Source: Chloroflexota bacterium
GTDB taxonomy: Bacteria; Chloroflexota; UBA6077; FW602-bin22; CADDYW01
Assembly (NCBI GenBank): GCA_021324795.1
Contig: JAJPIK010000067.1
Location: forward strand, 174,256 to 238,255
Direction: 5' to 3'
Length of the DNA: 64,000 bases
Both the position numbers and the translations under genes were made by a program. Positions within the stretch are counted from its first letter, which is position 1. Every line of letters starts with the position of its first letter. Positions 1 to 64,000 of this stretch are shown here, in pieces. The notes beneath the pieces were generated by a model that saw only the letters and a list, made by a program, of their open reading frames with translations, had not been told where the DNA came from and made no database searches.

Positions 1-1834
1 CTACCTGCCCGATCGTCCAACTCGTCGTCGGATAGGTCTCGGCGGCTGGGCGTCCATCGTGTCGCCACCAGTAGAACGTGCCATCGGTAATCCGAAGAGA
101 CACGATGTAGTCACGCTGAAGCGCCGTAATCGCCTTCCAGTAGAGGGTGACCTGGCCGGACTGACCGGACTGAATCGTCTGAGTTGGCAGGTCGTAGCCG
201 AGCAGTTGTAAACGGTTTCCGAAGTTCACGAGTTCCGGAATTGATGGAGTCGTCCGGACCGTAAAATCCGGCTTGCCATCAATCGCATAGAGGCGGAGCT
301 CGAGTCCGGCGAATCCCCCATTCACCGGCAAGCGTGGATAAGCATTGTCGAGCGCTTGCCGAACGTAACCAGTCGGATCTGCCCAGTCAGGGTTCCAAAG
401 GAGAAGCCAGGCGCGTTTACGGCCAGTTAGGGCGCGGTTTAGCATGGCCGCGCCGGCTTGGACGTTCGTCCCTGGCTGAATTGCTACCCAGGGGATGTTG
501 CCATGCGAGTAGTATTCGAATGCCTGCCGCGTGTCCATCATCAATAGGACGACATCGCCGGGCTGATAGTGTTGCTCGATGTAATCAATCGCTCCCCGGT
601 TGTCATCCTTGCGGTAGCCCGGCCCGTAGTAGACCTGCCAGAGCTGGCTGAACGTTGCCCCGACCAGGGCAAGGAAGATTACCGTGCTGGCCAGCATACC
701 TGACCAACGAATGACTGAAAGGCGAGCGTAGCGCGTCCGATCCGCCAGCACGACCAGGCCGTAACCGAGTGCCAGGTAAAATGCGGGGACGATCATAATG
801 AGATAACGTTCGGTAAACTTCGGATTCTGTACAAGCAACGCGTACAGGCCTAGAAACGGCAGGAGCAAGTAGGCAAGCAGGTAGAACTCTCCCTGCCCAT
901 GGCGTAGCGCCTGTCGAACCATCAGCAAAATGCCGATGCCCAGTAGGCAGCCGATCACCACCGCAGCAGCTACGAGGTTCCCCAGGGCAGCGAATTGCCC
1001 CAAGGCGAATGCCCCGAAGATGTGCCCTAGGACGTAGGTGAACGACAGTTCTCCTTTCCAAAAATCCGGTACTTTAATCATCCGCTCGATCTGCAAGTAG
1101 GCAAAAGGCAACCAGGGAACGTAGAGCAGTCCAACAAGCACCATGGCACCAATGGCTTTGCGCGCGACAGGATTGCCACGTAAGAGGAGGCTAAACACGA
1201 CGAGGCATTGGAAAACGACGACCAAACCGCCAAAGTACTGAGAATAAAGCATCGCCGTGGTGAAAATCACGTAAGCCCACCACCAGCGCGGCTGTCGACT
1301 CGTGAGCAATTTCCAGAGCGCATGACTCGAAAACAGCGACATCGTCGCAAGCAGGGCATACATCCGGGCTTCTTGTGAGTAGTAGACCATAAACGGAGAA
1401 AACGCCAGGAGAAAGGCGCCAATCAAGCCGATCACGATTGCCGCTCTCGAGCTGATCGGAGACTTCGGTCCGCTAGCCTCACTTTCGCGCCCGACCGTTG
1501 AGTGAAAAAGAGCGCGACCGAAAATGTAGGTAGCCGGCACGGCCGGTAACCCACAGAGCAAAGAGAGGTACCGGATGGCGAACTCGGAATTCCCGACTAG
1601 CCGCATCCAGAAATGGAGCAAGAGGTAGTACAAGGGAGGATGGAGATCCTGATAGACAAGAGTAGGAAGAAGCTGGCGAACCGGCTGGGCCGCGAAGATG
1701 GCGCTCAAGGCTTCGTCAAACCACAAACTCTGGACGCCAATCTTCCACACGCGCGCCGTGAATGCCAGGAAAATCAGGATGACCAAAAAGTCTCGCGGCC
1801 ACGCGAGCCGTCGGAAATTGTCCACTTTGGCCAC
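1..1834 (-). CDS. PMT/ArnT-like (GT39-type) membrane glycosyltransferase, C-terminus cut by window edge
   Basis: Reverse-strand frame opens at GTG 1834 after TTTGAGGAG RBS: VAKVDNFRRLAWPRDFLVILIFLAFTARVWKIGVQSLWFDEALSA...; LHPPLYYLLLHFWMRL and many hydrophobic helices; no stop to position 1. Missing from the ORF track because it runs off the edge. Confidence 0.8.
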   Translation of the reverse strand, partial: MAKVDNFRRLAWPRDFLVILIFLAFTARVWKIGVQSLWFDEALSAIFAAQPVRQLLPTLVYQDLHPPLYYLLLHFWMRLVGNSEFAIRYLSLLCGLPAVPATYIFGRALFHSTVGRESEASGPKSPISSRAAIVIGLIGAFLLAFSPFMVYYSQEARMYALLATMSLFSSHALWKLLTSRQPRWWWAYVIFTTAMLYSQYFGGLVVVFQCLVVFSLLLRGNPVARKAIGAMVLVGLLYVPWLPFAYLQIERMIKVPDFWKGELSFTYVLGHIFGAFALGQFAALGNLVAAAVVIGCLLGIGILLMVRQALRHGQGEFYLLAYLLLPFLGLYALLVQNPKFTERYLIMIVPAFYLALGYGLVVLADRTRYARLSVIRWSGMLASTVIFLALVGATFSQLWQVYYGPGYRKDDNRGAIDYIEQHYQPGDVVLLMMDTRQAFEYYSHGNIPWVAIQPGTNVQAGAAMLNRALTGRKRAWLLLWNPDWADPTGYVRQALDNAYPRLPVNGGFAGLELRLYAIDGKPDFTVRTTPSIPELVNFGNRLQLLGYDLPTQTIQSGQSGQVTLYWKAITALQRDYIVSLRITDGTFYWWRHDGRPAAETYPTTSWTIGQV

Positions 1835-1847
1835 GGCTCGACGCTCC

Positions 1848-3050
1848 TCAAAGGATGGATTGATAAAGGCGCAGATTTGCAAGGGCGATAGCATCCCACT
1901 GGAATGAGACCGCCAAGCGAGCCACGCCAGCCGAAAGCCTTGACCGCAGGCTAAAATCTCTGGCAAGTTGCTCGATAGCCTGCGCGAGTTGCTCCGGCGC
2001 CTCGGTTGGAACGAGTAAGCAATTCTCCCCGGAGACGAGGGTTGGAAAACCCCTCGGCGCATTTTGATTTTGTGGGATCGTCGTAATCACCGGTAAGTGC
2101 TGCACGAACGCCGCGATCAAGGTACCGTGACGCAGCGAGGCACCATCTTTGAAAGGCAAGACACAAAGGTCGGCAGCACGAAGATACCCGGCGACGTCTA
2201 AGGCGCCGACGTATCCAGTCCAGCCGATTCTGCCACGGAATTCTGGCTGGTCGAGGCGCTGACGGATCGTATTCACGTAGCGCCATTCCGAGTTTCCCGT
2301 GTCTCCCGATGATGCTCCAATCATCAAAAGTCGCACTGCCAGGCCCCGCTTTACCAATTGCTCGAACGCTGAAACCAGGGTATGAACGCCTTTACTCGGG
2401 GCAAGGAAGCCAAAAAAAGCCAACAGACATTCATCGTCACGAACTCCCAGGCTTTCACGCCAAGTGCGTCGGTCATAGGTGGTCGGCAGCTCGGCCGGAA
2501 TATTGCTGCCAATCGGGATGATTCTGAGCTGTCGTCGGCCCCAGGTCCACCGAGTCGTCTCACTCGTCACCCGACCAGCGAGTCTCTGAAAATCCTCCGC
2601 CGTCGTGGTAATCACCGCGTCAGCTCCGGCGCCAAGAATCCAGGTTGCCAGGTGACGGATTGGCCCGATCTTCGGCAACAAGTATGGTTGCTTGAGATCG
2701 TGATACGTGACAACCGTTCGTGTTCTTGGCCGGCGGAGGCGGTTGATCCATGGCACGAGATTGACGCCAATCTTCATATCAAAGGCACCAGTCTGATACT
2801 GAATGTGCAGAACGTCCGGTTCCAAGATATCGAGCTGCTGCACCACGTCGCGCCAGAGATCGGCCCCCCATGACTTGAGCGATGGATAAACACGGACCGC
2901 GCTATCTTCGCCGCGCGGCGTCGCCCGTTCCGACGTAAGCACCGACACTTCAACGCCGTGACGGGTGAGACCAGCGCCAAGCAGCGCAGTATAATCGGCA
3001 ACTCCTCCGCGTAACGGCGGGTATTCACCGGTGAGCAAGACAACGCGCAA
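1848..3050 (-). CDS. Glycosyltransferase family 4 protein
   Basis: 400 aa; MRVVLLTGEYPPLRGGVADYTALL N-terminus and FFGFLAPSKGVHTLVSAF / LPFKDGASLRHGTLIAAF donor-site motifs. Confidence 0.85.
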   Translation of the reverse strand: MRVVLLTGEYPPLRGGVADYTALLGAGLTRHGVEVSVLTSERATPRGEDSAVRVYPSLKSWGADLWRDVVQQLDILEPDVLHIQYQTGAFDMKIGVNLVPWINRLRRPRTRTVVTYHDLKQPYLLPKIGPIRHLATWILGAGADAVITTTAEDFQRLAGRVTSETTRWTWGRRQLRIIPIGSNIPAELPTTYDRRTWRESLGVRDDECLLAFFGFLAPSKGVHTLVSAFEQLVKRGLAVRLLMIGASSGDTGNSEWRYVNTIRQRLDQPEFRGRIGWTGYVGALDVAGYLRAADLCVLPFKDGASLRHGTLIAAFVQHLPVITTIPQNQNAPRGFPTLVSGENCLLVPTEAPEQLAQAIEQLARDFSLRSRLSAGVARLAVSFQWDAIALANLRLYQSIL

Positions 3051-3137
3051 AGATGTCCTCCCAGGTCGGGGAACTTAGAGCTTGCACGGCAACCGTACCA
3101 CCGAGGCACAAAGAACACAGAGACGCACTTGAAGCAT

Positions 3138-4136
3138 TCATGAACTCCTCTGTGTCCTCTGAGCCGCGATAGTGTCGTGACTGTCCGGTTGATATCGATA
3201 TCCGACTAAATGCCGGAGCTGATGGCTTGCCACTAGGAAGTGTGAATGCAATCGCTCTCGGCGAAGGGCGACACGATGGCCAACGAGCAGCTTCCCGAAC
3301 TCCGCGACCGCCTCGACAATCGTGAACGCTAGCAGACACAGACGTAACGCCCGGCCAACATCGGCGCCAAAGTGCTTCTCATAAAGACGACTCTTACTTT
3401 CGAGGAAGTTCTGGCTCCGCTGTATGCGATTTTGTTCGCTGCTCCGTCCTTCGTGGTGGATCACAACCGCTGACGGAAGGTAAACGATACGCCAACCAGC
3501 TCCCTGAGCTCGGTAGCACCAGTCCAGCTCTTCCGAATACATGAAAAAGCGTTCGTCGAAGCCACCGATCGCATCGATCACCTCTCGGCGGACAAGTAAA
3601 CACGCTCCGACCAACCAATCGACGTATTGACACTGGTCATCCGATTCATTCGCCCGATAGTAGCGCCTCAACGGCGGCAAACCCGGCAACCAACGCTGAA
3701 TAGGCGTACTTTCGACCAGTCCGGTCAGAGGAGTCGGGAAGGAACGGCGGCTAGATTGAACACTGCCGTCAGGAAACTGAAGCCGTGGTCCGACAATGCC
3801 AACGCGTGGATGGTTGGCCAGATACTCGAGCATCGCAGTGAGCGCCCCTGGACGCAGCTCAGTGTCTGGATTTAAAAAGAGCACAGTCTGGCCAGTCGCA
3901 ATTTCCAGCGCTTGGTTGTTTGCCGCCGCGAAGCCAGGATTACGATCATTGGCGATGACCCGCACCACGGGAAAATGCTCGTGAATCGCGTCGACTGTAC
4001 CATCAGAAGACGCGTTGTCGACGACGAGAATCTCGGTATTTAGCCCGGCTAGCTCGGCCTGAACTGTTTCTAAACAGCGACAGAGCAAGTCGCGGACATT
4101 GTACGATACGATAATGACCGATATGGTCAGCGACAC
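3138..4136 (-). CDS. Glycosyltransferase family 2 (rhamnosyltransferase-like)
   Basis: 332 aa; VIIVSYNVRDLLCRCLETV, VVDNASSDGT, NPGFAAANNQAL, FLNPDTELRPGAL. Confidence 0.88.
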   Translation of the reverse strand: MSLTISVIIVSYNVRDLLCRCLETVQAELAGLNTEILVVDNASSDGTVDAIHEHFPVVRVIANDRNPGFAAANNQALEIATGQTVLFLNPDTELRPGALTAMLEYLANHPRVGIVGPRLQFPDGSVQSSRRSFPTPLTGLVESTPIQRWLPGLPPLRRYYRANESDDQCQYVDWLVGACLLVRREVIDAIGGFDERFFMYSEELDWCYRAQGAGWRIVYLPSAVVIHHEGRSSEQNRIQRSQNFLESKSRLYEKHFGADVGRALRLCLLAFTIVEAVAEFGKLLVGHRVALRRERLHSHFLVASHQLRHLVGYRYQPDSHDTIAAQRTQRSS

Positions 4137-4266
4137 CCCTGGAACCTTCCCGTCGCTTGCCGATAATCAGCGCTCTGAGTATACTGAATCTGAACCCAGT
4201 ACGCGAATGTTTGACCGGTCCGGCAACTCAGCTTCGTCTGACTGTTGGTCGAAAGGGTGTATTTCT

Positions 4267-5127
4267 ATGCCTGAGCCGCTCGTGTATCTCAATGGTGAGT
4301 TCCTCCCCTATGCTGACGCGCGAATTCCCGTCGAAGATCGCGGGATGCAATTCGCCGATGGCGTCTACGAGGTTGTAAGGTACTACCTGGGACGTCCGTT
4401 TCGGATGGCAGATCACCTTGCCCGGTTGGTCAGATCGGCCGAGGGAATCGAGCTCCCCCTGCCGCCGCTCGATCTAATCGAGCAGGCGATGAATCAGCTT
4501 GTCGAGCGCCAAGGCATGTCCGAAGCCACCGTTTACCTACAGATTACGCGTGGCCCGGCCCCTCGTTTGCACGGATTGATCGACCATCCGACGCCCACGG
4601 TGATTGCGATCGCTCGACCGGCGAGCACAACTCGTCCGCGCCCAACCCTGCGCGTGGTCACCGCTAGCGACGATCGCTGGGCCCGCTGCTACCTCAAAAC
4701 GACGATGTTGCTGCCGAACGCTTTAGCTCGGGAGCGAGCCCGTCGACTGGGCGCTGATGATGCGATCTTTCTGCGCGACGGCTTTGTGATGGAAGCTACG
4801 TCGTCGAATGTATTCCTGGTCAGGCAGGGACGATTGCTCACCTCACCTTTGACAAACTACATCCTGGCCGGCATCACCCGTGGTGTTGTGCTGGAGTTGG
4901 CTGCGCAGATCGGCATCCCCGTATCCGAAGAACCAATTCCGGCCCATTGGCTCTACCAGGCCGACGAAGTCTTCCTCACCGGTACGAACACTGAACTGGG
5001 ACCGATTATCAGCGTCGACAGTCGTTCTGTCGGCACTGGCCAACCCGGGGCGATTTATCAGCGATTGCTCGAAGCATTCGATGCGCTTACCCGGGCGTCA
5101 CAGCCGCTCTCGGTGCGGTCAGGCTAG
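4267..5127 (+). CDS. Aminotransferase class IV (D-amino acid aminotransferase-like)
   Basis: MPEPLVYLNGEFLPYADARIPVEDRGMQFADGVYEVVRYY; internal ATG start preferred over ORF-track start 4099; YLKTTMLLPNALARERARRLGADDAIFLRDGFVMEATSSNVFLV. Confidence 0.85.
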   Translation: MPEPLVYLNGEFLPYADARIPVEDRGMQFADGVYEVVRYYLGRPFRMADHLARLVRSAEGIELPLPPLDLIEQAMNQLVERQGMSEATVYLQITRGPAPRLHGLIDHPTPTVIAIARPASTTRPRPTLRVVTASDDRWARCYLKTTMLLPNALARERARRLGADDAIFLRDGFVMEATSSNVFLVRQGRLLTSPLTNYILAGITRGVVLELAAQIGIPVSEEPIPAHWLYQADEVFLTGTNTELGPIISVDSRSVGTGQPGAIYQRLLEAFDALTRASQPLSVRSG

Positions 5128-5128
5128 C

Positions 5129-7588
5129 TTGCGAACGGTCCGAGTGACGACTGCCGCCCGGCCAAGCTTGCCCGCTTTCGTCTGGCGGGTGCGCAAGCTG
5201 ATCTGGTGGCGGCGAGGCAGTAGCGAGATCACGGATCGGTCGTCATTCGGAAGCACTCCATCCACGATTCGCCATCTCCGGCTTGGCGTTCTCGAAATAC
5301 TTTCCCTTCTGATCGCGGCCGGTTTGGCCCCGCTCTTTTATTGGCGTCTTCTCACCACTAACCCAGAAGACGCTGCGACGCTGCCATCTGGCGATTTCAC
5401 TGATCTTAACTATCCCTATCGCCGCTGGGTTGCCGAGCAGCTCGCTCGCGGCGTTGAGCCCTACTGGAATCAATTCGTTTCCGCCGGTCACTCGGCCGTG
5501 GGTGACATCCAGTTCCGCATCTTCTACCCACCGGAAAACTGGCTCGCTTCGCTCGGCGGGAGTAATTTTTCCGTCCGGCTGTTCGAAATTGGCGTCGTCG
5601 GGCACATTGCGTTCGCAGTGGTTGTCACCTACCTGCTCGCCCGGCGCCTCAGCCGAAGTCGGGTCGGCGGCCTCGTCAGCGCCGTCGTTTTCGGCTTCGG
5701 CGGCTATCTCAGCGGTTTTCCGGTTCAGCAAACCAACGTTCTCGAAGCGAGCGTCTGGTTACCATTCGCGCTCTTGTGCGTTGAACTCGGGACTGATTAC
5801 GGATCGCCCGCCGGCTTCGCGGCGGGTGCAGGGGCACTCGGGTTGTCCGCGCTAGCTGGACATCCTCAAACTTTCCTATACGCTCTGATCACGACGATAT
5901 GCTACGCTCTTTACAAGAGTTGGTGTCATGGCCGCATTCGCCTGACGCCGCTGCTTGGCACCATTCTCATCGGCCTTGGGAGCGTCGCGCTCGCGGCGAT
6001 TGCCCTGCTTCCAGCGTACCTTCACCTCGCCCTGACCGACCGGGCGACCGCGGCTTACGACTTTACCAAGGGCGGTTTCGCCCTGCACGAGATCGTCGGT
6101 ATATTGTTTCCCTCCTCGATCGGCGGCGCTCCTTTGTACAACGGCATCTTTACCTGGTTTCTTGTCGCGATCGCCCTGGTCAGTCCGTTCCGGCGCTCGA
6201 ACAAGGTTTTCTGGTGCGTGTTGGCTGTTATGGCGCTCCTTCTTTCGTTCGGGGCGAACACGTTTCTGCAGCCGGTCTTTTACTTGGTGACAGATAGCTA
6301 CAAGCTCCACGACCACGAACGCGCCGTTTTCTTATTCGATTTCGGGGTCGCAATCCTCGCCGGTTACGGAGCCGCTCAGCTCGCGGCGTCGGCCGACGTA
6401 TCACTCGCCTGGCTACACCGGGCGCTACGCTGGCCAACCGCTGCCATCGTCGCGTTCTTCGTTCTTTTCGTGGTCGACTTCGCCAGCACCACCGGTGCTC
6501 AGGGTACCCTGCTCGCCTTCGCCGATCCAATGGTATTTCTGACGCTCGTCTTCAGTCTCAGCGTCGCGATTCTCTGGCTGCGCGAGCGTGGTCTGATCTC
6601 ACCGGCAATGACCGGCCTGCTGGTGATCGGCCTCGTCACTCTCGATATCTTTTCTGTCGACTGGCAAGCTAACCTTCGCCCCGGACCGCCGGATCAGTTG
6701 CTGGCGCCAACCCCGATCGTTGATTACCTCGAGCAATATCCGACCGGCTTATTCCGCATTGCGAGCGAAGGGCTTCTCCCCGGCGACGGTAATGCTGGAG
6801 CGCTTTGGCGCTTGGAAGACGTGGTCGGTAACAGTCCACTCGAAACCAAGAGCTACAGCGATTTCACCAAGCTCGTTCCAGAATGGACGCGCTGGCAGGT
6901 CTTGAACGTCCGCTTCGTCGTGACCAAGCGTAAGCTCGACGATCCGCGGCTTCAACTCGTCCGAAATGATGGCGACGTCAACCTCTATGAGATCGATCAG
7001 AAGGATCGTCTTCCCCGGGCCTACGTTGTTGATCAATTTGTCGCCGCTCCTAGCCATCAGATCGCCTTGCAGGCCGTCCAGAGCGTCAATTTGCACACCA
7101 CCGCGATCGTGGAAGGCACCCTTCCGGACTGGCTCATCGCCAGCCAACCCATGACCACCACGATCAACTCGTCTATCCACCTCGTCCAATTCTCTGATTA
7201 TCAGGCCAACACCGTCACGGTGAAAGCCGATCTTGCGCAATCCGGCTTACTCGTGCTCAGCAACGTGGACTACCCCGGTTGGCACGCTAGCGTCGACGGT
7301 ACGTCGACTCCTATCTTCGAAGTAAACGGCATCGTTCAAGGAGTAGCCTTGAAGGCCGGCCTCCATACCGTTCAGTTCACTTTCAATCCGCCAGGCCTGA
7401 TCGAAGGACAAGCTATCACCAACCTCGCGCGAACTCTCCTCCTGGGTATCGCCGGTCTTGAAATCCTCGCTCGAATCGTGCTCGGCTTGGAAAAGTTTCG
7501 ACGGCTCGGTCGCCACCGGCCAAGCTACCACCATCAGCCGAACGAATCCACTGAGCTCAGTAACCTTACAATCGATCCCTTTCCTTGA
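5129..7588 (+). CDS. YfhO-like multi-pass membrane protein
   Basis: Likely TTG start 5129 in the 4880-7588 frame; FTDLNYPYRRWVAEQLARGVEPYWNQFVSAGHSAVGDIQFRIFYPPENWLAS, many TM segments, C-terminal VLSNVDYPGWHASVDG. Confidence 0.8.
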   Translation: MRTVRVTTAARPSLPAFVWRVRKLIWWRRGSSEITDRSSFGSTPSTIRHLRLGVLEILSLLIAAGLAPLFYWRLLTTNPEDAATLPSGDFTDLNYPYRRWVAEQLARGVEPYWNQFVSAGHSAVGDIQFRIFYPPENWLASLGGSNFSVRLFEIGVVGHIAFAVVVTYLLARRLSRSRVGGLVSAVVFGFGGYLSGFPVQQTNVLEASVWLPFALLCVELGTDYGSPAGFAAGAGALGLSALAGHPQTFLYALITTICYALYKSWCHGRIRLTPLLGTILIGLGSVALAAIALLPAYLHLALTDRATAAYDFTKGGFALHEIVGILFPSSIGGAPLYNGIFTWFLVAIALVSPFRRSNKVFWCVLAVMALLLSFGANTFLQPVFYLVTDSYKLHDHERAVFLFDFGVAILAGYGAAQLAASADVSLAWLHRALRWPTAAIVAFFVLFVVDFASTTGAQGTLLAFADPMVFLTLVFSLSVAILWLRERGLISPAMTGLLVIGLVTLDIFSVDWQANLRPGPPDQLLAPTPIVDYLEQYPTGLFRIASEGLLPGDGNAGALWRLEDVVGNSPLETKSYSDFTKLVPEWTRWQVLNVRFVVTKRKLDDPRLQLVRNDGDVNLYEIDQKDRLPRAYVVDQFVAAPSHQIALQAVQSVNLHTTAIVEGTLPDWLIASQPMTTTINSSIHLVQFSDYQANTVTVKADLAQSGLLVLSNVDYPGWHASVDGTSTPIFEVNGIVQGVALKAGLHTVQFTFNPPGLIEGQAITNLARTLLLGIAGLEILARIVLGLEKFRRLGRHRPSYHHQPNESTELSNLTIDPFP

Positions 7589-7605
7589 TTAACGCTTTTC
7601 GCGCA

Positions 7606-7634
7606 TTGCCTTGCCTAGTCGTCCGTGATAGAAT
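7606..7634 (+). promoter_or_regulatory. Putative sigma70 promoter of pdxST
   Basis: TTGCCT (7606-7611), 17-nt spacer, TAGAAT (7629-7634). Confidence 0.5.
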
Positions 7635-7783
7635 TAAGAGGTAGGATTTTACCCGGTGTTCATTCTGGCAGGGGTTAATGTACATGTGGATCCCGCCGGA
7701 GCGAGGGCCAAGACCGAAATGGCCTTTCTCATCGGGACAAGCTGGACAAAAGATCTGTAGAGAAAAGTTGGGGAGGACCACTC

Positions 7784-8665
7784 GTGGATAAGGGAACCTG
7801 GACGGTCAAGAAAGGCCTTGCCGAGATGTTGAAGGGTGGGGTCATCATGGACGTCGTCACGCCCGAACAGGCGCGTATTGCCGAGGAAGCAGGCGCCTGC
7901 GCGGTTATGGCCCTGGAACGGGTTCCCGCCGACATCCGGGCCGCCGGTGGCGTCGCGCGCATGAGCGATCCCAAGCTGATTCGAGCAATCTGCGAAGCGG
8001 TCACGATTCCGGTGATGGCCAAATGCCGCATCGGACATTTCGTTGAAGCTCAGGTTCTCGAAGCATTGAAGGTCGACTACATCGACGAGTCGGAGGTCCT
8101 TACCCCGGCCGATGAGACCCATCACATCAATAAGCACGAGTTCAAGGTGCCGTTTGTCTGCGGTGCACGGGATCTTGGAGAGGCGTTGCGGCGAATTGGT
8201 GAAGGCGCGGCCATGATCCGGACCAAAGGCGAAGCCGGCTCCGGCAATATTGTCGAGGCAGTCCGCCACATGCGTGCAGTCATGAGCGAAATTCGCAAAC
8301 TGCAGAATATGCCGGAAGACGAGCTCATGGCCGAAGCCAAGAATCTTGGTGCACCCTACGAGCTGGTCGTCGAAGTCGCGCGAACTGGCAAGCTCCCGGT
8401 CGTTAATTTTGCTGCGGGTGGTGTCGCGACCCCGGCTGACGCGGCCCTGATGATGCAACTTGGCGCTGATGGCATTTTTGTTGGCTCGGGGATTTTCAAG
8501 TCGTCGGATCCGGCGGCACGAGCGAGAGCCATTGTCCAAGCAACGACTCACTACAAGAATCCGGAAATCATCGCCGAGGTTTCGGCAGGTATCGGGGAAG
8601 CGATGCGTGGGCTAGAAATCTCCTCGATTCCCAAGGCGGAGCTTTTGGCGACGCGAGGCTGGTAG
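7784..8665 (+). CDS. pdxS: Pyridoxal 5'-phosphate synthase lyase subunit PdxS
   Basis: 293 aa; [52 protein letters not shown]. Confidence 0.97.
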
Positions 8666-8670
8666 CCGCA

Positions 8671-9285
8671 GTGACAATTGGCGTTCTGGCACTCCAGGGA
8701 GACTTCCGCGAGCATCTGGAGATGCTCCGGAAAATTGACGTAGACGCTTGCGAAGTGCGCTTAGCCGGGGATCTCGAGCGGGTCGACGGCTTGATCATTC
8801 CCGGTGGTGAGAGCACGACAATCGGCAAGCTTCTCAGACAATTCGATTTACTCGAGTCAATGCGCCAGCGAATTCGCGCGGGTATGCCAGTCTATGGCAC
8901 CTGTGCCGGCGCGATCGTCCTTTCAGCCGAGGTTCTCGATCGCGGGGTTGACCAACCCACTCTCGGTGTCATGGCGACGACCGTGCGGCGTAATGCGTTC
9001 GGGCGGCAGGTCGACAGCTTTGAAGCTGATCTTGCAATCCCCGTCCTTGGTCCTGAGCCGTTCCACGCCGTCTTTATTCGAGCACCGATTATCGAGCGGG
9101 TTGGGCCTGACGTCGAGGTGCTCGCCGCGTTGCCGGACGGAACGATAGTCGCGGTCCAGCAGGGGAATATGCTCGCCACGTCCTTCCATCCCGAGTTGAC
9201 CGAAGATGGCCGATTCCACCGCTATTTCGCCAGTTTGGTCGACCGGAGTCTCGCGGCTACCCCCCTAGCTCGTGAGAGTCGATGA
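8671..9285 (+). CDS. pdxT: Pyridoxal 5'-phosphate synthase glutaminase subunit PdxT
   Basis: 204 aa; IGVLALQGDFREHLEML, IPGGESTTIGKLL, GTCAGAIVLS, TSFHPELTED; follows pdxS. Confidence 0.95.
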   Translation: MTIGVLALQGDFREHLEMLRKIDVDACEVRLAGDLERVDGLIIPGGESTTIGKLLRQFDLLESMRQRIRAGMPVYGTCAGAIVLSAEVLDRGVDQPTLGVMATTVRRNAFGRQVDSFEADLAIPVLGPEPFHAVFIRAPIIERVGPDVEVLAALPDGTIVAVQQGNMLATSFHPELTEDGRFHRYFASLVDRSLAATPLARESR

Positions 9286-10232
9286 TTCGGGCGCTTCGGC
9301 CCACCGATATCCTTGCCTACGTCGACTTCTGCCGTCAGGTTGCTGGCCCCCTTGCAGACGGCAAGAATGAGCGCTTGCCACCAATTTCTGCCCTTCGGAG
9401 CTTTTGGGGTCACTCCTTAGCCATCGAACCAGGACGAGAAAGCTGGGTTCAAATTGAGCACGGCCGGATTTCAGGGCTGGTAACGACCAAGCATCGGGAA
9501 GGGGTGGACGTCTGGCAGATCGATCAGCTTTTGATCTTGCCATCGGCCGATGCCGGTCGAACGTGCATGAGACTGCTCGAACATTTATTGGCCGCGGCAG
9601 CGGACGAGGGTATTCAAAAAGTATTCTTGCGGCTCACAACGGCTGATCCGGCGCTTGAATGGGCAAGCCGGGTGGGCTTTTTCCAATACTGCACTGAATA
9701 TGTTTACTATCTCGACGAAGTGCCGACGTTCGCGCACCCGGCGGTGGACTCACATCTGCGCCAGCGACGAGCGTCGGACCATCAAGCCTTATTTCAACTC
9801 TATTGCGCTGCGGTTCCGTTCCGCGTTCGTCAAGCCGAGGGTATGACCTTGCACGAGTGGAGGTGGACTGATGGTTGGCAAGTCCGTCACTTGGGATTTC
9901 CGCTTCCCTTTCGCACATCCCGACGCCAGGACTACGTCGTCGAAACCATGCCCCGTCTCAATGGCTGGCTTCAGGTCAACCATCAGGCGCGGCGTCTCAG
10001 CATCATGGCAAACCCCAACGAGGCGCCTGACGTGACCGGTTTGCTCCGTTTCGGCCTGGCCCGGCTTGGGCCAGGCCGAAACGCCGACTGTGTTGCCCGA
10101 GACTATCAACCGGAGGTGATCTCTACCTTGGAAGAGCATCATTTCCGCCAGATCGGGCACTTTGCCTTGCTGGCGCGGGCCCTAGCCGCGCGCATTCCCG
10201 AAGTAAAACTGGTACCAATTCGAGCATCATAA
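9282..10232 (+). CDS. GNAT-family acetyltransferase-like protein
   Basis: 316 aa; IDQLLILPSADAGRTCMRLLEHLLAAAADEGIQKVFLRL; overlaps pdxT stop by 4 nt. Confidence 0.6.
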   Translation: MIRALRPTDILAYVDFCRQVAGPLADGKNERLPPISALRSFWGHSLAIEPGRESWVQIEHGRISGLVTTKHREGVDVWQIDQLLILPSADAGRTCMRLLEHLLAAAADEGIQKVFLRLTTADPALEWASRVGFFQYCTEYVYYLDEVPTFAHPAVDSHLRQRRASDHQALFQLYCAAVPFRVRQAEGMTLHEWRWTDGWQVRHLGFPLPFRTSRRQDYVVETMPRLNGWLQVNHQARRLSIMANPNEAPDVTGLLRFGLARLGPGRNADCVARDYQPEVISTLEEHHFRQIGHFALLARALAARIPEVKLVPIRAS

Positions 10233-10234
10233 AA

Positions 10235-11926
10235 ATGACATACCGCTCATATCCGCGTCGCTCCCGGTGGGATGATTCCCGACGCGGCGTATTACCTTTC
10301 GGACAAAGATCGGCAATCCAAATGGACAATCGTGTCCCCCTGCCGGCCCTGCCACCGCTTGCACCGGCAACGGACACTCAGCGACAGATCACTGACAACA
10401 TTGACGCCCTTCTGGATACCCTACCCCTCCGGATCGCCGACCCAATCCGGACGATGGAAGACCGTGATAATTTACTCGAGGTCGTCCTCGATCTCGGTCG
10501 CCTCCCAGAGGTCCGCTTCCCGGGGCGAGAGGTCGTCGTGACGACCGAAGAAGTGTCCGTAGCCGATCTCGATTACGTTGTCTCGCGCATCGGCGAGTTT
10601 GGCGAAGACAACCGCGCCGGTATCGAACGGACCCTCCATCGCATCTCCTGCATGCGCAATCGAAAAGGACGGATCGTTGGCCTAACCTGTCGAATTGGTC
10701 GGGCGGTCTACGGCACGATCGCGATCATCCGTGACATCATCGAGTCCGGACGTAGCACGCTCTTACTGGGACGACCGGGGGTTGGCAAGACAACGATGCT
10801 GCGTGAGGTTGCTCGGGTTCTCGCCGATGACTTCAAGAAGCGTGTCGTCATTGTTGACACGTCCAATGAGATTGCCGGCGACGGTGACATTCCTCACCCG
10901 GGAATCGGTCATGCCCGTCGCATGCAGGTGCCTCGGCCAAACTTGCAGCACGCGGTGATGATCGAGGCGGTTGAAAATCACATGCCCGAGGTTATCATCA
11001 TCGATGAGATTGGGACCGAGCTCGAAGCCCTAGCAGCGCGAACAATCGCCGAGCGGGGTGTTCAGCTTGTTGGCACCGCACACGGAACGAGCTTGGAAAA
11101 TCTCATGCTCAATCCGACCTTATCCGATCTGATTGGTGGCATCCAAAGCGTAACCCTTTCCGATGAGGAGGCGCGTCGACGCGGCACCCAAAAGTCGATC
11201 TTGGAGCGTAAAGCGCCGCCGACCTTTGACGTCGTCGTCGAAATTCAATCCTGGGATCGCGTCGCGGTTCATTTGGATGTCGCGATCACCGTCGACGCGA
11301 TTCTGCGCGGTCATCCGCTGCCCGCGCAGCTTCGTGCCCTGCAGCCGTCCGGAGAGATCAAGGTCGAGCAGGCAAGACCGGTGTCGCTGGAGGCGCCTGC
11401 TCCGACTACTCGCACCGAGCCGACTCCGAGAATGGTCAGCCGACGAGAGACATCCAACAAGCCGCTCCGGATTTATGCCTACGGGATCAGTCACAGTCGT
11501 CTCGACCAAGCGGCACAGGCCCTCCAGCTTCCGGTCGAGGTGGTGAAGGATCTACAGCAGGCTGATGCGGTTCTCACGCTCAAGAATTACTATCGCAAGC
11601 GAGGCACGGCGATTCAGGAGGCCGAGCAAACCGGAGTTCCGGTGTACGTTCTCAAGAGCAACACCTTGGTCCAGGTCCAGCAAGGTTTGGCGAGCTTGTT
11701 CGACCTGGATGTGCCACCAGATCCGGTCGCGGAAGCGCTCGCCGAGACCCAGGATGCGATCAATCACGTCCTTTCTGCCGAACAGCCGGTCGAGCTCTCA
11801 CCACAGAACGCGTATATCCGACGCTTGCAACACGAGATGGCGGAGAAGTACAATCTCGCTTCACGTAGCGAAGGGCGAGAGCCTCATCGGCGAGTCCGTA
11901 TTTTTAACGCATCGCGTATGGAATAG
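10235..11926 (+). CDS. R3H domain AAA/SpoIIIAA-like ATPase (Ycf45-type)
   Basis: 563 aa; Walker A LLLGRPGVGKTTMLREVARVL, VIIIDEIGTELEA, GTAHGTSLENL; C-terminal PQNAYIRRLQHEMAEKYNLASRSEGREPHRRVRIF resembles R3H. Start may be Met at 10325. Confidence 0.85.
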   Translation: MTYRSYPRRSRWDDSRRGVLPFGQRSAIQMDNRVPLPALPPLAPATDTQRQITDNIDALLDTLPLRIADPIRTMEDRDNLLEVVLDLGRLPEVRFPGREVVVTTEEVSVADLDYVVSRIGEFGEDNRAGIERTLHRISCMRNRKGRIVGLTCRIGRAVYGTIAIIRDIIESGRSTLLLGRPGVGKTTMLREVARVLADDFKKRVVIVDTSNEIAGDGDIPHPGIGHARRMQVPRPNLQHAVMIEAVENHMPEVIIIDEIGTELEALAARTIAERGVQLVGTAHGTSLENLMLNPTLSDLIGGIQSVTLSDEEARRRGTQKSILERKAPPTFDVVVEIQSWDRVAVHLDVAITVDAILRGHPLPAQLRALQPSGEIKVEQARPVSLEAPAPTTRTEPTPRMVSRRETSNKPLRIYAYGISHSRLDQAAQALQLPVEVVKDLQQADAVLTLKNYYRKRGTAIQEAEQTGVPVYVLKSNTLVQVQQGLASLFDLDVPPDPVAEALAETQDAINHVLSAEQPVELSPQNAYIRRLQHEMAEKYNLASRSEGREPHRRVRIFNASRME

Positions 11927-11930
11927 GCGG

Positions 11931-12554
11931 GTGTTCATCAGCTTTGAAGGTCCAGAGGGAAGCGGCAAGACGACTCAGGCGCGCCGTCTTGCCGAGACTC
12001 TCACTACCGAAGGTCACGAGGTCATTCTGGTCTACGAGCCCGGTGGTACGTCGATTGGTAAGGCGATTCGTGGCTTGCTCCTTTCGCCAGAAGAAGCACC
12101 CAACGAGCGAACGGAAGCGCTGCTCTTCGCGGCGGCTCGCGCTCAACTGGTTGAAGAGGTCATTCGCCCGTCCCTTTCGCGCGGTGCCATCGTTATCAGC
12201 GACCGCTTCAGCGATTCGACCATTGCTTACCAAGTCGGGGGGCGCGGGTTACCGCGCGAGATGGTCGAACGACTCACCGCATTCGCGACCGCTGGCATAA
12301 AGCCCGATCTGACCTTCTTACTCGACGTCGAGACCACCACTGGCTTCGCCCGAAAACGGCAGACCACGCCGGACCGAATGGAGCGTGCCGATCTCGATTT
12401 TCACGAGCGGGTGCGCAATGCCTATCTGCAATTGGCGAAGAGCGAGCCGGAGCGAATTGTCCGTTTAGATGCGACTCGGCCAGCGCCGGAATTAGCCCAG
12501 CAAATTCTCGAACTGGTCCGCGCCAAACTCTCAAGGGAACCGGCTGGGACATGA
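11931..12554 (+). CDS. tmk: Thymidylate kinase
   Basis: GTG start 11931: VFISFEGPEGSGKTTQARRLAETL, VISDRFSDSTIAYQ, DLTFLLDVET; ORF-track start 11565 lies inside the upstream gene. Confidence 0.93.
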   Translation: MFISFEGPEGSGKTTQARRLAETLTTEGHEVILVYEPGGTSIGKAIRGLLLSPEEAPNERTEALLFAAARAQLVEEVIRPSLSRGAIVISDRFSDSTIAYQVGGRGLPREMVERLTAFATAGIKPDLTFLLDVETTTGFARKRQTTPDRMERADLDFHERVRNAYLQLAKSEPERIVRLDATRPAPELAQQILELVRAKLSREPAGT

Positions 12555-12569
12555 GGGGGATTTGAGGCG

Positions 12570-12899
12570 ATGAGGCTGATCTTTGCAATCGTCCACAGTG
12601 ACGACGCGCCTGGCTTAATCGATGCGCTTACTCGCCGCGGCTACCGGGCGACCCGAATCAACACTGCAGGGGGATTTCTCAAAGAGAGCAACGCAACGAT
12701 TCTCCTGGGCGTTCCCGACGACAGCGTCGACGAGATCCTTACCCTCATTCGATCGAACTGTCAGACGCGCACCCAATTCGTGAACCCCTTACCACCGGTG
12801 ATGGAGCCGGGTGAGTTTTACATGCCCTATCCGGTTGAAGTGCAGATTGGTGGTGCGACGGTGTTCATTCTCGAGGTGGACCAAGTTTACCCGCTCTAA
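12570..12899 (+). CDS. Cyclic-di-AMP receptor, PII-like (DUF970/DarA family)
   Basis: 109 aa; MRLIFAIVHSDDAPGLIDALTRRGYRATRINTAGGFLKESNATILLGV; FVNP.....PVEVQIGGATVFILEVDQ. Confidence 0.88.
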   Translation: MRLIFAIVHSDDAPGLIDALTRRGYRATRINTAGGFLKESNATILLGVPDDSVDEILTLIRSNCQTRTQFVNPLPPVMEPGEFYMPYPVEVQIGGATVFILEVDQVYPL

Positions 12900-13002
12900 A
12901 CTCCTCCGGATTATTTACCACGGGTCGGCGAGAGGAGCTTTAGCACGGGGCCTTACGCCCCGCTTGGTGGGCAAAGTAGGGATTTCTCCACATTTGCTAT
13001 GC

Positions 13003-13047
13003 AAAGAAGCCACGAACCTTTTTCGCCCGTGGCTTCTTTCTGTTTCT
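13003..13047 (+). terminator. Putative intrinsic terminator
   Basis: AAAGAAGCCACG (13003-13014) / CGTGGCTTCTTT (13028-13039) then pyrimidine-rich CTGTTTCT. Confidence 0.6.
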
Positions 13048-13090
13048 ATCGCGCGGTCGCGGACGTATTGAGACATTGGGCTGAGCACGA

Positions 13091-14023
13091 TTAGCTCTGC
13101 CGTAGTTGTCTCAGTTCCTCGAACAGCGCTCGCTCGCGGTGGGTCAGCCTGGTTGGCAAGATGACCTTCATCTTGGCAAACAGGTCGCCATATCCGGTGC
13201 CGTTGGCGCGAGGCATTCCTTGACCGGCCAGGCGGAAGGTCATGCCGTTCTGCGTTTCCGGCGGAATTCGCAGCGCGACACGTCCTTTCAGTGTTGGCAC
13301 TTGAACTTCGCCGCCGAGAACGGCCGTCGTGAGAGGCAACGCGACCTCGGTATAAAGGTCGTCCTCTTTACGCTCAAACGTGCCGTGGGGGCGGACCGTT
13401 ACCAGTAAGTACATGTCGCCGGGGGGTCCCCCGGCGACGCCACGCCGGCCCTCGCCAGCGAGACGGATGCGCGCTCCTGTGCGCACCCCCGCGGGAATAC
13501 GCACTTCCAATCGTCGCGTTGATCCATCGCCATTGGGAATTTCGAGGACGCGCGTCGTTCCGAAGTAAGCTTCTTCCAGACTTACTTCGATGGGCTGTTC
13601 GACGTCCTCACCGGCGCGAGGCCGCGGTCGAAACCCGGTCCGGCCGGACCGGCTACCAACACCCCCGAATCCCCCCCCGAGTCCCCCGAAGAGATCATTC
13701 AAGATATCGGAAAAATCAGTCGCATTGCCATAGTTAAACTCGACGTGAGGTCCATTCGTCCCGAAGCCGGCCGCACCTGCCTGACTCACATGCTCCCAGT
13801 TTGGTCCAAATTGGTCGTATTTCTTACGCTTCTCGGGATCCGAAAGCACGTCGTACGCGGCTTGCAACTCTTTAAAGCGGCTTTCGGCAGTCTTGTCGCC
13901 TGGGTTCAGGTCTGGATGGTATTTACGAGCGAGACGGCGGTAGGCCGTCTTGATTTCTTTCTCAGTCGCGGTTCGGGGAACGCCCAGCACTTCGTAATAG
14001 TCACGAATCGCTGAACTTGCCAT
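13091..14023 (-). CDS. DnaJ C-terminal domain protein, CbpA-like (no zinc finger)
   Basis: [44 protein letters not shown] domain; G/F region; no CXXCXGXG repeats. Confidence 0.92.
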
Positions 14024-14056
14024 AGCTCTCCCCCAGGAATTCAATCTCTGCTCGGG

Positions 14057-14086
14057 ATCATATCACCCTGAGTGTATCATTGTCAA
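14057..14086 (-). promoter_or_regulatory. Putative sigma70 promoter of the dnaJ-like gene
   Basis: Reverse strand TTGACA (14086-14081), 18-nt spacer, TATGAT (14062-14057). Confidence 0.65.
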
Positions 14087-14215
14087 GTCTTTTGTGGCGT
14101 ATATTGACCAACCCCAGCACCTGACTCTCGCTTGATAACCGCTCAGCGCTTCAACTGTGCAGTGTCATTCGGGTCGCTGGGAATGACAAATGACGTGAGG
14201 AGGGTAGTTGCCGAA

Positions 14216-14869
14216 TTAGCGCGCGTGCTTCAGCACCAGAACTTGGGTTGGCTCGGGAAGCTTGTCGGCGAATAGATCGATCGTCGGCGAATCGTGCCAC
14301 GTAACGGGCATAGTCGGGATTAAAGCCAGCAACTCAGAAAGAGGCATGATATCGAGCTTGACCTTGCCAACCTGGTAGTGCATTGGAATCACCAACCGCG
14401 GGCGAATCCGGCCGATCGCGTCGACCAGGGCATCCAACGCAATTGTGTGGTTACCGCCCGCCAAGGCGAAGAGCACGTCGACGCCTCTCAGCGGCTCGAT
14501 CTCGGCCTCGGTCAGCGGGTGTCCGAGGTCTCCCATGTGGGCCAGCCGAATCCCATCGACGGAAAAGTAGAACATGCCATTCGGATTCTTACTGCGATTG
14601 ACGTCTTCCCATACTGGCACTGCTTGAAAATGGATGCCGTGGGTCTTGATACCCTGAGGCGCTAACGTTCGAAAATTGACCAGGGTCGGGCTTCCTTTGA
14701 TCGACGCCACGTGGCTGTGAAATCGGTCGTCATCCTGACTCAAAGTAACGATGTCGGCAGACTCATCGATCGGGTCGTAGCCTGACTCCGGTGAAAACGG
14801 GTCAGTGATGATGCGCAGTCCCCGAGCTTCGATCAAAAACGAGGCGTGACCATACCAGGTAAGTTGCAT
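14216..14869 (-). CDS. MBL-fold metal-dependent hydrolase (UlaG-like)
   Basis: 217 aa; MQLTWYGHASFLIEARGLRIITDPFSPESGYDP; LAHMGDLGHPLTEAEI; PMHYQ. Confidence 0.85.
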   Translation of the reverse strand: MQLTWYGHASFLIEARGLRIITDPFSPESGYDPIDESADIVTLSQDDDRFHSHVASIKGSPTLVNFRTLAPQGIKTHGIHFQAVPVWEDVNRSKNPNGMFYFSVDGIRLAHMGDLGHPLTEAEIEPLRGVDVLFALAGGNHTIALDALVDAIGRIRPRLVIPMHYQVGKVKLDIMPLSELLALIPTMPVTWHDSPTIDLFADKLPEPTQVLVLKHAR

Positions 14870-14873
14870 TCTA

Positions 14874-16598
14874 TTACACTCCCACTACATAATATGGTCG
14901 GAAAGGATCAATGCCACCACGCAAGAGGCCGGTCGATGGATCGATCAAGATCCCGTTTGGCCGGGCGAAGAAGGAAGTAGCGAACGATTCCGTTTGAACA
15001 GTTACCTCATGTCCCAGTTCACGCAGTCCTTCGATCGTCGCCGTCGGGGTCCGTGCTTCAATCGTGACTCCCGGGCCCTCGCAATGCAAGCGAGGCATAC
15101 TCACCGCATCCTGCATCCCCATGTGGAAGTCGATGAGATTGACGATGACCTGAAGAACGGCGGATATGATCTTTCGCCCACCGGGCGCACCCAGGGCAGC
15201 CAGGGGCTGATCCCGACGGGTCAGCAAGGTCGGCGATCCGGCCCAGAGAACGCGCCGCCCGGGGGCGATACAATTCGGGAATCCGGGACGCGGATCAAAC
15301 CATGTCGCCAGGTTGTTGAGTAGAATACCCGTTCCCGGAACTACGACCGCTGAGCCAAACGACGCGCCAAGCGTTGATGTTAAACTCACCATATTTCGCT
15401 CACAGTCGATCACGGTAATGTGAGTCGTATGGCCGGGATCGGGGGCAACCACGCGAGAAGGCAGCGACGGCGGCAGACTGCCCGCCTGATACTTCCACGG
15501 ATCGCCGGGGCCAATCTCTGGTGTCGCTCGCAACGGGTTGATCGTCGCCCGTCGCTCGGCCGCGTAGGCATCGGTAAGCAGCCCGGCGAAAGGGACCGGC
15601 TCGAAGGCCGGATCGCCCAGGTGACGAAACCGATCCGCGAATGCCCGCCGGAGCGCTTCGATCAGCAGATGCGACGCCACTACCGATCCCCAACCAAGAG
15701 GCGTGAGGTCGAAGCCATCGAGAAGCTTGAGCGCTTGAACGATGGTAAGGCCACCTCCGGTCTCCGGCGCAACAGTTACTTCGACGTCCCGATAGGGGAC
15801 GGTGACTGCCCCATTGAAAACGCGGAGTCGATACGCCGCGAGATCCTCCGCGGTGATCAATCCGCCATTTTGCATCATTTCCTCGGCAAAGCGTCGGGCA
15901 ACGACGCCGGTGTAGAACGCGGGCGCTCCCTCCTCGGCTAGGCGTTCGAGTGTCCACGCCAAGTCTGGCTGGCGGAGCTGATCGGCAATTGTACCGAACG
16001 CCTCGGCGGCGAGCGGAATCCCGGATGGACGAAAATAGATCGCCTTGGTAGAGGGGAACTGAGCGAGTCGGTCGGCCGACGCGAGCGTCGTCAGAGCAAT
16101 ATTCCAGTCGACCTCGACGCCAGATCGAGCAAGGCCGATAGCCGGCTCCAGCACCTCGCTGCGACCAAGTCGACCAAAGCGAGCAAGCGCTTCCAGCAAG
16201 CATAGTGGTGTCCCGGGAACGCCGGGAGAAAGCCAGCCAGTATTGTTCACGTCGCCCTGGACAGCCGGCCAGCTATACATACCCGCGACAGACGGCGGAT
16301 CGGTAAGGGGGAACAACTCGGGTCGAATCGCCCTAGGTAATACGGTGGTGCCGTCGAAAACGGTGACGCGTCCGGTTGACGCTTCCCGATAAACCAGTTG
16401 GGCTATCCCCCCGAGGCCACTGCTGAAAGGCTCGGCCACGCCGACCGCAAAGCCGGCCGCTACCGCTGCGTCGATGGCATTGCCACCGCGCTCGAGCATC
16501 TGGATCGCCGCCGCCGATGCAGCCGGGTGGTGGGTGCAAACCATACTGCCGTCAGTCGCGATTTCTGTCTTCTGGATGATCCATTCGCTACGCTTCAC
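14874..16598 (-). CDS. Gamma-glutamyltransferase family protein
   Basis: 574 aa; HHPAASAAAIQMLERGGNAIDAAVAAGFAVGVAEPFSSGLGGI; DPGHTTHITVIDCERNMVSLTSTLG. Confidence 0.9.
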   Translation of the reverse strand: MKRSEWIIQKTEIATDGSMVCTHHPAASAAAIQMLERGGNAIDAAVAAGFAVGVAEPFSSGLGGIAQLVYREASTGRVTVFDGTTVLPRAIRPELFPLTDPPSVAGMYSWPAVQGDVNNTGWLSPGVPGTPLCLLEALARFGRLGRSEVLEPAIGLARSGVEVDWNIALTTLASADRLAQFPSTKAIYFRPSGIPLAAEAFGTIADQLRQPDLAWTLERLAEEGAPAFYTGVVARRFAEEMMQNGGLITAEDLAAYRLRVFNGAVTVPYRDVEVTVAPETGGGLTIVQALKLLDGFDLTPLGWGSVVASHLLIEALRRAFADRFRHLGDPAFEPVPFAGLLTDAYAAERRATINPLRATPEIGPGDPWKYQAGSLPPSLPSRVVAPDPGHTTHITVIDCERNMVSLTSTLGASFGSAVVVPGTGILLNNLATWFDPRPGFPNCIAPGRRVLWAGSPTLLTRRDQPLAALGAPGGRKIISAVLQVIVNLIDFHMGMQDAVSMPRLHCEGPGVTIEARTPTATIEGLRELGHEVTVQTESFATSFFARPNGILIDPSTGLLRGGIDPFRPYYVVGV

Positions 16599-16699
16599 GA
16601 TCCCCTCCCGACATCTCGTTCAACGCTCGTTTATCCTAGCGGATCTCGGCGAGCGCTGCTAGCCGGCGGTTTCGAAAGGAGAGGCGATCGTTCGGGGTG

Positions 16700-16752
16700 C
16701 AGAATAAAAAAACGCAGGAGGCATCATGCGCCTCCTGCGTTTTTTTATTCTG
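16700..16752. terminator. Perfect bidirectional intrinsic terminator
   Basis: 23-nt perfect inverted repeat CAGAATAAAAAAACGCAGGAGGC / GCCTCCTGCGTTTTTTTATTCTG, 7-nt loop. Confidence 0.85.
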
Positions 16753-16770
16753 ACGAGACTCGATTAGTCG

Positions 16771-17061
16771 CTAGCGTTGCGCTGCTGCCGTGGACATATG
16801 CTGCTTCTCGAAGTTCGCGTAGTACTCGTGCGCGGGCACGACCTGGCTAACCTCGACCAGACGCAGATAATTGCTGTAAGGAGCATACTTCGCGCGAACG
16901 TCCGCCTCGCTATCGGCCTCGACGATGTCATAGCCGGTGGTGCCATCGGGTGAAAGGAAAACGATGTTGCCGCGAACCTTCGTTATCTCGCCGTTAATGA
17001 CTTTCCGAGTCAATTCGTCGACCTTGCCCGGCTCACACTGCGACTTGACAAAGAAGAGCAT
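16771..17061 (-). CDS. Small DUF3303-like / dimeric alpha-beta barrel-type protein
   Basis: MLFFVKSQCEPGKVDELTRKVINGEITKVRGNIVFLSPDGTTGYDIVEADSEADVRAKYAPY...; internal ATG with AGGAGG upstream. Confidence 0.65.
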   Translation of the reverse strand: MLFFVKSQCEPGKVDELTRKVINGEITKVRGNIVFLSPDGTTGYDIVEADSEADVRAKYAPYSNYLRLVEVSQVVPAHEYYANFEKQHMSTAAAQR

Positions 17062-17308
17062 CTTAAGCCTCCTGTTTCCGTTGCAAAGTTTTCCCCGGTC
17101 CGGCCGGAGTGGCGAAGGGGAACGTATGCAGAGGTTGTGCCATTGATCAACGATTGTGCGGTAGGACCAAGCCAGGGCAACGGGTTTCGTTCTAGGAGCA
17201 CGACGACCGTGGCCTGTCAACGTGTTAGGGTTAACAACGGTGAATGCCGCGGCGGACGGCTTACGCTGCGGGAGAGCGGCGCCGCAGCTTATTCCGGGCG
17301 TGGGGTTA

Positions 17309-18916
17309 ATGGCGCTACCGACCGTCGAAACTATTCAAAAACAGCTTTTACCGCACGATACGCTGCTCGTGGCCGGTGGGCGGGGATTGAGCCGTCTCGT
17401 CACCTGGCCAGCCACGTTGCGGACCCGGGCTCCGGGGTTTCACTCACTCAAAGGTGGCGAGTTTCTGATCATCTCCATTGAGAATCTGAAGGCCTTAGAT
17501 CCGAGCCTCAGTCTGGTGCGCTTGCTCCAAAGCGTCGCTCGCCTGAAAACGTCGGGCGCGGCAGTCTACCACGACCCACCAGCCGACGCCATCGCGTGGG
17601 CCGATCAAAATGACTTTCCCCTTTTCAACCTCCGTACTGACCCGCGCCAGCTTGATCTTGAAGCGGCCATCGGGCGTCTGATCGCCGAGACTCGCGCTGA
17701 CTTTCAGCAAAGGATTCATCTCCTGTACCGCCAGCTCACAGAGTTAGCGATCGAAGGGCGTGGTCTACCGGCGATCGTGAACGAACTCAGTCGCGTCACT
17801 GGGAAAGCCGCGATACTGTTCGGACGGGATCTTTCGGTGAGGGTTCGGTCCGAGCTCGACGAGTCTGACGATCTGCCACTGGATTGCCGGAACCTCGCCG
17901 CTCGACTTGACGAATGGACCCGCCGTCACCCCATTGCCGCGTCTGAGCCACCTTCACAGTTTTTTGAGCTCGCTGATGGCTTGGGAACTTTGATCGCTCC
18001 AATCGTGACCCGTGACGGCATTAGCGGCTACGTCGCAGTCCTCGAACGCGAAGAGCATCTTGACGAACTCGACCGATCGGCAGTCTCTGCGGCCGCGGCA
18101 GCCAGTGCAATCGAGACCGCCCGCGAGCATGCGGTGATCGCGGCCGAGGAACGGGTACAAGTCGGTATCGTCGAGGAGCTTCTGATTGGCACGAGCCAGG
18201 CAGTAGACGCGCTGCGGCTGCGCGCCGCCCGCCTCGACCTTGACCTCGACGAAGGCCACGCCGTCTTGGCAACCGCCTTGCGCAGCACCTATGCGTCGTC
18301 GAACGTGGTCGATGCCTTGCAACGGGAAGCTCGCTCAGTATTTCCTTCGGCGCAGCCAGGGGTGATCGACGGCAAGCTCGTGATCATCACGAGTGGGAAC
18401 AATGGTCAGCTTGCCAGCACCGCCGAGCGCTTGCGCGAGGCATTTAGTCGACGGTTGGGTGATGCTACGTTGTCTTTAGGCGTTGGCAGCGAGCTACCTG
18501 GGCTGACTGGCTTACGCCAATCCTACCAGCAAGCCGTTGACGCGCTCAAGCTAGGCCAGGCAATCTTTGGTGATGGGCGAACGATCTTTTACAGTGACCT
18601 TGGCTTGTATCGGCTCCTGCTGAGCATTCGTGACCACCCCGAGCTCGAGGAGTTCTATCAGGGAACGATTGGCAAGCTCGCATCGTACGATGCCAAGAGC
18701 GACGGCGAGCTTTTGCGGACACTCGACGCCTATTTTTCCAGCCACGGTAGCCCAACCGAAGCCGCAGAGCGGCTTCACGTACACCGTAATACCCTACTCT
18801 ATCGTCTCCAGCGAATTCGCTCGATTGCCGGCATCGATCTCGAAGACCCCGAAGTGCGCCTGTCACTCCAGCTAGCTCTACGCATTCGCCGAATTCGCGA
18901 AGCGATCCTAAGCTAG
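17309..18916 (+). CDS. PucR-family transcriptional regulator
   Basis: N-terminal LSRLVTWPATLRTRAPGFHSLKGGEFLIIS and C-terminal LRTLDAYFSSHGSPTEAAERLHVHRNTLLYRLQRIRSIAGIDLEDPEVRLSLQLALRI (PucR HTH). Confidence 0.92.
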   Translation: MALPTVETIQKQLLPHDTLLVAGGRGLSRLVTWPATLRTRAPGFHSLKGGEFLIISIENLKALDPSLSLVRLLQSVARLKTSGAAVYHDPPADAIAWADQNDFPLFNLRTDPRQLDLEAAIGRLIAETRADFQQRIHLLYRQLTELAIEGRGLPAIVNELSRVTGKAAILFGRDLSVRVRSELDESDDLPLDCRNLAARLDEWTRRHPIAASEPPSQFFELADGLGTLIAPIVTRDGISGYVAVLEREEHLDELDRSAVSAAAAASAIETAREHAVIAAEERVQVGIVEELLIGTSQAVDALRLRAARLDLDLDEGHAVLATALRSTYASSNVVDALQREARSVFPSAQPGVIDGKLVIITSGNNGQLASTAERLREAFSRRLGDATLSLGVGSELPGLTGLRQSYQQAVDALKLGQAIFGDGRTIFYSDLGLYRLLLSIRDHPELEEFYQGTIGKLASYDAKSDGELLRTLDAYFSSHGSPTEAAERLHVHRNTLLYRLQRIRSIAGIDLEDPEVRLSLQLALRIRRIREAILS

Positions 18917-20367
18917 ACTCTAACCATGGCGTCCGCGAGCCGTCTCCTCCGTTCTTCTAGTTCCAGCGTTTCGAAAGGCTTACCTTCGACTTGGCACTCG
19001 GCCAGCACCTGATCAAGGGCGGCGCAGAAGCGATTCGTCGTGAGACGGAGCGCTTCCTCGGGATCCACGTGGTGCTGACGCGCCAAGGAGACCAATCCAA
19101 AAAGAGTATCTCCCAAATACCGCTCGAATTCCTCTTCGCCAAGGCCCGGCTGTTCGATTACCTTTAGCCCCGGCTCGATCGCCGGGGGAATCCAGCCATA
19201 CCGCGTTGCTCGGCTCTGCACAGCATCCGCCCGCATCAGTGCCGGTGCCGCTTCTGGAATTCCGAAGAACGGACTGACTGCCCCTTCTCCCTCAGAACGT
19301 TTGATGCGCTCCCAGTTCCGTAGAACGTCGGCACTACTGCTGACCTCGACGTTCCCGAAGACGTGCGGATGACGGCGGATCAGCTTAGCATTCACCGCCC
19401 GCAAGACGTCTTCGAGTTCGAATTTGCCCGCTTCCCGTCCGAGCTGGCTGTGCATGACCACCTGTAACAGGACATCACCGAGTTCGCTCGCAAACTGCTG
19501 AAGGTTGCCTTGATCGAGTGCCGATACCGCCTCGTAGGTTTCTTCAAGAAGATGCTTTTTCATCGATTCGTGGGTCTGCTCGCGATCCCAAGGACAGCCA
19601 TTCGGGGCCCGCAACCGAGCGACAATATAACGAAGCGTATCGAACGCGGCCAAATCGCTCAGACGATCGAGCGGCTTCAGATACAAGCACAATCGCTGAC
19701 CATCGGCCTCGACCTGCGTTAGAGTCGAGAGAGTGACTTCCTCGATCGAGATCGTTCCGTTTTCCATGGAGATCGAGACCAAAGTGACGGGCTGATCGTC
19801 CGGATAGAGCAATGCCAGGGCACGTCGAGCATCTTCCAGATCATGAACGGTCGCGACGTCCTGGACAATCAACGGTCGCGTCGGGTCCAGCGTTCGATAA
19901 ACGCCCGCAAACACGTCAACCGCTTCTTTCGTCTCAGTCGCCGTCTGTCGGACAAGCTCACTAGCATCGACTACCTGCAAGCCGGGTGTGTGATGGGTCA
20001 ATCGGAGCGCTTCCAGCGCAACGTCCAAATAACTCACGCCCGGCACGACCTGGATCGACCAAGCGCTCGATGCCGCTTGTTCGACAATGCAGCGGGCCAC
20101 GGCGTCATCTTCCAGGGGATTGCCCGGCGCGGCGTAGACAACGCTTGCCGATCGTCGACTAAGTAGCTTGTAAGCAACCGATTCCGGCCTACTTGCACCG
20201 TCGCCAAGAACAACGATCTTGGCTTGCTCCTTCAAAGACTGAACGACCGGATGCTCCTCGCTGAGAACAAAGACCGCACGGCTCTGTTCGAGAATTTGAA
20301 CGGCCTTTCGGGTGAGCAGATCGAGCGATCCCGGTCCTAGTCCAACAATTGTGATAGTTTGTTTCAT
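18913..20367 (-). CDS. mazG: Nucleoside triphosphate pyrophosphohydrolase MazG with N-terminal tetrapyrrole methylase-like domain
   Basis: 484 aa; ITIVGLGPGSLDLLTRKAVQIL and LRAPNGCPWDREQTHESMKKHLLEETYEAVSALD. Confidence 0.93.
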   Translation of the reverse strand: MKQTITIVGLGPGSLDLLTRKAVQILEQSRAVFVLSEEHPVVQSLKEQAKIVVLGDGASRPESVAYKLLSRRSASVVYAAPGNPLEDDAVARCIVEQAASSAWSIQVVPGVSYLDVALEALRLTHHTPGLQVVDASELVRQTATETKEAVDVFAGVYRTLDPTRPLIVQDVATVHDLEDARRALALLYPDDQPVTLVSISMENGTISIEEVTLSTLTQVEADGQRLCLYLKPLDRLSDLAAFDTLRYIVARLRAPNGCPWDREQTHESMKKHLLEETYEAVSALDQGNLQQFASELGDVLLQVVMHSQLGREAGKFELEDVLRAVNAKLIRRHPHVFGNVEVSSSADVLRNWERIKRSEGEGAVSPFFGIPEAAPALMRADAVQSRATRYGWIPPAIEPGLKVIEQPGLGEEEFERYLGDTLFGLVSLARQHHVDPEEALRLTTNRFCAALDQVLAECQVEGKPFETLELEERRRRLADAMVRV

Positions 20368-20500
20368 CGAGTTCGATCATACCTCTAGCGCCCATGACGA
20401 TCGTGACGCTTCCCCTGTCAACTTATCAACTCTTCTCCGTCTCGGGAAGGATAAAACCTCTAAAAGGGGCCTCAAGTCGGCCCCGGACACGAATTTCTGC

Positions 20501-20529
20501 TTGACACCAGATGACCCGAGACCTATCAT
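20501..20529 (+). promoter_or_regulatory. Putative sigma70 promoter
   Basis: TTGACA (20501-20506), 17-nt spacer, TATCAT (20524-20529), upstream of the membrane protein/DUF881 genes. Confidence 0.65.
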
Positions 20530-20643
20530 AAAACTTGGCGATTTGACCCTCTGACTGGTTACGTTTTGTATTCACACGCTTCCAAACGAAAGAATGCACG
20601 CAGAGAGAGGGTAACGTTTTCTCAGAGAGGCAGTCCAACGACC

Positions 20644-21330
20644 GTGCGTATCCTCCTACAAGTACTCTCGTGGCTGTGTATTCTTCTCTTACCGATCGTT
20701 GTGACGAGCGCGATCGTGACGACGCTATTCTACGACGCCGGGTTCTACCATGCTGGCGAAACAAAGTACGACGTCGAAGCGACCACGGGGATGTCCACGA
20801 TGGAGCTGGATCGAGTCAATCAAGGAATCATCCGATTCTTTAGCTCATCGGAATCCCTACCTGATGCGCTGAGTCAAAGCGGTGCCAACCCGGACGTGTT
20901 CAAGCAAAAAGAGATCCTACACATGAACGACGTCCGCTCCTTGATTCAAGTGATCTCTCATATCGAATTCGTGTCGTTACTCATCGTCATTGCCTTTATC
21001 GGCACTGGTCTCGTGGCTGCACCCTGGGGGGGTCGCCAGGCGATCGCCCGTACGTTGACTCTCGGTGCACTATTGACTTTTCTTCTAGTGATCATCACCG
21101 GAGTTTTGAGCTATACGTCGTTTGATCAGCTTTTCCTCACTTTTCACGAGACGGTTTTTCAGAACAACTATTGGGAGCTGGATCCACGCACCGATCATTT
21201 GATCCAAATGTTCCCTTTCGGATTCTGGTATGACGCGATACTTACGGTCGCTTTGCGTGTTTTATTAGTGACGGTTGCTTTAGGTGCTAGTGGCGTGATG
21301 CTAAGCCGACTGGAGCGGAGGCGGACGTGA
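20644..21330 (+). CDS. TIGR01906/DUF1461-like integral membrane protein
   Basis: GTG start 20644; VRILLQVLSWLCILLLPIVVTSAIVTTLFYDAGFYHAGETKYDVEATTGMSTMELDRVNQGIIRFFSS. Confidence 0.75.
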   Translation: MRILLQVLSWLCILLLPIVVTSAIVTTLFYDAGFYHAGETKYDVEATTGMSTMELDRVNQGIIRFFSSSESLPDALSQSGANPDVFKQKEILHMNDVRSLIQVISHIEFVSLLIVIAFIGTGLVAAPWGGRQAIARTLTLGALLTFLLVIITGVLSYTSFDQLFLTFHETVFQNNYWELDPRTDHLIQMFPFGFWYDAILTVALRVLLVTVALGASGVMLSRLERRRT

Positions 21331-22199
21331 GGCTTTCTTGGCTCAACCGCAGCGGGGTAGGGATGGGATTTTTGACTCAACCAGCGTTGGTCGTGCCACC
21401 CGATTTATCGACAAATGGCACCGCAGCCTCCGTTTTCAAACCCAGTGGTGATTGGCTGTCGGCCCGCCTCCACCGGCGCACGATTCTCGCCACCTTGCTC
21501 GCGATGGCCTTGGGCGTCTTTGTCATAGCCCAATGGCAAAGCCAAGTTACCGAATCATCGAACGTCGCCGGCTCGCGCAACAGTTCAATCCAGCAGACGA
21601 TAGATCGGCTTGAAGCTGAACAAAGTCAGCTCAAGAAACAGATCACCGATCTGCGAGCTCAGACCGCCGCCGAGCAGCAACAGATGTCTCGCAGCCAATC
21701 TGCCGTTGCCAGCTTGAGTTCTGCCCTGGCCACCCAACGAGCTCTAGCCGGCACGGTGCCTCTCCAAGGGAATGGTATCGAGATCCTCCTCGACGATAGC
21801 ACCGCTACGCGACTCCTGCCTTCGGATGATCCGGACAACTACCTCGTTCACGAGTACCAGATTCGCGATATTGTCAACCTCTTGTGGGGCTCTGGCGCGG
21901 TCGGAATCGCGGTCAACGGTGAGCGTTTCGTTAATTCGACGTCGGTATACTGCGTGGGTACCACGATTCTGATCAACGATACGCGGACCTCGCCGCCTTA
22001 TCACATCATTGCCGTTGGTGACGTGGCCTCAATCCAAAAGGCGCTCCAAGATAGCAGCAATCTCAGCGATCTCAAGGCCCGCGTTAACATGTACGGTTTG
22101 GTCATGAAGGTCGTCAAAGTTGGTCCTTTTACCCTACCGGCGTACGATGGGAGCGTTAACATGAAGTATACGGTGATCGCCAATGGCACGCCAGGCTGA
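21327..22199 (+). CDS. DUF881 family protein (copy 1)
   Basis: 290 aa; one TM, coiled coil, GNGIEILLDD..LVHEYQIRDIVNLLWGSGAVGIAVNGERFVNSTSVYCVGTTILINDTRTSPPYHIIAVGD. Confidence 0.8.
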   Translation: MRLSWLNRSGVGMGFLTQPALVVPPDLSTNGTAASVFKPSGDWLSARLHRRTILATLLAMALGVFVIAQWQSQVTESSNVAGSRNSSIQQTIDRLEAEQSQLKKQITDLRAQTAAEQQQMSRSQSAVASLSSALATQRALAGTVPLQGNGIEILLDDSTATRLLPSDDPDNYLVHEYQIRDIVNLLWGSGAVGIAVNGERFVNSTSVYCVGTTILINDTRTSPPYHIIAVGDVASIQKALQDSSNLSDLKARVNMYGLVMKVVKVGPFTLPAYDGSVNMKYTVIANGTPG

Positions 22200-22977
22200 C
22201 GAACGGGATGCTGCTACCCCTGATTTCAGAATCGTGCGGTCGCTTGGCGCACCGGGCGCTGACCGGCTTCTCCTTCAATCGAAGGAACGACGCATACCAT
22301 TTAAGAGGATACGCTCGTGGCTTGGCACATCGCGCCTCGGTTTGTTCTTTGTCTGCCTCATTTTTGGTTTTGCGCTCATGATCCAGCTCCGAACCCAAGA
22401 GTCTTTGCGGCAATCGACGAGTGGGGAGTCAGCTAACGACCTCGCAACCATTGCCGGGGATCTCTACGATAGCAACACCTTGCTCCGCCAAGAGGTCGAC
22501 ACTCTTCTCTCACAGCAGGGCAATTTCACGCGATCGTACGACGCTGGCAAGCAGGAAGATCTGGCAGCCGAAGAGGCGCGACTAGAAGCATTCAATGGTG
22601 TCGTTGAAGTAACCGGACCAGGGGTTGAGCTAACGATTGATGCGGCACTCCGTCCGGTCGACGTCGAGGACCTCTTGAACGAAGTACGTAACGCGGGGGC
22701 CGAGGCAATCGCGATTAGCGGCCAGCGGGTTGTCTACAACACGGCAATCGGCGGGAAGACTGGTCAAGTCACAGTCAATGGCGTCAAGATCACGTCGCCG
22801 GTCGTTTTTGATGCCATCGGTGCACCTGACGTGCTCGAACCAGCCCTGGCGCGCAAAGGCGGCATGCTGAGCTACCTGCGCACGTCTTATCCGCAGGCAC
22901 AAATCACTTTGACGAGGCAAAACAACCTGGATTTGCCGGCCTACCCGAATCAGATCCCGATCCACCCGGCGAGCTAG
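22183..22977 (+). CDS. DUF881 family protein (copy 2)
   Basis: 264 aa; VEVTGPGVELTIDAALRPVDVEDLLNEVRNAGAEAIAISGQRVVYNTAIGGKTGQVTVNGVKITSPVVFDAIG. Confidence 0.8.
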   Translation: MARQADERDAATPDFRIVRSLGAPGADRLLLQSKERRIPFKRIRSWLGTSRLGLFFVCLIFGFALMIQLRTQESLRQSTSGESANDLATIAGDLYDSNTLLRQEVDTLLSQQGNFTRSYDAGKQEDLAAEEARLEAFNGVVEVTGPGVELTIDAALRPVDVEDLLNEVRNAGAEAIAISGQRVVYNTAIGGKTGQVTVNGVKITSPVVFDAIGAPDVLEPALARKGGMLSYLRTSYPQAQITLTRQNNLDLPAYPNQIPIHPAS

Positions 22978-22988
22978 AAGCTCCCCAC

Positions 22989-23222
22989 TCAGTGGCCGCC
23001 GCAGGAGCATGCGCCCCCACATCCACATCCACCAGAGCTTGCCGTCGGTAGATCCGAAGCGCGCGTGCCACTCGGATAGAAAGTCGCAAATACCGAGATC
23101 AGGCGTCGAGATCGGGTACTGCCGCAGCTCGGGCAGGTCATCGCATCGTCGGCATGCTCGTGCTTGATCAAACGGTCAAATCGTGTGTCACAATCAGCGC
23201 AACGATATTCATATAGCGGCAT
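22989..23222 (-). CDS. FmdB-family zinc ribbon protein
   Basis: MPLYEYRCADCDTRFDRLIKHEHADDAMTCPSCGS; Gly/Cys tail GGCGCGGACSCGGH. Confidence 0.9.
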   Translation of the reverse strand: MPLYEYRCADCDTRFDRLIKHEHADDAMTCPSCGSTRSRRLISVFATFYPSGTRASDLPTASSGGCGCGGACSCGGH

Positions 23223-23303
23223 TTGGGCCTCACCCTCTCTGGGACCAGCTACGATTCAAACTCGAGTTCAAGCTCTAGTCCAAGGTTAAGGATACCGTCA
23301 TCA

Positions 23304-23999
23304 ATGTCTGTCCGTCAACAGGTGATGCGCTTCTTCCTCGACGTTCTCTACCCTCCCCGTTGCGTTGGCTGTCGTGAGCGAGGAAGTTGGCTGTGTCAAC
23401 GATGCCTTGCCGCTACCCCACGACTTCCAGCCGATCACTGCCGCCACTGCGCCATCCCCATGAGCGGAGCAGCGGTGTGCCCGGACTGCTGGCGCGATCC
23501 CCCAGAATTCGAGCAAGTGAGCTGCGCGTTTTTATTTGAAGGTCCAATTCGCGCCGCGATCCACCAGCTCAAATACCGAGGAGCACGCCACCTGGCCGAG
23601 CCCATGGTCCAAGCAGCGCTGACCGAACTGTCCGTGCCGCCGAGTGATCTTGTTGTTCCGGTGCCCTTGCATCCGCGACGCTTAGCTGAGCGGGGTTATA
23701 ATCAGTCCGCGCTCCTTGCTCAAGCGCTTTCAGCGATCACTAACCTTTCGCTCGTTGACAATGCGCTGCAGCGGGTCAAAGATACTCCGGCTCAGGTCTC
23801 CCTACCCGGGAAAGAGCGTTGGCTGAACGTCCGAGGCGCCTTTCACGCCGACCCCGGCGCGTTCGCCCACCAGTCAGTTCTCCTGCTCGACGACGTGGCA
23901 ACCACCGGCAGCACGCTTCGCGCGGCCGCCAGAGCGATCAAACGTAGTGGTGCACGACAAGTGGATGCATTGATCATGGCGCGGGCAGTGATCCACTAA
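23304..23999 (+). CDS. comF: ComF family protein
   Basis: VLYPPRCVGCRERGSWLCQRC, HCRHCAIPMSGAAVCPDCW, VLLLDDVATTGSTLRAAARAIKRSGA. Confidence 0.9.
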   Translation: MSVRQQVMRFFLDVLYPPRCVGCRERGSWLCQRCLAATPRLPADHCRHCAIPMSGAAVCPDCWRDPPEFEQVSCAFLFEGPIRAAIHQLKYRGARHLAEPMVQAALTELSVPPSDLVVPVPLHPRRLAERGYNQSALLAQALSAITNLSLVDNALQRVKDTPAQVSLPGKERWLNVRGAFHADPGAFAHQSVLLLDDVATTGSTLRAAARAIKRSGARQVDALIMARAVIH

Positions 24000-24055
24000 T
24001 GACACGATGGCACCACCGAGTTACTCCTGGTCCTGTGAGCAACCAGAGCAGATGA

Positions 24056-24099
24056 CATTGGCTGGCCCCCTAATCCCCTCCCAGAGGGGGAGAGAATTA
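24056..24099. repeat. Intergenic repeat, copy A
   Basis: ATTGGCTGGCCCCCTAATCCCCTCCCAGAGGGGGAGAGAATTA, similar to 27631-27681. Confidence 0.5.
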
Positions 24100-25119
24100 G
24101 ACTAACAGCCACCCCATTGCTCGATACCATTTGGCGGTATCGGCAAGGCCTCGCTGGAGTGGAACCCGAGGCTCAAACCCTAGCTCGCACTTCGCCCGAG
24201 TGTTCCGACAAGCCCAAAAGCCGCCAAGAATTTCTTCTGCCTTCCAGCGGTCAAAGATAATTGGTGTGCCGGTCACCTCGCGTGCTGCCTCTGCGATGCG
24301 CCCAGCCAGACGAAGCATCCATCCGGAGACCGGCACCTTCACTCCATGTCGTCCAACCGCGGTGCCAATCAACGTCATGAGCTCGCGATACGAAGGTGTT
24401 TCATCGCCAGCAATAAAGTAGGTTCGGCCGACGGCCTCGGCAGAAGTCGCCGCGATCAGAATTCCGTCGGCTGCGTCGGCCGCGTGGACGATGCTCAACT
24501 CGCCTTCTACCGGCAAGGACGGGACAAGGCCGAGGGCGGCACACTGAAAGATCGCCAACGTCTCACGATCTCGCGGTCCATAGATCGAAGGCGGACGGAT
24601 GATCGTCACCGGTAGCCGCTTGGAATAAGCCGTCGCGACTTGTTCTTGCTGCCACTTGCTGTTACCATAAGGGGTAGTCGGGCAACAGGGTGAAGACTCA
24701 TCCAGCGGATCCCCCGGCAGCGAAGGGCCGACCGCGGCCAGGCTGCTAACGACGACCACTCGCCTCAGCCAGGGGGCCACGTTCTGACAGGCCTCCAAGA
24801 GATTAATCGTACCGAGATAGTTCACACGATAATAGGCGCTTGGCGAGCGTGCTTTGATCAGGCTAGCAAGGTGAAAAACGTAATCCACATCGCGCAAGGG
24901 GAATGACAGGGAATCAGGATCGGTGACGTCACCATGGCAGAACTGGATCCCAGACGATGGAAGGAAGACGCAGTTGCTGCTCGCTCGAACGAGGCATCGG
25001 ACCGAAGCGCCAGCATCGACCAAGCGCTCAACAACGTAGCTGCCGAGAAAACCAGTCGCTCCGGTAACCAGGCAGGTTCGCCCTTTGAGCGCATCGAAGG
25101 CCATCTCTACTGCAGTCAA
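24097..25119 (-). CDS. NAD-dependent epimerase/dehydratase (extended SDR, 3beta-HSD-like)
   Basis: 340 aa; CLVTGATGFLGSYVVERLVDAGASVRCLVR; YRVNYLGTINLLEAC; YGNSKWQQEQ (YxxxK). Confidence 0.88.
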   Translation of the reverse strand: MTAVEMAFDALKGRTCLVTGATGFLGSYVVERLVDAGASVRCLVRASSNCVFLPSSGIQFCHGDVTDPDSLSFPLRDVDYVFHLASLIKARSPSAYYRVNYLGTINLLEACQNVAPWLRRVVVVSSLAAVGPSLPGDPLDESSPCCPTTPYGNSKWQQEQVATAYSKRLPVTIIRPPSIYGPRDRETLAIFQCAALGLVPSLPVEGELSIVHAADAADGILIAATSAEAVGRTYFIAGDETPSYRELMTLIGTAVGRHGVKVPVSGWMLRLAGRIAEAAREVTGTPIIFDRWKAEEILGGFWACRNTRAKCELGFEPRVPLQRGLADTAKWYRAMGWLLV

Positions 25120-26234
25120 TAATTTCCAACCTGATAAATGAGATCAGCCATTTGACGAGCGGCTAATGGCTTGCCGTGACGCCAGGCATTCGCCGTCATC
25201 CAACGACGTTCATCAGGATTTCTAACTAACTTAGCCAGATTGCCGACGATCTTCGGGACCGGACCAGGGGCAAAGCCAACACCACGGCTCTCGACAAAGG
25301 TGCCGTTCCCTTCCTCTTGACCAGGAAGGGTTTGGGTCAAGATGACCGGCCGCCCTGCGACGAGGGACTCGGCAATCGTTTGTGGTCCCCCTTTGGTGAT
25401 GACCACGTCTGATGCGTGCATCAGTTCGGGAATAGTTTTGACAAAGCCTAAAACGAAGGTAGGCGTTCGCAGCCGCGAACGCTCCAGTCGCTGGCGCAGG
25501 CGCTGATTGCGGCCACAGACGACGATGAGCTGTACGTCGAGATCGGTCGCCTGTATCTCGCGAACGATCTCTTCGAGTCCACCTGCCCCTTCCCCACCAC
25601 CGATCAGCAGCGCCGTGAAGCGCCCCGGGTCGAGCCCCATGGTAGCACGGAGCTCGGCTGGCGTCGTCTCGACAGTGGCAAAGCACTCGTCCACCGGCAG
25701 GCCCAGACAACGTACCCGGTCTGAATCTGCTCCCCAACCGATGACGCACCGAAAGCTTTCGGTCGTCGCGGTGTTGAGTAGGTCCAAACGCGGATCGACC
25801 CAGCTCACGTGAACTGAAACAAGCTCGCTCACGCTCGCCACCACTGGGATCTTGCGGCTGTACACTTCGACCGCATCGAGAATCGGTCGATTGGCGAGCG
25901 GATGAGTATTGACGACAACGTCCGGTTGGTATTCCTCGAACAGATGCAAAACTTTCTGTCGGGTGGCCGGCCAACTGAACCGGGAGAACACTTGATAGCG
26001 TCGCGGATCGTTGACGGCATAATACAGCCACCCATAGAACCAGGGGGCAACTCGAATGACCGGTCCATACAGTCGTGTCACCCGTTCGACGACACTTGGT
26101 GAGCCAACGCCGAAAACGTCGGCGATTTCGACCGAAACAGAGCTACCAAACTGACGATGCAGGGCTTTCTCGAGCGCAAGAGACATTGCTCGATGACCAC
26201 CACCGGTATGCGACATGGCGATCAAAACGCGCAC
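25116..26234 (-). CDS. MGDG synthase/UgtP-like (GT28-type) glycosyltransferase
   Basis: 372 aa; MRVLIAMSHTGGGHRAMSLALEKAL, VVNTHPLANRPIL, LIGGGEGAGGLEEI, VVITKGGPQTIAESLVAGRPVILTQTLPGQEEGN; 4-nt overlap with the SDR. Confidence 0.88.
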   Translation of the reverse strand: MRVLIAMSHTGGGHRAMSLALEKALHRQFGSSVSVEIADVFGVGSPSVVERVTRLYGPVIRVAPWFYGWLYYAVNDPRRYQVFSRFSWPATRQKVLHLFEEYQPDVVVNTHPLANRPILDAVEVYSRKIPVVASVSELVSVHVSWVDPRLDLLNTATTESFRCVIGWGADSDRVRCLGLPVDECFATVETTPAELRATMGLDPGRFTALLIGGGEGAGGLEEIVREIQATDLDVQLIVVCGRNQRLRQRLERSRLRTPTFVLGFVKTIPELMHASDVVITKGGPQTIAESLVAGRPVILTQTLPGQEEGNGTFVESRGVGFAPGPVPKIVGNLAKLVRNPDERRWMTANAWRHGKPLAARQMADLIYQVGNY

Positions 26235-26259
26235 GTCAGGTGCCCTCCTCGGTCATGCG

Positions 26260-27444
26260 TCAGAGGATACCTAAGCGTCTACCCGTCGATTCCATGACCT
26301 CGAGCGCATAATCAAGGTGCTGGCGCGTATGAGTTGCCATCAGACTCGTCCGAATCAACGCGCGGTCGGGTTCGACGGCCGGACTGACCGCGGCATTGGT
26401 AAAGACACCACCGTCGAACAAACCACGCCAGAACATCGCAAGTCGCATCTCATCGCCGACGATCAAGGGGATGACCGGGCTACTACTCTGACCGGTTGAG
26501 AAATGTAGGTCGTTGAGGCCTCTTTGCAGATAACGGGTGTTCTCCCAAAGCTTCTCTCTTCGTTCGGGCTCGTTCTCAATAATATCGAGCGCGGCGAGCG
26601 CTGCCGCCGTGCTCGCCGGCGGTAGGGCCGCGCTGAAGAGCAATGCCCGGGCCATGTGGCGAATGTAGTAGATCACGTCAACGTTACCCGCGACGAATCC
26701 GCCAATCGAGGCGAACGACTTGCTGAACGTCGCGGTAATTAAGTCGACTTCATCGAGTAATCCAAAGTGCTCGGCGACTCCCCGTCCCCCCGCACCGAAA
26801 ACGCCGACACTGTGCGCTTCGTCGATGAGCAGACGCGCCCCGTATTTCTTCTTGAGGCGAACCAGTTCCGGAACGTTGGCGACGTCACCTTCCATACTGT
26901 AGACACCATCGACGATGATCAATATCCCTCTTTTGGGATCGATACCTTGAAGAACTCGCTCGAGATCCGCCATATCGTTGTGCTTGAAACGGATGGTCTC
27001 CGCCATTGAGAGGCGGCAGCCATCGATAATGCTCGCGTGGACACTCCGATCGAGAACGATCGTGTCGTGGCGTCCGGCAATCGCGGTGATCGCTCCCAGG
27101 TTCGTTTGAAAGCCCGTCGTGAAAACGAGCGTATCATCCTTGAGGACAAAGCGCGCCAATCGGCTTTCCAGCTCTCGGTGTAAGTCAAGAGTTCCATTCA
27201 TTAACCGGGATCCGGTGCAGCCGCTTCCATAGCGATCAATAGCGAGCCGCGCGGCTTCTTTGACGCGAGGATCCTGAGTCAACCCAAGATAATTGTTCGA
27301 GCCAAGCATGACAAATCGTCGTCCTTGGATCGTCACTTCGGGGCCTGCTTCCGATTCCAAGGGAATGAAGAACGGATAGCATCCCATCGCCTCGACTTCG
27401 CGCGGCTTCGTTAGCGTAGCACATTTTGCGAATAAGTCTGCCAT
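26260..27444 (-). CDS. Alpha-oxoamine synthase family PLP enzyme, serine palmitoyltransferase-like
   Basis: MADLFAKCATLTKPREVEAMGCYPFFIPLES..; GSNNYLGLTQDPRV, GSGCTGSRLMNGTLDLHRELE, VHASIIDG, VDGVYSMEGDVA, LIDEAHSVGVFGAGGRGVAE, TFSKSFASIGGF. Confidence 0.88.
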   Translation of the reverse strand: MADLFAKCATLTKPREVEAMGCYPFFIPLESEAGPEVTIQGRRFVMLGSNNYLGLTQDPRVKEAARLAIDRYGSGCTGSRLMNGTLDLHRELESRLARFVLKDDTLVFTTGFQTNLGAITAIAGRHDTIVLDRSVHASIIDGCRLSMAETIRFKHNDMADLERVLQGIDPKRGILIIVDGVYSMEGDVANVPELVRLKKKYGARLLIDEAHSVGVFGAGGRGVAEHFGLLDEVDLITATFSKSFASIGGFVAGNVDVIYYIRHMARALLFSAALPPASTAAALAALDIIENEPERREKLWENTRYLQRGLNDLHFSTGQSSSPVIPLIVGDEMRLAMFWRGLFDGGVFTNAAVSPAVEPDRALIRTSLMATHTRQHLDYALEVMESTGRRLGIL

Positions 27445-27630
27445 GAATCTCCTCCGACCGGAACGGCTGCGCCAGTCCATAGTAGGCCATGCTCTTATCA
27501 ACGTCAACTGAGAGGCCGCCCCCCTGCTTTCAAGCGGTATCAATTATGCGAAACCGGGAACGACTAACGGACCAGAGAGTTTACGCATGCCCTACTTACA
27601 CGTGGCTAATTGGGCCACCACAGCAAGTAA

Positions 27631-27681
27631 AATTGGCAGGTAGCCCCTACCCTAACCTTCGTCCCAGAGGGAGAGAGAATA
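27631..27681. repeat. Intergenic repeat, copy B
   Basis: AATTGGCAGGTAGCCCCTACCCTAACCTTCGTCCCAGAGGGAGAGAGAATA, similar to 24056-24099 in the same orientation. Confidence 0.5.
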
Positions 27682-27698
27682 TCCGAGGAGGGAAGCAC

Positions 27699-27920
27699 AT
27701 GGGAGTTGATACCGCACAAATGGTGCGCGACGCTCTGGCCTTTGACGGACGAATCAACGAAGCCAATCTACTGGTTCGGTATGGCGAAGGAGTCGTTACC
27801 CTGAGTGGCGTCCTATTTAGCGAGCAAGAGAAGGAAGCCGCCGAGGATATCGCCCGGCACATACCGGGAGTCGAACGCGTCGTCAACGAAATCCTGGTCA
27901 TGAAAGTCACGGCACGCTGA
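27699..27920 (+). CDS. BON domain protein
   Basis: MGVDTAQMVRDALAFDGRINEANLLVRYGEGVVTLSGVLFSEQEKEAAEDIARHIPGVERVVNEILV; GAGGAGG RBS. Confidence 0.85.
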   Translation: MGVDTAQMVRDALAFDGRINEANLLVRYGEGVVTLSGVLFSEQEKEAAEDIARHIPGVERVVNEILVMKVTAR

Positions 27921-28031
27921 AGTCGCAATAAAGCGCAAACGGCCGCCATATCGGTTAGCTTCTAGTCTTCTTGCTGTACCTACCCCCAAACCTTAGAATA
28001 TCGTGAGATAAGGCACGATTAAGGGGCAACC

Positions 28032-28835
28032 ATGGCGTCACCTCGCCTGCTGCGTACCGATGCCGTGGTATTACGTCGGCACGACCTAGGAGAAACTGAC
28101 CGCATCGTCACGCTCTACACGAGTGCTTACGGCAAGCTGCGGGCCGTTGCTAAGGGAATACGCCGCCCGACGAGCAAGCTTGGCGGACACCTCGAGCTCT
28201 TTACCCACAGTCGGCTGATGCTGGCTCGCGGCCGTAACCTTGACGTGATCACCCAGGTCGAAACCGTCTCGTCTTTTCTTGGCTTGCGCGAGGATCTTTG
28301 GCGCACCGGCCTGGCCTATTACGTTGCCGAGCTCATCGATCGACTTACTGAGGAACGAGCGGAAAATCCCGCCTTGTTCGATCTCCTGATTGCAACCTTT
28401 GAGCGGCTCGCCTCCGCCCGTCGTCCGGATCAAGTGGTCAGGCTCTTTGAGATGCAAGCCGTGGGTCTACTAGGCTACCGCCCGGAGCTACGCGACTGTG
28501 TGCTCTGCCGCAAGCCGTTGGAACCGGTCGGAAACGCCTTCAGTATCCCCAATGGTGGTGTTCTTTGCAGCATCTGCCGAACCGCGGATCCGCAAGCGAC
28601 TCCCCTCACGACCAACGGGTTGAAAGTCTTGCGCCTTTATCAAGAGGGAAACTGGAACCTGGCCAGCCGCCTTCACTTGAGTCCGGAGCTCGTCAGCGAG
28701 TTGGAGCACGTGTGCACAGGGTATGCCACGAGCGTGGCCGACAGCCAACTCAAATCAGCCAACTTCGTCGCGTCGCTGCGACGGGAAGGCTTGGGCCGCG
28801 ACGCAAGCCCGGCGAGCACCAATAAGCCCGTCTGA
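28032..28835 (+). CDS. recO: DNA repair protein RecO
   Basis: LRTDAVVLRRHDLGETDRIVTLYTSAYGKLRAVAKGIRRPTSKLGGHLELFTHSRL; CVLCRKPL..CSICR. Confidence 0.95.
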   Translation: MASPRLLRTDAVVLRRHDLGETDRIVTLYTSAYGKLRAVAKGIRRPTSKLGGHLELFTHSRLMLARGRNLDVITQVETVSSFLGLREDLWRTGLAYYVAELIDRLTEERAENPALFDLLIATFERLASARRPDQVVRLFEMQAVGLLGYRPELRDCVLCRKPLEPVGNAFSIPNGGVLCSICRTADPQATPLTTNGLKVLRLYQEGNWNLASRLHLSPELVSELEHVCTGYATSVADSQLKSANFVASLRREGLGRDASPASTNKPV

Positions 28836-28864
28836 AGCCGACTGGTCAACCGGTCACTGGTGAT

Positions 28865-28893
28865 TTGCGTTTTTAAGCGCTTTATCGTATGAT
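28865..28893 (+). promoter_or_regulatory. Putative sigma70 promoter of tRNA-Tyr
   Basis: TTGCGT, 17-nt spacer, TATGAT. Confidence 0.6.
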
Positions 28894-28936
28894 AATATGT
28901 GTCGGGCACAGTGAAGGCTGTGCCCTTCGCTCACCT

Positions 28937-29021
28937 GGAGGGGTGGGTGAGTGGTTAATACCAACAGACTGTAAATCTGTCGCCTGAAATGGCTACGCAG
29001 GTTCGAATCCTGCCCCCTCCA
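28937..29021 (+). tRNA. tRNA-Tyr (anticodon GTA, class II with long variable arm)
   Basis: GGAGGGG...CCCCTCC acceptor stem, ACAGACTGTAAATCTGT anticodon arm, GCAGGTTCGAATCCTGC T arm. Confidence 0.97.
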
Positions 29022-29192
29022 CCGCGTTACCGCTTCGATGCTTTCCCCCGATGGACAATCAGATCATTGTTCTAGCACGTCTTTCCGACGAAGCGAGGCG
29101 GGTGATCGCCAGACGAGCGGGTAACGTTCTCCAATGTGGTATCCCCTCACCCTTACTCAACTCGTCCTTCGCCGACGATCATTCGCCGAGTC

Positions 29193-29221
29193 TTGGCAGT
29201 CTCCTTTGAATCGCGTATGAT
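29193..29221 (+). promoter_or_regulatory. Putative sigma70 promoter of argJBD
   Basis: TTGGCA (29193-29198), 17-nt spacer, TATGAT (29216-29221). Confidence 0.55.
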
Positions 29222-29362
29222 TACGCTTGCTGATGCCGCTCTGAGGAATCGGCGGACGGGAGACTATCGTGACAGGGAAGAAATTGGTCTCTGCTCGATC
29301 GCCATCCTCCCTTTCAGCCTATTCAGCCTATTCCCGAGTTATTCTAAAGCGCTCAGGAGCGT

Positions 29363-30574
29363 TTGGTGTTAATGGACGTGCTGGCTGGTGGAGGAGTCAC
29401 TTCCGCCAAAGGATATCTTGCAGGCGCCGTTGCGGCAGGCATTAAGAAGACCGGCGCGCTTGACCTCTGTATCGTCGCATCCGATCGACCGGCCACGGCG
29501 GCCGGAGTGTTCACAACGAACAAGGTCCGCGCGGCACCAGTCGATCTGAGCGAGCAGCGTATCCGTCGGAACCACCGGGCACGTGGGTTTATCGTCAATG
29601 CGGGCAACGCCAACGCCTGCACTGGCGAGCGTGGCTCGGCGGACGCCGAGGAGATGACACGCTTAGCTGCCGCGAAGATTGGCGCCGAGCCCGATGAGAT
29701 CCTGGTCGCATCCACTGGCGTGATTGGTGTTCACCTGCCCATGGACAAGATTCGCCACGGCGTCGAGCAGATTAAACTGTCTCCCAACGCCGGCGGCACG
29801 GCGGCCCAAGCGATTATGACAACCGATTTGCGTTCCAAAGAACGGGCCGTGCGCATTCAAATCGCTGGGAAAACAATAACAGTTGGCGGCATGGCGAAAG
29901 GATCCGGCATGATCCACCCGAACATGGCGACGATGCTCGCGTTCGTCACCACCGACGCCGCGATTGAGCCGAGCTTCCTCCAACAAGCGCTAAGATCCGC
30001 GGCCGATCATTCCTTCAACATGATTTCGGTGGATGGTGATACCAGTACGAACGACACGCTCGTCGTCCTAGCGAATGGCGCGGCGGAAAATCGGCCAATC
30101 GTTGCCGGGACACCCGAAGCCTCGTCGTTTCAGACCGCCCTTGACGACGTGACGATTCACCTGGCGAAGGCGATCGCCCGTGATGGCGAGGGAGCGACCA
30201 AGTTGATCGAGGTAACTGTGGACGGAGCAGCATCGGCAGAGGATGCCCGCAAGGCCGCCCGGGCCGTTGTTTCGTCTAGTCTCCTCAAAGCCGCGGTCTA
30301 CGGCGCCGATCCAAACTGGGGGCGCATCCTCTGTGCACTTGGCTACAGTGGTGCCGCGGTTAATCCAAACCGCACGGACATCCTAATCGGCGACGTGTGG
30401 CTGATGCGTGATGGCAACATTCTGCCCTTCGATCGTGCCACGGCTGTTGCCCAGATGGCAGGACCGGAGGTCTTTATCCGTGCGAATCTCCACCTAGGCT
30501 CAGCTACGGCTACTGCCTGGGGATGCGATCTTACCGAGCAATACGTGGAGATCAACGGTAAATACACGACCTGA
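29363..30574 (+). CDS. argJ: Bifunctional glutamate N-acetyltransferase/amino-acid acetyltransferase ArgJ
   Basis: [55 protein letters not shown]. Confidence 0.97.
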
Positions 30575-30590
30575 GTATGCAGGACGCTTC

Positions 30591-31511
30591 ATGGGAGGAA
30601 AGCAATTCTTGGGAGAGTCGGATTTAGCCGCTACTTTGGCGGAGGCCTTGCCGTACGTTAGTCGTTACCTAGGAAAGACCATCGTCGTCAAGTTGGGTGG
30701 TAGTGCGCTTGGCCAACACGACACGACGATCGAAGATGTCGTTATCTGCCACCGGCTCGGGATCCGGATCGTTCTGGTTCACGGTGGTGGCAACGCAATC
30801 AGCCAGTGGCTGAAACGCGTTGGTAAGGAGCCCCGCTTTGTCAAAGGGCTACGCGTAACCGACGACGAGACAATGGAGCTAGTGATTATGACTCTGGCTG
30901 GTCAGGTCAATAAACAGCTTGTGGCCGAGCTCCAGAGATTTGGCGGACACGCGGTCGGTTTGTGTGGCCTCGACGGCGGTTTGCTCCGCGCGCGATCGGT
31001 CGACCCTGAGCTTGGACGCGTCGGGGAAGTTTACGCGGTGGATCTGACGCCGCTGCAAGCCTTGACCGAGGCGGGCTATATTCCCGTCGTCGCGCCGATC
31101 GCTCTGGGAGACGATGGTCAAAGTCTGAACCTTAACGCTGATACCGCGGCGGCCGAGCTCGCGGCAACCCTTCGGGCAGCCAAAGCGATCTTTCTTACCG
31201 ACGTTCCCGGCGTTCTCGACGCTGAGCATAAGCTATTGTCAGCGTTGACGGCGAGCCAGGTCCGCTCGCTGATCGCCGAAGGGGTCATCAGTGGCGGGAT
31301 GATTCCAAAAGTTGAAGCGTGCTTGCGAGCGTTGGCTGGCGTGGAACGCAGCCACATCATCGATGGACGCGTTGCGCATGCGCTGATTCGCGAACTATTT
31401 ACTGACCGTGGCGTTGGCACCATGATCACCGCGGAATTAGACCGGCGACCAGCCGATGAAAATCAGGAGGCGGACGTTGCAACTGACCACGCAGAACTGG
31501 CAAGAACTTGA
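30591..31511 (+). CDS. argB: Acetylglutamate kinase
   Basis: ALPYVSRYLGKTIVVKLGGSALG, LVHGGGNAISQWLKR, GVISGGMIPKVEACLRAL. Confidence 0.96.
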   Translation: MGGKQFLGESDLAATLAEALPYVSRYLGKTIVVKLGGSALGQHDTTIEDVVICHRLGIRIVLVHGGGNAISQWLKRVGKEPRFVKGLRVTDDETMELVIMTLAGQVNKQLVAELQRFGGHAVGLCGLDGGLLRARSVDPELGRVGEVYAVDLTPLQALTEAGYIPVVAPIALGDDGQSLNLNADTAAAELAATLRAAKAIFLTDVPGVLDAEHKLLSALTASQVRSLIAEGVISGGMIPKVEACLRALAGVERSHIIDGRVAHALIRELFTDRGVGTMITAELDRRPADENQEADVATDHAELART

Positions 31512-32670
31512 AGCCAAATATTACATGCGAACTTTCAACCGGCTGCCGCTCGTATTGGTCCGGGGTGAAGGCGCACGTGTCTGGGACGACAAGGGCAACT
31601 CATATCTCGACATGGTGGCCGGTCTCGCGGTCAACGTCCTAGGTCATTGTCATCCGGCCGTCGTCGAGGCGATTACCCATCAGGCCCGAACCCTCATCCA
31701 CACAACCAATCTCTACTACACCACGCCTCAGCTCGAGTTGGCTCAACTTCTGATCGAGAACTCATGCGCGGATCGGATCTTCTTTGCGAACAGTGGGGCC
31801 GAGGCCAATGAGGGTGCACTGAAGCTTGCCCGTAAGTGGGGGCGACTGAATCGGAACGGTGCCTACGAAGTCATCACTGCGGATAACTCGTTCCATGGGC
31901 GCACGCTAGCTACACTGGCCGCGACTGGCCAGCCCAAGTACCACAAGCCATTCGAGCCGATGCCAGCCGGGTTTGTTTCAGTTCCATTCAACGACTTGGC
32001 TGCCCTGAAGGCGGCGACTGGTCCCCAGACCTGCGCGGTTATGCTGGAAGTGGTCCAGGGTGAGAGCGGCATTCACCTCGCCAACCACGACTATTTGGTC
32101 GGTGTCCGCCAGTGGTGCAACGAACAAGGATTGCTTCTTATCTTCGATGAGATTCAGGCTGGCATGGGTCGCACCGGGAAGTTTCTGTCGTTCGAGCATC
32201 ATGGCGTCGAACCTGACGTTTTTACGTTGGCGAAGGGGCTGGCGGGTGGTGTCCCAATCGGTGCCTTTCTGTCCAAAGAAGCGGTGAGCATCCTTTCAGC
32301 AGGCGATCACGGCTCAACCTTTGGCGGCAGTCCATTGGCCTGCGCGGCTGGCGTGGCGACTGTTGGAACAATTCTTCGCGAGGATCTCGCCGTCCACAGC
32401 GCTGAGATTGGCGCCTACGCTCTCGCTAAGCTCCGTGACCTGCAATCTCGCCACGACCTCATTGCCGAGGTCCGGGGCATGGGCCTTATGCTTGCCTTTG
32501 ATCTCAAGACCGAATCGGCGGCTAAAGTCGTCACTGAAGGATTGAAGCGCGGCCTGATTTTGAATAATACGGGCCCGCAAACCATCCGGATGGTACCGCC
32601 GCTCATCATTGGGAAAGCGGAAGTCGACGAAGCTATCGCGACGATCGATTTGATCTTAGCCGAGCTGTAG
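31477..32670 (+). CDS. argD: Acetylornithine/succinylornithine aminotransferase
   Basis: TTG start 31477 after AGGAGG (ORF track uses 31456); YLDMVAGLAVNVLGHCHPAVVEAI, FANSGAEANEGALKLARKW, LLIFDEIQAGMGRTGKF. Confidence 0.95.
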   Translation: MQLTTQNWQELEAKYYMRTFNRLPLVLVRGEGARVWDDKGNSYLDMVAGLAVNVLGHCHPAVVEAITHQARTLIHTTNLYYTTPQLELAQLLIENSCADRIFFANSGAEANEGALKLARKWGRLNRNGAYEVITADNSFHGRTLATLAATGQPKYHKPFEPMPAGFVSVPFNDLAALKAATGPQTCAVMLEVVQGESGIHLANHDYLVGVRQWCNEQGLLLIFDEIQAGMGRTGKFLSFEHHGVEPDVFTLAKGLAGGVPIGAFLSKEAVSILSAGDHGSTFGGSPLACAAGVATVGTILREDLAVHSAEIGAYALAKLRDLQSRHDLIAEVRGMGLMLAFDLKTESAAKVVTEGLKRGLILNNTGPQTIRMVPPLIIGKAEVDEAIATIDLILAEL

Positions 32671-32781
32671 AAGCGACCTATGGCGAAGCCAGCCGCTCGT
32701 CATTTATGGTGGACGACTGGCTTCGATGCCGCTCCGAACAGAAGGTCGAAACGCTCGTTGGACGTTAAGGCTGAAAGACGC

Positions 32782-33042
32782 CTAACTCAGGAAGACAATT
32801 CCCAAAGGAACCCACGGGGCAGATAGCGCCTGAGGAGTCGTGATTGGGACAAACGTCGGAGCAACCGCCGGAGCTGTCGTCGGCGTGGAATAGTTCAAAA
32901 ATCCGGCGACGACCAGGGCCAGGGTGGCAAACGCGGCGAGCAAAGTGATAATCAGAAAAGGCACGCGATTACCGCGTCGAGGCAATTGCGCCTGCTGAGC
33001 CGAGCGTGCCGAGCGCCCACGCCGATCCCGCTTCTTTGGCAT
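32782..33042 (-). CDS. Hypothetical small single-TM protein
   Basis: MPKKRDRRGRSARSAQQAQLPRRGNRVPFLIITLLAAFATLALVVAGFLNYSTPTTAPAVAP...; basic N-terminus, one TM. Confidence 0.5.
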   Translation of the reverse strand: MPKKRDRRGRSARSAQQAQLPRRGNRVPFLIITLLAAFATLALVVAGFLNYSTPTTAPAVAPTFVPITTPQALSAPWVPLGIVFLS

Positions 33043-33138
33043 ACCTACGGTATCCTTCCGTTCCTCTCCCAATCAGGCGTTATCATCATACCATGTGGTG
33101 CCCGACCTTGCTCGTCACAATCCCGACATTCCTCCCAA

Positions 33139-33528
33139 TCAGACCGCGCCCCGCTCTAAAGTGACTTCGTAGGCCCCATAGACGAATGGCGATTCCCAGA
33201 CTTGCACCCGGACTGAACTAATCGCGTGGGCATCGAGCGTGGGAATAACCAAACGGCAGATCTCCTCGGCAACCACCTCGGCAGTTGAGTTGCGTCCCTG
33301 AAGCGAGGGGATCTGATTCAGATACTTATAGTTCAACTCGGCAAGTGCGTGATCGAAACTTGGGCGAAGTACCCCAAGGTCGATGAGAGTATCGTCTGGA
33401 CCAAGCCGATCGCCGCGCACGACGAGCTCGACTCGATAAGTATGCCCATGCAACTGAGCCGCAGGACCAAAATCACCACGGAGAGAATGCGCCGCTTCGA
33501 ATTGTCCAATCACGCCAATCTCAAACAT
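33139..33528 (-). CDS. 6-pyruvoyl/6-carboxytetrahydropterin synthase (PTPS/QueD)-like protein lacking the expected catalytic Cys
   Basis: MFEIGVIGQFEAAHSLRGDFGPAAQLHGHTYRVEL; FDHALAELNYKYLNQIPSLQGRNSTAEVVAEEI. Confidence 0.85.
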   Translation of the reverse strand: MFEIGVIGQFEAAHSLRGDFGPAAQLHGHTYRVELVVRGDRLGPDDTLIDLGVLRPSFDHALAELNYKYLNQIPSLQGRNSTAEVVAEEICRLVIPTLDAHAISSVRVQVWESPFVYGAYEVTLERGAV

Positions 33529-33561
33529 AGCGCTGACTCAACCACATTCACATTCTGGATC

Positions 33562-34569
33562 TCAGTACTCAAAGACTACCTGCTGAACCTGTTCGGGGTA
33601 TCGATCAATTAGGTCATACGCTGCCGCGGCAGCGTCGATTGGGAAGCGATGCGAAATGAGATCTTCTAGGGGCAGGCGGTCCAGCAAATTGACGGCAACC
33701 GCCAGTCGTCGCTGACGATCCCAGCGACGACTCAGAGCCGGATCGATCGTCGACACCTGTGAGCTGCGCAACCGCAAGCGATCTCGGTGGAAACGAGCGC
33801 CAAGGTCCAGCGAGACTAGCTTGTTACCATACCACGAAGTAACGACGACCGTCCCTTGAAACGCGACGGCATCGATCGCATGTTGCAGCGCCGCTGGCTG
33901 TCCACTGGCTTCGAGCGCGACGTCCGCGCCGCGTCCGTTGGTGAGCGACCGAATCTCTTCGGCGATCCGTTCATGAGGCTCGAGCGTGAGACGTGCACCC
34001 CACTGCAGTGCACACTCGCGTCGTCGTGGCAATGGATCAATTGCCACGACTTCGCCTCCTCGTAAAGAGGCGAGCGAGCAGAGCAGTAACCCGACCGTGC
34101 CCAAGCCGAAGATGGCCACCGTTTCGCCGAACGCCAGCGGGGTGTCCAGCATCACGTTGACCGCTGTCTCCAAGTTCGCCAGCATGGCGATACGCAAAAC
34201 TGGCAGCTTATCGGGTACCACCACGACGACGCGCTCGTCTACGATGAATTCACTCTGGTGGGGGTGAAATGCGAAGACGTGACTGCCGGGTCGGACGTCG
34301 GAAACGCCTTCACCAACGTCGACCACACGCCCTGCACAAGCGTAGCCGTACTTGATCGGGTAACCAAAGCCACCGACTAGGGTTGGCAGATCCAAGCTGA
34401 GGTCTTCGGGAACTTCGCCTCGGTAGACGAGCATCTCGGTGCCGTGACTAATCGCCGAGACCATCGTTTGCACCCGGACCTGTCCACCCCGCGGTATTCC
34501 GATGCTTTCCGAACGGAGCTCGACGAGGCGGCGTCCGATCGTCCATATGGCCACCGCCTGAGAGGTCAC
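33562..34569 (-). CDS. Zinc-type alcohol dehydrogenase-like (MDR) protein
   Basis: GTG start 34569; YGYACAGRVVDVGEGV, ETVAIFGLGTVGLLLCSLASLRGGEVVAIDP, GRGADVALEASGQPAAL. Confidence 0.88.
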   Translation of the reverse strand: MTSQAVAIWTIGRRLVELRSESIGIPRGGQVRVQTMVSAISHGTEMLVYRGEVPEDLSLDLPTLVGGFGYPIKYGYACAGRVVDVGEGVSDVRPGSHVFAFHPHQSEFIVDERVVVVVPDKLPVLRIAMLANLETAVNVMLDTPLAFGETVAIFGLGTVGLLLCSLASLRGGEVVAIDPLPRRRECALQWGARLTLEPHERIAEEIRSLTNGRGADVALEASGQPAALQHAIDAVAFQGTVVVTSWYGNKLVSLDLGARFHRDRLRLRSSQVSTIDPALSRRWDRQRRLAVAVNLLDRLPLEDLISHRFPIDAAAAAYDLIDRYPEQVQQVVFEY

Positions 34570-35234
34570 AATTTTCCCTCGAAGATGAGATCTGGACCAG
34601 CAGGGATCCACTGGGCTGTCTGGAATCGGATCGCCTGCGCCAATCGAACCACACCGAGATCTCCCACCGCCCCCACTCCCTTGCCGATCAAAAGTGGCGC
34701 GATGCAAATCGCCAGGCGTGAGACAAGCCCAGCCCGCAGAAACGAGGTGATCGTCTGATTTCCGCCTTCCACCAAGACACGTTCAATGCCAAAGGACGAT
34801 AGGCACTCCAGTGCGCTGGCCAGACAGACCTTTCCATCGTCACTCTCCTCGACAACAACGACGTCAACCCCTTTAGCGCAGAGCCTGACAATCCGCTCGG
34901 CCGACGCGCGGGGCGTCGTAATCAGCACTGTCGAAGCCTTTGCCGAGTCGTTGAGCACCATCGATCCGAGGGGAATTCGTAAAGCGCTGTCGAGCACCAC
35001 GCGCCGGGGTTGTTCGCCCCGAACAAGTCGCAGCGTCAGACGAGGATCATCAGCGATGATCGTGCCAACTCCTACTAACACCGCCTGATTTTCCGCGCGC
35101 AACGCGTGGGCATAGGTAAGAGTGGCCGGCGAGCTAATCCACCGAGAATCCCCGGTGCAGGTTGCAATCTGCCCATCGAGGGATTGAGCGTAGTGGACAG
35201 TGACGACCGGCTGATTGTGCGCATGATCCTTCAC
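34566..35234 (-). CDS. RibD C-terminal/dihydrofolate reductase-like reductase
   Basis: VTVHYAQSLDGQIATCTGDSRWISSPATLTYAHALRAENQAVLVGVGTIIADDPRLTLR; VLVEGGNQTITSFL; 4-nt overlap with the MDR gene. Confidence 0.88.
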   Translation of the reverse strand: MKDHAHNQPVVTVHYAQSLDGQIATCTGDSRWISSPATLTYAHALRAENQAVLVGVGTIIADDPRLTLRLVRGEQPRRVVLDSALRIPLGSMVLNDSAKASTVLITTPRASAERIVRLCAKGVDVVVVEESDDGKVCLASALECLSSFGIERVLVEGGNQTITSFLRAGLVSRLAICIAPLLIGKGVGAVGDLGVVRLAQAIRFQTAQWIPAGPDLIFEGKL

Positions 35235-35416
35235 GCCGGCCTCATTGGCACAAACTGTGCCTTCTGCTGAAGGAAAATCTCTAACTCCCGCTTAATCAAA
35301 TCACGCCACGCTTTAATCGACTTGCCCCACTGCGATGCGTAGAATGCGATTTGATCGACGCGAACGAAGTTCGTCACAAACCATTGACGCGGGAGGGGAC
35401 GAAGAGTCATGGCCAA
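35231..35416 (-). CDS. Possible small ORF upstream of the RibD_C gene
   Basis: 61 aa; stop overlaps GTG of 34566-35234 (GTGA). No recognised family. Confidence 0.3.
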   Translation of the reverse strand: MAMTLRPLPRQWFVTNFVRVDQIAFYASQWGKSIKAWRDLIKRELEIFLQQKAQFVPMRPA

Positions 35417-35639
35417 GGATTACGACCGCGAACTAGAATCTCAATTGATCGAGGCCAAAGCCGCACTACAAGGCCAGGCCGAGGCTATGCTCGATCTTCT
35501 ACTACAGTTTGAATCGAAGCTTCAGGCTCGGTTAGATGCTGCGGAAGCACGCATTATCGCCTTACGCGAGGCGATCGCGCGCCAACAGGAGATGGACCGG
35601 GCGAATTCAGCTCAGCCACAAGAAGCGCTGACGAAGTAG
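35409..35639 (+). CDS. Hypothetical small coiled-coil protein
   Basis: MAKDYDRELESQLIEAKAALQGQAEAMLDLLLQFESKLQARLDAAEARIIALREAIARQQEM; GGGAGG upstream. Confidence 0.5.
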   Translation: MAKDYDRELESQLIEAKAALQGQAEAMLDLLLQFESKLQARLDAAEARIIALREAIARQQEMDRANSAQPQEALTK

Positions 35640-35647
35640 TAACGTGC

Positions 35648-36064
35648 TTACCGTTCAGCCTGTGGACTTGCGAAGAATAGATTCCACCACTGTTGCCAGG
35701 CTGGAACGGATGGCGGTGTGCTGGACGGGCTCGGCGGCGGTACCGGGCCCGGTGCCGGCTGATCGGTTAAGACGATGACTGCCGTATCGCCGGGCTTGGT
35801 CCAGCCAAGCTCTTCTCGGGCCAGCTTTTCGATCGCTGCGTCGGTTTGCAGGTAGTCAATATTTGCACGAAGACGCTGATTTTCCTGCTTGAGCTCGCTT
35901 ATCTTTTGCTCTAGCGCTTGCTTCTGGAGATTGAGCTGATACTCGGTGATGGCTAGTCGCGCGAACGATACGACGACGAGCACGCACATCGTGAGTAAGG
36001 TGACAATCACCACATGACGGAGCGGAAAAGCAATGGGGGAACGTCTGAGCATGCGCCCCATCAA
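35648..36064 (-). CDS. Septum formation initiator (FtsB/DivIC-like)
   Basis: One TM, then LNLQKQALEQKISELKQENQRLRANIDYLQTDAAIEKLAREELGWTKPGDTAVIVL. Confidence 0.88.
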   Translation of the reverse strand: MMGRMLRRSPIAFPLRHVVIVTLLTMCVLVVVSFARLAITEYQLNLQKQALEQKISELKQENQRLRANIDYLQTDAAIEKLAREELGWTKPGDTAVIVLTDQPAPGPVPPPSPSSTPPSVPAWQQWWNLFFASPQAER

Positions 36065-37209
36065 GCTACTCTTCGCTCGTTCATAAACTGCCGCGCCATC
36101 TGGATGCGTTCTGCGATTGATGGATGGTCATAGAACAGGATCTCGACCCATCGCGCCGGATCGTATTCAGCGAGATTCTGATCGGCGAGGCGCGTCATCG
36201 TCGTGATGAAAGCCTGAGGCGCTTGAGTCAAGCATAGCGCATACCAATCGGCAGCACGCTCCATGTGGCGAGAAAGGGCGTTCAAGATAGGCATGGTCAC
36301 CACACTGACAATTCCCAAAGTAAGCGCCAACAGCGCCAAGCCAGCCACGTCCGCCACGCCTTGATAGCCAAACTGGTGTTGTCCCCATTCCAGGGCAAGC
36401 TTCCCCAGGTAGAGGCCGACAAAAGTTACTACGGCCTGGCTTCCGATTAGCCGTGGCACGTCGCCATGAGCGTGGTGACCAAGCTCATGGGCGAAGACAA
36501 CAGCGATTTCGTCCGGCGAATAGTGATCGAGCAACGTGTCGCCAAGAACAACGCGGCGCGTATTTCCGAGCCCCATGAGCGCGGCATTTGCCGCGGTCGT
36601 CTTGGAACTGAGATTCATCCGGAAAACGTCCTGGATGTGCACGCACGCCTGATTGGCAAGACGCTCCAGGCAATCGGTCAAGCTTGGTCGGTCCAATGGC
36701 GTAAGCTTAAAGAAAAGCGGCAGAAGGAGGATCGGCGCCAAATTTGCCATGCCGATGATGAAGAGAATATAGAGCACGCCGGCCACTATCCACCAAGCAG
36801 CAGGGAGCGCTAATAGCAAGGCATAGACGATTTCAACCATCGCTCCGCCGAGCACAATCGAGATTGCTTCTCCTTTGGCCCAATCGCCAAGCCATTGGAG
36901 GAAAGACTGGACTGATATTCCGTACCGACGTGGCAGCCACCAGCCGCTAACAATGCCGAAAGGGAAGGAAAGGATCGAAAAGCCAATCCAAATCGAGAGG
37001 ACGTAGACGGCGACCACGACGACTCGTTCCCCGACGAGTCCCGCGACCAGTGCTCGGAGATGAATCGTTTCATTGGTCAGGACCAAAGCGCCAAGATAAA
37101 GTCCCGCGAGGACCAACTCAGCGAGAAAGAACGCTCGCTTCAGGGCGGCATAGCGTCGCGCCTGTTGCTGACGATGGGGATCGACTCTGACACCTTCGTC
37201 TTGAAACAT
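36061..37209 (-). CDS. M48-family (Ste24-like) membrane metallopeptidase
   Basis: VFAHELGHHAHGD (HEXXH) with multiple TM segments; RHMERAADWYAL. Confidence 0.9.
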   Translation of the reverse strand: MFQDEGVRVDPHRQQQARRYAALKRAFFLAELVLAGLYLGALVLTNETIHLRALVAGLVGERVVVVAVYVLSIWIGFSILSFPFGIVSGWWLPRRYGISVQSFLQWLGDWAKGEAISIVLGGAMVEIVYALLLALPAAWWIVAGVLYILFIIGMANLAPILLLPLFFKLTPLDRPSLTDCLERLANQACVHIQDVFRMNLSSKTTAANAALMGLGNTRRVVLGDTLLDHYSPDEIAVVFAHELGHHAHGDVPRLIGSQAVVTFVGLYLGKLALEWGQHQFGYQGVADVAGLALLALTLGIVSVVTMPILNALSRHMERAADWYALCLTQAPQAFITTMTRLADQNLAEYDPARWVEILFYDHPSIAERIQMARQFMNERRVA

Positions 37210-37213
37210 GATT

Positions 37214-38164
37214 TTACTCCCGGGATACGGTCGTTACCGCCCGAGCCGCGACGCCCACCAAATCATTCACGTCGGCGATTCCCTCGGCTTCGAGGAAAGC
37301 GTGAAGACCGTCGACAATGTCGAGCATTACCCGCGGATTGACAAACGTGCCGGTGCCGACCTGGACGGCGCTAGCTCCTGCCATAATAAATTGAAGAGCA
37401 TCGTCAGCCGAGGTGATTCCGCCAACTCCAATAATGGGGACGTCAACCACTTGGGCCACTTGCCAGACCATGCGGACGGCGATTGGGCGAATGGCCGGTC
37501 CTGATAAGCCCCCGGTCAGGTTCGCCAGGTAAGGCTGGCGTTTCTTGACGTCGATGACCATCCCAGGAATCGTGTTAATCAAGGTCAGCGCATCGGCCCC
37601 GGCCTCGGCTACTGCCGAGGCGACCTCAGCGATGTCGGTGACGTTGGGCGAGAGCTTCACCAAGAGTGGTACGTCGCACACCGCGCGTACCTCACGAGTG
37701 ACCAGCGCAGCATCTTCGCAACTCAGCCCAAACATTTTGCCTTCTGAAGCAACGTTGGGGCACGAGATGTTCAGTTCGATCGCCGCGACGCCCGGCGTTT
37801 CCGAAAGCGCTTCGACGATCTGGACGTACTCGTCCACCGAGAATCCGGCAACGTTGACAATCACCGGCACCGACCACGAAGCCCAAACTGGCGCTTTCTC
37901 CCGGATCGCCCGGTCGAGCCCAACGTTCTGTAGTCCGATCGCGTTGAGCATGCCCGAGGGCGTCTCGGCGATGCGCGGCTGAGGATTACCCTCGCGCGGA
38001 CGGAGAGTGATCGCCTTACTGACGATTGCTCCCAGCCGGTTCACGTCGATGAGCTTCGCATATTCAGTTCCGTAACCAAACGTCCCCGAGGCGGCCATCA
38101 CCGGATTTTTTAAACTCAGACCACTTGGATGTCGCGGCGCTAATTCGACGGCGAGGTTACTCAC
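37214..38164 (-). CDS. pyrD: Dihydroorotate dehydrogenase (class 1B-like)
   Basis: GTG start 38164; LKNPVMAASGTFGYGTEYAKLIDVNRLGAIVSKAITLRPREGNPQPRIAETPSGMLNAIGLQN. Confidence 0.94.
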   Translation of the reverse strand: MSNLAVELAPRHPSGLSLKNPVMAASGTFGYGTEYAKLIDVNRLGAIVSKAITLRPREGNPQPRIAETPSGMLNAIGLQNVGLDRAIREKAPVWASWSVPVIVNVAGFSVDEYVQIVEALSETPGVAAIELNISCPNVASEGKMFGLSCEDAALVTREVRAVCDVPLLVKLSPNVTDIAEVASAVAEAGADALTLINTIPGMVIDVKKRQPYLANLTGGLSGPAIRPIAVRMVWQVAQVVDVPIIGVGGITSADDALQFIMAGASAVQVGTGTFVNPRVMLDIVDGLHAFLEAEGIADVNDLVGVAARAVTTVSRE

Positions 38165-38939
38165 GACCAGATCATCTCCTCCAATGGAAACACCGGACCA
38201 TCGCGGCAGACCCGCTGGTAGCCGTAGCGGGTTGGCACAACACAGCCCAGACAAACCCCCATCGCACAGCCCATGTGCTCTTCCATGGCGATTTGAATGG
38301 GCAAGCGCGGCGAGCGTGGTAAACCGGTCAAGGCCTTGAGCATCGGCACCGGACCACAGGCGCAAAGCTGATCAGCCCAGGTGAGGTAAGTCGGAATCAA
38401 TGTGGTTACAAAACCAGCGTGACCAAGGCTGCCGTCGTCGGTCGCAACCACGTACTCGACTTCCTCCGGGACCAGCGAGGCGGGAAAGACTTTCCCAGCG
38501 TTCCGGAAGCCGGCGAGCAAAGTTACTTCAAGATGGCACCGGAGCGCCTCCTCCGCCAATGCAACCAAAGGTACGATGCCGACTCCCCCCGCCACGAGGA
38601 GAAGTCGTTTCGTCGTCCGCTCAATCTGAAAAGGACGGCCAAGTGGGCCGAGCACGTCGACGAGGTCGCCCGGGCGTAGGTGTGTCAAGAGCTCAGTCCC
38701 ACGTCCCACGACGTCATACAAGACGTCATACTGGCCGGAGGGCAGCATGTTTCGTGGATTGGCCCCCGTTCGCAAAACACTTAACGGTCGACGAAGCAGC
38801 GGATCCAACGAGCTCCCGCAGCGCAAGTGGACGAACTGTCCAGGTCGCACGTCGCGTGCTTGCGCTGGCTCTTCCAGACGCAGCACGAACACGCGATTAG
38901 CGATTTCGTCATTGATAATCACCGAGGCCGGACCTTGTT

Positions 38940-38943
<4 letters not shown>
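38161..38943 (-). CDS. pyrK: Dihydroorotate dehydrogenase electron transfer subunit
   Basis: [42 protein letters not shown]. Confidence 0.93.
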
Positions 38944-42196
<3,253 letters not shown>

Positions 42197-42200
<4 letters not shown>

Positions 42201-43342
42201 AGAGGTTTCTCACACAGGGCGATGAATTTATCGAACAAGCCTTGATTATCCTGCGGTCCCGGTGCGCCTTCAGGGTGATATTGCACGGAAAAGACCGGCC
42301 AGCTTTCGTGGGCGAGGCCTTCCACGGAGCGATCATTGAGGTTGATCTGGCTGATGTAAAAGCCGGTCCGCGGATCAATCGAACTAGCGTCCACTTGGAA
42401 CTCGTGGTTTTGCGAGGTTATGTGAATGTGTCCGGTCCGGGTATCTTGTACCGGATGGTTGCCGCCGTGGTGACCAAAGCGCAAGCGGCTTGTCGTCCCG
42501 CCAATGGCTTGGCCGAGGATCTGGTGGCCGAGACAAATCCCCATTAGAGGAATTCGCGAATCCAGTAACCCGCGCATCGTTTCAACACAACCGGCCAAGC
42601 GAGCAGGATCACCCGGCCCATTCGAAACTACGACGCCATCGGGATCGAGTGCCAGGATCTCCGCCGCTGACGCGTCGTAAGGCAAGACGGTAAGTCGGGC
42701 ACCACGACGCCCCAGCGAGCGCAGGATGTTTTCTTTGATGCCGCAGTCGACGACGACGACGCGCTTCCCGTTCGCCGACGAGTTCCCGTTGCCCCAGTCC
42801 ACCGGAGCTTCAATTGTCGCCCGTGCAACCAAATCCTTTTCACTCAACGGCGTGACCTGACGGACTCGCGCTACCAACTCGTCCTCGGGGATTCCTGCCA
42901 CCTGTTGGACCAACATCGCTCTCATCGTACCCCGGGCGCGCAAGCGACGGGTCAACGCGCGCGTATCGACCCCATGGAGGGCTGGGATACCGTGCTCCCG
43001 CAGAAACGGCGCCAACGCTCCGTGTGAATTCCAGTTACTCGGATCGTCATAGTATTCACGTACAATCAGACCGGCAATCCAGGGACGGCGTGACTCCTGG
43101 TGCTCCTGGGCAATGCCATAGTTCCCAATGAGCGGGTAGGTCAGGGTAACGATCTGTCCGCCATAGGATGGATCGGTCGCGATCTCCTGGTAGCCGGTCA
43201 TACTCGTATTGAAGACCACCTCACCCTCACCATCAACCGGCGCACCGAACGATTCGCCCCAGAAAATGCTCCCATCTTCGAGCACAAGCGCTGACTTCGC
43301 GGTCACGCCGGCACCTCCGCTCCGCTCACGATTGTCCGACAA
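42197..43342 (-). CDS. carA: Carbamoyl-phosphate synthase small subunit
   Basis: [50 protein letters not shown]. Confidence 0.97.
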
Positions 43343-44697
43343 TCTTTGTTAAGATAAACTAGGCGTCCCCGGCAGATGGTCGCGGTGACCTGACCGCGCA
43401 AAACCTGGCCTTTCAAGGGAGTATTCTTCCCTTTCGACGCGAATTTGCTGGGATCGACGATCCAAGAGCGGCCTGGGTCAAAGATACAGATGTCGCCCGG
43501 AGCGCCCGGCCGTAGCTCGCCCGCTGGCAGGTTGAAGGCGTGCGCCGCGTTGACGGTCAGTCGCCGAATCAGCACGCTAAGGTCGAGTAATCCTTCGTGA
43601 ACCAGACCGAGCAGTGAACCCAGGGCGGTTTCTAAGCCACTGAACCCAAACGCCGCGGCTCCATACTCGCAGAGCTTATCTACTTCTGAATGAGGCGCGT
43701 GATCAGTCGAAATGAAGTCGATCGTCCCATCGCGAACTGCCTCGATCAACGCCTGACGATCGTGCTCGGTGCGTAACGGCGGATTGACCTTGGTGTCCGT
43801 ATCGTAAGGAATGCCTTTATTCCCCGATGGACGATAGCCCGCGACCCACTCGTCAGTCATTGTCAAATGATGTGGCGTCACTTCCGCGGTAAATCGCAAG
43901 CCACGCTCCCGCGCCCGCCGAATCAGATCCACCCCACCGGCCGTCGTCACGTGGGCGAGGTGTAATCGCCCACCGGTGTGCTCGAGGAGAAGGAGATCAC
44001 GTGCGATTAAGATCTCCTCGGCAATACCGGGCCAGCCCTTCAGACCAAGGCGGGTAGCAACCGGCCCCTCGTTCATCACTGCCGCATTAGTCAGTGAGGC
44101 ATCTTCCTCATGCACCATGATCGGTCGATCGATCAGCCGACTGTACTCGAGGGCGTGGCGCATCACCGCACTATTCATCACCGGTTTTCCGTCGTCCGAG
44201 AACGCAACGGCTCCCGCGTCGGCCAGATCGGCCATTTCAGTCAACTCGCGGCCGTTCATTCCTCGGGTGACCGTGGCCAAGGGGTAAACGCGGGCTAGGC
44301 CGACGCCATTGGCCGTTCGGAGGATGTATTCGACGAGGGCCCGGTTGTCGACAGGCGGCGAGGTGTTGGCCATACAGCAGACTGAAGTGAATCCGCCTTG
44401 CACGGCTGCCAGCGCGCCGGTCGCGATCGTCTCCTTCTCCTCTTGGCCGGGATCACGCAAGTGAGTGTGGACATCGACCAGGCCTGGGCAGACGATCTGC
44501 TCACTTGCATCGATCACCAGCAGACCACGACGACCTTCCGGAGCCGGACGGGGGTCTGTGATTTCGTCAATGACGCCGTTACGGATCCAGACGTCCGCCC
44601 GGCGGTCGACGTCCCGTCCAGGATCGACTACCCGCCCTCCTTGGATCAAAATGTCTACGTCGCCCTCACCATACATTAGTCCCTCCATATTGATCAC
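43303..44697 (-). CDS. pyrC: Dihydroorotase
   Basis: VCPGLVDVHTHLRDPGQEEKETIATGALAAVQGGFTSVCCMANTSPP; ISTDHAPHSEVDK. Confidence 0.96.
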   Translation of the reverse strand: MINMEGLMYGEGDVDILIQGGRVVDPGRDVDRRADVWIRNGVIDEITDPRPAPEGRRGLLVIDASEQIVCPGLVDVHTHLRDPGQEEKETIATGALAAVQGGFTSVCCMANTSPPVDNRALVEYILRTANGVGLARVYPLATVTRGMNGRELTEMADLADAGAVAFSDDGKPVMNSAVMRHALEYSRLIDRPIMVHEEDASLTNAAVMNEGPVATRLGLKGWPGIAEEILIARDLLLLEHTGGRLHLAHVTTAGGVDLIRRARERGLRFTAEVTPHHLTMTDEWVAGYRPSGNKGIPYDTDTKVNPPLRTEHDRQALIEAVRDGTIDFISTDHAPHSEVDKLCEYGAAAFGFSGLETALGSLLGLVHEGLLDLSVLIRRLTVNAAHAFNLPAGELRPGAPGDICIFDPGRSWIVDPSKFASKGKNTPLKGQVLRGQVTATICRGRLVYLNKDCRTIVSGAEVPA

Positions 44698-45644
44698 GCG
44701 ACGGCGAGATCGGCCCGCTCGCCCGCCAGCAAGTACAGCAGTGCCATCCGAATCGCGACGCCGTTCGTCACCTGTTCCTCGATGACCGATTGGCTTCCCC
44801 GGGCTACCTCCGGCGCGATCTCCACTCCCTCGTTCATTGGCCCAGGATGCATCACCAGCGCTCCTGGCCGGGCGAGTTTAACGCGCGCTTCGGTCAGTTG
44901 GTAGAGTTTCACGTACTCTCGCAGGCTTGGAAGCATACCCCCACCTTGCCGTTCTTTCTGAATGCGAAGCGCCATCACCACGTCAGCCCATTGGATACAC
45001 CGATCCAAATTGTAATCGATCTCGACCGGTGGCAATCCGGCGCGATGGCCGTTCGCGCCAAAGTCTGGCATCAGCGTCGGCGGTCCGCAGAGGACAACGT
45101 GCGCCCCCATCCGGGTCAATCCCCAGACGTTTGACCGGGCAACTCGACTATGCAGAATGTCGCCAACGATCACGACGTTCAGGCCACTAAGGTGATGAAA
45201 GCGTTGACGAATCGTGAAGAGGTCGAGCAGCGCCTGCGTCGGATGGGCGTGCCAGCCATCGCCAGCGTTGATCACCGATCCGCGAAGATGCTGAGCGACC
45301 AGATACGGCGCGCCGGCGAGCGAATGGCGTATGACGACGACGTCAGCTCCCAGCGCCTGCAATGTTCGAATCGTATCGACCAGCGACTCCCCCTTTTCCA
45401 CGGAACTGCCTGACGCGGAAACGTTGACCACGTCCGCCGAAAGATTCTTCGCCGCGAGTTCGAACGAGATCCGAGTGCGGGTGCTCGGCTCGTAAAAGAG
45501 ATTCACAATTGTCTTGCCCCGTAACGGTGGAACTCGGCGGATCGGTCGCGAGAGAACTTCCCGCATCGCTTCCGCGCTAGCCAAGACCCGTTCGATCTCG
45601 TCACGCGAAAAATCGTCCAGGTCGAGAACATCTTTACGGTTCAT
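44694..45644 (-). CDS. pyrB: Aspartate carbamoyltransferase catalytic subunit
   Basis: VNLFYEPSTRTRISFELAAKNLSADVVNVSASGSSVEKGESLVDT; VMHPGPMNEGVEI. Confidence 0.97.
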   Translation of the reverse strand: MNRKDVLDLDDFSRDEIERVLASAEAMREVLSRPIRRVPPLRGKTIVNLFYEPSTRTRISFELAAKNLSADVVNVSASGSSVEKGESLVDTIRTLQALGADVVVIRHSLAGAPYLVAQHLRGSVINAGDGWHAHPTQALLDLFTIRQRFHHLSGLNVVIVGDILHSRVARSNVWGLTRMGAHVVLCGPPTLMPDFGANGHRAGLPPVEIDYNLDRCIQWADVVMALRIQKERQGGGMLPSLREYVKLYQLTEARVKLARPGALVMHPGPMNEGVEIAPEVARGSQSVIEEQVTNGVAIRMALLYLLAGERADLAVA

Positions 45645-45656
45645 GCTCTCCTGTCC

Positions 45657-46190
45657 TCACGGCCGACGGATGACCACTTCGTCTACCCCATCGGTTTCTT
45701 CTAATCGGACCTGTACCTCTTCGTCGAGGGCGGTCGGCACATTCTTACCAACGTAGTCTGGTCGGATTGGCAGCTCACGATGGCCACGGTCGATCATGAC
45801 TGCTAACTGAATACTGCTTGGACGACCATAGTCCATGATCGCATTCAGCGCCGCGCGAACGGTTCGTCCGGTGAAGATCACGTCATCGACCAGCACGACC
45901 TGCCGATCGCTCAGCGAGACCGGCACGTCGCTTGGGCCAAGTCGCGGCTGCAGCCGACGCTGTCCCAGATCATCACGATATAAAGTTATGTCTAGTTCTC
46001 CTTGCGGTACCCTTATACCCTCGAGTTCAGAAAGCTTGGCTGCCAGTCGTTTGGCCAAGGTTACGCCGCGGGTGCGGATGCCGACCAAGACGAGCCGATC
46101 GACGCCGTGGTTGCGTTCGAGGATCTCGTGAGCAATGCGCGCCAGCGCTCGCTGCAGATCCGCACTCGTGAGAATCACCCGGTCAGCCAT
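45657..46190 (-). CDS. pyrR: Bifunctional pyr operon regulator/uracil phosphoribosyltransferase PyrR
   Basis: [70 protein letters not shown]; start moved to 46190. Confidence 0.96.
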
Positions 46191-46233
46191 GAATGAACCT
46201 CTCGTTCCGCCAGCAAAACAAACGGCAGATAAC

Positions 46234-46273
46234 AAAAAACCCCTCACCCAACGTACGTCGTGGGCAAGGGGGT
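46234..46273 (-). terminator. Attenuator terminator in pyr leader
   Basis: Reverse strand ACCCCCTTGCCCACGACGTACGTTGGGTGAGGGGTTTTTT, 5' of pyrR. Confidence 0.85.
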
Positions 46274-46313
46274 TTCAGCGTAGGTCAGTATCATCGGTTG
46301 TACTTCCCTTTCC

Positions 46314-46327
46314 AGCCTCACAGGACT
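46314..46327 (-). promoter_or_regulatory. PyrR-binding loop
   Basis: Reverse strand AGTCCTGTGAGGCT fits ARUCCNGNGAGGYU; enclosed by CCAG/CTGG. Confidence 0.85.
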
Positions 46328-46374
46328 GGTTTAAAGGTTAGAGCCATATAGTATGGCTCTTGTCAACTTAGACC

Positions 46375-46403
46375 AGTATAGCACAGCCTTTTCGTGAAAG
46401 CAA
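46375..46403 (-). promoter_or_regulatory. Putative promoter of the pyr operon
   Basis: Reverse strand TTGCTT, 17-nt spacer, TATACT. Confidence 0.6.
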
Positions 46404-46426
46404 GCATCCAAGAAGAGTGGAAGCAC

Positions 46427-46466
46427 GAAAAAACAAAAGACCGTCGGATGAAACTATCCGACGGTC
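46427..46466 (-). terminator. Intrinsic terminator
   Basis: 11-bp perfect stem GACCGTCGGAT/ATCCGACGGTC (loop 6) followed on the reverse strand by TTTTGTTTTTT. Confidence 0.85.
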
Positions 46467-46576
46467 GCCATTCGAAGCTACGAGGGTATCGACACAACCT
46501 GATGCTTGGCTGGCCTGCTATCCGTGATTTTAAGCAGCCTCATCCTTGCCAAGTGTCTGGCGATGATACGGTGTCG

Positions 46577-46735
46577 TCAAACTGCTCGACGAGGGAATAG
46601 CAGATTCCAAACTAACAGGATCAACGCGATGATGAGAAGCAGGTGAATCGCTGGCCCAGCGACATGCACTATCAGGAAGCCGATGAGCCAGAGCACCACC
46701 AGCAGAACGATCAATCCCCAGAGCAAACCAACCAT
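46577..46735 (-). CDS. Small (52 aa) lmo0937/DUF5670-like membrane protein
   Basis: MVGLLWGLIVLLVVLWLIGFLIVHVAGPAIHLLLIIALILLVWNLLFPRRAV*; AAGGAGG RBS. Below the ORF-track length cutoff. Confidence 0.8.
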   Translation of the reverse strand: MVGLLWGLIVLLVVLWLIGFLIVHVAGPAIHLLLIIALILLVWNLLFPRRAV

Positions 46736-46806
46736 AATGCCAGTCCTCCTTGCCGTTCTTTACTGCGGGAATCGTGCCAGGCATCGACTGCTCTGTTCTG
46801 ATTACC

Positions 46807-47853
46807 CTAATGCAAGGCCGGACTCGCTGCCGCCGTTGGAGCTGCCGAGATGTCAACGTTTCGCAAGAACTCGGCGGCAGACTCGGGCGTTACCACGTTG
46901 ATCATAATACCAGAGCCAAGCTCGAAGCCGGCCGCGATTGCTAGTTTCGGCAGGACCTCGAGGTGCCAGTGATAATCGAGATCCGCGCCACTGTGGTTCG
47001 GCGCGGTGTGAATGTAGAAATTGAACGGAGGATCATTCAGCCCACGGTATAAACGCGCAGTCAGTTCCTTGAGAGCTCTGGCAAAGCTCTTCCGTTGATC
47101 ATCAGTCATTGCTTCGAAGTGCGACGCGTGCCACTTCGGGAGAATCGACGCCTCAAAAGGCGTGCGTGAGGCGAACGGAGCATAGACGAGAAAGTGGTCG
47201 TTCTCCGCGATTACTCGCTCGCCGGTTTTTTGCTCGGTCGCCAGAATGTCGCAGTAGACGCAGCGCCCTTTTTCCACGTGATATCGGCGCACGCCCTCGA
47301 GCTCTTCCTGGACGTTGGGCGGCACCATCGGAATGCCGAATAACTGCGAATGCGGATGCTCGAGTGAAGCCCCGGCCTCCTTCCCATGGTTGTTGATGAT
47401 CAGGAGATATTGAATCGCCGGATTCTCGCGGTGGGCGTTATAGCGATCCACGTAGGCGCGGACGATCTTTTCCACCTGGACAAGCGACAGCTCGGCAATG
47501 TCCTGCTGATGCTCCGGACTGCTAATCAGAACCTCGTGAACCCCGACCCCGGTCATTGTGAGATAGGGACCGACGTGGGATTGCACCGGTTCCTGATTCG
47601 CCGGTCCAAACGCCGGAAACAGGTTCGGTACGACCCGTAGCTCCCAGCCGGGGGTGTTGGGCTGGGTTTCCGGTTGGCGATACGCCATCACTTCGGGCGG
47701 CGTCATCGATTCACGTCCCAAGCAGAAGGGACACTGCGCGGATGGTTGGACCGAAACGACGGCCGAACGGCTAAACGAACTTGGCCGTTTGGCTCGTTCG
47801 GTTGCGATGGCAACCCACCGCCCGGTAACGAGATCTTGGCGTAGCTGGGGCAT
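46807..47853 (-). CDS. galT: Galactose-1-phosphate uridylyltransferase
   Basis: MPQLRQDLVTGRWVAIATERAKRPSSF; NNHGKEAGASLEHPHSQLFG; FYIHTAPN..YHWHLEVLPKL. Confidence 0.94.
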   Translation of the reverse strand: MPQLRQDLVTGRWVAIATERAKRPSSFSRSAVVSVQPSAQCPFCLGRESMTPPEVMAYRQPETQPNTPGWELRVVPNLFPAFGPANQEPVQSHVGPYLTMTGVGVHEVLISSPEHQQDIAELSLVQVEKIVRAYVDRYNAHRENPAIQYLLIINNHGKEAGASLEHPHSQLFGIPMVPPNVQEELEGVRRYHVEKGRCVYCDILATEQKTGERVIAENDHFLVYAPFASRTPFEASILPKWHASHFEAMTDDQRKSFARALKELTARLYRGLNDPPFNFYIHTAPNHSGADLDYHWHLEVLPKLAIAAGFELGSGIMINVVTPESAAEFLRNVDISAAPTAAASPALH

Positions 47854-47867
47854 TGGACTATTCCTTT

Positions 47868-49358
47868 CTAGTGGCTTCCAGTTGCGACCGGGGTTTCAAC
47901 GCCGCGGAACGCAAGCGCTTTCCGATACAAGTCCTCGTAGCGGCGAGCCGACACTGCCCAGGAGAAATCTGCCCGCATTCCCCGCTCGCGCAGCATTCGC
48001 CAGGTCGATGGATACTTATAATTCTCGACAGCGCGAACTACCGCCGTGTACAAGTCGATCTGATTATACCGCTCGAACGAGAATCCGTTCCCCTGCTGTG
48101 TCGTTGGATCAAAATCCTGGATCGTATCCGCGAGTCCACCGGTTTGTCGGACGATGGGAATCGAGCCATAATGCAAACTAATCATCTGACCAAGCCCACA
48201 CGGCTCGAAGCGCGACGGCATCAAGAACATATCCGAGCCGGCATAAATTTTTTGGGCGAGCGCCGCGTTGAAGGTCAAATAGATCGCCACCCGATTGGGA
48301 TAGGTTTCGGCAAACTTCTGGAATACATTGTGATAGTGCTGATCGCCTGTGCCAAGCAACACGAATTGAACGTTCAAGCACTCCATCATCGCGTCAAAAC
48401 AACCGGCGAGGAGATCAAAGCCTTTTTGGTCAACCATGCGCGAGACCATGCCGATCAGCGGGATAGATGCATCTTGAGGCAGGTTTGCTTCCTTTTGTAA
48501 AGCCAGTTTGTTAGCCACACGCAAGTCGAGATGGTCGACGTCAAAATTTTGAGCGATGTACTTATCGGTAGCCGGATTGATCTCGTCGTAGTCGACCCCG
48601 TTCAAAATGCCGAAAAGCCGATCCTTACGATCATTCAGCAATGGATCCAGCTTCTCGCCATACTGGGGGGTTAGGATCTCTTGTGCATACCGCTCGGACA
48701 CCGTGTTGATAACATCAGCAAAGTGCAGCCCACGAGCCATCAAGTCGACGACCTCGGCCAACTCCCCGATTTGTGGGTGGTGGAGAAAACCATACTCATC
48801 GATCCCGGCCACCTCCAGGATTCGCCAGCCAAATAAACCCTGATATTGAAGGTTGTGGATAGTGAAAACGGTCGCGGTACGCTGAAAGAAAGGATCATCT
48901 CGATAGATCGTTTTCATCCAGTTCGGGATGATGCCAGTGTGCCAGTCATTGCAATGGATAATGTCTGGCTGCCAATTGAGTCGACGGAGCATTTCAACTG
49001 CGGCCCGACAGAACAAAATGAACCTCTCGCCGTCGTCTGGATATCCGTAAATTCCTTCTCGGTTAAAGTACTTATCGCTATTGATGAAATAGACCGGCAC
49101 GCCTGGAATGCAGTCCGTCTTGAGGACTGACACGGTTTCCGAGACGTCATCCATGGGGACAGAAAACGCCGGCAATTCTTCTGCGATGTTAAATCGTCCA
49201 AGATCGATTCGGCCATATCGAGGAAGCACGACGCGAACGTCGTGGCCAAGTCGAGCCAATGCTTTCGGAAGCGCGCCGGTCACATCGGCTAGTCCACCGG
49301 TCTTCGCAAAGGGAACCATCTCGGCAGAGGTGATAAGAACCTTTAGAGGCTGAGACAC
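47868..49358 (-). CDS. glgA: Glycogen/starch synthase
   Basis: GTG start 49358; VLITSAEMVPFAKTGGLADVTGALPKALARLGHDVRVVLPRY; MPSRFEPCGLGQMISLHYGSIPIVRQTGGLADTI. Confidence 0.95.
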   Translation of the reverse strand: MSQPLKVLITSAEMVPFAKTGGLADVTGALPKALARLGHDVRVVLPRYGRIDLGRFNIAEELPAFSVPMDDVSETVSVLKTDCIPGVPVYFINSDKYFNREGIYGYPDDGERFILFCRAAVEMLRRLNWQPDIIHCNDWHTGIIPNWMKTIYRDDPFFQRTATVFTIHNLQYQGLFGWRILEVAGIDEYGFLHHPQIGELAEVVDLMARGLHFADVINTVSERYAQEILTPQYGEKLDPLLNDRKDRLFGILNGVDYDEINPATDKYIAQNFDVDHLDLRVANKLALQKEANLPQDASIPLIGMVSRMVDQKGFDLLAGCFDAMMECLNVQFVLLGTGDQHYHNVFQKFAETYPNRVAIYLTFNAALAQKIYAGSDMFLMPSRFEPCGLGQMISLHYGSIPIVRQTGGLADTIQDFDPTTQQGNGFSFERYNQIDLYTAVVRAVENYKYPSTWRMLRERGMRADFSWAVSARRYEDLYRKALAFRGVETPVATGSH

Positions 49359-49585
49359 GATTTCATTCTCCTTGGCAGTCGGACAGACTGAGATCGCACG
49401 CCGCCGCGTGGTGCCCAGGCACATTTGAGACCTGTCGCCCGGGGCGCAAAATGTATGCCACCGGGCGAACGACCAAGTGTCAAGGTCGCGCGGCACTAAC
49501 CTACCAGACGGTTAGCCGCTTAGACGCACAAAGTATCAATCAATCCTACTTGACACTGTTAAACGGGCGCTATCCTATCACGCGC

Positions 49586-50641
49586 TCATGGAAAACGCAA
49601 TCGACGAGCTATCCTCCCGAGCTGTGGCATGACCGTGGCCATTTGGCCTATCGCTTCCTGCCCGAAGCGGTCGAGCACTTCGGATGATGGCCGTTGCCCC
49701 CAGCGATAGTAGTACTGCGCGGACTTACCCGCGACGTAGGTTCCGACGTAGGCGATCGCACCACGTGGTGCGATCGCCAATGGTCCCGGTAGAAATGACA
49801 CCGCCAGCCTTGCTGCGGAACGCCAAAAGAAGGCAGCGCCGATCACCGGAAGCATTTCGGCAAGCACTTGGAATCGATGATCAATTGAGCGCTGGTAAAG
49901 AAGAGCTAGCTTGAGAACAAGCATGATTTGATTTTTCGTGAGGACGACGACGTCAGCCCCTGCCGAAGCTAGTGTCCCAACAATCGGAACTATGCTCGGT
50001 ACGCTCGAGATCACCACGAACTCGGCGTTTGCCCGCGCTGCTTCCGCGATGAGCTGGCGCGCGGCTGACTCGCGCAACGCCGGCAAGTTACGCCCTAAGG
50101 GCAAGCAAAGATGGGGAATGGCTCGCAAAATCGCCATCGCGACTTGGCTTTCGATGGTAGAGCGATCCAACGCACTGAACGAGATCAAGCGCTCCGGAGA
50201 GAGGCCAAGTGCTTCGCTCCCGATTTGACGGGCCTGGAATGGGCGAGAACCGGCGTTCCAAGAGAAATCGTTGAGCGCACAGATTACCGCTCCCGGACGT
50301 CGAGCTAGCTGACCAAGGTGATCACGCTCGAGTGCACCAATCGCTTCCCATGCCCGCGCGACGTACACGTACAGATCCGCGGACGGCAAAGCGACCGGGA
50401 CGTCATCCGGCATGTCGCAGACGTCGACAGTGACGCCAATTCCAGACAGATTGATCTCAGGAATGCCCGGCGTGAATGCTCGCGCTAAAGTTCGCTTACC
50501 AACCCCCGGTGAGCCACAAACGACGATGCGCACCGGTTGATTAGCCTCTCGCATGATCGATTGGGGATCGACTTCGCTAAGAATCGCCCAAAGATTCGTC
50601 AAACGCTCGGCGGAAAAGATTCCCCGTAGACTCATCGGCAT
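49586..50641 (-). CDS. Degenerate P-loop GTPase-like protein with C-terminal DUF697-like membrane region
   Basis: VRIVVCGSPGVGKRTLARAFTPG; C-terminal SSVPSIVPIVGTLASAGADVVVLTKNQIMLVLKLALLY... Confidence 0.65.
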   Translation of the reverse strand: MPMSLRGIFSAERLTNLWAILSEVDPQSIMREANQPVRIVVCGSPGVGKRTLARAFTPGIPEINLSGIGVTVDVCDMPDDVPVALPSADLYVYVARAWEAIGALERDHLGQLARRPGAVICALNDFSWNAGSRPFQARQIGSEALGLSPERLISFSALDRSTIESQVAMAILRAIPHLCLPLGRNLPALRESAARQLIAEAARANAEFVVISSVPSIVPIVGTLASAGADVVVLTKNQIMLVLKLALLYQRSIDHRFQVLAEMLPVIGAAFFWRSAARLAVSFLPGPLAIAPRGAIAYVGTYVAGKSAQYYYRWGQRPSSEVLDRFGQEAIGQMATVMPQLGRIARRLRFP

Positions 50642-50746
50642 CTCGTCCTTAGGTCCAGTATACTGGGAAGGACAACGTCTTGCCAGTGGCTCAAACTTTT
50701 TGCACCCACGTCTTAAATCTGGCATTCTTTGTTCATGGTCATTTCA

Positions 50747-50776
50747 TTGACGCTCCAAGTGCTGGCGTGCTATCAT
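50747..50776 (+). promoter_or_regulatory. Putative sigma70 promoter of rpsP operon
   Basis: TTGACG, 18-nt spacer, TATCAT. Confidence 0.55.
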
Positions 50777-50850
50777 ATGACCGATTATTCTAGTCAGATC
50801 AGATCCTGACTCATTTTGCCGATTACACTCACGGAGGACCACAACCGCAC

Positions 50851-51147
50851 ATGCCAGTAAAGATCCGACTGCGTCGGATGGGCGCCAAAAAGCAACCAAG
50901 CTACCGTGTCGTCGTGGCCGATTCGCGCTCGCCGCGCGATGGGCGCTTCATCGAAACGGTCGGTATGTATAATCCCTTGACTAATCCCCCGACGGCCAGG
51001 GTGAACGCTGAAAAAGTTCGCTACTGGTTATCCCACGGCGCGCAACCAACCGATGCCGTTCGGCGAATTCTCGGGTGGGCCGGCATTCTGGAGAAAGCTC
51101 CCGAAACCGCCGCCTCGGAAGCCGTAACGTCCGAATCAGAAGCCTAA
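50851..51147 (+). CDS. rpsP: 30S ribosomal protein S16
   Basis: [43 protein letters not shown]. Confidence 0.98.
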
Positions 51148-51250
51148 GCCATCTCTTGCTCGCTATCTGACAACTCGTAACATCTCGTATTCCAAGATCG
51201 TCAGCCGGTTGATCCATAAGCCGCAACCGCATTGTCGCCAGGAGAGCCCG

Positions 51251-51478
51251 ATGAAAGAGCTCGTTGAATACATCGCGAAGGCATTGGTGGAAAATCCCGA
51301 TCAGGTTCGCGTGACTCAGGTCATTGGCGAGCAATCGATTATTCTCGAACTTCAAGTCGCCCAGGAGGACATGGGAAAGATCATTGGCAAGGAGGGGCGC
51401 ATTGCCAATGCCATTCGAACTTTGCTAAAGGTCGCCGCTGCTAAGCAAGGGAAAAGAGCGGTATTGGAGATCCTTTAG
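51251..51478 (+). CDS. khpA: KH domain RNA-binding protein KhpA
   Basis: [59 protein letters not shown]. Confidence 0.95.
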
Positions 51479-51489
51479 CTGGCGACACC

Positions 51490-52062
51490 ATGAGTGATCA
51501 ACCGCATCCTTCCCCGAGATGTACCAGTCGTGCAATTACTCCAACTGGCCAGGCCGTCCGTTTTCTCGTGATCGGGCGCATTCTCGGTCCAGTTGGAGTA
51601 TCGGGTGAAGTACGCGCTCAGATTCTCACTGATTTTCCTGATCGGTTTCTGGAACTTCAGACTCTGCACGTTGGCGACAACCTCCGACCATATCGCCTGC
51701 AGTCGGCTCGTCTCGAGCATGAAACCGTGCTCTTGAAACTCGCTGGAATCAGTGACCTTAACACGGCCCAAGCATTAGCCGGTCAAGATATTCAAATTCC
51801 CATTGAGCAAGCCGTGGAACTCCCGCCAGACACTTATTTCTGGCACCAAATTGTCGGCTTGGACGTCTGGACGACGAATGGTCAATACCTCGGCACGGTA
51901 AGCGAGGTACTTCGCACTGGCAGCAATGATGTATACGTGGTCGGCAAAGGAGCGCAAGAAATCCTCATTCCGGCAATTGCTGACGTCATTTGTTCGATCG
52001 ACTTACCCAATCGTCGAATGACGATCAACCTGATCCCGGGTCTCGCCGATCAGCTCGATTGA
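51490..52062 (+). CDS. rimM: Ribosome maturation factor RimM
   Basis: FLVIGRILGPVGVSGEVRAQILTDFPDRF; YFWHQIVGLDVWTTNGQYLGTVSEVLRTGSNDVYVV. Confidence 0.93.
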   Translation: MSDQPHPSPRCTSRAITPTGQAVRFLVIGRILGPVGVSGEVRAQILTDFPDRFLELQTLHVGDNLRPYRLQSARLEHETVLLKLAGISDLNTAQALAGQDIQIPIEQAVELPPDTYFWHQIVGLDVWTTNGQYLGTVSEVLRTGSNDVYVVGKGAQEILIPAIADVICSIDLPNRRMTINLIPGLADQLD

Positions 52063-52189
52063 TCAGCAGTTCGCTACGGAACAGGCTACGCCCGAGCCCG
52101 GTCTTCTCCCCTGCCCTCTTTGTCCAGGGGACACTAGCGCGAACAGGACACCAGGCTATTTCGGTTCTTGCCCATGCCTCGCGACGACT

Positions 52190-52408
52190 CTACGTGAGGC
52201 GAGGAATTCTCGTCGAATGACCGTGTCCGTTACCGATCGGCTCGTTCATGTACACGTCGCCGTTACGGATTTTTATGTTAAATCCACAGGCCGGATTCGT
52301 GCAAACCCACGCCTTGAAATGAATCGGGGCTCCACCGCTGCCAAAATCGGAAAGCGGTACCAGGTCGCCAGCCTTGCATTTCTGGCACTTGGGCAAAACA
52401 ATCTCCAT
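52190..52408 (-). CDS. Small zinc-ribbon protein
   Basis: MEIVLPKCQKCKAGDLVPLSDFGSGGAPIHFKAWVCTNPACGFNIKIRNGDVY. Confidence 0.65.
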   Translation of the reverse strand: MEIVLPKCQKCKAGDLVPLSDFGSGGAPIHFKAWVCTNPACGFNIKIRNGDVYMNEPIGNGHGHSTRIPRLT

Positions 52409-52537
52409 CCCGTCATCCCTCCGTCCGAGGCCTAGCGCACCCAGGTGTGCTTTCCCACACCCCCTTCGGCAGGTTCAACTTAAAGTGCCCCAAAGTATAC
52501 ACCCCTCCCTTATGAGAGACAATCGCTCCACCCCATA

Positions 52538-54652
52538 TCAAGGTTGAGTTTCGGTGGAAGAGAGGAGGCTAATTTGGAAAGGAGCGTGATGCGTCGTCAA
52601 AGGAGTTAGGCCGGCAATCGCGACGATCGCTTCGGTTCCCGCCGGCACGTTCAAGTGCCCTCGACCGTCTTTTCCAATCGGCATAGACTGCACTGGTTGT
52701 TTTCCATTTCGATTGAGAAGCTCGACCAGATATTTCTGAGAGAGGTGATTGGTCACCCGGACGAAGCCCTTAGCTACCCACCCATCATTGGACGTAGTGT
52801 CGTCGTGGAAGCCAATTTCCGGAATCTCCACGGCATCGATGTCTAGGCCATCGGCATTATACGAGTCATCTGTCACGTATTCGAATCGTAGCTGGATTCG
52901 CTGGCCGGCGAAGGGACTCAAATCGATACTCTCTGGCAGCCAGCTTGCAGCCGAGCCGCCGGACGTACCGGTAAAGCCATTCCCATAGTTCTGCCCATTA
53001 GGGTTGCTTGAGGTCGTGTTCGGAGCCGGTAGAGTTCGCCAGGTCTTGCCGCTGTCGGTTGATACTTCAACGTAGGCGTAATCGAAATCTCGCTCAATGT
53101 CGTACCACACCCAGAACTTCAGGGTTGCCTTGGTCACTCGGCTGAGATCGACGGCGCGAGTCAGAGTCGTGTCGATCGAATCACCACGATTACTCCACCA
53201 CTCGAACGTTCCGGTGTGTGGGGCTCCACCGGTCAAATCAACAGTGGTTGTCCCGGTAAAGACGAGCGTGGCCGGGCTTGTCGTTTCAATTCGATAATAG
53301 TTGGTACCATACTCAGTCACCGAACCAGAGATTGTCGAGCCAACTGTCGGCCCGGCCGCTATCTCCGGGTTCAATCCAAGCCCATCGTAGCCATATCGTC
53401 CATTGTCGAGCGATGGATCGTCAAGAGCATTCGCGGCGATCCAATCGGCGAAGACCGAGTCAAAGCTTCGAGGGGGCTGCAACGACTGGAAAAAGCGCGC
53501 AAAGCTGTCAATGCCACGGGCCGGCTCAGCGATGACCTTCCCAATACTCTGGAAGCCACCATAATGCTCGGCGACGTAGCGCATGAAGAGATACGCTGCC
53601 CCGTAGTGCGGAATCGCTTGTGCAGGATCGCTCGCCCACGCGTTGAGCTGCGTCGACGGCTGCCGCTCGAAGGATGGAACGCCCGAACTTGTCGCTCCCG
53701 TCACTGCCTGAGCAGCTAACTCGGCCGATCCCTCGTTCACCCAGCTATCCTGCCAGCGATGAACGTTGAATTGGATCATGTGCATGAATTCGTGAGCCAC
53801 TGTCGCGTTAAAGGCTGGATTTCCCGGACGAACCGCGTCGACGTTGATGTAGATCATCTCGCGCCGATTGCTGTAAGGATTCACCGCGCGCGGATATTCA
53901 TCGGCAGTGCTGTAATAGCCTCCGACTCCCGGAACGTGTCCTACCAGCAGAGTGATGTGGCGATCATTGTCAATGCCCGGGGTCCATTCGCTGCCAAATA
54001 ATTGATGCTCGGTTGGATAGGTATGTTGCTCGAAGTAGGTCGCGGCCGACTGCAAATCAGCCGTCGGCAAGTCAACGCCGTCTTGGACGTACCAATATGT
54101 ATGGTCAGTCTTGTAGGTCAGCCGGGTGTGCATCTGGAAGTAGTTCTTTTGAGTCTGATCGGCAACCCAGAACGTCTCTCCGCTACCAAGCAGATAATCA
54201 GGCTCGGCCGGGGGAGTAGCTTCCGGTGTCGTGGCCTGGTTCGCCCGGAGCCGACGTTGTAAGTCGACAAGATCTCGGGGTGCAGGAGTCGGGATCACCG
54301 GTGATGGCGGCGCGGCTAACGGCTGCGGAGTCGGTGCGGCTTCTGTCGGCTGGGCAATCGGAGTCAGGACTGGAGTGGCACTCAACACCGGGGTTGGCAC
54401 GGCCAGCGTCGCAGTGGCCGGTGCAGGTGGCGCTTCGATCACAACTGTCGACGTTGCATGACCTTGCCGATTAGTTGCCGGATTCGATAGGCTGGATTGC
54501 ACGCCCGCCGCGGGCGTTGGTGATAACGGCACCGTCGGCGGGATAGCCGTCATCGTCCCTGGCAGAGGCGAGTGTACCATCTGACAACTGATGGTCAGCA
54601 TAAGCGTGACCCCAGCAAGCAGACTGGCTAACCGACGAGGGGTATTACTCAC
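52538..54652 (-). CDS. Secreted HEXXH metalloprotease with Pro/Thr-rich linker and InhA/M6-like C-terminal domain
   Basis: Signal/lipobox-like LTISCQ; TVAHEFMHMIQFNVHRWQDSWVNEGSAELA; VDLSRVTKATLKFWVWYDIERDFDYAYVEVSTDSGKTW. Confidence 0.82.
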   Translation of the reverse strand: MSNTPRRLASLLAGVTLMLTISCQMVHSPLPGTMTAIPPTVPLSPTPAAGVQSSLSNPATNRQGHATSTVVIEAPPAPATATLAVPTPVLSATPVLTPIAQPTEAAPTPQPLAAPPSPVIPTPAPRDLVDLQRRLRANQATTPEATPPAEPDYLLGSGETFWVADQTQKNYFQMHTRLTYKTDHTYWYVQDGVDLPTADLQSAATYFEQHTYPTEHQLFGSEWTPGIDNDRHITLLVGHVPGVGGYYSTADEYPRAVNPYSNRREMIYINVDAVRPGNPAFNATVAHEFMHMIQFNVHRWQDSWVNEGSAELAAQAVTGATSSGVPSFERQPSTQLNAWASDPAQAIPHYGAAYLFMRYVAEHYGGFQSIGKVIAEPARGIDSFARFFQSLQPPRSFDSVFADWIAANALDDPSLDNGRYGYDGLGLNPEIAAGPTVGSTISGSVTEYGTNYYRIETTSPATLVFTGTTTVDLTGGAPHTGTFEWWSNRGDSIDTTLTRAVDLSRVTKATLKFWVWYDIERDFDYAYVEVSTDSGKTWRTLPAPNTTSSNPNGQNYGNGFTGTSGGSAASWLPESIDLSPFAGQRIQLRFEYVTDDSYNADGLDIDAVEIPEIGFHDDTTSNDGWVAKGFVRVTNHLSQKYLVELLNRNGKQPVQSMPIGKDGRGHLNVPAGTEAIVAIAGLTPLTTHHAPFQISLLSSTETQP

Positions 54653-55485
54653 CGCTTTGTTCTCGTGACGACACCCACGATAATCGTCCCCACGCTCTTA
54701 GCAGCCTTTTCTACGGCTGCTAATACTGCCTCGTGCGTGATTGGCTCGTGGAGAATACCGGCCGCCGCGTTGCTAATGACACTCAAGGCCAGCACACGCA
54801 TGCCCAACTGACGTCCGACAATCACCTCTGGCACAGTGGACATACCAACTGCATCACCCCCGATCGACCGAAGAAAGCGAACCTCAGCCGGCGTCTCGTA
54901 TTGCGGGCCGCCAACCATCACGTAAATTCCGCGCCGCAGGTGAATTCCGGCCTCGCTGGCCACCGCGCTGGCGGTCACTCTTAGGGCCGGATCGTACGCT
55001 TCGCTCAAATCGACGAATCGAGTCAAGCCCGGCCCCACCTCTGGACCGATGAGCGGACTGTGTCCAGCCAATCCTGGCAAGCTGATGTGATCTTCAATGA
55101 GCATGACGTCGCCGCTGCGAAAGTCGGGGTTGAGTGCTCCAGATGCGCTCGTGAGAATCATCTCCGAGCATCCTAGAGCACGAAAAATGCGCACTCCGAA
55201 GCTAAGGGCCGCCGGTTTGTGTCCTTCGTACCCATGGACGCGCCCGGATAAGACGGCGACCGTCACTCCTCCGATGGATCCCAGAATGAGCTCGCCCGCA
55301 TGGCCAGAGACTGTCGAGGCCGGGAAATAGGGAATCGAAGCAGTCTGGAAACACTCTGGCTGACTGATCTGCGCCGCGACGCTGCCCAAGCCAGAACCCA
55401 GGATAATTCCAAAACGCGGCGTCGCCGATGAATGGCGACGAATCCAGCGCATCGCTTCAGCGATACGCTCACTCTCGCTTCTCAC
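54649..55485 (-). CDS. Purine-nucleoside phosphorylase
   Basis: FGIILGSGLGSVAAQI; ILTSASGALNPDFRSGDVMLIEDHISLPG; GPQYETPAEVRFLRSIGGDAVGMSTVPEVIVGRQLGMRVLALS. Confidence 0.94.
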   Translation of the reverse strand: MRSESERIAEAMRWIRRHSSATPRFGIILGSGLGSVAAQISQPECFQTASIPYFPASTVSGHAGELILGSIGGVTVAVLSGRVHGYEGHKPAALSFGVRIFRALGCSEMILTSASGALNPDFRSGDVMLIEDHISLPGLAGHSPLIGPEVGPGLTRFVDLSEAYDPALRVTASAVASEAGIHLRRGIYVMVGGPQYETPAEVRFLRSIGGDAVGMSTVPEVIVGRQLGMRVLALSVISNAAAGILHEPITHEAVLAAVEKAAKSVGTIIVGVVTRTKR

Positions 55486-55628
55486 GCGGGCAATATATCA
55501 CGTAGGTCAAGTTAGCGCCAAATAGTCGCCCGCGCCGGACATAACGTATAACGATCTCGGCACGTGACTTGCACCCTTTGCTAGTTCGTCTGTCAGCACC
55601 TAACTAAAATAAAGAGGAGGAACGAAAC

Positions 55629-56807
55629 ATGGCGGTCATGATCGCTGGAGTATTCCCAAGCCGCGACCAGGCCGAGGCAGCGCTCCGCGAGCTTCGCGAC
55701 CGGGGATTCCGTCCTGAAGAGATCGGTCTTGCCACGCTCGCGATCCCGGCCCAGGCCCGAACGGCGACTGCCCCGCAAACTCCGCTGGCTGAGCCTTTCG
55801 GCTGGATCCCCAATCATCGTACGGTGTCAATGTCTGGTCAGAAGAATGTCCTCGTGGCCGGTCAGATCGCTGATTGCCATCAGCGCCAGGTCACCAATCA
55901 GGACACCGTGGCTGGCTTACTCATGTGCCTAGGAGTTGAGCCGGAGCACGCTCGCTGGTATGATCAGCAAGTGTGTCAGGGCTATACCTTGATAACGGTT
56001 CTGACTGACCACCGCGGTCACGAGGTCGAGACGATCATGCGCCAGTTTGGTTCGATCGAGGTTCCAGGCCGTGAACGCCGCCCATCGACAACACCCGAGG
56101 CTCCCCTGGTCCAAAATGTGGGCAAACAAGAGATTGTGAACGCCGAATTGCAAAGCGTCGAGCCAGGATGGGCAATCTGCGGAAGCGACGGTCAGCAGAT
56201 TGGTAAGGTTGACGAGATCGGACCGAACTACCTCATGACCAAGAAGGGGATCTTCTTCACTCACGACGTTTATATCCCATTCAGCGCGGTATGGGAAGTC
56301 TTACCCAACCAGGTTAAGCTCAACATACCGGCTAATCGGATTCGACAAGAACACTGGAATTACCCTCCCCCGGTTCAATCGTCCGAGGCAAGTAACGTCA
56401 GCGCGGCAGGAACGACACAAGCTTCCACGCTGCCTACCGCATCGACAAGCCAGAAGACGACACCAATCGGCCTCAACAAGGTCCAGCAGGGTTTCGACGT
56501 CTATACCCTCGATGATCAAAGAATTGGCACGGTCCAGGAAGCCAGCCCAGAGTGCATTCATGTGCTCCAATGCTCGAACTTCTTTATTCCTCCCGAGCAT
56601 GTCGAGCGTGTCGAGAACGATCGGATCGTTCTGAACGTTTCCAAGGATCAAATGAATCAGGTCGACTGGTCGACTTGTCATCCGGCCCACCGTGTGGCGT
56701 ATCAGCCAGGCGGTCCCGGTGACAGCGGTCTTCCACCCCAGGAGCATACGGACGGCATCAGCATTCCTATCGAGACGGTTAACAACGACCAGTCGAGGCA
56801 AGCCTAG
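55629..56807 (+). CDS. Multi-domain protein: N-terminal general-stress-17M-like domain and two DUF2171-like repeats
   Basis: MAVMIAGVFPSRDQAEAALRELRDRGF; repeats VEPGWAICGSDGQQIGKVDEIGPNYLMTKKG.. and VQQGFDVYTLDDQRIGTVQEASPECIHV.. Confidence 0.7.
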   Translation: MAVMIAGVFPSRDQAEAALRELRDRGFRPEEIGLATLAIPAQARTATAPQTPLAEPFGWIPNHRTVSMSGQKNVLVAGQIADCHQRQVTNQDTVAGLLMCLGVEPEHARWYDQQVCQGYTLITVLTDHRGHEVETIMRQFGSIEVPGRERRPSTTPEAPLVQNVGKQEIVNAELQSVEPGWAICGSDGQQIGKVDEIGPNYLMTKKGIFFTHDVYIPFSAVWEVLPNQVKLNIPANRIRQEHWNYPPPVQSSEASNVSAAGTTQASTLPTASTSQKTTPIGLNKVQQGFDVYTLDDQRIGTVQEASPECIHVLQCSNFFIPPEHVERVENDRIVLNVSKDQMNQVDWSTCHPAHRVAYQPGGPGDSGLPPQEHTDGISIPIETVNNDQSRQA

Positions 56808-56936
56808 CTTGGTGGGGAAGCGATGAAGGGGCATCATCGCCACTCGGGCTTTGCTCCTTATCGGCCGGGTGCTGCTTGCCACTCTCAGCTCCAATGAATT
56901 AGAATCTGCTGAGCGCCTTGGCCGGTAAGGAGAAGT

Positions 56937-58208
56937 ATGCCGTCAGATCACCATTTCACGCAGGTCATCGAGGTTCGTGGGCATATCATCGACTCGATGA
57001 TCCTCCCGAAGATCCTCGACGAAATGATGGACCTCGGAGTCGAATTTAATATCGAGAGTCTTCAGGTCGGTCGTCAGAAGCGGGACACAAGCTATGCACG
57101 CATTGAGATCATTGCCAGCAGCCAGGAAGATCTCGATCGCGCGGTTGGCGAAGCCCGTCGCCTCGGCGCGCTACCGCTCGAGTTGGAGGAGATCGAAGTC
57201 GCGCCCAGCACACGGGATGGGGTGGCTCCCGAGGACTTTTACTCTACCACGAATCTGGAAACGTGGGTGCGCCATAATGGTCATTGGATCCCCGTCGAGC
57301 ATCCGGAGATGGATTGTGCAATCGTCGTCGAAGGCGACCGGGCGACTTGCTGGCCGATCAATGATCTCAAGGCAGGTCAGTTGGTCGTGGTCGGCCACCG
57401 GGGTATCCGGGTAGTGCCCTTGGAACGGTCTCGCTCACCTCTTCCCTCTTTTGGCTTCATGAATAGCTCGATCTCCAGTGAGCGTCCCAATTCGCGCGCG
57501 GTGCGAGAAGCAGCCCTTTGGATGCACCAGTGTCGCCAAGCCGGCCTCAAGAACTTGGTCGTCGCTGGCCCGGCGGTGATTCACACTGGCTCCCGTGACT
57601 ATCTTTGCCAACTGATCGAGCGCGGCTATGTCAACTATCTCTTCGCCGGCAATGCCCTAGCCACCCACGACATCGAGTACTCCTTCTTCAGAACATCCCT
57701 CGGCGTCCCTTTGGATGGAGGCGCTGCGGTTGAAACCGGTCACGAGCACCATCTGCGGGCAATCAACCGCATCCGCGCGGTTGGCGGTATCCGCCAGGCG
57801 GTCGAACAAAGTATTTTAACCAGCGGCGTGATGTATAGTTGTATCAAGTATGGCGTCGATTACGTCCTCGCGGGATCGATTCGCGACGACGGTCCGCTAC
57901 CCGATGTGATTACTGACGTCATCGAGGCGCAACGCCAGATGCGTCGTCGTATCCATGACGGGGTTCAGGTAGCGCTGATGCTCTCGACGATGCTTCACTC
58001 GATCGCCGTGGGCAATCTTTTACCCGCCACCGTGCACACCGTATGTGTCGACATCAACCCATCGGTCCTTACCAAACTCGTCGATCGAGGTAGCTTCCAG
58101 ACTCTTGGGATCGTTATGGATGCCGGAGGTTTCTTGCGAGACTTACTTGACGAGCTTGATCAGGTGGAAGCTTCGGCAGCTGCGGGTATCAACAAATCAG
58201 TGCAGTAA
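56937..58208 (+). CDS. LOR/SDH-domain protein (TIGR00300-like; possible ornithine cyclodeaminase)
   Basis: 423 aa; FTQVIEVRGHIIDSMILPKILDEMMDLGVEFNIESLQVGRQKRDTSYARIEI; AGPAVIHTGSRDYLCQLIERGYVNYLFAGNALATHDIEY. Confidence 0.8.
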   Translation: MPSDHHFTQVIEVRGHIIDSMILPKILDEMMDLGVEFNIESLQVGRQKRDTSYARIEIIASSQEDLDRAVGEARRLGALPLELEEIEVAPSTRDGVAPEDFYSTTNLETWVRHNGHWIPVEHPEMDCAIVVEGDRATCWPINDLKAGQLVVVGHRGIRVVPLERSRSPLPSFGFMNSSISSERPNSRAVREAALWMHQCRQAGLKNLVVAGPAVIHTGSRDYLCQLIERGYVNYLFAGNALATHDIEYSFFRTSLGVPLDGGAAVETGHEHHLRAINRIRAVGGIRQAVEQSILTSGVMYSCIKYGVDYVLAGSIRDDGPLPDVITDVIEAQRQMRRRIHDGVQVALMLSTMLHSIAVGNLLPATVHTVCVDINPSVLTKLVDRGSFQTLGIVMDAGGFLRDLLDELDQVEASAAAGINKSVQ

Positions 58209-58271
58209 CGCCGATCGCTCAAGCAGGAACCATCGGGGTGAGAAACGCCTCGCCCTGGAGACTTCTTTCTA

Positions 58272-59030
58272 CTACTTCTCTTGACTGAGCTTCACGTAGG
58301 TAACACCGGTATACCAGGAGAGAAGGGCAGCCAGGAAAAATCCCCGCCAGCCGTCCTTGTACCCTTCCAATTCGATTAATCGGCGTCGCAGCTCTCGATA
58401 TGGCTGGAGCACGAAATTGTGCAGCTTCGCGCGTTGGCCACCGCGCGCCAAGCGCTTCGCCTCGAGCGCCACGTATTGCCGTTGCTTCGTAATGAACTGG
58501 GCAATATGCTCATAGTTGTAGTGAATCAATGGCTCACCAAGAACGTCACTTGATCCGTCTAGGATGACAAGCTCGTGCACGTCGCGAAGCTCATCATAGC
58601 GCGCCGCTTTCACCTTCAACAATCGGAGCTGACGGTCAGGGAACCAACCTCCGTGCCGAATCCATCCCCCCCAGATGAAATTGCGACGGGGAATCCAATA
58701 GCCAACCGGCGCGTCTGGCTCGTCGCGCTCGATCACGCGCCGAACTTCGTTTGCTAGGGATGGAGTCACCCGTTCATCGGCGTCGACGAAAAGAACCCAA
58801 GGGGTGGTCACCTGACTTAACGCAACGTTCCGTTGAGCTGGGAACGAGGTGAATGTTTGCACCAGAACCCGGGCACCTCGCTTCCGAGCGATCTCGGCAC
58901 TGCGATCGATCGTCCGATCGTCGAGAACGACCAGGCGATCGTCGGCCCAACTGAGCGCTGCCAAACAAGCGTTTAAATGCCTGGCCTCATCCCGCGCTAT
59001 AATCGCCGCAGTAATCGCCGATCTTACCAT
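58272..59030 (-). CDS. Glycosyltransferase family 2 (WaaE/KdtX-like)
   Basis: AAIIARDEARHLNACLAALSWADDRLVVLDDRTIDRSAEIARKRGARV; VLFVDADERVTPSLANEV. Confidence 0.88.
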   Translation of the reverse strand: MVRSAITAAIIARDEARHLNACLAALSWADDRLVVLDDRTIDRSAEIARKRGARVLVQTFTSFPAQRNVALSQVTTPWVLFVDADERVTPSLANEVRRVIERDEPDAPVGYWIPRRNFIWGGWIRHGGWFPDRQLRLLKVKAARYDELRDVHELVILDGSSDVLGEPLIHYNYEHIAQFITKQRQYVALEAKRLARGGQRAKLHNFVLQPYRELRRRLIELEGYKDGWRGFFLAALLSWYTGVTYVKLSQEK

Positions 59031-59956
59031 CGATTGACTTCCGTGTAGATAGCCAGGCGGCGTGCTAGCTCATCGGCGCCGATCAGACCTTGCCGATACG
59101 CCCGCCGGGCTTCGGCACTCTTTGTGGCCGTGCCGAGCCGCAGGATCAGCCGCGCGGCGAGAGCAAAGGCGTCACCATAATGCTTCCGGAAGAAGCGATC
59201 GCGACTACGATGGAGCTCAACGAACATGGGGCCGACATTTTGCCGTGAACTGGCTCCGCCAACGTGAATGATCTGAGCATCAGGCGTGTAAGCGATCTTC
59301 CAGCCCATCTGCTTGATCCGCCAACACCAATCAACTTCCTCACAATACATGAAAAAGCCTTCATCCAAAAGGCCGACTTGCTGAATGACCTCACTGCGGA
59401 CGATGAGACAAGCACCCAGCGGATGATCGATCTCAAACGGCTGGCTGTAATGAGACCGAGGGTAACGACCATTGAATCGTGAGTTTGTCAAGCGGTGATG
59501 GATTGGAAAGAAATCCAGAAATGACATTGGCAGAGTCGGAAACCGAAAACAGGAATGCTGAAACGTCAGGTCGGGGTTAAGCAATCGACCACCGGCGGCA
59601 CCCAGGTTCGGATGGTCATCAAGAAACCTTACCAGACGAGCCGGAGCATCGCCCAGTGTCTCCGTATCAGGATTCAAGAGGAGGATGTAACGGGCATTGG
59701 CTCGCCGAATCGCGACATTGTTACCTGCGGCGAAACCGCAATTTTCCGGCAGGCTGATCAGCCGAACGGTTGGGAATTCAGCCGCGACGATTGACGGGCT
59801 TCCATCATGGGACGCGTTGTCGACGACAAATATCTCGTACGAGAGGGAGTGACCCGACCGTACCAGACTCGCCACCAGCGACTGCAAGCATACGCGCAGC
59901 AAATCTCTCGTGTTGTAGCTGACAACGACGACCGCGAGATCACACTTCACGCCCAT
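59024..59956 (-). CDS. Glycosyltransferase family 2 (rhamnosyltransferase-like)
   Basis: LAVVVVSYNTRDLLRVCLQSLV; FVVDNASHDGSPSIV; LLNPDTETLGDAP; paralogue of 3138-4136. Confidence 0.88.
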   Translation of the reverse strand: MGVKCDLAVVVVSYNTRDLLRVCLQSLVASLVRSGHSLSYEIFVVDNASHDGSPSIVAAEFPTVRLISLPENCGFAAGNNVAIRRANARYILLLNPDTETLGDAPARLVRFLDDHPNLGAAGGRLLNPDLTFQHSCFRFPTLPMSFLDFFPIHHRLTNSRFNGRYPRSHYSQPFEIDHPLGACLIVRSEVIQQVGLLDEGFFMYCEEVDWCWRIKQMGWKIAYTPDAQIIHVGGASSRQNVGPMFVELHRSRDRFFRKHYGDAFALAARLILRLGTATKSAEARRAYRQGLIGADELARRLAIYTEVNRW

Positions 59957-59972
59957 GTCCCACTGACAAGGG

Positions 59973-61208
59973 TCAATAACTAATCGTGACGTTCGTTTGC
60001 CCAACCTGCCCGGTCGGGAATCCCGCCCCTCCCTGTTCGAGTGCAGCGAAGAACCTTTGGGCATTGAGTATCTTCATGTTTTGCCCAAGGACAATCTGGC
60101 CGGTGACGGTGACCTCCTCGTTCGGCTGGAGGGCACGGGTGAAAGTCCCGTCTGCATTCATACCATCAGTCCAAAATCCCCAACGAAGTGGGTAAGGCTG
60201 CGGTTCATTTTGCCAGCCAACCGCAACCCGCCACACTCCGGCTCTCTCGTAGTAGATTGGCACGCCGGACTTATCGGTAAACGTCGCATAGCTTTGCTCG
60301 GTTGTGTACTTAGTTCCCGAGACCGGGCCTAACGTCTTAATCGGTACCGTTCCCGTGTTGCGGACTACGACGGTGACGTTCAAGATCCCGTTGATGGGTA
60401 CGGCAATAGGTGAGAACCGAACGTCTCGAATTTCAGCTCGCGGGATCCCCCCCCCCTCGATCGTGATGGACGTCACGTAATCGGTGAAATTTCCCGCGTC
60501 GTCGGTCGCCTCGATGTGGACACTATACTTCCCATCAGGTAAGACTTTCCCGCCGCCAGCGGTTCCATCCCATTCGAAAGCTTGGGCAGACGCATCGATT
60601 TTCTGGGGAGGGGAAATGAGATAGAATCCGCCCGTGCTGTCGGTCGCGTATACCCGGACTGTTGCCTTCTTCGAGAGTTTGTAGCTCACCTTGGTCGTAT
60701 CTTCAAAACCATCCCCATTCGGACTGAAGGTTGTATATTGGACGAAGACATCCGTGATCTCGGGCGCAGTCGTGTCCGCGTTCTTAACGATAATCGGCGT
60801 TTGCCGCACGATTTGTTGGCCAGTTTCACTCTTGGCAGTGATCTTGAGGTTATACGTGCCATCAGGAACGACCCTCAGCCAATCTTTTCCCTCGACCGGG
60901 ACAACGCCAGTAAACCGAATTTGATAGTCATCGGGCGCCCGCATTTGGGGAGCGCGGATGACGTACTGTTTACCGTCTGGCCCCAAAAGAGTCGCGGAGA
61001 CCTCGGCTCGTTGCGTCAAGGTAAAATCGATGTCGGATTCATCGTTCAAACCCGATCCATTGGGCTGGATGGTCGTCGCAGAAACTCGCAGAGGAGAAAG
61101 GAACTGCTGATTACGGCAGCCGACCGTGGCCAATAAAGGAACGGCCAGGCTGGCAAAACCAGCTTGGTAGATGAAAGCCCGTCGGGTGAAGGTCGTTGCC
61201 ATCACCAC
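59973..61208 (-). CDS. Exported lipoprotein with FlgD-like Ig repeats
   Basis: TFTRRAFIYQAGFASLAVPLLATVGC (Tat-like signal plus lipobox); FSPNGDGFEDTTKVSYKLSKKATVRVYATDSTG; LPDGKYSVHIEATDDAGN. Confidence 0.75.
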   Translation of the reverse strand: MVMATTFTRRAFIYQAGFASLAVPLLATVGCRNQQFLSPLRVSATTIQPNGSGLNDESDIDFTLTQRAEVSATLLGPDGKQYVIRAPQMRAPDDYQIRFTGVVPVEGKDWLRVVPDGTYNLKITAKSETGQQIVRQTPIIVKNADTTAPEITDVFVQYTTFSPNGDGFEDTTKVSYKLSKKATVRVYATDSTGGFYLISPPQKIDASAQAFEWDGTAGGGKVLPDGKYSVHIEATDDAGNFTDYVTSITIEGGGIPRAEIRDVRFSPIAVPINGILNVTVVVRNTGTVPIKTLGPVSGTKYTTEQSYATFTDKSGVPIYYERAGVWRVAVGWQNEPQPYPLRWGFWTDGMNADGTFTRALQPNEEVTVTGQIVLGQNMKILNAQRFFAALEQGGAGFPTGQVGQTNVTISY

Positions 61209-61261
61209 CCCCCACTAACACCAGCTCGCGAAATGCATCATAGTCCTTAGTCGCTGTCGAG

Positions 61262-63625
61262 TTAGCATGAAGCAACCACCGGCAGATCCGACGATTCACT
61301 CACTTGTGAGACCGGCCGGATCGCCTCACTGTTTGACAGCAAGGCGATGCTTAGCACTTCATCCATGTGGTCGACGGGTACGAATCGCAGCTCGCGCCGG
61401 ACTCGCTCTGGCACGTCGACCAGGTCCTTGAGGTTCTTACGCGGCAACACGAACGTCTTGATACCCGCGCGATGCGCGGCTAAGGCCTTCTCGCGCAAGC
61501 CACCGATTGGCAAAACCCGGCCTCGCAATGTAATCTCACCAGTCATCGCGACATCGCGCCGCACCGGCTGCTTAAGGAGCGCCGACGTGATCGCGGTCGC
61601 CATAGTGATACCCGCCGAAGGGCCGTCCTTTGGCACCGCCCCGGCTGGTAAATGGATGTGTACGTCCAACAGCTCAGGAAACTTCGACGGCAAATGCAAG
61701 TCGGCGGCGCGTGAGCGAATATAGCTCAGAGCAGCCGTCGCCGACTCCTTCATCACGTCGCCCAACTGGCCCGTCAGAATCAGCTTGCCTTTTCCGTCGA
61801 GCAAAGCCGCCTCGACCGTTGCCAGGTCACCTCCCACTTCTGTCCAGTAGACGCCGGTTGCCACGCCAATTTCGTCGCGCTCTTCGGCTAACCCCCAATT
61901 CACCCGGGCCGGCCCCAGATAACGAGCCACGGTCTTACGGGTGATCACATGCGGGTAGCGACGGCCGGACGCCACACTGCGTGCCACCTTCCGGCAGATC
62001 GAGCCAATCTCGCGCTCCAAATTGCGTACGCCTGCTTCACTCGTATAACTGCGAATGATTTGAGTCATCGCATCATCAGTGAAGGAAACCTGCTGGCCAC
62101 TCAAGCCGCTCTCCTTGAGTTGCTTGGGAACGAGGAAGTGGCGAGCGATCTGAACTTTGTCTTCCTCGATGTAGCCCGGAATCTCGATGACTTCGAGACG
62201 ATCACGGAGCGCCGGGGGAATCGGGTCGAGCATATTTGCCGTGGTGATGAACATCACGCGCGACAGATCGTAGGGAACGTCGAGATAGTTGTCGATAAAC
62301 TCACTATTCTGCTCCGGATCCAAGACCTCGAGCAGCGCTGACGACGGATCTCCACGGAAATCCTGGCCGAGCTTATCGATTTCGTCCAGCATGTAAACGG
62401 GATTGACTGTCCCGGCCATGCGCATCGTCTGAACGATTCGTCCCGGCATCGCGCCGACGTAGGTGCGTCGGTGGCCTCGGATCTCCGCCTCGTCGTGAAC
62501 GCCGCCCAGGCTGACTCGGACAAATTTGCGGTTCAACGATTCGGCAATCGAGCGCCCTAGGCTCGTCTTGCCAACACCAGGCGGACCAACGAAGCAAAGA
62601 ATCGGCGTTCGCACATTTGCTCCAGCGAGCTTGCGTACCGCCATGAACTCAAGGATGCGTTCTTTGACCTTTTTGAGTCCATAATGGTTCGCGTCGAGAA
62701 TCTTGAGGGCTCGATCCAGATCAATGTCGTCGATCGTCGTCTGTTGCCAAGGCAGGCTTGTGAGCAAATCCAAATAGGTACGGATCACTCCGACTTCCGG
62801 TGCCATCGAGGGCAGACCGGCGAGTCGATTCAACTCTTCTTCGGCTTTGGCGCGGACCTTCTCGGGAAGCCCAAGTTCGGCCAGTCGAGCACGCAGATCA
62901 TTCACGTCTCGCGTCAGCGCATCGACCTCGCCAAGCTCGCGCTGAATCGCGCGCAATTGCTCGCGGAGAAAGTACTCGCGTTGCGACTTATCGACTTCCT
63001 GCTGGACTTCATCTTGAATCTTTTGTTCAAGCTCGAGCACGGCCAACTCATGAGCAAGCAAGACGTTGACTTTTTCTAATCGCTCGGCCGGGTTGATCGT
63101 CTCGAGGATCTCTTGCTGCTTGGCGATCGGAATTTGCAGTGATGAACCGACCACGTCAGCTAACCAGCCGGGGTCATCCGCGTTCATCGCGGCGACGTAA
63201 ACGTCCTCAGATAAGTTACGACTGAGTCGAACGCACTTTTCAAAGAGAGCGACCATGGCGCGCATCAACGCTTCCAGTGCCATGGTCTTTTCGATGGTAT
63301 CGTTGATGGGAGTGGTCGCCGCGTAGATTGCGTCGCCACTTTCATCAAAGTGATTAATGTGAACTCGGCGCTGCCCCTGAACGAGGACATTGGTCGTACC
63401 GTCAGGCATCTTCAGGACCCGTGCGACGAGCGCCTCGGTCCCGAGTGAGTAGAGATCGCTCGGACCGACGTCTTCTTTCTCGGGATCCCGTTGCGCGACG
63501 ACGACGACAACACGATCCTGGAGCATCGCGACCTCTATCGCACGTTGCGTACGTTGATCTCCGACGACGAGCGATGAGACCATTTTCGGGAACAAGACCG
63601 TGTCATTCGTCGGCAGCACCGGCAA
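61262..63625 (-). CDS. lon: ATP-dependent protease Lon (start uncertain, may extend to about 63703)
   Basis: 787 aa; [87 protein letters not shown]. Confidence 0.97.
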
Positions 63626-63784
63626 GTAGACCGATGGTGCCTCACCAGTCGAAAATGTCGGCGGACGAAAAGCTCGTCGGCGCCGTGGTACTTTTTGACT
63701 AATCAGGGCCTCCTTGAATAGATCCCGCTCATATCGTTATACCACAGAATTCGCCTTGAAACACGAAATGCACGGGGCATAAAA

Positions 63785-63806
63785 AAAAGACCCAAAGGGG
63801 TCTTTT
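63785..63806 (-). terminator. Putative intrinsic terminator
   Basis: AAAAGACCC / GGGTCTTTT, loop AAAG; T-tract on reverse strand. Confidence 0.7.
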
Positions 63807-63871
63807 AGCACTAACGGATCTATCAAAGCAATCTACCAAGAGAACTAAAAAGAGAGCTTCCCGAATGCCTA

Positions 63872-64000
63872 CTAACGGGGAGTGGCTGTGAACCAACGCC
63901 CCCTGGGAGTTGGTCCCGCGGGGGCATCGTTGGTGGGGGGTGGGGGGAATCGCTGCGCACGGAGGGGGAAGCCGAGGTCGCCAGGGCGAGAGCGCGTGAG
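63872..64000 (-). CDS. Possible C-terminus of a gene entering from the right edge
   Basis: Reverse frame ...LTRSRPGDLGFPLRAQRFPPPPTNDAPAGPTPRGRWFTATPR*, followed by the terminator at 63785-63806. Confidence 0.3.
   Translation of the reverse strand, partial: LTRSRPGDLGFPLRAQRFPPPPTNDAPAGPTPRGRWFTATPR

Follow-up and report, generated by a model that had tools for sequence, protein, structure and literature searches.

What lipid would an uncultured Chloroflexota bacterium make with an enzyme resembling serine palmitoyltransferase (Spt), a glycosyltransferase resembling those that act on diacylglycerol and a short-chain reductase, all encoded side by side? We addressed this question in a stretch of 64,000 nucleotides (the window, meaning the whole stretch of DNA that was analysed), which belongs to a 4.87-Mb Chloroflexota genome in 124 contigs that is 93.7% complete. 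An earlier note, made from the letters of this DNA alone, had described a trio of reverse-strand genes separated by a 25-nt gap and a 4-nt overlap. A check of open reading frames recovered them where the note had placed them (window 24097-27444, minus strand), co-directional and in the order AOS (alpha-oxoamine synthase), GT (glycosyltransferase) and SDR (reductase), and the motifs that the note had quoted are present in the sequence. All three proteins match their families at scores far beyond what chance would give. The locus and its surroundings comprise the following features, with the basis of each call in the operon in brackets.

26260..27444, minus strand: AOS, an Spt-type alpha-oxoamine synthase of 394 aa, proposed serine palmitoyltransferase (profile, structure matches, phylogeny)
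26235..26259, minus strand: AOS-GT intergenic gap of 25 nt with a GAGGAGG ribosome-binding-like stretch (sequence)
25116..26234, minus strand: GT, with an MGDG_synth and a GT28 C-terminal domain, 372 aa, proposed ceramide or sphingoid glycosyltransferase (profiles, phylogeny)
25116..25119, minus strand: overlap of 4 nt (TTGA) between the GT stop and the SDR TTG start (sequence)
24097..25119, minus strand: SDR, extended, with TGATGFLG and YGNSK motifs, 340 aa from TTG, proposed CerR-type ketone reductase (profiles, homology)
23223-23999, plus strand: flanking ComF-like gene
27489-28835, plus strand: flanking BON-domain-like and RecO genes, divergent from the operon

AOS starts with an ATG at 27444 that has GGAGGAG upstream, and GT starts with a GTG. 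An in-frame ATG at 25104 offers SDR an alternative start, which would leave an 11-nt gap to GT in place of the overlap. Because the flanking ComF-like, BON-domain-like and RecO genes are unrelated to the trio and lie on the opposite strand, the operon stands alone. A search for a repeated element flanking the operon found a single copy, and promoter and terminator scans returned matches at chance level.

Our preferred reading, to which we assign a probability of roughly 70%, is that the trio and a distant N-acyltransferase of the GNAT type together encode all steps of a ceramide pathway and a glycosyltransferase dedicated to it, the product being glycosylceramide. This reading draws on gene content, phylogeny, synteny and co-occurrence, and the activities and lipids that it names are predicted from sequence. 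AOS would form 3-ketosphinganine by condensing L-serine with an acyl-CoA or acyl-ACP, as its position in the Spt clade and its conserved active site suggest. The GNAT, encoded at G000:C53:40623-41660, would N-acylate the sphingoid base, a role indicated by synteny and co-occurrence, and SDR, by homology to reductases found in the cerR position, would reduce the ketone to give dihydroceramide. N-acylation and reduction could proceed in either order, and their sequence is still debated in Caulobacter. GT would then draw on a UDP-sugar to attach a hexose at the C1 hydroxyl, yielding glycosylceramide; this last step is suggested by its membership of the operon, by its operon-exclusive clade and by the reported use of ceramide by its family.

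The reductase and the N-acyltransferase are best understood from the company that AOS keeps in other bacteria. An SDR adjoins AOS in about 63 of 80 AOS relatives in public genomes, and the Spt-reductase pair recurs across at least eight phyla, having been found in Nitrospirota, Nitrospinota, Zixibacteria, Planctomycetota, Aminicenantes, KSB1, Coatesbacteria, Acidobacteriota and Chloroflexota. The window's SDR matches PF01370 at 121 bits in a profile search and carries the NAD-binding and YxxxK motifs of extended SDRs, the class to which the earlier note had already assigned it. It is 32% identical (E=8e-35) to the cerR-position SDR of Sphingomonas parapaucimobilis, and on the strength of this homology we propose that it is a CerR-type ketone reductase, acting on keto-ceramide or 3-ketosphinganine.

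A GNAT of about 375 aa likewise adjoins AOS in 46 of the same 80 relatives. In S. parapaucimobilis, homologues of this GNAT are encoded close to cerR-acpR-spt and lptFG. In E. coli PN43 the homologue, named YghO, adjoins an AasR-CerR-AcpR-Spt-like set, and in Rubrobacter it is flanked by AOS and an SDR. The Caulobacter ceramide synthase, CC_1154 (CerS), has CC_1155 (LptG2) as its neighbour within the same region (PMC11324152). Because of this synteny with the Sphingomonas, E. coli PN43, Rubrobacter and Caulobacter clusters, we take the GNAT family to be the bacterial ceramide synthase (bCerS) family. PF04339 (FemAB_like), which was also tried as a proxy for bCerS, proved to be the wrong family, and the correct GNAT came from the neighbourhoods of AOS relatives. 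The window holds no GNAT of this family. The genome encodes one on another contig (E=8e-81); this copy branches divergently and lacks some of the residues that are common in the family, the GFD motif among them. A TIM-barrel gene adjoins this GNAT.

How consistently these genes occur together was assessed in 29 genomes of the window's class, on which all co-occurrence counts rest. The Spt-GT-SDR operon is present in nine of them (G000-G005, G011, G025 and G023, the last being counted though its Spt is cut by a contig end). The earlier note had proposed to look for conservation of the trio across Chloroflexota, and the AOS-GT-SDR order is indeed kept in these nine class genomes, with GT identity falling as low as 37-38%. 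One GNAT clade (support 96/95) accompanies the operon in eight of the nine genomes and is found in none of the 20 others (Fisher p = 2e-6, a descriptive value, as the genomes are related and p overstates their independence). The ninth, G004, which is 82% complete, has the operon, and no GNAT was detected in it; two operon-less genomes of the class, G010 and G017, carry GNATs of other clades. Outside the class, the GNAT family was found in all 11 Spt-bearing Chloroflexota genomes tested.

A contig from a related Chloroflexota outside the class, L032 (JACQUQ010000035.1), carries all four genes in a row, in the order Spt-GNAT-glycosyltransferase-reductase.

1427-2608: AOS
about 2620-3747: GNAT
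3816-4841: GT
4961-5932: SDR

Among all the evidence we give this contig the most weight, since here the glycosyltransferase sits physically within a ceramide operon. The named relatives are metagenome-assembled genomes, in which binning errors are possible; in several of them the operon lies inside a long contig.

Both domains of GT score above their gathering thresholds (PF06925, 69 bits; GT28 C-terminal, 45 bits), and it keeps the TGGGHR motif, part of the GT28-like signature that the earlier note had linked to enzymes glycosylating diacylglycerol. The closest solved enzyme is Arabidopsis MGD1, to which GT is homologous from end to end (E=3e-46). It also matches a bacterial processive diacylglycerol glucosyltransferase over part of its length, and it falls far under the NCBIfam cut-off for UgtP equivalogs (164 vs 500 bits). 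In characterised MGDG_synth enzymes, diacylglycerol is mostly the acceptor. One could thus suppose that Spt, CerR and bCerS make ceramide while GT glycosylates diacylglycerol in the manner of MGDG synthase or UgtP, with co-transcription coordinating two membrane lipids. We consider this unlikely, although the matches to PF06925, the UgtP models and MGD1 favor it and the window genome encodes PlsY and PlsC, and therefore has glycerolipid acyltransferases, so that diacylglycerol precursors should be available. What argues against it is where these glycosyltransferases occur. GT adjoins AOS in nine of nine operon genomes of the class, and the ten operon-linked glycosyltransferases form one clade (100/98, recovered in 99% of bootstrap trees) that is separate from the MGDG_synth proteins of operon-less Chloroflexota and, within the class, always accompanies Spt, whereas class genomes without Spt hold MGDG_synth proteins of other clades. 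In L032, moreover, the glycosyltransferase is placed between bCerS and CerR. For the S. aureus and Arabidopsis enzymes of the MGDG_synth family, synthesis of glycosphingolipids has been reported (Jorasch et al. 2000, as cited in PMC6445935 and PMC2169524). From its clade and its context, we propose that GT is a ceramide or sphingoid glycosyltransferase.

For AOS, the first enzyme of the proposed pathway, the profile search gave a PF00155 match of 195 bits, and the best curated NCBIfam model is Spt-CFB at 529 bits, followed by the Kbl-related model (403), Kbl (369) and BioF (367). This score is below the Spt equivalog cut-off of 640 bits (NF047600), and AOS is therefore no certified Spt equivalog; the same cut-off is also missed by the tested members from Nitrospirota (587) and Zixibacteria (533). 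AOS has 50% sequence identity with the Spt of Sphingobacterium multivorum, whose structure has been solved, 48% with a Rubrobacter AOS and 40% with the Sphingomonas wittichii Spt, compared with 35% and 33% with E. coli Kbl and BioF. Comparison with 3a2b indicates that it keeps the PLP lysine (K242) and the active-site residues N50, S79, H136, D208, H211 and R365, whose roles we take to be those known from work on 3a2b. In a maximum-likelihood tree, AOS falls in a clade (100/99) with the Spts of S. multivorum, S. wittichii and S. parapaucimobilis, which were all the bacterial reference Spts tried (n=3), and this clade leaves out E. coli Kbl and BioF as well as the Kbl-like enzymes of other Chloroflexota. 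The earlier note had judged the enzyme to be nearer Spt than Kbl or BioF and had suggested a phylogeny of 26260-27444 against these families; the model scores, the identities and the tree all side with that judgment. We propose that AOS is a serine palmitoyltransferase using L-serine and an acyl thioester.

The amino acid partner could in principle be another one. If AOS used alanine, glycine or cysteate, the product would be a 1-deoxy-sphingolipid or a sulfonolipid, an outcome that we consider improbable. The choice of amino acid cannot be read from the AOS sequence, and a cysteate fatty-acyltransferase does appear among its PDB relatives, but at 252 bits its match is far weaker than the 406 bits of Spt. 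A sugar on the C1 hydroxyl needs a serine-derived sphingoid, so the linked glycosyltransferase, which should use that hydroxyl, counts mildly against alanine, glycine and cysteate, as a 1-deoxy or sulfonate product would be without it.

It is less probable still that AOS represents a plain Kbl or BioF enzyme with a glycosyltransferase and a reductase as coincidental neighbours. In favor of this, AOS is the sole alpha-oxoamine synthase recognised in the window genome, where it may have an additional role; the model scores contradict a Kbl or BioF identity, however, and its placement in the Spt clade leads us to reject it. The Spt-SDR-GNAT context is also conserved in many phyla, and neither biotin genes nor a threonine dehydrogenase gene (tdh) was recognised beside AOS. 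Least probable of all is that the operon makes long-chain 1,2-diol glycolipids in place of glycerolipids, which the earlier note had raised by analogy with Thermomicrobium. Thermomicrobium roseum, likewise a member of the Chloroflexota, is reported to have membranes of long-chain 1,2-diols and to carry no plsB in its genome (PMC2615216). We reject this reading because the glycerol-3-phosphate acyltransferase route is present (PlsY, 160 bits; PlsC, 102 bits) and an Spt-type condensation with an amino acid would yield 2-amino-ketones instead of 1,2-diols, and the co-occurring bCerS points to an amide. The note's broader proposal of a sphingoid operon thus survives in part: the Spt clade, the CerR-like SDR and an N-acyltransferase found elsewhere in the genome, and inside the operon of a relative, speak for it, while its long-chain-diol branch falls away.

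Weighing against the glycosylceramide reading are the missed Spt cut-off, the divergence of the window genome's own bCerS and its location off the operon's contig, and the operon genome G004 with no detected GNAT.

If this reading is true, the operon would explain genetically how Chloroflexota can make glycosphingolipids and would expand the enzyme families known for bacterial ceramide glycosylation. An Spt gene beside an MGDG_synth-type glycosyltransferase gene could then serve as a marker for predicting glycosylceramide producers among environmental bacteria. In addition, since our survey ties the GNAT family of about 375 aa to Spt and a reductase in many phyla, a handful of synthetic genes would allow a direct test of whether those bacteria make ceramides. 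More broadly, we think it more likely than not that an uncultured Chloroflexota class makes glycosylceramides by means of a dedicated clade of MGDG-synthase-type glycosyltransferases, brought into the ceramide operon beside the ceramide synthase or in its stead; these would be ceramide glycosyltransferases of a new kind.

The potential of Chloroflexota to make sphingolipids is already published. In the Black Sea, Spt-like proteins were predicted in 218 Chloroflexota metagenome-assembled genomes, and ceramides and their glycosylated forms were found to correlate with the class Anaerolineae (PMC11334938). That study was based on correlation and Spt phylogeny, and we found no mention of an embedded glycosyltransferase there; the window's class, represented by our 29 genomes, is distinct from the Anaerolineae loci encountered in our analysis. 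Our non-exhaustive search of the open-access literature found no report of an MGDG-synthase-type glycosyltransferase within a ceramide operon, nor of a glycosylceramide from Chloroflexota, nor of a GNAT ceramide synthase. As far as we found, then, the presence of this type of glycosyltransferase in a ceramide operon is new.

With the Spt-CerR-bCerS pathways of Caulobacter (CC_1162, CC_1164 and CC_1154), Bacteroides and Sphingomonas, the system described here shares the same three families, by homology and synteny, and a common Spt clade. Unlike those pathways, the window's operon has no acpR or aasR beside Spt and includes an MGDG-synthase-type glycosyltransferase, and the bCerS of its genome is divergent and detached from the operon. 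Bacterial ceramide glycosyltransferases are known from Caulobacter (Sgt1 and Sgt2; PMC6445935) and from Bacteroides (the alpha-galactosylceramide synthase; PMC9692976); the window's enzyme, for its part, matches the MGDG_synth and GT28 C-terminal domains of Pfam. Finally, GT is homologous to the MGDG synthases and UgtP (YpfP) of PF06925, but its context is that of ceramide rather than of diacylglycerol or lipoteichoic acid.

The Spt-type enzyme of the operon appears to be the sole alpha-oxoamine synthase of its own genome, and neither Kbl nor BioF was recognised among the other proteins of the aminotransferase fold (PF00155) that we checked there. In one of the nine genomes of the class that carry the Spt–glycosyltransferase–SDR operon (G025), Spt is divided between two overlapping frames, with halves at 59% and 61% identity (locus L159:10073-11298), and the operon is otherwise complete; the split reflects either a pseudogene or a frameshift from sequencing error.

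Short similar stretches containing CCCTCTGGGA lie on both sides of the window's operon (24068-24090 and 27650-27690), one of which forms a GC-rich hairpin right after the SDR stop codon. A pattern search of the window for this type of flanking stretch returned one copy only. Several relatives of the window carry a GT4-type glycosyltransferase convergent to the SDR (L029:11480-12688, L030:11486-12733, L033:11432-12658 and L162:6700-7899), a gene that is absent from the window and that might extend the sugar head group.

The bCerS-like GNAT, whose family we take by synteny as that of the ceramide synthase, lies outside the window in its own genome, where a TIM-barrel gene (AP_endonuc_2, xylose-isomerase-like; L152:9950-10837, contig C53) sits directly upstream on the same strand, a neighbor that the GNAT keeps in each of the family's four genomes. 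A Nitrospirota genome has two bCerS-like GNAT copies near one another, downstream of Spt (L037:9259-10446 and 11307-12452). At eight loci of Aminicenantes and Acidobacteriota (L077, L081, L082, L087, L090, L098, L102 and L103), two large conserved genes (~610 and ~725 aa) come after Spt, the SDR is divergent and no bCerS lies near Spt.

Finally, NZ_MG591698.1 (L113), a sequence entered as a plasmid of E. coli PN43, carries, adjoining the glc operon, an acyl-AMP ligase, SDR, ACP, alpha-oxoamine synthase, YghO GNAT and LptF/LptG pair, the same layout as that of proteobacterial ceramide clusters.
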